Part shown: in pieces, positions 1 to 28,464 of the stretch | Layout of the letters: each line of letters begins with the position of its first letter | Position numbering within the stretch: position 1 is the first letter of the stretch | DNA from: a virus | Virus record (IMG/VR): IMGVR_UViG_3300032282_004551 | Coordinates: 1-28,464 of that record | Direction: 5' to 3' (one strand) | Length of the DNA: 28,464 nt | The notes under the pieces: generated by a model | What the model was told of the DNA's origin: nothing | What the model saw: the letters and a program-made list of their open reading frames with translations, nothing else | Database searches by the model: none | Position numbers and translations under genes: made by a program

Positions 1-294
1 GTTGAGAAGTTGATGTCATCAGGTTCAGGGTATGAGAAGACAATTGCAAGTATGGCGTTAAGAGCGGTGTTAGCAAAAGTTAGTTCATTACCAAAACCAA
101 ACATCCTTGCTTTTGATGAAGCATTTGGAAAGATTAGTAATGAGAACTTAGATTTAGTTGGAGAGTTCTTTATCAAAATAAAAAGTTACTTTGAAAAAAT
201 ATTTGTAATCAGTCACAACCCACTTATTAATAATTGGGCGGACAGTGTGGTTAAAATTACCAAAGTAGATAATGTTAGTAGGGTTTCTCAATAG
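1..294 (+). CDS. SbcC/Rad50/gp46-type recombination ATPase, C-terminal end (5' truncated by window)
   Basis: The frame is open from base 1, so this is the last ~97 residues of a longer gene starting outside the window. It shows the C-terminal half of an SMC/Rad50-like ABC ATPase: a signature-like segment (SSGSGYEKTIAS), a Walker B with catalytic acidic pair (NILAFDEAFG), and an H-loop (VISHNPL). In T4 the equivalent protein, gp46, works with nuclease gp47 in recombination-dependent replication, double-strand end resection and host DNA breakdown; that role is carried over from the family. The signature is a stretched SGSGYEK rather than the classical SGGE. It is followed by a 41-bp gap with a promoter for the next gene. 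Confidence 0.82.
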   Translation, partial: VEKLMSSGSGYEKTIASMALRAVLAKVSSLPKPNILAFDEAFGKISNENLDLVGEFFIKIKSYFEKIFVISHNPLINNWADSVVKITKVDNVSRVSQ

Positions 295-297
295 AGA

Positions 298-329
298 TTT
301 GATTAATTAATAAATTTAAACTATAATTA
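298..329 (+). promoter_or_regulatory. Bacteroidota-type promoter for the candidate restriction-modification pair
   Basis: TTTG (298-301), 20 nt, then TATAATTA (322-329), 6 nt before the ATG at 336. The geometry matches the Bacteroidota -33 TTTG / -7 TAnnTTTG promoter, although the -7 box is imperfect in its second half. Confidence 0.5.
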
Positions 330-335
330 ATTTAT

Positions 336-1094
336 ATGGATGAAATAATTGTAATTGAAGAAAGTGAAATAATCTATACACCCATAATATCGGAAATAGA
401 TTTAGAACTAGAAGAGATAAATAAAAATTTAAGAAACGATTTAATTGGAATTAAATTCTTCAGTAAAATGATGAAAGATATTGAAAAGAATAAAGTTCAA
501 TATATGTTTAATTCTGATTTATCGAATGATAACGAATCTATAAATACTTTTCTTAATTTAATGTCCTCCGGTGAAAAAACAACAACTACAACGGCTCAGA
601 TTTATTTAATGATGTATTCATGGTTAAAAAAAAATGCCAACCCTTACTTAAAAGAAGTTGCACCACATATTAGAATTGAGGTTGAAGTTTTTTTAGATGA
701 AGACAATCTTCAATATGATGTTAAATTTCATTATTATGATAAAACAATCAGATATGAAATAAAATCAAGTCAGGGTAAAGATTCTTGGCAAGGTTCAACT
801 CACTCAACAAAAAAAGTTCCATATTTCATATTAATTAATTATAATGTTGATTATGATATGAAAATTAATAAAGGGGATAACACAGGATTTTTCAAGGATG
901 GATTCTTTTCTATGATGATTAAACTTAGAAAAGATCAGTGGGTAGGAGAACCAAAAAAAGATAGCAGTAGAACAACATTTCAATTAAGTATGACAGATTA
1001 TAATCAAGAATTTTTAACTGAAAACTGTGTAATAAACGGGTTAGTAGAACCTAAGAAATCATACTACAGATTAATTTATGATAGAATCAATTAA
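336..1094 (+). CDS. Putative PD-(D/E)XK endonuclease, candidate restriction partner of the next gene
   Basis: A 252-residue soluble protein that I do not recognise by overall sequence. It carries an arrangement typical of PD-(D/E)XK nucleases: Asp128, twelve residues, then Glu141-Ile-Lys143 in a beta-strand context (RYEIKSS), followed by a polar Gln/Ser-rich stretch and a predicted strand (YFILINY). The gene ends inside the start of a DNA methyltransferase gene (17-bp overlap), the usual arrangement of a type II restriction-modification operon. A restriction endonuclease is therefore the best reading, resting on motif plus context. If active, it would cut DNA that the neighbouring enzyme has not methylated, such as host DNA or competing phages. 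It could instead be an unrelated phage protein with a chance motif. Confidence 0.55.
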   Translation: MDEIIVIEESEIIYTPIISEIDLELEEINKNLRNDLIGIKFFSKMMKDIEKNKVQYMFNSDLSNDNESINTFLNLMSSGEKTTTTTAQIYLMMYSWLKKNANPYLKEVAPHIRIEVEVFLDEDNLQYDVKFHYYDKTIRYEIKSSQGKDSWQGSTHSTKKVPYFILINYNVDYDMKINKGDNTGFFKDGFFSMMIKLRKDQWVGEPKKDSSRTTFQLSMTDYNQEFLTENCVINGLVEPKKSYYRLIYDRIN

Positions 1095-2037
1095 TAATCA
1101 AATTTTATTGGGAAATTCGGTTGAAGTAATGGGTGAGTTACCCAATGAATGTGTTGACTTAACTGTGACATCACCACCATATGATAATTTAAGAACTTAC
1201 AATGGTAAGATAAAAGATGAGGTGGTATTCGAAGATGGATTTAGTTTTCCTTTTGTTGAGATGGCGAGAGAACTTTATAGAATAACTAAACAAGGAGGTG
1301 TTGTAGTTTGGGTTGTTAATGATCAGGTTAAAAAGGGTGGAGAAACTGGTAGTTCGTTTAAACAAGCACTTAAGTTCATGGAGATTGGATTTACATTATA
1401 TGATACAATGATTTATCATAAGAATGGTGCACCATTCCCTGAAACCGGTAGGTATTCACAAGTTTTTGAATATATGTTTGTTTTCAGTAAAGGTAAACCT
1501 AAGACAGTAAATCTATTAAAGGATAAACCAAATAGATGGGCGGGATATACAAACTTTGGGGATCCATCCAAGAGAGAGAAAGACGGAAACTTAAAAAAAG
1601 TTGATAAGTTTGTTATATCAGAATTTGGGACGAGATATAATGTATGGTATGTGAATAATGGAAAAGGATTCTCAACTAAAGATGAGTTCGCATTTAAACA
1701 CCCAGCAATATTTCCGGAATCATTGGCGGAAGATCATATACTTTCTTGGTCCAATGAAGGTGATTTAGTGTTTGATCCTATGTGTGGTTCAGGAACAACC
1801 CTGAAGATGGCTAAAATAAATGGACGTAATTACTTGGGAATAGACTTGAATGAAGAATATGTTGAAATCTCTAATAAGAGGGTAGAACATATTGTACCAT
1901 ATAATGAAAACAAACCAAATCCAAAATCTAAATTTTTATTATCTAAAGAAGATGCGTTAAATAATAGGAAAAAAAATAATGAGGAAAATAAAGTTGAAAT
2001 AAAATTCACAAAAGTGACGCAACAAAAACTTTTTTAA
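1078..2037 (+). CDS. DNA methyltransferase, beta class (N4-cytosine or N6-adenine)
   Basis: A 319-residue S-adenosylmethionine-dependent DNA amino-methyltransferase. The catalytic motif IV, TSPPY, is at residues 31-35, and the AdoMet-binding motif I, DPMCGSGTT, is near residues 233-241, followed by GIDLNEEYVEIS. Motif IV before motif I defines the beta class. TSPPY is common in N4-cytosine enzymes but also occurs in N6-adenine enzymes, so the target base cannot be fixed. The last ~40 residues are Lys/Asn-rich. The gene overlaps the upstream nuclease candidate by 17 bp, implying translational coupling and a shared restriction-modification role; alternatively it is a stand-alone phage methylase that protects phage DNA from host restriction. 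Confidence 0.9.
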   Translation: MIESINNQILLGNSVEVMGELPNECVDLTVTSPPYDNLRTYNGKIKDEVVFEDGFSFPFVEMARELYRITKQGGVVVWVVNDQVKKGGETGSSFKQALKFMEIGFTLYDTMIYHKNGAPFPETGRYSQVFEYMFVFSKGKPKTVNLLKDKPNRWAGYTNFGDPSKREKDGNLKKVDKFVISEFGTRYNVWYVNNGKGFSTKDEFAFKHPAIFPESLAEDHILSWSNEGDLVFDPMCGSGTTLKMAKINGRNYLGIDLNEEYVEISNKRVEHIVPYNENKPNPKSKFLLSKEDALNNRKKNNEENKVEIKFTKVTQQKLF

Positions 2038-2038
2038 T

Positions 2039-2046
2039 TATCTTTG
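2039..2046 (+). promoter_or_regulatory. -7 promoter box 4 nt before the start codon (leaderless candidate)
   Basis: TATCTTTG matches the Bacteroidota -7 consensus TAnnTTTG exactly and is followed by TGGT and then the ATG at 2051. No TTTG is visible at the expected -33 distance. A start site about 4-5 nt beyond the box would put +1 at or next to the A of the ATG. Confidence 0.5.
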
Positions 2047-2050
2047 TGGT

Positions 2051-2557
2051 ATGCAAACATTCTTACCATATTCAGACATCAAAAAATCTCTTAAAGTATT
2101 AGATACCAAGAGATTAGGCAAACAGAGAGTTGAAGCCTACCAAATTATTTCCGCAATTACCGGAAGACCAAAGAAAGACGGAACCCCATATAAAGGGTGG
2201 ACAAACCACCCTTGTTCAGTTATGTGGAGAGACTATGTTCCAATGTTAAAGTTATACTATAACCTATGTATTGATGAGTGGGTTAGTCGTGGGTATAAAA
2301 ACACCATGGTTAAAGAAGAAATTAATGAAAGTATTGAATACCCAATTTGGTTTGGTAATCAAAAATTTCATGATTCTCACAAGTCAAATCTACTAAAAAA
2401 AGATTCAACCTTTTATTCACAATATGGTTGGAACGTAAACCCAACAAACCCATACGTTTGGATGGATGAGAAAGGTGAATGGTATGAACAACACTCAGGT
2501 GAGAAAGGTAGAGTGTACTTTAAAAATAATAATGTAAAAGAATTTGTCTTAGTATAA
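2051..2557 (+). CDS. Pyrimidine dimer DNA glycosylase-family protein (MSMEG_6728-like)
   Basis: A 168-residue protein that I recognise as the MSMEG_6728-like branch of the Pyr_excise family (T4 DenV/endonuclease V relatives). Diagnostic stretches are the N-terminus MQTFLPY, then LDTKRLGKQRVEAYQI (residues ~17-32), GWTNHPCSVMWRDY (~49-62), HDSHKSNLL with conserved histidines, and a final NPYVW. Full-length DenV-like enzymes cut DNA at UV-induced cyclobutane dimers through an N-terminal amine nucleophile. This branch is uncharacterised, so a repair role is inferred from the family. The length is normal for the branch. It follows the methylase by 13 bp but has its own -7 box just before the ATG, so it is probably transcribed separately. 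Confidence 0.82.
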   Translation: MQTFLPYSDIKKSLKVLDTKRLGKQRVEAYQIISAITGRPKKDGTPYKGWTNHPCSVMWRDYVPMLKLYYNLCIDEWVSRGYKNTMVKEEINESIEYPIWFGNQKFHDSHKSNLLKKDSTFYSQYGWNVNPTNPYVWMDEKGEWYEQHSGEKGRVYFKNNNVKEFVLV

Positions 2558-2574
2558 AAATTTAACTATCTTTA
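2543..2574 (+). promoter_or_regulatory. Bacteroidota-type promoter upstream of 2587
   Basis: TTTG (2543-2546), 20 nt, then TATCTTTA (2567-2574), 12 nt before the ATG at 2587. The -33 element lies inside the end of the preceding gene. Confidence 0.6.
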
Positions 2575-2586
2575 AAAAAACAAACC

Positions 2587-3114
2587 ATGAAAAAATATTT
2601 ATTAATCATTTTTGGAGATTTCAAAACAAAAAAAATAGTAGAGAGAATTGCTAAAGGTATAACACCATTAGTAGATACACCACACATAAAATTTCAACAC
2701 ACCAAAGGGACTATGATAATCCATTTTGGTTCTGAAGTAAGTAGAGAAGAAATTTATGATTTCCTTACAGGAATTCTTTATGGATTCACCGACACATTTA
2801 TTTTAACTGAAATGGATGATAGTGTAATACTTTCTATGTCTAACGATGTAAAAAAACATTTGATGGATTTAGAAAATGATGGAGACGATGTCTCAATAAA
2901 AATTGATATGTCCAAAATGAGTAAAATAAATGATGAAGATAATATCGATTATTTTGGAGAAGAATTTGTTGACGTTTTATTGGATGAATTTAAAAAAGAG
3001 ATTAAAACTCCAACATTAAATGAGATCTTAGATAAAATTAATGAGAAAGGAATAAATTCCTTAAGTCAGTATGAAAAAGAAATATTAGATAATTTAAGTA
3101 AAAATAGTATATGA
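2587..3114 (+). CDS. Conserved hypothetical protein with DUF6576-like C-terminal tail
   Basis: A 175-residue protein, no membrane segment, strongly acidic in the middle. The N-terminal ~90 residues look like a small alpha/beta domain. The last ~32 residues (TPTLNEILDKINEKG then INSLSQYEKEILDNLS) match the short motif found at the C-terminus of many Bacteroidota proteins such as rhomboid-family ones (DUF6576-like, from memory), where a helix-turn-helix-shaped pair ends in a Glu-Lys-rich LSK tail. Function unknown. The stop codon overlaps the start of the sigma factor gene (ATGA), so the two are probably co-translated from the promoter at 2543-2574. It might modulate the sigma factor, but nothing beyond adjacency supports that. 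Confidence 0.8.
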   Translation: MKKYLLIIFGDFKTKKIVERIAKGITPLVDTPHIKFQHTKGTMIIHFGSEVSREEIYDFLTGILYGFTDTFILTEMDDSVILSMSNDVKKHLMDLENDGDDVSIKIDMSKMSKINDEDNIDYFGEEFVDVLLDEFKKEIKTPTLNEILDKINEKGINSLSQYEKEILDNLSKNSI

Positions 3115-3914
3115 GAAAAAAAGCAACACCGGTAGTACCAATTAATCAAGAAGAAATTTCTGCATATCTTAAAGATATTAGAAAGTTAAAAGTTATGACA
3201 CCCGAAAGAGAACGAGAACTGGCGAAGTTAATGTTATCAGGAAGGTTAAATGATGAACAAAAAAAATCCATCAGAACTGAGTTATTAGAAGGTAATCTAA
3301 GATTTGTTATTACGGTTAGTAAGCAGTATCAAAATCAAGGGTTAGAGTTAAATGATTTAATTGCTGAAGGGAATTATGGGTTACTCAAAGCAATAGATAA
3401 TTTTGATTGGTCTAAAAATCTGAGATTTATATCTTATGCTGTTTGGTGGGTTAGACAATCAATTCTTCAATCTTTGAATGAAAATGCAAGAACTATAAGA
3501 TTACCTGTTAATGTTGTTCAAGAATTTCATAAGGCAAAAAAAAAACAAGATAATAATGGAGAAGAATTACCCGATAAGTTTGTAAATTTACCATTCACAG
3601 TTGATTTGGATAAACCTGTAAATGAGGATGGGGATACATTGGTTGATACAACAGAAAATCCAAATGCTGAAAAACCTGAAGCAATATTCTCAACCGCAGA
3701 TACATTAAAAGAAAAACTAATTGATATTCTTGGGGTGTTAGATGAAAGAGAAAAAATTATAATTGAAGATTACTTTGGGTTAACCGGTAGTCAAAGAACG
3801 TTAGAAGATATTGGTAATGATTTTGATTTAACAAAAGAAAGAGTACGTCAAATAAAGGCTAAGGCGTTGAGAAAATTAAGAAATGAATCAAATGTTTTAT
3901 TCGATTATTTATAA
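3111..3914 (+). CDS. Sigma-70 family RNA polymerase sigma factor, RpoD-like with shortened domain 3
   Basis: A 267-residue sigma factor resembling the short primary sigma of Bacteroidota. Region 1.2 is at ~12-42 (EEISAYLKDIRKL), region 2 at ~60-125 (NLRFVITVSKQYQNQG, DLIAEGNYGL, FISYAVWWVRQSI, then RTIRLPVN), the sigma finger near FTVDLDKPVNEDGD, and region 4 at ~200-262 with helix-turn-helix LEDIGNDFDLTKERVRQI. Between RLPVN and the finger only ~25 residues remain where host RpoD has ~65, so most of domain 3 (extended -10 contacts) appears absent. The -10 and -35 reading regions are host-like, which fits the TTTG/TAnnTTTG promoters in this window. Its stop codon lies inside a TATAAATA element driving the next operon. 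Confidence 0.93.
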   Translation: MRKKATPVVPINQEEISAYLKDIRKLKVMTPERERELAKLMLSGRLNDEQKKSIRTELLEGNLRFVITVSKQYQNQGLELNDLIAEGNYGLLKAIDNFDWSKNLRFISYAVWWVRQSILQSLNENARTIRLPVNVVQEFHKAKKKQDNNGEELPDKFVNLPFTVDLDKPVNEDGDTLVDTTENPNAEKPEAIFSTADTLKEKLIDILGVLDEREKIIIEDYFGLTGSQRTLEDIGNDFDLTKERVRQIKAKALRKLRNESNVLFDYL

Positions 3915-3935
3915 ATAAAAAGGTATTTATATAAA
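3906..3935 (+). promoter_or_regulatory. Tandem T4-late-like promoter elements (TATAAATA) before the membrane/lysis operon
   Basis: The 12-mer TATTTATAAATA (3906-3917, followed by AAAA) covers the end of the sigma gene, and a variant TATTTATATAAA follows at 3924-3935, 16 nt before the ATG at 3952. The T4 late consensus is TATAAATA with no -35 element. Assignment as a late promoter is by analogy. Confidence 0.55.
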
Positions 3936-3951
3936 ACCAAAAAAATAATAT

Positions 3952-4236
3952 ATGAAAAAATTTATCCAAAACAACTTTACTGTTATAGTTTTAGTTATTG
4001 CGGTTTTATCTTTTTTTAAAAGTTGTGGAGACTCAAGAGAGTTGTCTAATATCAAAAAAGAAATTAAATCAATTAAAGATTCTACATATACTAAAACAGA
4101 ATTAGGAATTGAATTAAAAGTTTCAGGGTTAGAGGCGGAAAAAAGGATGATTCAAGCAACTGATAGAAAAATGTTAGATGTTCAGAGACAAACTCAAATT
4201 GATGATGAAATTAAACTACTTAAATCGAATAAATAA
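3952..4236 (+). CDS. Small single-pass membrane protein with coiled coil
   Basis: A 94-residue protein. An N-terminal hydrophobic segment (residues ~7-24, ending FFKSCGDS) is followed by a charged, heptad-like region to the C-terminus (LSNIKKEIKSIKDS and onward), so it is probably anchored in the inner membrane with a coiled coil. I do not recognise the family. It is the first gene of a tightly coupled operon containing a multi-pass membrane protein and an amidase: its stop overlaps the next start as TAATG. A part in lysis or envelope association is inferred only from these neighbours. The cysteine after the membrane segment is not in a convincing lipobox. Confidence 0.8.
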   Translation: MKKFIQNNFTVIVLVIAVLSFFKSCGDSRELSNIKKEIKSIKDSTYTKTELGIELKVSGLEAEKRMIQATDRKMLDVQRQTQIDDEIKLLKSNK

Positions 4237-5033
4237 TGAATTGGTTTCAAAAAAACTTTAAAACTTTAATATATACTGCCTTTTTAGTACCAATTTTGAC
4301 TGTTGCTGTGGTATCAATATCTCACGTAACAAAATGGTATGGAATATCTAACCCGGTTAGTTGGGCAATATATCTTTCAATTGGTATAGAAATTGCGGCT
4401 TTATCAGCACTTGCGGCGATATCAGCTAAAATGGGTAAGAAAGTATATTTTCCATTTGCAATTGTTACTTTGGTTCAATTTATAGGTAATATTTTCTTCG
4501 CTTATCAGTATATTGATATTAATAGTCAAATATTTAAAGACTGGATGGATTTGGTAAACCCGGTAGTAAGTTTCATGGGGGTTGAATCAGGGGATCCTAT
4601 AGGACACAAAAGATTTTTGGCGTTATTTGCGGGAGGAATGTTACCATTAATTTCTCTATCTTTTTTACATATGTTAGTTAAATTTGAAGAAGAGAGTAAA
4701 ACTAAAGAAACTGATATTCAACCTGTTATTGATATTGACGCTTTAAGTATTGAGGCGGGTAAAAAAGAGGCTGAAGTTGAAAAAGAAAAATATACACCAA
4801 CTGAGGAAGATATAAAAAAATTAGAAACATTACTTAATAGTTATAATGAACCGGTAAAAGAAATCAGTCAAGAAACCATTAATCCTGAGAACATTAATGG
4901 TTGGGATGAAATATTAGTAAATGAGTTAAAAGAAGAAGTGGAACCACCAGTAAAACCATTAGTGGAATTACCGGTAGTTGAAACGGAAGAGTCAAAAATA
5001 AACAGATTAGTTTATACAAAAAGAGATGGCTGA
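4236..5033 (+). CDS. Four-pass membrane protein with long acidic cytoplasmic tail
   Basis: A 265-residue protein. Four hydrophobic segments are visible at roughly residues 9-30, 40-62, 69-92 and 128-150, followed by ~110 residues rich in Glu, Lys, Pro and Val (PPVKPLVELPVVETEE). The family is not recognised. The start overlaps the previous stop by one base, and the end overlaps the amidase start by 8 bp. Position directly before an endolysin-like amidase makes a holin or envelope role conceivable, but at 265 residues with a long soluble tail it is not a typical holin, so I leave the function open. Confidence 0.82.
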   Translation: MNWFQKNFKTLIYTAFLVPILTVAVVSISHVTKWYGISNPVSWAIYLSIGIEIAALSALAAISAKMGKKVYFPFAIVTLVQFIGNIFFAYQYIDINSQIFKDWMDLVNPVVSFMGVESGDPIGHKRFLALFAGGMLPLISLSFLHMLVKFEEESKTKETDIQPVIDIDALSIEAGKKEAEVEKEKYTPTEEDIKKLETLLNSYNEPVKEISQETINPENINGWDEILVNELKEEVEPPVKPLVELPVVETEESKINRLVYTKRDG

Positions 5034-5634
5034 TTTAATAAAATATGGTAATTTTAAATTATTGGGTAAAAATAAAGAAAAGAGACAAATAATCCTATGT
5101 CATACATCAAGGGAGGTTGGAGAATATCTAACCTCCCTTAAATTTAGGTTTAATGGTAAATACGATAGGATTCCACACTTTGTTATATCGAAAAACGGAG
5201 AAATTGTTCAATTATTACCTGAGAATGGAATTGGTAACTTTTTTAGTTCCGACAATTTAAATAAAAATTCAATATTTATCTCTCTTGAAAATTTAGGGTG
5301 GGTTGAAAAGAAAACTTTGACAAACTATTACATTAATTGGAAAGGAAGTATTTATAATGAAGAACCATACGAAAAAAAGTGGAGAGATTACTTTTTTTGG
5401 GAACCTTACACAGAGGAACAAGTACAAAAAACCGCATTTTTATGTGAAAAACTATGTGATAATATGTCAATAGAAAGAAACTGTGTGGGACACAATACTA
5501 AAGTAGAAGGGATTGAAAATTTTCGTGGAATAACAACTAAAAGTAATTATAATATGAGGTACACAGATTTAAGTCCCTCATTTAATTTTGAAAAATTTAT
5601 AAAACTATTTGAACATGAGAGAATATCTAGATGA
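5026..5634 (+). CDS. N-acetylmuramoyl-L-alanine amidase (Amidase_2/PGRP fold), probable endolysin
   Basis: A 202-residue protein with the T7-lysozyme/PGRP plan: first metal-binding strand IILCHTS (Cys25-His26), the central HFVISKNGEIVQLLPENGIG typical of Amidase_2, ISLENLGW, a His in VGHNT (His156) and an Asp in YTDLSP (Asp181). This family cleaves the amide bond between N-acetylmuramic acid and L-alanine in peptidoglycan, here most likely to lyse the host. No signal peptide is seen, so it would need a holin or another way to reach the wall. In the usual alignment the first zinc ligand is the first of two residues written here as Cys-His, so either Cys25 or His26 serves. It overlaps both neighbours, and is transcribed in the late-type operon starting at 3952. 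Confidence 0.88.
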   Translation: MADLIKYGNFKLLGKNKEKRQIILCHTSREVGEYLTSLKFRFNGKYDRIPHFVISKNGEIVQLLPENGIGNFFSSDNLNKNSIFISLENLGWVEKKTLTNYYINWKGSIYNEEPYEKKWRDYFFWEPYTEEQVQKTAFLCEKLCDNMSIERNCVGHNTKVEGIENFRGITTKSNYNMRYTDLSPSFNFEKFIKLFEHERISR

Positions 5635-6178
5635 AAGTTACGATGAAATAAAATCTTTACTTAAAAAAGCAAGACTTTTAAGTGAACAACCAATTGAAAG
5701 ACAGAATATTGGTAAAAGTATTGAAAGTAATATAGAAAAAGATGAGTATGAAACCGCTGATACGGAGGATGATGAAAAAACAAAGGACGATAAAGTTCAA
5801 AAATACCGTATATCAGGTGGAATATTAGCCATTCACGGAAAAGAAAAGAGCGATTTGGAGATAACTACAGACGAAAAAGTATCTTTTCAGGAGACTATGG
5901 ATGAATTTGCACAAGAGGTGTCCGATTTAGTTGATTTCAACGAATTAAATGTTTATACGAATAATGTTGAGTGGTCCGGTAAAATTATTGACCAAGATAT
6001 GGGATTTATATTCACAATAGGTGAAAATAATGGATTATATATCAATGCTAACGCAATTAAGGTTGATAGTGATTTTTTATCCCTAATAAACAAATTGCAA
6101 CAATACTATCAAAAATTTAAATCTAAATGGGCGAAAGTAATTGCAACAAGAAAAAGAACAGATGAAGATAACTTATAA
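5615..6178 (+). CDS. Hypothetical acidic protein of the lysis/late operon
   Basis: A 187-residue protein from the ATG at 5615; a TTG at 5609 would add two residues but the ATG is preferred. It begins MREYLDESYDEIKSLLKK, an amphipathic helix that somewhat resembles the short N-terminal helices ending in L/I-x-E seen on other late proteins here. An acidic low-complexity linker (residues ~45-65) follows, then an alpha/beta region (VQKYRISGGILAIHG, WSGKIIDQDMGFIFTI) and a C-terminal helix rich in Lys. No known domain recognised. It starts inside the amidase gene (20-bp overlap) and ends 1 nt before the next start, so it is translated as part of the operon. A virion or lysis-associated role is an inference from position. 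Confidence 0.78.
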   Translation: MREYLDESYDEIKSLLKKARLLSEQPIERQNIGKSIESNIEKDEYETADTEDDEKTKDDKVQKYRISGGILAIHGKEKSDLEITTDEKVSFQETMDEFAQEVSDLVDFNELNVYTNNVEWSGKIIDQDMGFIFTIGENNGLYINANAIKVDSDFLSLINKLQQYYQKFKSKWAKVIATRKRTDEDNL

Positions 6179-6179
6179 T

Positions 6180-6536
6180 ATGAAAAACTTTTTAACTAAA
6201 AATTACGAGAAAATAATTAAAATTGGACTAATAGTATTCGGAATCTATTGGGTTATGTGTGTATTAACTCCGGGTATTCAAATGTCCTCAGAATCAAAAG
6301 GAATTATTGATTCATTAAATAACCATATCATTGAAGTTCAGAAGAAACAGGATAGTTTAACTCAAGATATTGTAAAATACAATGAAGAAATTAAAGAAGT
6401 TGACAAAGTTATATCAAACATAAAAAACGAAAAAACAATAATTAAAGAATTTTATCATGAAAAAATTATTTCTGTTGATACTTTCAACATGTCTGACATT
6501 GACAAGTTTTTCACAAACAGATACGGACAGTACTAA
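6180..6536 (+). CDS. N-terminally anchored coiled-coil membrane protein (inner-membrane spanin-like)
   Basis: A 118-residue protein from the ATG at 6180; upstream in-frame TTG starts are less likely because TAA-T-ATG junctions recur in this operon. A transmembrane segment lies at ~11-32 (IGLIVFGIYWVMCVL), followed by a periplasmic-type coiled coil from ~42 to 100 (GIIDSLNNHIIEVQKKQ and onward). The topology matches inner-membrane spanin subunits (Rz-like). The next gene begins 80 bp inside this one in another frame, the classic overlap of Rz/Rz1 pairs, and an amidase lies two genes upstream. Spanins join inner and outer membranes at the last step of lysis. The assignment rests on architecture only. 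Confidence 0.72.
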   Translation: MKNFLTKNYEKIIKIGLIVFGIYWVMCVLTPGIQMSSESKGIIDSLNNHIIEVQKKQDSLTQDIVKYNEEIKEVDKVISNIKNEKTIIKEFYHEKIISVDTFNMSDIDKFFTNRYGQY

Positions 6537-6867
6537 AAAATGTTTTCCGGTTAAAATCGTGAAAAGCATCATTAAGGATTTAATAAGTGGGGATGAGTGT
6601 AAAGAAGAACTTAGATTAACTGAACAACAACTTAAAGAAACCGAAAAAAAGGTTGAATTAAAGGATAGTGTTATATATAAGATGGAGGAAAAAGAGAAAA
6701 ATTACCTAACTCTATTAATTGACGAAAGAGCTAAATATGGTGTTTTAGAGGATCATACGAAAAAACTTGAAACTAATTTAAAGTTGAGAAAACTTGAAAC
6801 TAAATTTACAAGGGCTTTGTCCGGAGGAGCAATATTAGTATTAACAACTTTATTAATTCTTAAATAA
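6457..6867 (+). CDS. Signal-peptide coiled-coil protein with C-terminal membrane segment, overlapping 6180
   Basis: A 136-residue protein. Residues 1-19 (MKKLFLLILSTCLTLTSFS) look like a cleavable Sec signal peptide of Bacteroidota type; there is no lipobox. Residues ~45-112 form a heptad-rich coiled coil (EELRLTEQQLKETEKK and onward), and a C-terminal hydrophobic stretch (ALSGGAILVLTTLLILK) could span the membrane. The first 80 bp are read in a different frame from the end of 6180-6536, as in spanin pairs. The absence of a lipoprotein signal and the presence of a C-terminal anchor do not fit a standard Rz1, so this is either an unusual outer spanin or another envelope protein. The stop overlaps the next start (TAATG). 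Confidence 0.75.
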   Translation: MKKLFLLILSTCLTLTSFSQTDTDSTKKCFPVKIVKSIIKDLISGDECKEELRLTEQQLKETEKKVELKDSVIYKMEEKEKNYLTLLIDERAKYGVLEDHTKKLETNLKLRKLETKFTRALSGGAILVLTTLLILK

Positions 6868-7112
6868 TGGCACTTACAAATACAGAAAAAAAAGAAATAG
6901 AAACTATGATTCGTAAAGAAATTAAAAACTTTATGGAAAGTTCAACTATTAAACAATTTGAGGATAAATTTATGGAAAAAATAATCAAAGACGTAAAAAG
7001 GGGTAAATTAGAAGGAGAAGTTAAAGATATTACTCTTAGAATGTTTAGAGAATTTTATCAATTTATGTGGATGAATAGAAGTTATTGGGAACCAAGATTA
7101 AAAAATGCTTAA
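6867..7112 (+). CDS. Small hypothetical protein, helical
   Basis: An 81-residue, highly charged, mostly helical protein ending in an aromatic cluster (REFYQFMWMNRSYWEP). No membrane segment and no recognised domain. Its start overlaps the previous stop by one base and its stop lies 1 nt before the next likely start, so it is firmly part of the late operon. The aromatic C-terminus suggests a packing or protein-binding surface, possibly as a minor virion or assembly component, but this is inference from context only. Confidence 0.78.
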   Translation: MALTNTEKKEIETMIRKEIKNFMESSTIKQFEDKFMEKIIKDVKRGKLEGEVKDITLRMFREFYQFMWMNRSYWEPRLKNA

Positions 7113-7113
7113 T

Positions 7114-7764
7114 ATGAATACATCAGGAAATTTATTTAAAAAAAATTTTGAAAAAGAAGCCGGAAGTTTACCCGACACATCTAAAATAATGTCAGATGTA
7201 TCAAGTATGATGTCTGATATGAAAGAAGAAGAAATCGGAGAAAAATGGAGTGAGAAATACAAAAAAAGTATTGATTGTAGTCACCCAAAAGGATTTAGTC
7301 AAAGGGCTCATTGTCAAGGGAAAAAGAAAAAATCTGAGAATAAAGAAGCAACCGGTTCAGGTGGTGGTGTAGGGGGGTTTGAAGGACCTATTGCATTTAA
7401 AGATAGTGAGTTTGTTAGGAAAAGTTTCGCAGAAACACCAAAACTAAAAAAAGTTGAAGCAACTGAAGCAACAGGTTCCGGTTCAGTAGGATCATATAAA
7501 ACACCAGCCGCTTGGGCAAAATCAACAAGTAAAAAAAATTGGAGAGGAAAATCTAAAACACAGATACCGGGAGGTTCATTTGTTTCAGTTAAAGAAAAAT
7601 GTAAAAAATTCCCATATTGTAATCAAGGTGATATAAAGGCACTTAACATTTTTCAAAATGAAGAATTAAAAAGTGCAATATCTAATGTGTCAAAAAAACT
7701 TAACATTAGTGAAAATGTAATAAAATCAATTTTGATGTACGAAATAGAAAAATTGAACAAATAA
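7114..7764 (+). CDS. Probable virion-associated protein with CSHPKGFSQ/AHC and EATGSG repeats
   Basis: A 216-residue protein from the ATG at 7114; an in-frame ATG at 7105 would overlap the previous gene by 8 bp. Visible motifs are a Cys/His patch (DCSHPKGFSQRAHCQGKKKK, residues ~54-73) and two glycine-rich repeats beginning EATGSG, one with VGGFEGPIAF and one with VGSYKTPAAWAKS. After the second repeat comes a basic stretch (KKNWRGKSK), then CKKFPYCNQGDIKALNIF and a final helix. Such EATGSG and PKGFSQ/AHC motifs recur, as I remember, in uncharacterised proteins of large T4-like phages, so a head or virion role is plausible but unproven. Last gene before a late-type promoter at 7768. Confidence 0.75.
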   Translation: MNTSGNLFKKNFEKEAGSLPDTSKIMSDVSSMMSDMKEEEIGEKWSEKYKKSIDCSHPKGFSQRAHCQGKKKKSENKEATGSGGGVGGFEGPIAFKDSEFVRKSFAETPKLKKVEATEATGSGSVGSYKTPAAWAKSTSKKNWRGKSKTQIPGGSFVSVKEKCKKFPYCNQGDIKALNIFQNEELKSAISNVSKKLNISENVIKSILMYEIEKLNK

Positions 7765-7767
7765 AGA

Positions 7768-7779
7768 TATTTATAAATA
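7768..7779 (+). promoter_or_regulatory. T4-late-like promoter element before 7788
   Basis: An exact TATTTATAAATA followed by AAAA, ending 8 nt before the ATG at 7788. The same 16-mer, with the same 8-nt spacing, precedes the gene at 21822. No -35 element accompanies it, as in T4 late promoters. Confidence 0.6.
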
Positions 7780-7787
7780 AAAACAAA

Positions 7788-9131
7788 ATGAACAAATTTC
7801 AAAACAAAATAGACAAACTGTTAACTAAAATTCTTGAAGAAGAGATAAATAATAAATCTGAAAATATGTCTAAAATCGTATCAGAACAAATGTTTAGACA
7901 TAAAGGAAGGATATCTCCTCAAGACTTTGTTAAACTTCAAAAAATAAAAAATAAAAAACCTGTATTTGAAGAAAGTGAAGTTTGTAATGAATGTGGTGTG
8001 GGTGAAATGCACGAAGGAGTATGTAATGAATGTGGATACGGTAGAATGGAAGAAGATATGGATGAAGAAATGGAAGAAGGTAATGAGTTTACCGGTGAGT
8101 TGGAAAAAGCGAGAAAAGAACATAAAAAAGAATTTACTGTTGGTGGTAAAACATATCCTGTTAGAGAAGGAAAAGAAAAATGGATTCAAAAAACTAAGAT
8201 GCACAAAGGAGCATTACATAAAAAATTAGGTACACCTGAAGGAGAAAAAATACCAAAATCAGAACTAAATAAACTTAAAAAAGAGTTGGAATCTAAAGCT
8301 AAAGGGGATAAAAAATTGTCAGCATCTGATTTAAAGTTGTTAAAACAAGTTAATTTGGCACTTACATTAGGTGGAATTAAAGAAAGTAGAAATATATTAT
8401 CTCTTAATGAAAACGAACTAATTGATATGATTGAAAAAATTGTTGTCGAAGAAAAGGAGAAAGAAAAATCTAGTTTTTCAATGAAAGATCCAATCGGGTT
8501 AACTAAAACAAAAAAAGCACAAAGTGGAAGTAAATCTGAAAATGAAAAACATATTCAAGATGTTACTAAAAAGTTAACAGATTATTTAAAAAGTGGATCA
8601 AAAAGTAAATTTGAAATGGAAACTGAAAGTTTTCCAAAAGGAAATGGTGAATTAGGTGAAATGGATAAAAAGGCGTACCAAGCATCTGATGCGGTTGATG
8701 AATATATCGAAGCTTTCTCATATCCCGGACAAACAAACATTGTTTTTGATGAAATTCATCCTGAAAAAGAAAGAATTAAAAAATATCTTGAAGGAGATAG
8801 AACAACTGGTAATGCGGAATTAGATGAAAAAGGAAAGGCGTTGGGAAATGTTGTTCCAAGTAAAGTTGGTAAAAGATTTATGAAAAATTATGAAGAAAAT
8901 TTATACGGGGTGGAACAAAAACATGCATCATATAAAAGAGTTAATCAACCCGTGGATGTTGCAGGAGAAAGTAAACCTACAGGACATCTTAAAGATATTA
9001 AAAATTCAGAAAAAAAAGCAAGTAATATCTTAAATCAATTAGAGTCAACGGAAGATAAAAAAAATAAAGTGATTCTTGAAGATATGAAAAAAATGAAAAA
9101 TTTAATAAATTATAATTCAAAGACTCAATAA
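7788..9131 (+). CDS. Probable packaged/structural phage protein with zinc-ribbon-like motif
   Basis: A 447-residue, very charged protein. The N-terminus MNKFQNKIDKLLTKILEEE is an amphipathic helix ending in Leu-x-Glu-type sites, similar to T4 capsid-targeting peptides cut by the prohead protease. Next come a CxxC-X9-CxxC motif (Cys66, 69, 79, 82), an acidic stretch, and a module with MHKGALHKKLGTPEGEKIP (near residues 138-156) that I recall in several phage proteins. A second helix, LSLNENELIDMIEKIVVEE (~203-222), echoes the N-terminal one. The C-terminal half is helical with no recognised enzyme motif. It is preceded by a late-type promoter and followed by a terminator-like hairpin, so it forms its own late transcription unit. 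Packaging in the head is inferred. Confidence 0.8.
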   Translation: MNKFQNKIDKLLTKILEEEINNKSENMSKIVSEQMFRHKGRISPQDFVKLQKIKNKKPVFEESEVCNECGVGEMHEGVCNECGYGRMEEDMDEEMEEGNEFTGELEKARKEHKKEFTVGGKTYPVREGKEKWIQKTKMHKGALHKKLGTPEGEKIPKSELNKLKKELESKAKGDKKLSASDLKLLKQVNLALTLGGIKESRNILSLNENELIDMIEKIVVEEKEKEKSSFSMKDPIGLTKTKKAQSGSKSENEKHIQDVTKKLTDYLKSGSKSKFEMETESFPKGNGELGEMDKKAYQASDAVDEYIEAFSYPGQTNIVFDEIHPEKERIKKYLEGDRTTGNAELDEKGKALGNVVPSKVGKRFMKNYEENLYGVEQKHASYKRVNQPVDVAGESKPTGHLKDIKNSEKKASNILNQLESTEDKKNKVILEDMKKMKNLINYNSKTQ

Positions 9132-9158
9132 AATTCACATTATCAATATTTTAACTAT

Positions 9159-9191
9159 ATTCTCCATAGATAAACTATGGAGAATTTTTTT
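9159..9191 (+). terminator. Intrinsic terminator hairpin that contains the next gene's start codon
   Basis: ATTCTCCATAG (9159-9169), loop ATAAA, CTATGGAGAAT (9175-9185), an 11-bp perfect stem followed by seven T (9185-9191). It would end transcription from the gene at 7788. The right arm holds the ATG at 9177, so the hairpin may also hide that start codon in read-through RNA. Confidence 0.72.
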
Positions 9192-9638
9192 AATTGGATG
9201 TCAAAAATGGTTCCAAAAGATGAGGTTGAAATTTGGTTCAATGTTCATAATATGAATTATGAAAAAATTGAACTATTTGGTGATATATTCAAATCTTTGA
9301 ATTATATTGTCATGGATACTTATTTGGGTAATGATGATGTGGACACACGGATAGAGATTAATGAAACCGATAAAGAAGTTCATTTTGAATGGTGTTGGGA
9401 AAAACTTATTAAAAATTTTAATAGTGAAAATGTTAAAATAAAAGAAACCGGGCAACACAAGGATTACTTCAAATCATTCTTTTTAGACACATTTTATAAC
9501 CCCAAGGAGAGAAGTTTAAAGAATGCAATACCAAATTTCTTAGAGGATGTTTTTGATTTAGAAAAATCTTTTTCTAAACCTGATCTTGATATTCTAACAG
9601 AACTTTATCTTCTTTTAGATAAAAATATTCAATCATAA
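9177..9638 (+). CDS. Hypothetical acidic phage protein
   Basis: A 153-residue soluble protein rich in Trp, Phe, Asp and Glu (FFNWMSKMVPKDEVEIWF, HFEWCWEKLI, FLEDVFDLEKSF). No known domain recognised. The first ATG (9177) sits in the right arm of a terminator-like hairpin and the T-tract encodes Phe4-Phe5; alternative starts are Met8 (9198) and Met11 (9207). A weak -7-like box (TATATTCT, 9156-9163) overlaps the left arm; RNA starting from it would lack most of that arm and so leave the ATG free. Function unknown. Confidence 0.78.
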   Translation: MENFFNWMSKMVPKDEVEIWFNVHNMNYEKIELFGDIFKSLNYIVMDTYLGNDDVDTRIEINETDKEVHFEWCWEKLIKNFNSENVKIKETGQHKDYFKSFFLDTFYNPKERSLKNAIPNFLEDVFDLEKSFSKPDLDILTELYLLLDKNIQS

Positions 9639-9640
9639 TA

Positions 9641-9671
9641 TTGACACAATCAAATTGAAAGTTTATATTTA
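9641..9671 (+). promoter_or_regulatory. Promoter upstream of the histone H1-like gene
   Basis: ATTG (9640-9643), 20 nt, TATATTTA (9664-9671) fits the window's TTTG-N20-TAnnTTTG pattern with one mismatch in each box. The same bases also read as TTGACA-N17-TATATT, a textbook sigma-70 form. A late-like TATAAAAA lies closer to the ATG at 9693. Confidence 0.5.
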
Positions 9672-9692
9672 ACTTATAAAAATAAATAAAAT

Positions 9693-9875
9693 ATGGAAAC
9701 ATTAGAACAAATTAAAATTTTAACTGAAACACTTTCAGTAGATGTTACTAAATTCTACGGAGGAAATAAAAGTGCGGGAACTAGAGCGAGAAAAACGGCT
9801 CAAGAACTAAAAGCTCTTTTACAAAAATTAAGAGGTGAAATTTTAGAAAACAGAAAGACAGAAGAAAATGCATAA
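9693..9875 (+). CDS. Histone H1-like (Hc1-type) DNA-binding protein
   Basis: A 60-residue protein resembling the small histone H1-like proteins of Bacteroidota: METLEQIKILTETLSVD, then KFYGGNKSAGTRARKTAQEL with the characteristic GN-SAGTRARK segment, then a Leu/Lys helix (LKALLQKLRGEI). These basic helical proteins bind DNA and are thought to help compact it; here it could condense phage DNA or bind the host nucleoid. The family reading comes from the conserved central motif. The C-terminus lacks the long Lys/Ala tail of some relatives. Its end overlaps the start of a 59-codon membrane-protein gene (9868). Confidence 0.75.
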   Translation: METLEQIKILTETLSVDVTKFYGGNKSAGTRARKTAQELKALLQKLRGEILENRKTEENA

Positions 9876-10047
9876 TATATCTATTTTCTTACTAGTCTTC
9901 ACAATTTTAGTCTCAATTAGAGGACTTAATAAAGTTATAAGTACCCTGTTACAAAAAGAACCACAACCGGTAAATTTTAGTAATAGGGAACTTATTTACT
10001 TAGGACTATCAATTAGTTACGTTATAACATATATTTTAAGCAAATGA
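9868..10047 (+). CDS. Small membrane protein, 59 residues
   Basis: An ORF of 59 codons starting inside the end of the H1-like gene (8-bp overlap) and ending with ATGA shared with the next start, so it fills the gap between the two exactly. It has two hydrophobic segments: residues ~3-18 (NISIFLLVFTILVSI) and ~41-57 (ELIYLGLSISYVITYIL), joined by a polar loop with KEPQPVNFSNR. Probable small double-pass inner-membrane protein of unknown function. The exact fit between neighbours with stop-start overlaps on both sides is the main support. Confidence 0.75.
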   Translation: MHNISIFLLVFTILVSIRGLNKVISTLLQKEPQPVNFSNRELIYLGLSISYVITYILSK

Positions 10048-10496
10048 GTTTTTATAAAGAATTAATACCGTTCATGGATTATATCCATTCAATAAGAAAA
10101 CTTGAAAATTATTTAAGTTTTGATATGAAATTTCCAATTAAATGGAGTTTACCTAAAAATATTAGTGAAGAGGGACAGTTAGTTCCTTTTGATGTTGGTA
10201 TTGAAAACTTAAAAGGGTGGTCATTTGTAAGTAAGATAGAAGAGAGTGAAGTTAGTTTAATTTTAACTAAAATACTCAAAATTATTAAGTATAATAAAGA
10301 AAGAGAAATTAAAGAAAAACTATTTAAAGAAACGGTAGATAGACTTAAATCAACTTTTGAAAAAACAGATTTAGATAAACTTCAAAAATTATATTTTGAT
10401 TTTGAATCGGATTATGATGAAAACCTTTTAGATGATGGAACAAATGAATCGGGAAAAGATGTTGAATTGGTTGAACAAGGAAAAAAAGAAAGATGA
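10044..10496 (+). CDS. Hypothetical soluble phage protein
   Basis: A 150-residue protein with no membrane segment. The N-terminal ~75 residues contain a predicted strand-rich part (FDMKFPIKWSLPKNI, GWSFVSKIEESEVSLIL), then helices, and an acidic C-terminus (FDFESDYDENLLDDG). No domain recognised. Its start overlaps the stop of the small membrane gene (ATGA), and the next small gene starts within its last 40-65 bp in another frame, so it belongs to a run of coupled small genes from 9693 to 10823. Function unknown. Confidence 0.78.
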   Translation: MSFYKELIPFMDYIHSIRKLENYLSFDMKFPIKWSLPKNISEEGQLVPFDVGIENLKGWSFVSKIEESEVSLILTKILKIIKYNKEREIKEKLFKETVDRLKSTFEKTDLDKLQKLYFDFESDYDENLLDDGTNESGKDVELVEQGKKER

Positions 10497-10629
10497 GTTA
10501 GAAATAACGCAAAATAAGGAAAAGTTAATCCAAGAGATAAGTAAGTTGGATAAGACTAAAATGTTCACCAAACCGGAAGAAAAAAATAATATATGGAAGA
10601 AAATAAAAAAACTAATTTGGGGGATTTAG
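10459..10629 (+). CDS. Small basic hypothetical protein overlapping both neighbours
   Basis: A 56-residue, Lys-rich protein read from the ATG at 10459 (in-frame ATGs at 10432, 10435 and 10444 would lengthen it and increase the overlap with the preceding gene). It begins MLNWLNKEKKKDELEI and ends with a Trp/Lys-rich amphipathic stretch (NNIWKKIKKLIWGI), possibly membrane- or nucleic-acid-associating. It overlaps the upstream gene by 38 bp and the downstream gene by 37 bp, all in different frames. Unrecognised; moderately likely to be real because it fills the space between two convincing genes. Confidence 0.55.
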   Translation: MLNWLNKEKKKDELEITQNKEKLIQEISKLDKTKMFTKPEEKNNIWKKIKKLIWGI

Positions 10630-10823
10630 AGAAATTAGCATTAATTACTGAATCATTACAATCGTTATTTTTAGGTAAATCTACTGTTGTACTCGAATTA
10701 GACAAAGATGAATATAAAAAAATAATAAGTTATTTTAGGGAAATTGATAGAAATCATAAACAATTTACAATCGATATCTCAGGTACTGACTTTGTTTTTA
10801 TTTTGAACGAGGATGTTCAGTAA
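10593..10823 (+). CDS. Small hypothetical phage protein
   Basis: A 76-residue soluble protein, MEENKKTNLGDLEKLALITE followed by a beta-rich part (KSTVVLELDKDEYKKIISYF, FTIDISGTDFVFIL). I do not recognise a named domain. It closes the run of coupled small genes begun at 9693. Its last 26 bp are convergent with and overlap the end of the minus-strand gene at 10798-11442; no terminator hairpin is evident between them. Confidence 0.75.
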   Translation: MEENKKTNLGDLEKLALITESLQSLFLGKSTVVLELDKDEYKKIISYFREIDRNHKQFTIDISGTDFVFILNEDVQ

Positions 10824-11442
10824 ATTTCTTATATAAAATCTTTTTATCTATACCCATAGAACTTAACATCTCAAACAAATACTTTCTTTGGGCTGATGAA
10901 TTATCTTTCACAAAAATACAATCACCTCTTTTTTGTTTAAAGAAATAACTAGATATCGAATCTAAAAACCTTGATGTTTCATCTTCATTTTTTAAAGAAA
11001 AAAGAGATACTTTATCGTTATTCTGTACGATTACTTTGTTGTTTAACCCAGAAACCAACTTAATTCCGTCTTTTTTCAAATAAGTTTTTATAAAATAATC
11101 AATATCAATTTTTTCTTTTTTTTGTAAATCAAAAATTTTTTCCTCAATATTGTATGAAATTATTTCACTTAAAGTCATTCCGGAGTCATCAATTTTAACT
11201 TTTATGTTTCTACCCATTTCATCTGTCATGTAAATTGGAAACAACCTATTTGAACTCAATTCAATTAATCCGAGTTCATATAAACAAACTTTAGTATTTT
11301 CAACTTCTTTTTTAAAAATAACAGAATCACTCTTTAACTTTAATTTATTAAAAAATTCTTTTGCCCTCTTGTAAGTTACAAATTTCTTTATTATTTTTTT
11401 TCTGACTTTATTCTTGAATAGAACGACTAAATAATTTTCCAT
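10798..11442 (-). CDS. Hypothetical conserved phage protein
   Basis: A 214-residue protein read from the ATG at 11442. A start at 11463 is possible, but then a TATATTTT -7-like box (11450-11457 on this strand, 7 nt from the ATG) would be inside the gene. Basic N-terminus (MENYLVVLFKNKVRKKIIKK), Lys-rich throughout, with MTDEMGRNIKVKIDDS in the middle and a Cys/Lys-rich end. No domain recognised. It is the only minus-strand gene in the first 12 kb apart from a 46-residue one at 12423, and is divergent from dnaJ with a 44-bp A+T-rich gap that must hold both promoters. Confidence 0.8.
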   Translation of the reverse strand: MENYLVVLFKNKVRKKIIKKFVTYKRAKEFFNKLKLKSDSVIFKKEVENTKVCLYELGLIELSSNRLFPIYMTDEMGRNIKVKIDDSGMTLSEIISYNIEEKIFDLQKKEKIDIDYFIKTYLKKDGIKLVSGLNNKVIVQNNDKVSLFSLKNEDETSRFLDSISSYFFKQKRGDCIFVKDNSSAQRKYLFEMLSSMGIDKKILYKKFTEHPRSK

Positions 11443-11486
11443 ATATATAAAAATATAATACATTAATAAAAAATAAAATACAGAAA

Positions 11487-12437
11487 ATGCAAGATAATTT
11501 TTATGAAATCTTAGGGGTTGAAGAAACCGCCACTGAAAGTGAAATAAAATCGGCTTATAGAAATTTGGCTAAGAAACACCATCCGGACAAAGGTGGGGAT
11601 GAAAATGTCTTCAAAAAAATATCAACAGCATATGAAGTTTTAGGTGATCCTCAGAAAAGATCACAATACGATAATCAAAAAAATAATCCATTTGCTGGCA
11701 TGGGCGGAGGATTTGAAGATATGTTCTCTCAAATGTTTGGCGGTAATCCATTCGGGGGAGGAAATCCTTTTGGTGGACAAAGAAGACAAAGTGCCCCATC
11801 AAAAACAGTTAAAGTTGAAATTACGCCAATAGAATCTTATTTAGGTTCAGAAAAAAATGTAATTTATATTAAAGATACCCAATGTCAAACCTGTGGTGGA
11901 TCGGGAGGAGAACAACAACATTGTAATATATGTAAAGGAAGTGGATTCCAACTTAAAGTTATGGGAACTGGATTCATGGTTCAACATGTTAGAACAGTTT
12001 GTGATGGTTGTGGGGGAAGAGGATATAAGATTGTTAAAAAATGTAACCCTTGTAATGGAAATGGAACAAACCCAACAACTCAGGACGTTAGGATAAAAAT
12101 TCCGGTTGGAATTGATAGTGGACAATATTTAAAATTGCAGGGGTATGGTGATTTTGTTAATGGTGCATATGGAGACTTGTTACTTCAAATAGAAGTGGTA
12201 CCAAAAGATGGGTATGAAAAGATGAATAATGATTTGATATATAACTTATACTTGGATTTCAGTGGAATAAAAAAAGAGTATTACTTAATACCTCATCCAA
12301 GCGGGGATTTGAACATGGCGGCACCAAAGATGTTTGATACTTCAAAACCTTTAAGATTAAAAGGGAAAGGATACAATGGGGGAGATATGTATGTTAAACT
12401 TAATGTTAAGTTTGATAGAGAATCAATTACCAAATAG
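11487..12437 (+). CDS. dnaJ: DnaJ-type co-chaperone (Hsp40 class A)
   Basis: A 316-residue protein with the full class A architecture. A J domain covers residues 1-~65 with HPD at 32-34, followed by a Gly/Phe region (~68-95, GMGGGFEDMFSQMFGGNPFG). Four zinc-binding repeats follow, starting at Cys133 (CQTCGGSG), Cys146 (CNICKGSG), Cys172 (CDGCGGRG) and Cys186 (CNPCNGNG), then the C-terminal substrate domain. It stimulates DnaK ATPase and binds unfolded proteins. No dnaK or grpE is in the window, so it would work with the host's DnaK, for instance in virion assembly or replication complex remodelling. It is shorter than host DnaJ (~370-390), mainly through a shorter C-terminus. The 3' end overlaps a 46-residue minus-strand gene by 15 bp. 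Confidence 0.95.
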   Translation: MQDNFYEILGVEETATESEIKSAYRNLAKKHHPDKGGDENVFKKISTAYEVLGDPQKRSQYDNQKNNPFAGMGGGFEDMFSQMFGGNPFGGGNPFGGQRRQSAPSKTVKVEITPIESYLGSEKNVIYIKDTQCQTCGGSGGEQQHCNICKGSGFQLKVMGTGFMVQHVRTVCDGCGGRGYKIVKKCNPCNGNGTNPTTQDVRIKIPVGIDSGQYLKLQGYGDFVNGAYGDLLLQIEVVPKDGYEKMNNDLIYNLYLDFSGIKKEYYLIPHPSGDLNMAAPKMFDTSKPLRLKGKGYNGGDMYVKLNVKFDRESITK

Positions 12438-12563
12438 TTTGTGATAAAGTGATATGGTACCATAAACCGATGATAATAGGATATATATACCAATTATTAT
12501 CATTAACCATTCTTTTTTATTTAGTGATGTTTTTTTACAAGATTTACATTTTTTATTTTCCAT
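12423..12563 (-). CDS. Tiny membrane protein with CxxC motif, 46 residues
   Basis: An ORF of 46 residues in the otherwise empty stretch after dnaJ. N-terminus MENKKCKSCKKTSLNKKEW has a CxxC pair, followed by one hydrophobic segment (LMIIIGIYILLSSVYGTI, ~20-37) and a short polar tail. On its strand a TATATTTA box (12569-12576) lies 5 nt before the ATG, with TTTA 19 nt further upstream (12596-12599), a promoter arrangement seen at other genes here. The last 15 bp converge with dnaJ. A zinc-binding or redox-active membrane microprotein is possible; function unknown. Confidence 0.7.
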   Translation of the reverse strand: MENKKCKSCKKTSLNKKEWLMIIIGIYILLSSVYGTISLYHKLFGN

Positions 12564-12568
12564 ACTTT

Positions 12569-12599
12569 TAAATATAAATCCCGGTAAATTTTTTGTAAA
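12569..12599 (-). promoter_or_regulatory. Promoter for the tiny minus-strand gene
   Basis: Read on the minus strand: TTTA, 19 nt, TATATTTA, then 5 nt to the ATG at 12563. It differs from the consensus by one base in each box. Confidence 0.42.
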
Positions 12600-12649
12600 C
12601 ATTTTCTTTTGTCATTTATTATCTTTATATTTCTAAAAACGAAAAAAAT

Positions 12650-13495
12650 ATGTGTATAAGTTACATTGGTGGAAAGGCAAGAATTGGGAAATGGATTGCA
12701 CCATTCATCCCAACAGATATTGAAACGTACGTAGAAGGATTCTCGGGTATGTTTTGGGTGTTTTTTAATATGGACTTGGAGTTATACCCAAATCTAAAAA
12801 CAGTCGTATATAACGACTATAATGGACTCAACGCAAATCTTTATAAGTGTATTAAAGATTATGATAGATTGTGGGATGTTTTAAGTACATATCCTTGTCA
12901 ACAATTGGGGGTAGAGAACACACCTCCGGAATATTCAGAAATGTTTAAAGAATACCAAAAGGAGATATTTGATCCATCATATGTTATTGGTAGTAAACCT
13001 AACTATGATGCTGCTGGAAAGTATGTTTACGTGTTGACACAAATATTTTCAGGTTCAAAACCGGAAACATCATCTTACACTGATTATAAGGGTAAGTATC
13101 GTTGTAAGATTCTTATTTTTATGGACAAATTAAAGAATCCAAAATACAGAGAACATTTTGATAAGATAACTTTTGTAGAAAACCTTGATTTTGAGGATGT
13201 TGTAAAGAAATATGATTCAGAATCAACTTATTTCTATATGGATCCACCTTATTGGAAAACAGAAAACTACTATTCCAACCATGATTTTGATAGAGAAGAC
13301 CATGAAAGATTGGCAAATTGTTTAAAACAAATTCAAGGTAAATTTAGTTTATCGTATTATGATTTTGAGTTGTTACACACTTGGTTTCCGGAGAATGTAT
13401 ATCGTTGGGAAAGAAAAAAGTTTGCTAAAGCTGCGGCAGCTAAGAAAAATACAAAACAAAATATGGGGGAAGAACTCTTAATATTAAATTATTGA
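12650..13495 (+). CDS. DNA adenine methylase, Dam/D12 class
   Basis: A 281-residue N6-adenine DNA methyltransferase of the alpha (D12) class: N-terminal SYIGGKARIGKWI (AdoMet contact), motif I YVEGFSGMFWVFFN near residues 27-40, and catalytic DPPY at 198-201 (FYMDPPYW), in that order. Length is normal for the family. No nuclease gene is adjacent, so it is likely a solitary methylase that marks phage DNA against host restriction or affects gene expression. The target sequence cannot be read from the protein. A Lys/Ala-rich tail (KKFAKAAAAKKNTKQN) precedes the C-terminus. Region 12564-12649 upstream is A+T-rich with TATCTTTA and TATATTTC, but neither has a well-spaced -33 TTTG. Confidence 0.92.
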   Translation: MCISYIGGKARIGKWIAPFIPTDIETYVEGFSGMFWVFFNMDLELYPNLKTVVYNDYNGLNANLYKCIKDYDRLWDVLSTYPCQQLGVENTPPEYSEMFKEYQKEIFDPSYVIGSKPNYDAAGKYVYVLTQIFSGSKPETSSYTDYKGKYRCKILIFMDKLKNPKYREHFDKITFVENLDFEDVVKKYDSESTYFYMDPPYWKTENYYSNHDFDREDHERLANCLKQIQGKFSLSYYDFELLHTWFPENVYRWERKKFAKAAAAKKNTKQNMGEELLILNY

Positions 13496-13515
13496 TTACT
13501 TTTGTATTATAAAGA

Positions 13516-13527
13516 TATTTATAATAA
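13516..13527 (+). promoter_or_regulatory. Variant late-like promoter element before 13539
   Basis: TATTTATAATAA, one base deleted relative to the TATTTATAAATA element at 7768 and 21802, ending 11 nt before the ATG at 13539. Confidence 0.45.
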
Positions 13528-13538
13528 AATTAATTAAA

Positions 13539-14966
13539 ATGAAATTTACTAATTTATTAAAGAGTATAATTGTTGAGAGTGCTAAGTTTGATTTTCTTTA
13601 TGGGGCATATGTAAAACCTGAAGGGAAAGAAAAAACCGGAAAATTACCTTTCGATATATTTAAAAAACTTATTTTTGCTGACCCAACAACTAGACCACAA
13701 AATTTTGAATTAGAGGGTGCGTCGGTGAATGATATGACAAATGTTAAACCGGGTGGTTATAGTGAGTGGATAATAAAAAGTTTTTTGGGAAAAGGGTTTA
13801 AACTTGAAGATGGTGTTAAGATTGATAGTCCCGTAGGAAAAAGAGAATTTAAACGATTTCAAGAATCGTTTTTAGAAGATTTACTTAGATTAAAAACTGC
13901 GTTAGATAAATATGAAAGATATAAGGGTAGTTTAAAAAATCCGGAAAAAAAGAATATTCATAATGTTTCATCACCTGAAGAATTATATACTTTACAGGTG
14001 GCGGTTAGTCCGGATGAGACAGTTGATTTAGAGTCATATAGAGGTAAGAAAATAAAAAAAGAAACAGGTGTCGAATCAAATAAAAACTTTGTTGTACCTG
14101 GATCTGAAGTTCTTAAAGTTGGTAAACATTTTACTTTGGTTAAAATATTTGATAAAGGTGAACTTGGAAGAAAGGCTGCGGGTTTTTTTGGTGGGTATCA
14201 TAATTACGATAAAGGAGAAAGTATATGGTGTACATCCCCGGTAAATTCTATTCATTTCCAAAAATATATTAATAAAGGACCACTTTATGTTTTTTTAGCG
14301 AATGATGATAAGGGAAAGATTGGTGAAATAACAGGACTTCCTCAAGAAAGGTATCAAGTTCATTTCTCGAATGGAGAATATAATGACCATGGAGAATATA
14401 AAGACAGAGGAAATAGGGATTTTGATTTCATTAAGTTTTTACTTCCCGGAGGTGAATTTGAAGATTTGAAAGAAGTTTTAAAACCGGAATTGGCTAAAGG
14501 ATTAACAGGAAAACTCGGAACAAAAGTTCACATAACTGATGATGATTTACGTAACTCAAGGAATTCTGTTAGTACATATGTTGCGATATATGGTATTGAT
14601 GAGCTTTTAAGTCAGTTACCTGAAGACTTGGAAGATATTAAAATATCGTTTAAAACGGATGGTATTAAAATAAAAATACCGGAAACAATTGATAAATTCC
14701 AAAATTTAAATATGTTACAATTTTCTAATTGTATTGATTCAATACCTCAATCCGTATGTAACCTTAAAAATTTAAGATTTTTAGGTGTAGGTGGTAATAA
14801 AAATTTAACTGAAATTCCGGAATGTATAGGTGATTTACCTAATCTTTCGTTTTTGAATGTTAAAGATTGTCCAAATCTTAAGAAAATACCTAAAAAAATA
14901 TTAGAAAATTCTAAAGTTATGGGAAATGGTAGCATTTATAACCTTGGAAGGTTCACTGAAAAGTAA
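13539..14966 (+). CDS. WCT-motif protein with C-terminal leucine-rich repeats, probably packaged
   Basis: A 475-residue protein. The N-terminus MKFTNLLKSIIVESAKFD is a short amphipathic helix ending Ile-x-Glu, like T4 capsid-targeting peptides. Around residues 190-285 lies a module also present in the gene at 21822: KVGKHFTLVKIF, ESIWCTSP (Trp230-Cys231-Thr232), HFQKYINKGPLYVFL, then a strand pair YQVHFSNGEYND. The last ~110 residues contain leucine-rich repeats (IPETIDKFQNLNMLQFSNC, IPQSVCNLKNLRFLGVGG, IPECIGDLPNLSFLNVKDC, IPKKILENS), a protein-binding scaffold. The activity of the WCT module is unknown to me. The promoter is late-like. Possible role: a protein carried in the virion that acts on a host partner; this is inference. 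Confidence 0.82.
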   Translation: MKFTNLLKSIIVESAKFDFLYGAYVKPEGKEKTGKLPFDIFKKLIFADPTTRPQNFELEGASVNDMTNVKPGGYSEWIIKSFLGKGFKLEDGVKIDSPVGKREFKRFQESFLEDLLRLKTALDKYERYKGSLKNPEKKNIHNVSSPEELYTLQVAVSPDETVDLESYRGKKIKKETGVESNKNFVVPGSEVLKVGKHFTLVKIFDKGELGRKAAGFFGGYHNYDKGESIWCTSPVNSIHFQKYINKGPLYVFLANDDKGKIGEITGLPQERYQVHFSNGEYNDHGEYKDRGNRDFDFIKFLLPGGEFEDLKEVLKPELAKGLTGKLGTKVHITDDDLRNSRNSVSTYVAIYGIDELLSQLPEDLEDIKISFKTDGIKIKIPETIDKFQNLNMLQFSNCIDSIPQSVCNLKNLRFLGVGGNKNLTEIPECIGDLPNLSFLNVKDCPNLKKIPKKILENSKVMGNGSIYNLGRFTEK

Positions 14967-15001
14967 TTAGATTATATATTTCACACTTAAAAAAAAAACA
15001 A

Positions 15002-15283
15002 ATGAACGTAGAAGTTTCAATATATTTAAGTAATATTATTAAATTTTTTAATAGTAATCCTAATGATTTGAAAAATTTAGTTCCCGAATCAAAAAAAACT
15101 GATTTTTTTGAGAAAATTAAATTATTTGCGATAAGAAACGTTGAAAATGGGGAGGATCCAAGTCTCACCAAACAACAATTAATAGATATATGTGTTGAAA
15201 TTAACGGAAAACCTAAGTTTGTTAAACCAAAAGTCAGTGATGCAATAATAAGCACAAAATTTGGTGATATTTGTTTAAATTAA
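15002..15283 (+). CDS. Small hypothetical protein
   Basis: A 93-residue soluble protein, MNVEVSIYLSNIIKFFNSNP, then LKNLVPESKKTDFFEKIKLF, NGEDPSLTKQQLIDICVEING and a short C-terminus ending FGDICLN. It looks like a small all-helical protein, possibly with a helix-turn-helix shape in its second half, but I do not recognise a family. It follows the leucine-rich-repeat gene by 35 bp; the gap contains an A-rich stretch just before the ATG and a TATATTTC box (14975-14982) without a matching -33 element. Confidence 0.75.
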   Translation: MNVEVSIYLSNIIKFFNSNPNDLKNLVPESKKTDFFEKIKLFAIRNVENGEDPSLTKQQLIDICVEINGKPKFVKPKVSDAIISTKFGDICLN

Positions 15284-15284
15284 T

Positions 15285-15316
15285 TTTGGCAGTTTGATTA
15301 GAACCATTTACCTTTG
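15285..15316 (+). promoter_or_regulatory. Bacteroidota-type promoter for the DUF932 gene
   Basis: TTTG (15285-15288), 20 nt, TACCTTTG (15309-15316): both boxes match the -33 TTTG / -7 TAnnTTTG consensus perfectly. It lies 18 nt before the ATG at 15335 and supports that start over the upstream TTG at 15314. Confidence 0.72.
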
Positions 15317-15334
15317 TGTTCTAAATCAATTTTT

Positions 15335-16087
15335 ATGTTATCAATTACACAATTACAAGAGTTAACACCATCTGTGTTCTCAACCGAATCTCATCCAAGA
15401 ATGAGCAAAAAGTACAACTTTGTACCAACCTTTGAAATTTTAGAAAATTTTGAAAAAGAAGGGTGGCACATTGGCTCCGCAAAACAAGTAGGAAAAGGAA
15501 AGTATTCAACTCACGAAATTAGATTAAGGAATGGTGGTTTACCACAAGTTGGTGATTCTTTAATCGAAGCCATTATCAGAAATTCTCACGATGGATTAAC
15601 TAGTCTATCAGTTAAAGCCGGATTACATAGGTTAGTATGTTCTAACGGACTTACTGTACCGGTATCAGTTACTTCCGCTTTCAATATTCGTCACATGAAT
15701 GTTGATTTAGGTGCGATTCGTCAGGTTACAGATGAATTTGCTGAGAAACTTCCTTTAATTGGACAATCAATGGGTAAAATGGACTCCACCATTATGAGTG
15801 AAGGACAAATCAACGATTTTGTAACCAAAGCAGGTATTATCCGTTGGGAAAAAGGTGGGATGCCATCATCAATCAAAGTTGAGGATATTATCCAACCACT
15901 AAGAGATGGAGATCAAGGTAATTCTGTTTGGAAAACATTCAATGTTGTTCAAGAGAAGTTTGTTCGTGGAGGTATCAAATACCAAACCAAGAAGAATAAG
16001 TTCACCGCAATGAGGGAGTTGAACAACATTTACGCTATCAACAAAATCAACACTAAATTGTGGGAATTGGCTGAAAGTTATTGTTAA
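15335..16087 (+). CDS. DUF932 (phage/plasmid-like) protein
   Basis: A 250-residue protein of the DUF932 family found in phages and plasmids. Recognisable stretches are the N-terminal SKKYNFVPTFEILENFEKEGW, HEIRLRNGGLPQVGDSLIEA, the family-typical AGLHRLVCSNGLTVPV and FNIRHMN, and a C-terminal YQTKKNKFTAMRELNNIYAI. Function is not established; members often sit near replication or recombination genes. Codon choice here (more C-ending codons) looks richer than in neighbours, suggesting strong expression. It has a well-formed promoter (15285-15316) and a strong terminator (16094-16124), so it is a single-gene unit. Start chosen at the ATG 18 nt after the -7 box. Confidence 0.88.
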   Translation: MLSITQLQELTPSVFSTESHPRMSKKYNFVPTFEILENFEKEGWHIGSAKQVGKGKYSTHEIRLRNGGLPQVGDSLIEAIIRNSHDGLTSLSVKAGLHRLVCSNGLTVPVSVTSAFNIRHMNVDLGAIRQVTDEFAEKLPLIGQSMGKMDSTIMSEGQINDFVTKAGIIRWEKGGMPSSIKVEDIIQPLRDGDQGNSVWKTFNVVQEKFVRGGIKYQTKKNKFTAMRELNNIYAINKINTKLWELAESYC

Positions 16088-16093
16088 TCTTAT

Positions 16094-16124
16094 ATGGGGG
16101 TACTATACCCCCATTTTCATTTTC
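16094..16124 (+). terminator. Intrinsic terminator after the DUF932 gene
   Basis: ATGGGGGTA (16094-16102), loop CTA, TACCCCCAT (16106-16114), a 9-bp perfect stem with five G-C pairs in an A+T-rich genome, followed by a T-rich tail (TTTTCATTTTC). Confidence 0.88.
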
Positions 16125-16136
16125 AAAAAAAAACAT

Positions 16137-16144
16137 TATATTTG
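16137..16144 (+). promoter_or_regulatory. -7 promoter box 4 nt before the start codon of 16149 (leaderless candidate)
   Basis: TATATTTG, exact TAnnTTTG, followed by TATT and the ATG at 16149. It lies just beyond the terminator at 16094, as expected for a new transcription unit. No TTTG is seen at the -33 position. Confidence 0.5.
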
Positions 16145-16148
16145 TATT

Positions 16149-17807
16149 ATGATGACAGAAATTTTTAAAGTTCAATATACGAGATATTATAATGAGGAAT
16201 TCTCTGATTCATTAAATCTTGATGAGGTTCATAAGGAGGAGATTGAAAATTCTACGGATAAAAAAGGAAAAGTCCGGGGGATTTTTAGAAGGAAAGGTTT
16301 TGATAATTCAGAGGAAACATATCTTACCAATTATGGTAATCCGTTATATTCTATTATGAAAGAACACCTTATGATTGTTGTTGAGAGAAATGAGGATAAG
16401 GTTTCGTTAAAATATTTTATTGGGTTTAGAAACAGGAGGGTTGGAAAAGTTTGGTTTAAAGTTTCAAAAAGTATGCGTTTCATGACGGTAAATTTAAAAA
16501 CCGGTGATGTATACCACGGAGAACTTACAAATTATCAGAAGAAAAAATGTATTAAAAGAATAAGAAGAAATGTTTTTATTGGAGACCCATTAAACAATAT
16601 CAAATCAATATTAAAACATCTGATAGATGGGTTTAAGGTGGAAGTTGATTCATATGCCGTTACAATAGAAGCGTTATCCAAATTTATGTTTGAGGTGGAC
16701 CAAAGGCAAGATTTTGGTGGTTTGAATTTTAGTCAAAGATTGTATAGATTTTATCTTAATAGGAAAGGTATAAAGTATCCGAATAATTTTGGGGTATACC
16801 TTAAAACAGAAGACAAGTTACCAATCCTTAAAGATTTCAGAAAGAATGATTATAAGTTTGTTGATACATTTATGAAGATAAATGGTGTTAGTGGTAAGAA
16901 GTTAAGGAAGGCATTACACATATGTTCTAGTGCTAATTTATCTGTATATAGAGTTGCTATTAGTTTCTTTGGTGAAGATTGGATAAACAAGAATGAAGAT
17001 GTGTTACTGGCGTGTTTAAATTCGGCGTATAGACCATATTTTAGAACGGAAACATCATTGAGAGATGTGTTTTCATCGGAGGAGTTGAAGAGAGTATTTG
17101 AAATATTTAAACAGGTATTTGTTAAAGGGACATTAGATTATTCAACATTCTTTGATCATATAAGATTATATATTGAATTAAAGGTATTCGGAGAACAAGA
17201 TATCAGGTGGTATTCTTGTGATGACAAAGATGAGTTTAGAAAAGAACATTTGGATTGGACGGATAAAGTTCAGCATTATAAACAAGGTACTTATACTAGA
17301 ATATATCCCGAGTATATGCATGAGTCTATAAATGAACCAATCACTGTTGGATTGGATACTTATTACCCGGTTTTATTAACAAACTCATCCGCTTATAATA
17401 TGGAGAGTCAATTACAATCCAATTGTGTTAAAGGATATATTGGTAAAACTAGTTCAATTATTGTATCTTTGAGGAAAGGAAGTGTTGATTCTGATGTTAG
17501 AGGCACAATAGAATATTCATTACAAAAAGATGAATATGTTATATGGGTTAATAGAGTTCAGTATTTGGGGAGATTTAATGAAAGATTGGGTCAAGAATGG
17601 AACACAGTTTTAAGTAGATTGGATTTTGTTATGGATGATTGTATTCAGGATGAAAGATATGAAAATGTGAAACTAATGAAAGAATGTGCAAATGGGGCGA
17701 TATTACATTCTGATTCTGAATGGAATGATAGTGGTAGGTTAGTTTGGTCACAAAAAAATATTGAAAGTAGTTACTACACAATTTACGATAATGTTTTAGA
17801 TTTTTAA
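16149..17807 (+). CDS. PcfJ-like domain protein
   Basis: A 552-residue protein. The C-terminal part resembles the PcfJ-like domain of phage and plasmid proteins: NMESQLQSNCVKGYIGKTSS (residues 417-436, with Cys426-Val), IIVSLRKG, RGTIEYSL (451-458), then WVNRVQYLGRFNERLGQEW. Family members normally show HCVxxY, SxxxSLR and a TxE strand; here His is replaced by Asn425. The N-terminal ~400 residues are unrecognised but rich in basic and aromatic residues. PcfJ was first described on a conjugative plasmid and its molecular activity is not known to me. The start could equally be the second ATG at 16152. Next gene follows by 2 nt. Confidence 0.78.
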   Translation: MMTEIFKVQYTRYYNEEFSDSLNLDEVHKEEIENSTDKKGKVRGIFRRKGFDNSEETYLTNYGNPLYSIMKEHLMIVVERNEDKVSLKYFIGFRNRRVGKVWFKVSKSMRFMTVNLKTGDVYHGELTNYQKKKCIKRIRRNVFIGDPLNNIKSILKHLIDGFKVEVDSYAVTIEALSKFMFEVDQRQDFGGLNFSQRLYRFYLNRKGIKYPNNFGVYLKTEDKLPILKDFRKNDYKFVDTFMKINGVSGKKLRKALHICSSANLSVYRVAISFFGEDWINKNEDVLLACLNSAYRPYFRTETSLRDVFSSEELKRVFEIFKQVFVKGTLDYSTFFDHIRLYIELKVFGEQDIRWYSCDDKDEFRKEHLDWTDKVQHYKQGTYTRIYPEYMHESINEPITVGLDTYYPVLLTNSSAYNMESQLQSNCVKGYIGKTSSIIVSLRKGSVDSDVRGTIEYSLQKDEYVIWVNRVQYLGRFNERLGQEWNTVLSRLDFVMDDCIQDERYENVKLMKECANGAILHSDSEWNDSGRLVWSQKNIESSYYTIYDNVLDF

Positions 17808-17809
17808 TT

Positions 17810-18202
17810 ATGAAAGGAAAATTACATAAAACAGAACAAGGGTGGGTGGTAAGACATCCTGGTTATGTACCACCACACGAATATGAACTTCCTATTCACC
17901 CGAACTACATAAAGTACTACTTCTTAGACGAAGATGCTGAGGGTGATGAGGTGGAGTTTGAGGTAGTGGAAGTATTCAATAAAAATAACCAGATTGAGCA
18001 TAAGTATATAAACTACGCTAAACTAATTAAGAACAATTTAAAAAAATTGACTGAGGAAGAATGGGTTAAATTAAATAATTGGGATGAAATCTACGATGAG
18101 TATTCAACGGAACAGTTTCCCCCATTTGGAGGACCATTTACCAATTCAATATCGTTTATTGATTGGTTAAAAGAAAATTATGAATCACCTGAAAGAATAT
18201 AA
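17810..18202 (+). CDS. Hypothetical phage protein
   Basis: A 130-residue soluble protein. The N-terminal half (MKGKLHKTEQGWVV, ELPIHPNYIKYYFLDEDAEG, DEVEFEVVEVFN) has the look of a small beta-rich domain. The second half is helical and ends FIDWLKENYESPERI, and contains PPFGGPF. I do not recognise a domain. It follows the PcfJ-like gene by 2 nt and is followed 2 nt later by another small gene, both joined by TAATT-ATG junctions, so the three are co-transcribed. Confidence 0.8.
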   Translation: MKGKLHKTEQGWVVRHPGYVPPHEYELPIHPNYIKYYFLDEDAEGDEVEFEVVEVFNKNNQIEHKYINYAKLIKNNLKKLTEEEWVKLNNWDEIYDEYSTEQFPPFGGPFTNSISFIDWLKENYESPERI

Positions 18203-18204
18203 TT

Positions 18205-18519
18205 ATGGAAAAACCGGAATATATAAAAAATGTTGAAAAAAAGACAGGAGAAATTTTATCTAAAATGTCTTTAGAAGAGATTGAGGGGAATGATATCCCA
18301 TTTGATAAAAAATACTATACCCTTCTGTTTACGGATTTGGAATATAAGGGGGGTGAAGTATTTTGGAAAGAGAAGGTATTTAAAACTATACACGGGTTTT
18401 ATTTGTATGTTAAGAAAAATAGAAATTGGAATATAACCATTGATATTTATTACAACCCGGAACAATTAGACGAATTAACAATATTCATAAAACAATTTAT
18501 TAAACAAATTAAAAAATAA
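18205..18519 (+). CDS. Small hypothetical protein
   Basis: A 104-residue soluble protein: a helical N-terminus (KNVEKKTGEILSKMSLEEIE), a strand-rich middle (YYTLLFTDLEYKGGEVFWKE, FKTIHGFYLYVKKNRNW), a strand (ITIDIYYNP) and a terminal Lys/Ile helix. No recognised domain or catalytic motif. It begins 2 nt after the previous gene and ends 4 nt before the thioredoxin gene, so it belongs to the same operon as the redox pair. Function unknown. Confidence 0.76.
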   Translation: MEKPEYIKNVEKKTGEILSKMSLEEIEGNDIPFDKKYYTLLFTDLEYKGGEVFWKEKVFKTIHGFYLYVKKNRNWNITIDIYYNPEQLDELTIFIKQFIKQIKK

Positions 18520-18523
18520 AAAA

Positions 18524-18841
18524 ATGGAAATTACGGCACAACAATTAAGAGAAAAGATTCAAAATGGTGATAAAATTTTAGTTGACTGCTTCAGTTTTTG
18601 GTGCGGACCCTGCAAAGTTATGAAACCTTGGTTTGAAAAAGTCGCGGAAGAAATGAATGCAAAAGATGGAACTAAACTATATCTGTTCAACATTGAACAA
18701 GATAAAGATTTTGCGGTAAATGAACTTGGAATTAGGAGTATACCGACAATTAAAGGATTTAGTGGTGGTAAAGAAGTGTATCACAGCACAGGTGTTCTAA
18801 GAGAAGAACAAATAAAATCAGTTGCAAATCAAATTTTATAA
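18524..18841 (+). CDS. Thioredoxin
   Basis: A 105-residue thioredoxin-fold protein with the canonical active site WCGPC (Trp26-Cys30) and the cis-proline loop SIPTIKGF near residues 71-78. It lacks membrane or secretion signals, so it acts in the cytoplasm as a dithiol reductant, for example for ribonucleotide reductase (not present in this window) or other phage and host enzymes. Length is normal. It is followed 1 nt later by a glutaredoxin gene, and the pair probably provides reducing power for deoxyribonucleotide synthesis. Confidence 0.93.
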   Translation: MEITAQQLREKIQNGDKILVDCFSFWCGPCKVMKPWFEKVAEEMNAKDGTKLYLFNIEQDKDFAVNELGIRSIPTIKGFSGGKEVYHSTGVLREEQIKSVANQIL

Positions 18842-18842
18842 T

Positions 18843-19142
18843 ATGAAAGATTTATCAATTGTTGTTTACACAATGAAACATTGTCCTTATTGTCATGAAC
18901 TAAAAGACATGTTAACTAAAGAAGGAATTGAATTCTATGATAGGGATATTCACGAATATGAAGAAGAGTATAACATTTTTACCGATATTACAGAAAATGA
19001 ATTTATTCCCGCATTATTAATTGTTGAAGGTGATAATGAAAATCATGAATCTTTTTTATATGCTCCGGATAGGAACTATAATGATTTAACAGAAGCGGTA
19101 GACATAGTTAAGGGACACAGAAAAAAGTTAGGGATTATATAA
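18843..19142 (+). CDS. Glutaredoxin
   Basis: A 99-residue glutaredoxin from the ATG at 18843 (an in-frame start 21 nt upstream lies inside the thioredoxin gene and is unlikely given the recurring TAA-T-ATG junction). The active site CPYC is at residues 14-17, after the first strand SIVVYTMKH; the cis-proline motif is FIPALLIV. Such proteins reduce disulfides with glutathione or thioredoxin-system electrons and serve ribonucleotide reductase in T4. The last 8 bp overlap the convergent gene at 19135, and the transcript is probably ended by a hairpin within that gene (19186-19225). Confidence 0.9.
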   Translation: MKDLSIVVYTMKHCPYCHELKDMLTKEGIEFYDRDIHEYEEEYNIFTDITENEFIPALLIVEGDNENHESFLYAPDRNYNDLTEAVDIVKGHRKKLGII

Positions 19143-19863
19143 TTAAAAAATCTTTTATTTTAACTTTTAAAAAATCATAATCTTGAAGTGGGTTGGTTAG
19201 TTCAATACTCCAATCCACTTTTTTTATTTCTGATTCCAACCATTTCATATTAAAGTCAAACATATCTAATATGGGTGATTGAAGTTCCTCGTCATCACAT
19301 TTAAAAGTTTCTTCCGGATTCTTACCAATAGTCATTGTAAGATTATTGATGTAATAAGTTGGTGGAATATTATATATGATATATTTTCCGTAATAGTAAA
19401 ATAATCTACCTTGTCCTAATGAATAACCGTGTGGAAATTCTGATGAAACGGTTAAATAAGTTTCGTCAGATATTTTTTTCAAATGAAAGTTGTAATCATA
19501 TGAATTCACATCATCAGATAGATATGCGTCTATCTGTTCGTAGTTGTACGAACAATTTTCGGTGTTATGGTATGTAAATGTAATGATCTCAACTTCGTTA
19601 AGTTTAACATCGTATTCAATTAAATCTATCGTATGTGATAGTTTTCTACTATTAAAAATCTCGGGTAAAAATTTTTTAAATTCGTTAATAATATCACCCA
19701 TGTTTAACAATTCGTTATAAGTTGTTTTACCTTTAATAGTATAAAAGTTTTGACAATCGACAACTTGAATTATTGTTTGATTTTCTTTTGGGATTTTGTT
19801 TAAAATAAAATCTGCAAATAAATTTACAATTGATAATCTACTGTTTGGTGATTTTAATATCAT
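19135..19863 (-). CDS. Hypothetical protein, minus-strand block
   Basis: A 242-residue soluble protein. Visible features are VVDCQNFYTIKGKTTYNELL (~35-54), TFTYHNTENCSYNYEQIDAY (~96-115), SSEFPHGYSLGQGRLFYYYG (~141-160) and an acidic/aromatic C-terminus. The segment around KGKTT, followed by a helix with DIINEF, vaguely recalls the N-terminal domain of S-adenosylmethionine synthetases and a set of phage proteins annotated that way, but the catalytic HPDK motif is missing, so I do not assign it. Convergent with glutaredoxin (8-bp overlap); 52 bp separate it from the next minus-strand gene upstream. Confidence 0.78.
   Translation of the reverse strand: MILKSPNSRLSIVNLFADFILNKIPKENQTIIQVVDCQNFYTIKGKTTYNELLNMGDIINEFKKFLPEIFNSRKLSHTIDLIEYDVKLNEVEIITFTYHNTENCSYNYEQIDAYLSDDVNSYDYNFHLKKISDETYLTVSSEFPHGYSLGQGRLFYYYGKYIIYNIPPTYYINNLTMTIGKNPEETFKCDDEELQSPILDMFDFNMKWLESEIKKVDWSIELTNPLQDYDFLKVKIKDFLII
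19186..19225 (+). terminator. Intrinsic terminator for the thioredoxin-glutaredoxin operon, inside an antisense gene
   Basis: AAGTGGGTTGG (19186-19196), 13-nt loop, CCAATCCACTT (19210-19220), an 11-bp stem with one G-U pair, followed by TTTTT. The T-tract is on the plus strand only, so it acts on the rightward operon while also coding for the end of the minus-strand gene. Confidence 0.68.
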
Positions 19864-19915
19864 TTATAATTTTTTTATAAATTATAGAAAAATGAAATGT
19901 AATAGGAAATAGTTA

Positions 19916-20914
19916 TTAGAAGTAGTCTACAAAATAATCGTTAATATATTTTTCAGGATAACTTGCATATTCTGGAAATCTAACAGATAAACAATCAACC
20001 AAGTTTCTTAAAACTTCAAGATATGACCCTTGATATTCTAAGGTACCTGAATTACCATAACCGGAATTATCGTTTAAATAACCTATTATAATATCGTCAA
20101 AATCATTTATTTCCAATCTAACCATATGAACATCCTTGGTTGCAACTCGGTGTTTGCGTGTAATCCACTCAGGTTTACCGGTAAAGTACTCTGATGTTAA
20201 TTCACCCCACACTGATTCATAATATTCACTTTCAAATGCGGATTGATTAGAATCACTATATATTTTAATTAGTTCATTTTTAATTTCACTATCTAATACA
20301 TCTTCAAGTAAGAATTCTACAGTTTTTTTATTATCAAAAATTGTGTTAATGTTGTTAGAATCAATTATTACATAATCAATATGTTCTTGTTCTTCTGCAA
20401 TTTCTTCAAGTAATTTGGTTTCTGTTGGAACCTCAACGCCTGTTAATTCTTTTATAAAACGTTGCTTTAAAGTGTTAAGATTTTTATCATTTAATTCTTT
20501 AATCACATAATTGTATATATCACCACATGAACTCCAATAATACCAGTCAAAATCGGCTTCACCATCTAATATGGCTTCAATTGTACCTCTACTAACATCT
20601 CTATTATCACAAAACAATACACCAAAATCACTTGCATTAGGTGCTACACAGTATATCTTACCATTTTCAAATTCTATATCACTTAACTGTGAATTACAGT
20701 ATTCGTAGAATTTATCTTTATGATATTTACTAAGATATATTGCGAATTCATTATCCCAAGTTGATGAATAGTCGGTATTAAATTCTATCTTATCTAGTTC
20801 ACCTCTTTGGTCTAAAAATTCAAAAAAAAGTTGATAATCATTATCAAACATATCTTCAACGATACTGACATCGCCTTCATTAAAATTTTCAATAATATCA
20901 TCTATATTTGTCAT
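19916..20914 (-). CDS. Hypothetical acidic phage protein
   Basis: A 332-residue, strongly acidic soluble protein. It contains aromatic-rich stretches (FDWYYWSSCGDIYNYVIKEL, EYYESVWGELTSEYF), a Cys/Asp segment (YCVAPNASDFGVLFCDNRDV) and a C-terminal region with GYGNSGTLEYQGSYLEVLRN. I do not recognise a domain; the general look is of uncharacterised proteins of large T4-like phages. Its -7-like box (TATATTTA on this strand, 20920-20927) is 5 nt before the ATG and overlaps the T-tract of the upstream terminator at 20927-20955. Confidence 0.8.
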   Translation of the reverse strand: MTNIDDIIENFNEGDVSIVEDMFDNDYQLFFEFLDQRGELDKIEFNTDYSSTWDNEFAIYLSKYHKDKFYEYCNSQLSDIEFENGKIYCVAPNASDFGVLFCDNRDVSRGTIEAILDGEADFDWYYWSSCGDIYNYVIKELNDKNLNTLKQRFIKELTGVEVPTETKLLEEIAEEQEHIDYVIIDSNNINTIFDNKKTVEFLLEDVLDSEIKNELIKIYSDSNQSAFESEYYESVWGELTSEYFTGKPEWITRKHRVATKDVHMVRLEINDFDDIIIGYLNDNSGYGNSGTLEYQGSYLEVLRNLVDCLSVRFPEYASYPEKYINDYFVDYF

Positions 20915-20919
20915 ACCAA

Positions 20920-20955
20920 TAAATATAAAAAAAGGAGCGTTTTTGTTCGCTCCTT
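20920..20955 (-). terminator. Intrinsic terminator fused to the next gene's promoter box (minus strand)
   Basis: On the minus strand: AAGGAGCG (20955-20948), 8-nt loop, CGCTCCTT (20939-20932), then seven T (20933-20927) running directly into TATATTTA (20927-20920), 5 nt before the ATG at 20914. The perfect 8-bp stem ends the small gene at 20978-21145, and the box is a promoter candidate for 19916-20914. Confidence 0.85.
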
Positions 20956-20977
20956 GAATAATTTTTGATTCCGGTAA

Positions 20978-21145
20978 TTAGTTTTGTTTTTTGTTAACGT
21001 TGTAATATTTCTCAATTGTTTTTCTAATTGATTGTTTTACTGATTCGTTAACCACCTTATTTTGTCCCTGTGTTTGAGGATTTTGCCCCTGTGGAGGTGG
21101 TGGTGGATTTTGATTACCGTTGTTTTTGCATCCGCAGCCGCCCAT
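20978..21145 (-). CDS. Small Cys/Gly/Pro-Gln protein, 55 residues
   Basis: An ORF of 55 residues filling the gap between the GIY-YIG gene and the terminator. N-terminus MGGCGCKNNGNQN, followed by PPPPPQGQNPQTQGQN, then a helical tail (VVNESVKQSIRKTIEKYYNV). Its stop lies 23 bp before the terminator hairpin on the same strand, and its start is 18 bp after the GIY-YIG stop, so it is very likely a real gene, perhaps co-transcribed with the nuclease. A Gly/Cys N-terminus with a Pro/Gln linker suggests a small metal-binding or adaptor peptide; function unknown. Confidence 0.72.
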   Translation of the reverse strand: MGGCGCKNNGNQNPPPPPQGQNPQTQGQNKVVNESVKQSIRKTIEKYYNVNKKQN

Positions 21146-21163
21146 AATTTTAATTTTTAGTTT

Positions 21164-21757
21164 TTAGTTTATTATTTTAAATCGGTGTTTGTAACAAGTT
21201 TTACGAATAGAACCGTTATTGTTACGCCCATTATTTAATTTCTTACCTCTTAAAGAGTTTGATATCATCATTCTAACATTTCTTGCCTTACCTTTAGCAA
21301 AACCATTTTCTAATAAATAGTTAGCAGCATCAACTAAAGTTTCAAATATGTATTCTTTTTCTGTTTCTATATTTATTAAAGCAAATTTTTTAAAATTGTT
21401 GTTTTTTTGTAAGTTATATTTAGATAATTGTTTTTTTGTTTTGTCGGATAAAATATTTCTCCTTTCATCACTAACCATACATAAGTTATACCCAAATTTC
21501 ATATTATTACTTTTATATTCTGTAATATAATAATTTTCTTTGTTAACTAATACTTCAAAATCACAAAATTCAATAATTTCAAAAATAAAATTTTCGTTAC
21601 CATCTCTATTAAAAGAACTTTGAAGAAATTTATTATCGTGAATTCCTTTTTTTAACATCCAAAAGTGTTTTTCACGTCTTTTTTCTATTTCAATGGAACT
21701 TCCAACGTATACTTTATTATTTTTTGTGTTAGTTATTTTATATATTCCGCAACCCAT
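21164..21757 (-). CDS. GIY-YIG endonuclease (free-standing homing-type) with C-terminal NUMOD-like region
   Basis: A 197-residue protein. GIY-YIG domain at residues 4-~90: GIYKITNT (Gly4-Ile-Tyr6), VYVGSS (~16-21), conserved basic/acidic residues in EKRREKHFW, and VNKENYYITEY. The C-terminal half (FETLVDAANYLLENG, then RMMISNSLRGKKLNNG, YKHRFKI) resembles the DNA-binding NUMOD-type repeats of intron and phage homing nucleases, such as the Seg enzymes of T4. These cut recipient genomes so that the nuclease gene is copied by recombination. It is orphan (no intron visible) and lies between two WCT/late-gene regions on the opposite strand to the next gene, consistent with a mobile insertion. Confidence 0.88.
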   Translation of the reverse strand: MGCGIYKITNTKNNKVYVGSSIEIEKRREKHFWMLKKGIHDNKFLQSSFNRDGNENFIFEIIEFCDFEVLVNKENYYITEYKSNNMKFGYNLCMVSDERRNILSDKTKKQLSKYNLQKNNNFKKFALINIETEKEYIFETLVDAANYLLENGFAKGKARNVRMMISNSLRGKKLNNGRNNNGSIRKTCYKHRFKIIN

Positions 21758-21771
21758 AATAATAAATAGTG

Positions 21772-21813
21772 TATCTTTGTAAAAACTAAACAGTATTTAA
21801 GTATTTATAAATA
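21772..21813 (+). promoter_or_regulatory. Early-like -7 box plus T4-late-like element before 21822
   Basis: TATCTTTG (21772-21779, exact TAnnTTTG, no good -33 element) is followed by TATTTATAAATA (21802-21813, then AAAAAA), which ends 8 nt before the ATG at 21822, the same spacing as at 7788. The arrangement would allow both early and late expression. Confidence 0.55.
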
Positions 21814-21821
21814 AAAAAAGT

Positions 21822-23594
21822 ATGAACATTAAGGAAATTTTATATGAAAGTAAGGTTGATGATTTTAAGTTGAAGTATCAACAAAAGTTTGGTAGTGAAA
21901 ATGTTGACAGAATTGTTAGTATGGTTTTACCAAAATATTTGGAATGGGTTGGAAAACACTTAGATAGTATTGGTTTTGATGATAAGTTTCATAAGTTGAC
22001 AGGTGCTTTAAATAAATTTAATAAAATATATTCTAATTTACCCATAACGGATATTAATGGGTATAAAAGTGTTGATGAACTAATAAATGCCATCTCAGAC
22101 TATGAAAAAAAAGAGAGAAGGGTATACCAGGAAGTTCAGGGAGGTAATTTAGTATATGAAGACGAAAGATTTTACGTGGTAAACCCATTAACTCATGAAG
22201 CGTCTTGTTATTATGGTTCCGGAACAAAATGGTGTACAGCGGCTCAAAGTGATGAAAGATTCAATGAGTATAATATAGATGGTAAATTGTTTTATGTTTT
22301 AGATAAAAGACTACAAACATCTGATCCGTATTATAAGGTAGCAATTTTAAGGAAATTTGACGGAGGTGAGTCATATTGGGATGCAAGAGACACACCTTTC
22401 AACAAAGGTTGGATATTAAATACCGATGAATATAATAATATTGAAAAGGAAATTGTTGAATATATGGGTTCTGAGTTCTCAGAACAAATTAAAGTATTTT
22501 CAGACAAAGAAGCAGCAAAAAAAGAAAAGGAAAGATTAGAGAGAGTTAGACTTGCACAGATTCTTAGGCAAAAAGAGGAGGAGGCGGAAGAAAGAAGGTT
22601 AGATGGTGAATGGGAGTTAGATTCAGATTGTCCTGAAGAAGGACTAAAAGCACATGCATTATTAGAATGGTTAGTTGATACTAGCGATGTTAATGTATTA
22701 ACAAATGAAGATAAAATTGAAATCCAAAGATTAAAAGATGAAATAGAAAGATTAAATGCGGAATATGATGCGGGAGAAGGACCAAATACAGAATTATTAG
22801 ATGAAATAAGTGATTTGGAAGATGAGTTAACTGAATTACAAGAAAAGATAGATGTTTATAATATTATACCACTAGATGATGATTATTACAGTATGTCACG
22901 TTTTGAAGTGATTAATGGTGGTTTAGATGATAGAGAATATGCTGTTGGAACTGACGATGAAATACATTCAAGTTGTTATGAAACTGTTGAAAATAAAATA
23001 GAGAATGATGGGGTATATGATGGTTTTTCCAAACATGTTTTATATGATAATATAGATACTGACTATGTTAGAAGTTATGCGGAAGACATGTTTAATGAGT
23101 TTGTATATAATGAACCTAATAGTTATTTTGACGAAAGTGAAAGAGAATTATCGGCAAGACAAATTGAAAATATTCAAATTTTAAAAAATAAAATTGAAAA
23201 ATTAGAACAGTTAATTGAAAAATTAGAAGAAAAACAAAGTTATGAGGATGATGAGGAAATATATGCAGAATATGAAGAAAAAATAGACGAATTAAAAGAA
23301 AATTTGGAGGAAATAAATGATGAAATAACAGAAATTGAAGAAAATCCTGACGGCGATTTTCCGGATAGTTTAATTGAAGAAAAAGTAGAAGAATTAGTTG
23401 AAGATGCGGTAAAAGACGAAATAAGATTTATTAGAGATTGGGATTTAAGTATTGAAAGATTTATAGATAAAGATAGTCTTATTGAAGATGTTATAAGTCA
23501 GGATGGGTACGGACTAACTATTAATTCATGTGATGGTAATGCGGATGAAGTATATGTTAATGGTAAATTGTATTATGTTATTAGACTTAATTAA
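21822..23594 (+). CDS. Large WCT-motif protein with long coiled coils, probably packaged
   Basis: A 590-residue acidic protein. The N-terminus MNIKEILYESKVDD resembles a capsid-targeting peptide (Leu-x-Glu at residues 7-9). A WCT module at ~105-205 (FYVVNPLTHEASCYYGSG, TKWCTA with Trp137-Cys138-Thr139, FNEYNIDGKLFYVLDKR, then YWDARDTPFNKGW) is shared with the protein at 13539. Long Glu/Lys coiled coils follow (~215-245, ~295-345, ~445-510). Between and after them comes a region with DDREYAVGTDDEIHSS, IDTDYVRSYAEDMFNEFVYN, then DGYGLTINSCDGNADEVYVN at the end; similar YAVGT proteins occur, as I recall, in T4-like phages without known function. Late-type promoter. Confidence 0.82.
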   Translation: MNIKEILYESKVDDFKLKYQQKFGSENVDRIVSMVLPKYLEWVGKHLDSIGFDDKFHKLTGALNKFNKIYSNLPITDINGYKSVDELINAISDYEKKERRVYQEVQGGNLVYEDERFYVVNPLTHEASCYYGSGTKWCTAAQSDERFNEYNIDGKLFYVLDKRLQTSDPYYKVAILRKFDGGESYWDARDTPFNKGWILNTDEYNNIEKEIVEYMGSEFSEQIKVFSDKEAAKKEKERLERVRLAQILRQKEEEAEERRLDGEWELDSDCPEEGLKAHALLEWLVDTSDVNVLTNEDKIEIQRLKDEIERLNAEYDAGEGPNTELLDEISDLEDELTELQEKIDVYNIIPLDDDYYSMSRFEVINGGLDDREYAVGTDDEIHSSCYETVENKIENDGVYDGFSKHVLYDNIDTDYVRSYAEDMFNEFVYNEPNSYFDESERELSARQIENIQILKNKIEKLEQLIEKLEEKQSYEDDEEIYAEYEEKIDELKENLEEINDEITEIEENPDGDFPDSLIEEKVEELVEDAVKDEIRFIRDWDLSIERFIDKDSLIEDVISQDGYGLTINSCDGNADEVYVNGKLYYVIRLN

Positions 23595-23597
23595 TTG

Positions 23598-23628
23598 TTT
23601 GATATTAGATAAGAATTTGTTATATTTT
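23598..23628 (+). promoter_or_regulatory. Two-box promoter with -7 box 4 nt before the start codon (leaderless candidate)
   Basis: TTTG (23598-23601), 19 nt, TATATTTT (23621-23628), then AATC and the ATG at 23633. Both elements fit Bacteroidota spacing. Confidence 0.62.
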
Positions 23629-23632
23629 AATC

Positions 23633-24403
23633 ATGGGAAGAAAGAAAAACATAAAATTTAAATTAAATCCAGAATGGATGTTCAAAGAACCGGTGGATTT
23701 TGAATATAATAAGTATACATTATTAGATTATTTACAAAAATGTGAAAAAAGTTTTGACAATTTAAAAATATATCCTGATTTTGTTGAATTATCATTACAT
23801 TTAGCGAACTCCCAATCAATATCTAAAGAAAAAATAATTTTATCCACAAATAAAAAGTTTGAATCTTGCGATGATGAAATATTATTGAAAGAATTGGTAC
23901 CAAAAAAACAACCAAAATTAACTAAAGAAGAAGAGATTGAACTTCAGAAGACATTGAATTTTTCGACAATAAAATTGATGGATACTTTTAATATTGCAAA
24001 ATCAATATGGAACATTGCGTTCGATAATGTTCATATCAATATTAAAAAAAATAAAGAAAACACTAAATTAGAACTCGGATATATAACATATCATCAGAAA
24101 GAAAAAAAACATATGATTGTTTGGGAGTATGAAATTAAATCTTCTACCAAAGATGCTCAAAATACTAAAGTGATTATAAGAAAAATTTACAGTGATGCTT
24201 TAGATGAGGAAACTTTAAATAAGATAATAGAAAGTAATTCTACTTGGAAAAAAGAAGATTATTTAAAACATTTACCGGTATTTGAGGTGAAAACAGATCA
24301 AGAGTTCCCACTTGAGGAAACGTTAGTTCCAATAATGAAAAGAAAACTAATGGCATATTTAATCCAAATATTTAACACCCAAATTTTTGACAATAAAATT
24401 TAA
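23633..24403 (+). CDS. Hypothetical soluble phage protein
   Basis: A 256-residue protein with a basic N-terminus (MGRKKNIKFKLNPEWMF), an alpha/beta N-terminal part (LLDYLQKCEKSFDNLKIYPDF) and a beta-rich middle (DNVHINIKKNKENTKLELGY, MIVWEYEIKSS, NTKVIIRKIY). A C-terminal helix with many hydrophobic residues completes it (VPIMKRKLMAYLIQIFNTQI). No recognised domain. It has its own promoter with the -7 box abutting the start, and the next gene likewise, so both are probably short separate units expressed from leaderless-type promoters. Confidence 0.78.
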   Translation: MGRKKNIKFKLNPEWMFKEPVDFEYNKYTLLDYLQKCEKSFDNLKIYPDFVELSLHLANSQSISKEKIILSTNKKFESCDDEILLKELVPKKQPKLTKEEEIELQKTLNFSTIKLMDTFNIAKSIWNIAFDNVHINIKKNKENTKLELGYITYHQKEKKHMIVWEYEIKSSTKDAQNTKVIIRKIYSDALDEETLNKIIESNSTWKKEDYLKHLPVFEVKTDQEFPLEETLVPIMKRKLMAYLIQIFNTQIFDNKI

Positions 24404-24417
24404 TTGTCTTATATTTT
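24386..24417 (+). promoter_or_regulatory. Two-box promoter with -7 box 4 nt before the start codon (leaderless candidate)
   Basis: TTTG (24386-24389), 20 nt, TATATTTT (24410-24417, next base G), then GATT and the ATG at 24422. The -33 box lies in the last codons of the preceding gene. Confidence 0.62.
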
Positions 24418-24421
24418 GATT

Positions 24422-24622
24422 ATGGGTTTCAATAAACGATTTATAGACTATGAAAAAACTTTAAAATACCTAAAAGAAGGTAATTTAAAGTTATTATACA
24501 GAAAATGTGACGCATTTGTTTTTGACGATTCAAAAAGTTCACGTATCTTTGACTTATATTCAAACGGTAAAACAGAAAAAGAAATAATAAAATTATATGA
24601 AAAAAACAGCATTGACGTATGA
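24422..24622 (+). CDS. Small hypothetical protein upstream of IMP dehydrogenase
   Basis: A 66-residue soluble protein from the ATG at 24422; an in-frame start 18 nt upstream would lie before the predicted transcription start. MGFNKRFIDYEKTLKYLKEG, then LKLLYRKCDAFVFDDSKSSR and a helix [14 protein letters not shown]; small alpha/beta, unrecognised. It overlaps the IMP dehydrogenase start by 26 bp, so it leads an operon with that gene and may be translationally coupled to it. Confidence 0.75.
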   Translation: MGFNKRFIDYEKTLKYLKEGNLKLLYRKCDAFVFDDSKSSRIFDLYSNGKTEKEIIKLYEKNSIDV

Positions 24623-25658
24623 TGATATCCAATTGGTTCCCGGATATTCAGAAATTTCATCAAGAAAAACAATAGATTTAAAAACTTTGGTAACGAGAAG
24701 ATATGGTTTAAATATACCATTAGTTGCATCTCCTATGGACACAGTTTGTGGATCAGGAATGGCAATAAAAATGATGGAAAAAGGTGGACTTGGAGTAATT
24801 CATCGATTTATGTCTATGGAAGAACAAAAAAAAGAAGTGATTAGAGTTAAAATGGCATGTACACAGGAAATGTATGAAAGTTGGGGTGTGATGTATGATG
24901 ATTGGTTGGGTGAAATAAAAGATATACCAGTTGCTGCGGCTGTTGGTGCTAATGGTGATTTTCACGAAAGGGCAATTGAACTAGTTGTTGGAGGTGCTAA
25001 TATTATATTAATAGATGTTGCTCACGGACATCACAAGAACGTGAAAGAAGCTATTAAAATAATCAAACGTTTAGATCCAAAAGTAGATGTGATTGCCGGA
25101 AACATTGCAACCGCACAAGCGGCATCAGATTTAATTGATTGGGGGGCTGACGGAATAAGAGTTGGAGTAGGAGGTGGATCAATGTGTACTACAAGAGTTC
25201 AAACCGGATTTGGAGTTCCAAATATAACTTGTATTGATGATATTGTTTCTGTTTCAACCATACCAGTAATGGCGGATGGTGGAATAAGAACAAGTGGAGA
25301 CATTGCCAAAGCACTTGCGTTTGGTGCAAGTACGATAATGGTTGGTTCCCTCATTGCCGGAACGGAAGAATCACCCGGAGCGATACTTGAAAAATCAACC
25401 GGATTATACAAGAGATACAGAGGTGCTGCATCTCTTGAAACAAAGATGACACATGGACAAGAGAAAAGAAATGTTGAAGGGGAATCAACTGTGATTCCTT
25501 ATAAAGGAGGTGTAAAGTATATTTTAGAGGGATTGATAGATGGAGTTAAATCCGCATTATCCTATAATGGATCGACAAACCTCAGAGAATTTAACCCGGA
25601 TTGGGTTCAAATAACCAATGCTGGACAAAAAGAGGCTAAACCGCATCTAATTTATTAA
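24597..25658 (+). CDS. IMP dehydrogenase / GMP reductase family enzyme lacking CBS domains
   Basis: A 353-residue TIM-barrel enzyme. Landmarks: [15 protein letters not shown] at the start, [16 protein letters not shown] (~44-59), the NAD/IMP loop DVAHGHH and [18 protein letters not shown] with catalytic Cys197, [20 protein letters not shown], the flap region RYRGAASLE, and [15 protein letters not shown] near the C-terminus. IMPDH (IMP to XMP, first step of GMP synthesis) is favoured over GMP reductase, but the two cannot be fully separated by eye. Cellular IMPDHs carry two CBS regulatory domains (~120 residues) after the first barrel strands; here ~20 residues stand in their place, so allosteric control is probably absent. 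Followed by glutamine synthetase. A second copy of the last 60 residues occurs at 26761-26982. Confidence 0.92.
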
Positions 25659-25691
25659 TTTTTTATCAACACAATTATACAAATAAATCAA

Positions 25692-26708
25692 ATGAAAATA
25701 AAATTAGAATATGTTTGGTTAGACGGTTATAAACCGGAACCAAATCTCAGAAGTAAGATTAAAATTATTAATGTTATTAATAAAAATTTACAAATCAATG
25801 ATATTCCAACATGGAATTTTGATGGAAGTTCAACCTCACAAGCGGAAGGTTATTCTTCTGACTGTTATCTAAAACCAGTTAGAATTTATCAAAAGATTGA
25901 AATAGTTGGGAATATTATTCCAACATATTATGTTCTTTGTGAAGTTTACAATAAAAATAATGAACCTCATTACTCCAACGATAGAAGTAAATTGGGAGAT
26001 GAAGATAAAGATTTTTGGGTTGGATTTGAGCAAGAGTATTTTATTCGTTCAGGTCATAGGAAAAAAATTTTAGGACATGATACTAATTCATTTGTTGATC
26101 CACAAGGAATTTACTACTGTGGGGTTGGTGGGCAGATGGTTGGACGAGAAATTAGTGAAGAACATTTAGATTATTGTATACAGTATGGTTTGAATATTGA
26201 AGGTACTAATGCGGAAGTTGCTTTAGGACAGTGGGAATATCAAATTTTTAGTGAAGGTAGTTTAAAGTCTTGTGATGACTTATGGATATCAAGATATTTT
26301 TTATTCAAAATTGCTGAGAAATATGGATATCAAATTGATTTACATCCTAAACCACTCCCAAGTGGTGATTGGAATGGTTCAGGATTACATACAAATTTTT
26401 CAAACTCAAAAATGAGAAATGAAGGTGGTAAAGAATATTTTACTTCCATTCTTGATACTTTGGAATCAAGACATGAAATTCACATTGAAAACTACGGTTC
26501 TGATAATCATATGAGATTAACCGGTAAACATGAAACCCAATCCATTAATAAATTTTCTTGGGGAATAAGTGACAGAGGAGCATCAATAAGAATACCAAAG
26601 TTAGTTGGAGAAAGTTGGAAAGGTTATTTGGAAGATAGAAGACCGGGAGCAAACGCAAATCCATATAAAATTATAAATGTTTTATTAGAAACATTAAAAT
26701 CTTTATAA
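25692..26708 (+). CDS. Glutamine synthetase, type II (GSII)
   Basis: A 338-residue enzyme of the eukaryote/Bacteroidota-type GSII family. N-terminal beta-grasp part with WNFDGSSTSQA (41-51), then FEQEYF with Glu113 and Glu115, EGTNAEVALGQWEYQI, HPKPLPSGDWNGSGLHTNFS (ATP/ammonium region), RLTGKHET, WGISDRGASIRIP and LEDRRPGANANPY near the C-terminus: all metal and nucleotide motifs are intact. It makes glutamine from glutamate, ammonia and ATP. Glutamine is the nitrogen donor for purine, CTP and GMP synthesis, so adjacency to IMP dehydrogenase points to boosting nucleotide supply during infection. The length is normal for bacterial GSII. It may have been acquired from a host. Confidence 0.94.
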   Translation: MKIKLEYVWLDGYKPEPNLRSKIKIINVINKNLQINDIPTWNFDGSSTSQAEGYSSDCYLKPVRIYQKIEIVGNIIPTYYVLCEVYNKNNEPHYSNDRSKLGDEDKDFWVGFEQEYFIRSGHRKKILGHDTNSFVDPQGIYYCGVGGQMVGREISEEHLDYCIQYGLNIEGTNAEVALGQWEYQIFSEGSLKSCDDLWISRYFLFKIAEKYGYQIDLHPKPLPSGDWNGSGLHTNFSNSKMRNEGGKEYFTSILDTLESRHEIHIENYGSDNHMRLTGKHETQSINKFSWGISDRGASIRIPKLVGESWKGYLEDRRPGANANPYKIINVLLETLKSL

Positions 26709-26760
26709 AGTCCTTTTTTATTTGAATCATTTTTATTATTATTAAAACCAAAAAAATAGT

Positions 26761-26982
26761 ATGAAGACAATTAAAGCAATCAAAGCAACAAAACATGTTG
26801 AGGGGGAATCTACCATCATTCCTTATAAGGGTGGTGTTAAATATATTGTGGATGGATTACTTGATGGAGTTAAGTCGGCATTATCGTATAATGGTTCAAG
26901 AAACCTAAGAGAATTTAATCCTGATTGGATTCAAGTGACAAGTGCCGGACAAAGCGAAGCGAGACCACATTTAATTTATTAA
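26761..26982 (+). CDS. Chimeric ORF: short leader of the 27188 gene fused to an IMPDH C-terminal copy
   Basis: A 73-residue ORF. Codons 1-14 (MKTIKAIKATKHVE) repeat the start of the gene at 27188 with one base difference in the first 41. From there to the stop it aligns with the last 61 residues of the IMP dehydrogenase at 24597: I count 51 of 61 identical, and 22 of those 51 use a different codon. The switch occurs at a shared ATGTTGA. The IMPDH part lacks the catalytic cysteine and barrel, so it cannot be an enzyme. The excess of silent over replacement change suggests the tail was under purifying selection, either as part of a former full IMPDH or as a retained small protein. It could be a pseudogene fragment that happens to be in frame. 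Confidence 0.8.
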   Translation: MKTIKAIKATKHVEGESTIIPYKGGVKYIVDGLLDGVKSALSYNGSRNLREFNPDWIQVTSAGQSEARPHLIY

Positions 26983-26993
26983 AATTTAAAAAT

Positions 26994-27170
26994 ATGTATT
27001 GTATAATTAAAAAAATTGTAAATGAAAAAGGTATTCCGGTACCGGTGATTGTTTTGGACAGTCATGATGAAATTTTAGAGTTTGAGTCTTTAGAAGAGGC
27101 GGAAATAATGAGAGACACATTCCAAAAAAATTCAGACTCAGGTTACGAGTACATTGTTAAAAAAATATAA
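26994..27170 (+). CDS. Small hypothetical protein
   Basis: A 58-residue protein from the ATG at 26994 (a longer frame from 26925 would read back through the chimeric ORF and is unlikely). Sequence MYCIIKKIVNEKGIPVPVIV, then LDSHDEILEFESLEEAEIMR and SDSGYEYIVKKI: a small beta-alpha-beta unit with a two-strand start and a helix. No recognised family. It lies between the chimeric ORF and the gene from which that ORF's N-terminus was copied, with an A-rich spacer on either side. Confidence 0.72.
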   Translation: MYCIIKKIVNEKGIPVPVIVLDSHDEILEFESLEEAEIMRDTFQKNSDSGYEYIVKKI

Positions 27171-27187
27171 AACTAAAAACAAAATAT

Positions 27188-27430
27188 ATGAAGACAATTA
27201 AAGCTATCAAAGCAACAAAACATGTTGAAGTGGGTGAAATTAAAAGAATTAATGAGAGAGATGCAGATTCTGAAGTAAGAAGTGGATATTGGAAGTATAT
27301 CCCAAAGAGTGAGTATAAGTCTGTTACTCGCAAACCAAAAGATGTTGAACAAACAGCAAACGTTGAAAGTTCACCGGAATCTAAAAAGACTAACCCTAAA
27401 AAATCTAAGAATGCGAAAAATAGTAAGTAA
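27188..27430 (+). CDS. Small basic hypothetical protein
   Basis: An 80-residue protein. Its first 14 residues (MKTIKAIKATKHVE) are shared with the chimeric ORF at 26761. A conserved-looking part follows (VGEIKRINERDADSEVRSGY then WKYIPKSEYKS), then a Lys/Pro/Ser-rich basic tail (KKTNPKKSKNAKNSK) of the type seen in nucleic-acid-binding proteins. Function unknown. The last 20 bp overlap a 42-codon ORF starting at 27411 in another frame. Confidence 0.75.
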   Translation: MKTIKAIKATKHVEVGEIKRINERDADSEVRSGYWKYIPKSEYKSVTRKPKDVEQTANVESSPESKKTNPKKSKNAKNSK

Positions 27431-27539
27431 ACTATGCTGGATTATTGATTATTATTTTGTATATTTTCTATACAACGAAAGAAAGTTAGATAGGTATTAC
27501 GATTACATGAAAAATAAATGGGGTGAAAAATGGATGTAG
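27411..27539 (+). CDS. Very small Tyr/Trp-rich protein, 42 residues
   Basis: An ORF of 42 residues, MRKIVSKLCWIIDYYFVYFL followed by YNERKLDRYYDYMKNKWGEK. It starts 20 bp inside the preceding gene and ends overlapping the next start by 10 bp, thus filling the otherwise uncoded 99 bp. A hydrophobic aromatic helix followed by a charged, Tyr-rich tail suggests a membrane-associated microprotein. Support is positional; no family is known to me. Confidence 0.5.
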   Translation: MRKIVSKLCWIIDYYFVYFLYNERKLDRYYDYMKNKWGEKWM

Positions 27540-28054
27540 AAATACTTTTGTCTGTGGGTGCCGCAGTTGCTACCACATCTAAATGGATATATGAATATTC
27601 AAACAAACTTAAGTGGGAAAAAAACAAATTCTTACTTGAGAAAATTGAAATTTTCCAAGAATTAGAATCCACAAAAACTATGCATAAAATTCTTGATTGG
27701 AATTCAATCAGTATTGTATATAAAAATAACTCATTAAAAGTTGATGATACATTGTTATATGAATCGTTCAAAACTCATGATGAAAAACATAAGTTCACCT
27801 CAGTTGAGGTTTTATTGAGAGGTTTATTTGACGAATACTTTGACAACTTAAATAAGTTTGTTATTTTATGTAAGTGTAATTTAATTTCTGAGAAAAATTT
27901 TGTTTTGTTTATGGAGTATTGGTTTGATATTTTAACCGGGGAATCAATGAGCAAAAACAGAGATTTAGTAGAACAAATCCACAAATACCTTGAATTTTAT
28001 AACTACAGTAATCTGTTATATTTTATAAAAAAATACAATAAAGAAAATGAGTAA
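27530..28054 (+). CDS. Hypothetical phage protein with N-terminal hydrophobic segment
   Basis: A 174-residue protein. The start MDVEILLSVGAAVATTSKWI is mildly hydrophobic and could be a membrane anchor, followed by a helical body (SNKLKWEKNKFLLEKIEIFQ), TMHKILDWNSISIVY, LLRGLFDEYFDNLNKFVILC and a Tyr-rich C-terminus (YLEFYNYSNLLYF). The body looks like a compact all-helical domain; the combination of ILDWN and FDEYFDNL recalls uncharacterised bacterial and phage proteins. No function assigned. The end overlaps the DUF3310 start by 8 bp. Confidence 0.78.
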   Translation: MDVEILLSVGAAVATTSKWIYEYSNKLKWEKNKFLLEKIEIFQELESTKTMHKILDWNSISIVYKNNSLKVDDTLLYESFKTHDEKHKFTSVEVLLRGLFDEYFDNLNKFVILCKCNLISEKNFVLFMEYWFDILTGESMSKNRDLVEQIHKYLEFYNYSNLLYFIKKYNKENE

Positions 28055-28286
28055 AGAAATGGTTAATCATCCCAACCATTATGGGGGGGATAATGTTTAT
28101 GAAGTAATTAAAGTTTGTGAAGCGTGGGAACTGGATAATGATGCATATTTATTTAATGTAGTCAAGTATGTTGCAAGAGCGGGTAAAAAAGACCCTAACA
28201 AAGAGTTGGAAGACTTAAAAAAAGCTGCATTTTATCTTGACAGAAAAATAAATAATCTTCAAAAAAAAATCCAAAACAATGATTAA
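28047..28286 (+). CDS. DUF3310 (SaV-like) protein
   Basis: A 79-residue protein matching DUF3310 from end to end: VNHPNHYGGDNVYEVIKVCE, AWELDNDAYLFNVVKYVARA, GKKDPNKELEDLKKAAFYLD. This family is common in phages, often near replication or nucleotide-metabolism genes; its activity is not established, and some members are labelled nucleotide kinase or SaV-like in databases. The His-Pro-x-His-Tyr and the KY-x-x-RAGKK segments are intact. Coupled to both neighbours by 8-bp overlaps. Confidence 0.92.
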   Translation: MSKEMVNHPNHYGGDNVYEVIKVCEAWELDNDAYLFNVVKYVARAGKKDPNKELEDLKKAAFYLDRKINNLQKKIQNND

Positions 28287-28464
28287 GAAACTTTTAAACT
28301 TCCTTTTAAGTAAATTTAAAAAACCGGGTAAAGAACCATTAAAAACATATGAAGATATGATGGATAGTGATTTAATGAATTTATTAGAAATTAGAGAACG
28401 TATTATTAGTAATTCATTTAAAGAAAAACCCAAAATGGTTGCAAAACCAAAGAAACCGAAATTA
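28279..28464 (+). CDS. Hypothetical protein, 3' end beyond the window
   Basis: The frame opens with an ATG at 28279, 8 bp before the DUF3310 stop, and stays open for 62 codons to the end of the window. It begins MIKKLLNFLLSKFKKPGKEP, a basic amphipathic start, then TYEDMMDSDLMNLLEIRERI, and becomes Lys/Pro-rich (KEKPKMVAKPKKPKL). Incomplete, so neither length nor function can be judged. The overlap with the preceding gene supports a real start. Confidence 0.65.
   Translation, partial: MIKKLLNFLLSKFKKPGKEPLKTYEDMMDSDLMNLLEIRERIISNSFKEKPKMVAKPKKPKL

Follow-up and report, generated by a model that had tools for sequence, protein, structure and literature searches.

A chimeric ORF in a phage genome as a probable scar of recent illegitimate recombination

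Composition of the chimeric ORF

The window, that is, the whole stretch of DNA analysed here, is an IMG/VR virus record of 28,464 bases with a GC content of 29%. It carries on its plus strand an IMPDH/GMPR-family gene (24597-25658), a glutamine synthetase gene (25692-26708), an open 73-aa ORF running from ATG to TAA (26761-26982), a 58-aa ORF (26994-27170; orf26994) and an intact, phrog_829-like gene of 80 aa (27188-27430), which we call the leader-type gene. A phage sigma-70-type factor with regions 1.2, 2 and 4 is encoded at 3111-3914.

The 73-aa ORF is a chimera. Its leader part (26761-26801, plus strand) is identical in 40 of 41 bases to 27188-27228, the start of the leader-type gene, and the sole mismatch (GCA/GCT) is silent. 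The remainder (26797-26982, plus strand) encodes a tail of 61 aa whose sister sequence is the end of the IMPDH/GMPR-family gene. This confirms the initial annotation, which had described an almost unchanged leader with one difference in 41 bases and a switch, at a shared ATGTTGA, to a copy of the last 61 residues of the IMPDH. Its codon counts were also reproduced: of the 62 tail codons (stop included), 30 were identical to the intact gene, 22 differed silently and 10 carried replacements. In a protein search, the chimera matched the intact IMPDH with E = 3.5e-36, and Pfam PF00478 matched the tail at profile positions 284-345 of 345. The likeness of the tail to IMPDH is therefore not due to chance.

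The microhomology ATGTTGA lies at 26795-26801 (plus strand), and the longer string ATGTTGAAG is common to the intact leader-type gene (27222-27230) and the intact IMPDH (25471-25479). The joint thus sits on a microhomology of 7-9 bp between genes that are otherwise unrelated. At random leader/IMPDH junctions, an identical run of at least 9 bases had a frequency of 1e-4 and one of at least 7 bases a frequency of 1e-3, which supports the earlier suggestion that recombination took place at short homology. The two halves had also been proposed to differ in age. In the leader, 1 of 14 codons differed silently, against 22 of 52 in the tail (Fisher p = 0.024), and this lower rate lends modest support to the proposal.

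The chimera covers only the last 61 of the 353 IMPDH residues and contains neither the barrel nor the catalytic cysteine loop. It cannot be an enzyme and, by membership, is not an IMPDH. Nor is it a phrog_829 protein, since it has only the first 14 codons of one. AlphaFold2 modelling of the 73-aa product gave a mean pLDDT of 64 and a pTM of 0.42, with one confident helix and low confidence for the rest.

The start region of the chimera is ordinary and A-rich, and the reading frame behind it is open. As this region is intact, the chimera may be transcribed and translated. The motif TAAAACCAAAAAAATARTATG, spanning the upstream and start region (26743-26763, plus strand), recurs with one mismatch at 3932-3952, before gene 3952; for a recurrence over 21 bases, 0.02 are expected by chance, and the motif is a possible start-region signal. 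Because it recurs there, similar upstream A-rich stretches need not have been duplicated. A promoter scan gave results near chance, and a terminator scan yielded no terminator-like site at the chimera. We also considered the leader as a mobile 5' cassette present on many genes. This was rejected, as the complete leader peptide, used in a degenerate scan of IMG/VR, gave no match.

The intact IMPDH/GMPR-family gene and the ancestry of the tail

The product of 24597-25658 (353 aa, no CBS domains) matched PF00478 with E = 1.7e-103. Its best NCBIfam model was IMP dehydrogenase, with a score under the curated cut-off. The predicted structure matched GuaB catalytic domains (TM about 0.85), and the protein has a complete (beta/alpha)8 barrel and the catalytic Cys loop, with Cys197 invariant. 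The flap is short: there is a gap where solved IMPDHs have a longer flap with a 'dRYF' stretch, which holds the IMPDH Arg-Tyr pair. Given this gap, the activity may be that of an IMPDH or of a GMPR; sequence and model together place the protein at the level of the IMPDH/GMP-reductase family. For brevity, the gene is referred to as IMPDH. Its first 26 bases (24597-24622) are also the 3' end of ORF 24422. In the predicted structure of the intact protein, the tail corresponds to the distal arm of the flap, a short strand, the final helix of the barrel (306-324) and a C-terminal strand and helix. Judged from this model, the segment is not a separate domain.

The tail and the window IMPDH were sisters among phage sequences, with bootstrap values of 97 and 100 in full-length alignments and 95 for the tail alone. 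Their branch lengths in the DNA tree were similar (0.121 for the tail and 0.116 for the intact copy). From these two results, the tail is neither a host gene nor unusually fast-evolving. Grouping with a host gene, the outcome that the initial annotation had set against duplication, did not occur and is ruled out by the sister position; the sole match in genome_contigs was a full-length gene at 62%. The initial proposal that the tail came from another, diverged IMPDH is supported.

The initial annotation had also taken the low replacement rate as an argument for a retained microprotein. All columns that were at least 90% conserved among 16 other tails were also kept in the chimera. A codon model of 13 sequences was fitted on a single, hand-fixed and approximate topology, drawn roughly after the trees, with silent sites saturated. 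It gave an omega near 0.03 overall, and freeing the tail branch brought no improvement. Fixing the tail-branch omega at 1 cost 0.88 lnL units (2ΔlnL 1.8), so that values of 0.03 and 1 fitted about equally. The test has no power for the tail branch: saturation of silent sites is one reason, and the other is that the changes can be split in different ways between the two sister branches. If the single leader difference in 41 bases is used to gauge neutral change (≈ 1% per copy), the ORF is expected to gain ≈ 1.6 replacements and the probability that its frame stays open is 0.86. Given that omega = 1 costs so little and that neutral change of this size keeps the frame open, the 22:10 ratio of silent to replacement differences is no argument for function after the fusion. 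Most of the divergence of the tail probably predates the fusion, and the low replacement rate would mostly reflect time spent within a full enzyme. More generally, when most divergence predates truncation, pairwise counting of silent and replacement differences in a fragment of a gene can give a false impression of selection on a microprotein.

The mosaic around glutamine synthetase

The gene at 25692-26708 encodes a GlnII-like glutamine synthetase. All complete relatives listed have a C-terminal extension of about 40-65 residues (...ELLKEYRED...) that the window protein does not have; a search downstream for a remnant of this extension gave none that was convincing. Many viral contigs carry homologues of 21822 and 23633, often of 24422, followed by glutamine synthetase and the DUF3310 gene (28047 in the window), with no IMPDH nearby. 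In most relatives, 23633 is separated from glutamine synthetase by one or two small genes, mostly including one of 60-64 aa; in this place the window has orf24422 followed by IMPDH. A leader-type gene also adjoins glutamine synthetase in one relative (L121).

Outside the window, the IMPDH and glutamine synthetase lineages occur apart. Among 22 records with a close IMPDH, none had a close glutamine synthetase and one had a partial match of 39%. Conversely, an IMPDH match was absent from 6 of the 8 glutamine synthetase records searched and reached only 36% in the other 2. The IMPDH records searched held a single gene copy each. The initial annotation had proposed that an IMPDH-glutamine synthetase pair arrived together; this is not supported, as glutamine synthetase is resident in this locus in relatives that have no IMPDH beside it and the 22 IMPDH records lack a close glutamine synthetase.

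Homologues of orf26994 are located downstream of intact IMPDH, on the same strand, in other phages: at 0.3 kb in G001, at about 6.5 kb in G010 and G011 and, as a weak match, at about 10 kb in G009. Two other records have a homologue and no IMPDH. Since orf26994 trails intact IMPDH in other phages, the tail and orf26994 probably arrived together. This linkage and the separation of the two lineages elsewhere indicate that the window is a mosaic to which both a glutamine synthetase lineage and an IMPDH lineage contributed; material from the IMPDH side stands before and after glutamine synthetase.

It had been suggested that relatives be searched for a full IMPDH directly after glutamine synthetase. 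None was found, but in L029 a full IMPDH is followed by one gene and then by a homologue of orf26994. Neither an intermediate state of the rearrangement nor the exact donor of the tail was seen among the relatives, in scans from which the closest kin may have been missing. Intact versions of both parent genes do exist: the leader-type gene at 27188, and IMPDH in the window and in L029. A gene with a GIY-YIG nuclease domain lies at 21164-21757 on the minus strand and is a possible driver of local mosaicism.

Origin of the chimera

We consider it likely that ORF 26761-26982 is the scar of a recent illegitimate recombination and not a purpose-made small protein. The resident parent would have been a phage with the order orf23633, orf24422, glutamine synthetase and DUF3310 gene, and the other parent would have supplied DNA from a phage with an IMPDH copy (IMPDH') followed by orf26994. 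A single crossover or template switch at the 7-9 bp match, between a leader-type (phrog_829-like) start and IMPDH' near the end of the flap, would have placed the leader start codons in frame with the last 61 codons of IMPDH', followed by orf26994 and then by the full leader-type gene. The near-identical leader starts flanking the tail-orf26994 segment are consistent with a template switch followed by a switch back. We infer this order of events and this donor, and the product would be without function. The loss of the glutamine synthetase extension just before the joint counts in favour of a scar. Against it count the unchanged conserved columns of the tail, an ORF that is open, in frame and equipped with an ordinary start and a repeated motif, and the missing intermediate.

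The same open frame, the unimpaired start region, whose motif also precedes gene 3952, and the retention of all strongly conserved tail residues speak for a retained microprotein. Here, the 73-aa product would be made and would act on phage or host IMPDH, for instance by mimicry of the tail or by using the final barrel helix together with the C-terminal segment to bind the tetramer. Several results make this improbable. The codon model, within the limits of its approximate fixed topology and saturated silent sites, did not point to selection since the fusion. No second orphan tail was present in 80 loci surveyed out of 197 viral matches (7 of the 80 were cut by contig ends, and the nearest kin may be missing from the matches), and the segment consists of one arm of the flap, a single helix of the barrel and a short stretch at the C-terminus, in a chimera predicted to be poorly ordered. 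A function of the product is thus unsupported. That the phage makes a dominant regulator, poisoning or tuning the assembly of host or phage IMPDH with a short protein that contains the final barrel helix and the C-terminal segment and is expressed from a borrowed start region, is a speculation to which we give very little credence.

A different question is where the tail came from. An old duplication within the lineage could have left IMPDH copies around glutamine synthetase that diverged, the downstream copy later losing its 5' part as far as the joint with the leader. This is a variant of the scar interpretation and overlaps with it. The copies are indeed sisters with about equal branch lengths and flank glutamine synthetase, which leaves such a duplication with an appreciable if minor chance. 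It is countered by the finding that in no relative does IMPDH flank glutamine synthetase, upstream or downstream, by the single copy in each IMPDH record searched and by the position of orf26994 next to the tail, which points to an imported IMPDH-side segment. Finally, the window is a metagenomic contig in which the segment is bordered by a near repeat of 41 bases, and sequences of two strains might have been joined at or near this leader repeat during assembly. Such an artefact is very improbable: the joint and the intact IMPDH have no more than 7-9 bases in common, much less than the word sizes that assemblers usually employ, and GC at third positions is uniform (0.25 in the tail and 0.24 in the leader-type gene).

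Read as a recombination scar, the chimera offers a snapshot of how phage mosaics form: by microhomology, through in-frame fusion and with linked neighbours that hint at the kind of donor. Illegitimate recombination has long been proposed as a source of phage mosaicism, and joints made by RecET-type recombinases span 5-13 bp (as cited in PMC2327257). The 7-9 bp joint fits this class. Compared with phage members of PF00478 (phrog_9582), the tail is a clear C-terminal piece, the barrel and the catalytic cysteine loop being absent from the chimera; compared with the small proteins of phrog_829, the chimera has the first 14 codons and the remainder is absent. The chimera is a new instance of an already known type of event. 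It resembles the microhomology scars of mosaic phages in its short joint, in pieces that differ in origin and age and in the presence of a gene fragment at a module boundary. It differs from typical scars in that the reading frame is, by chance, preserved across the joint and that the whole start region has been kept.
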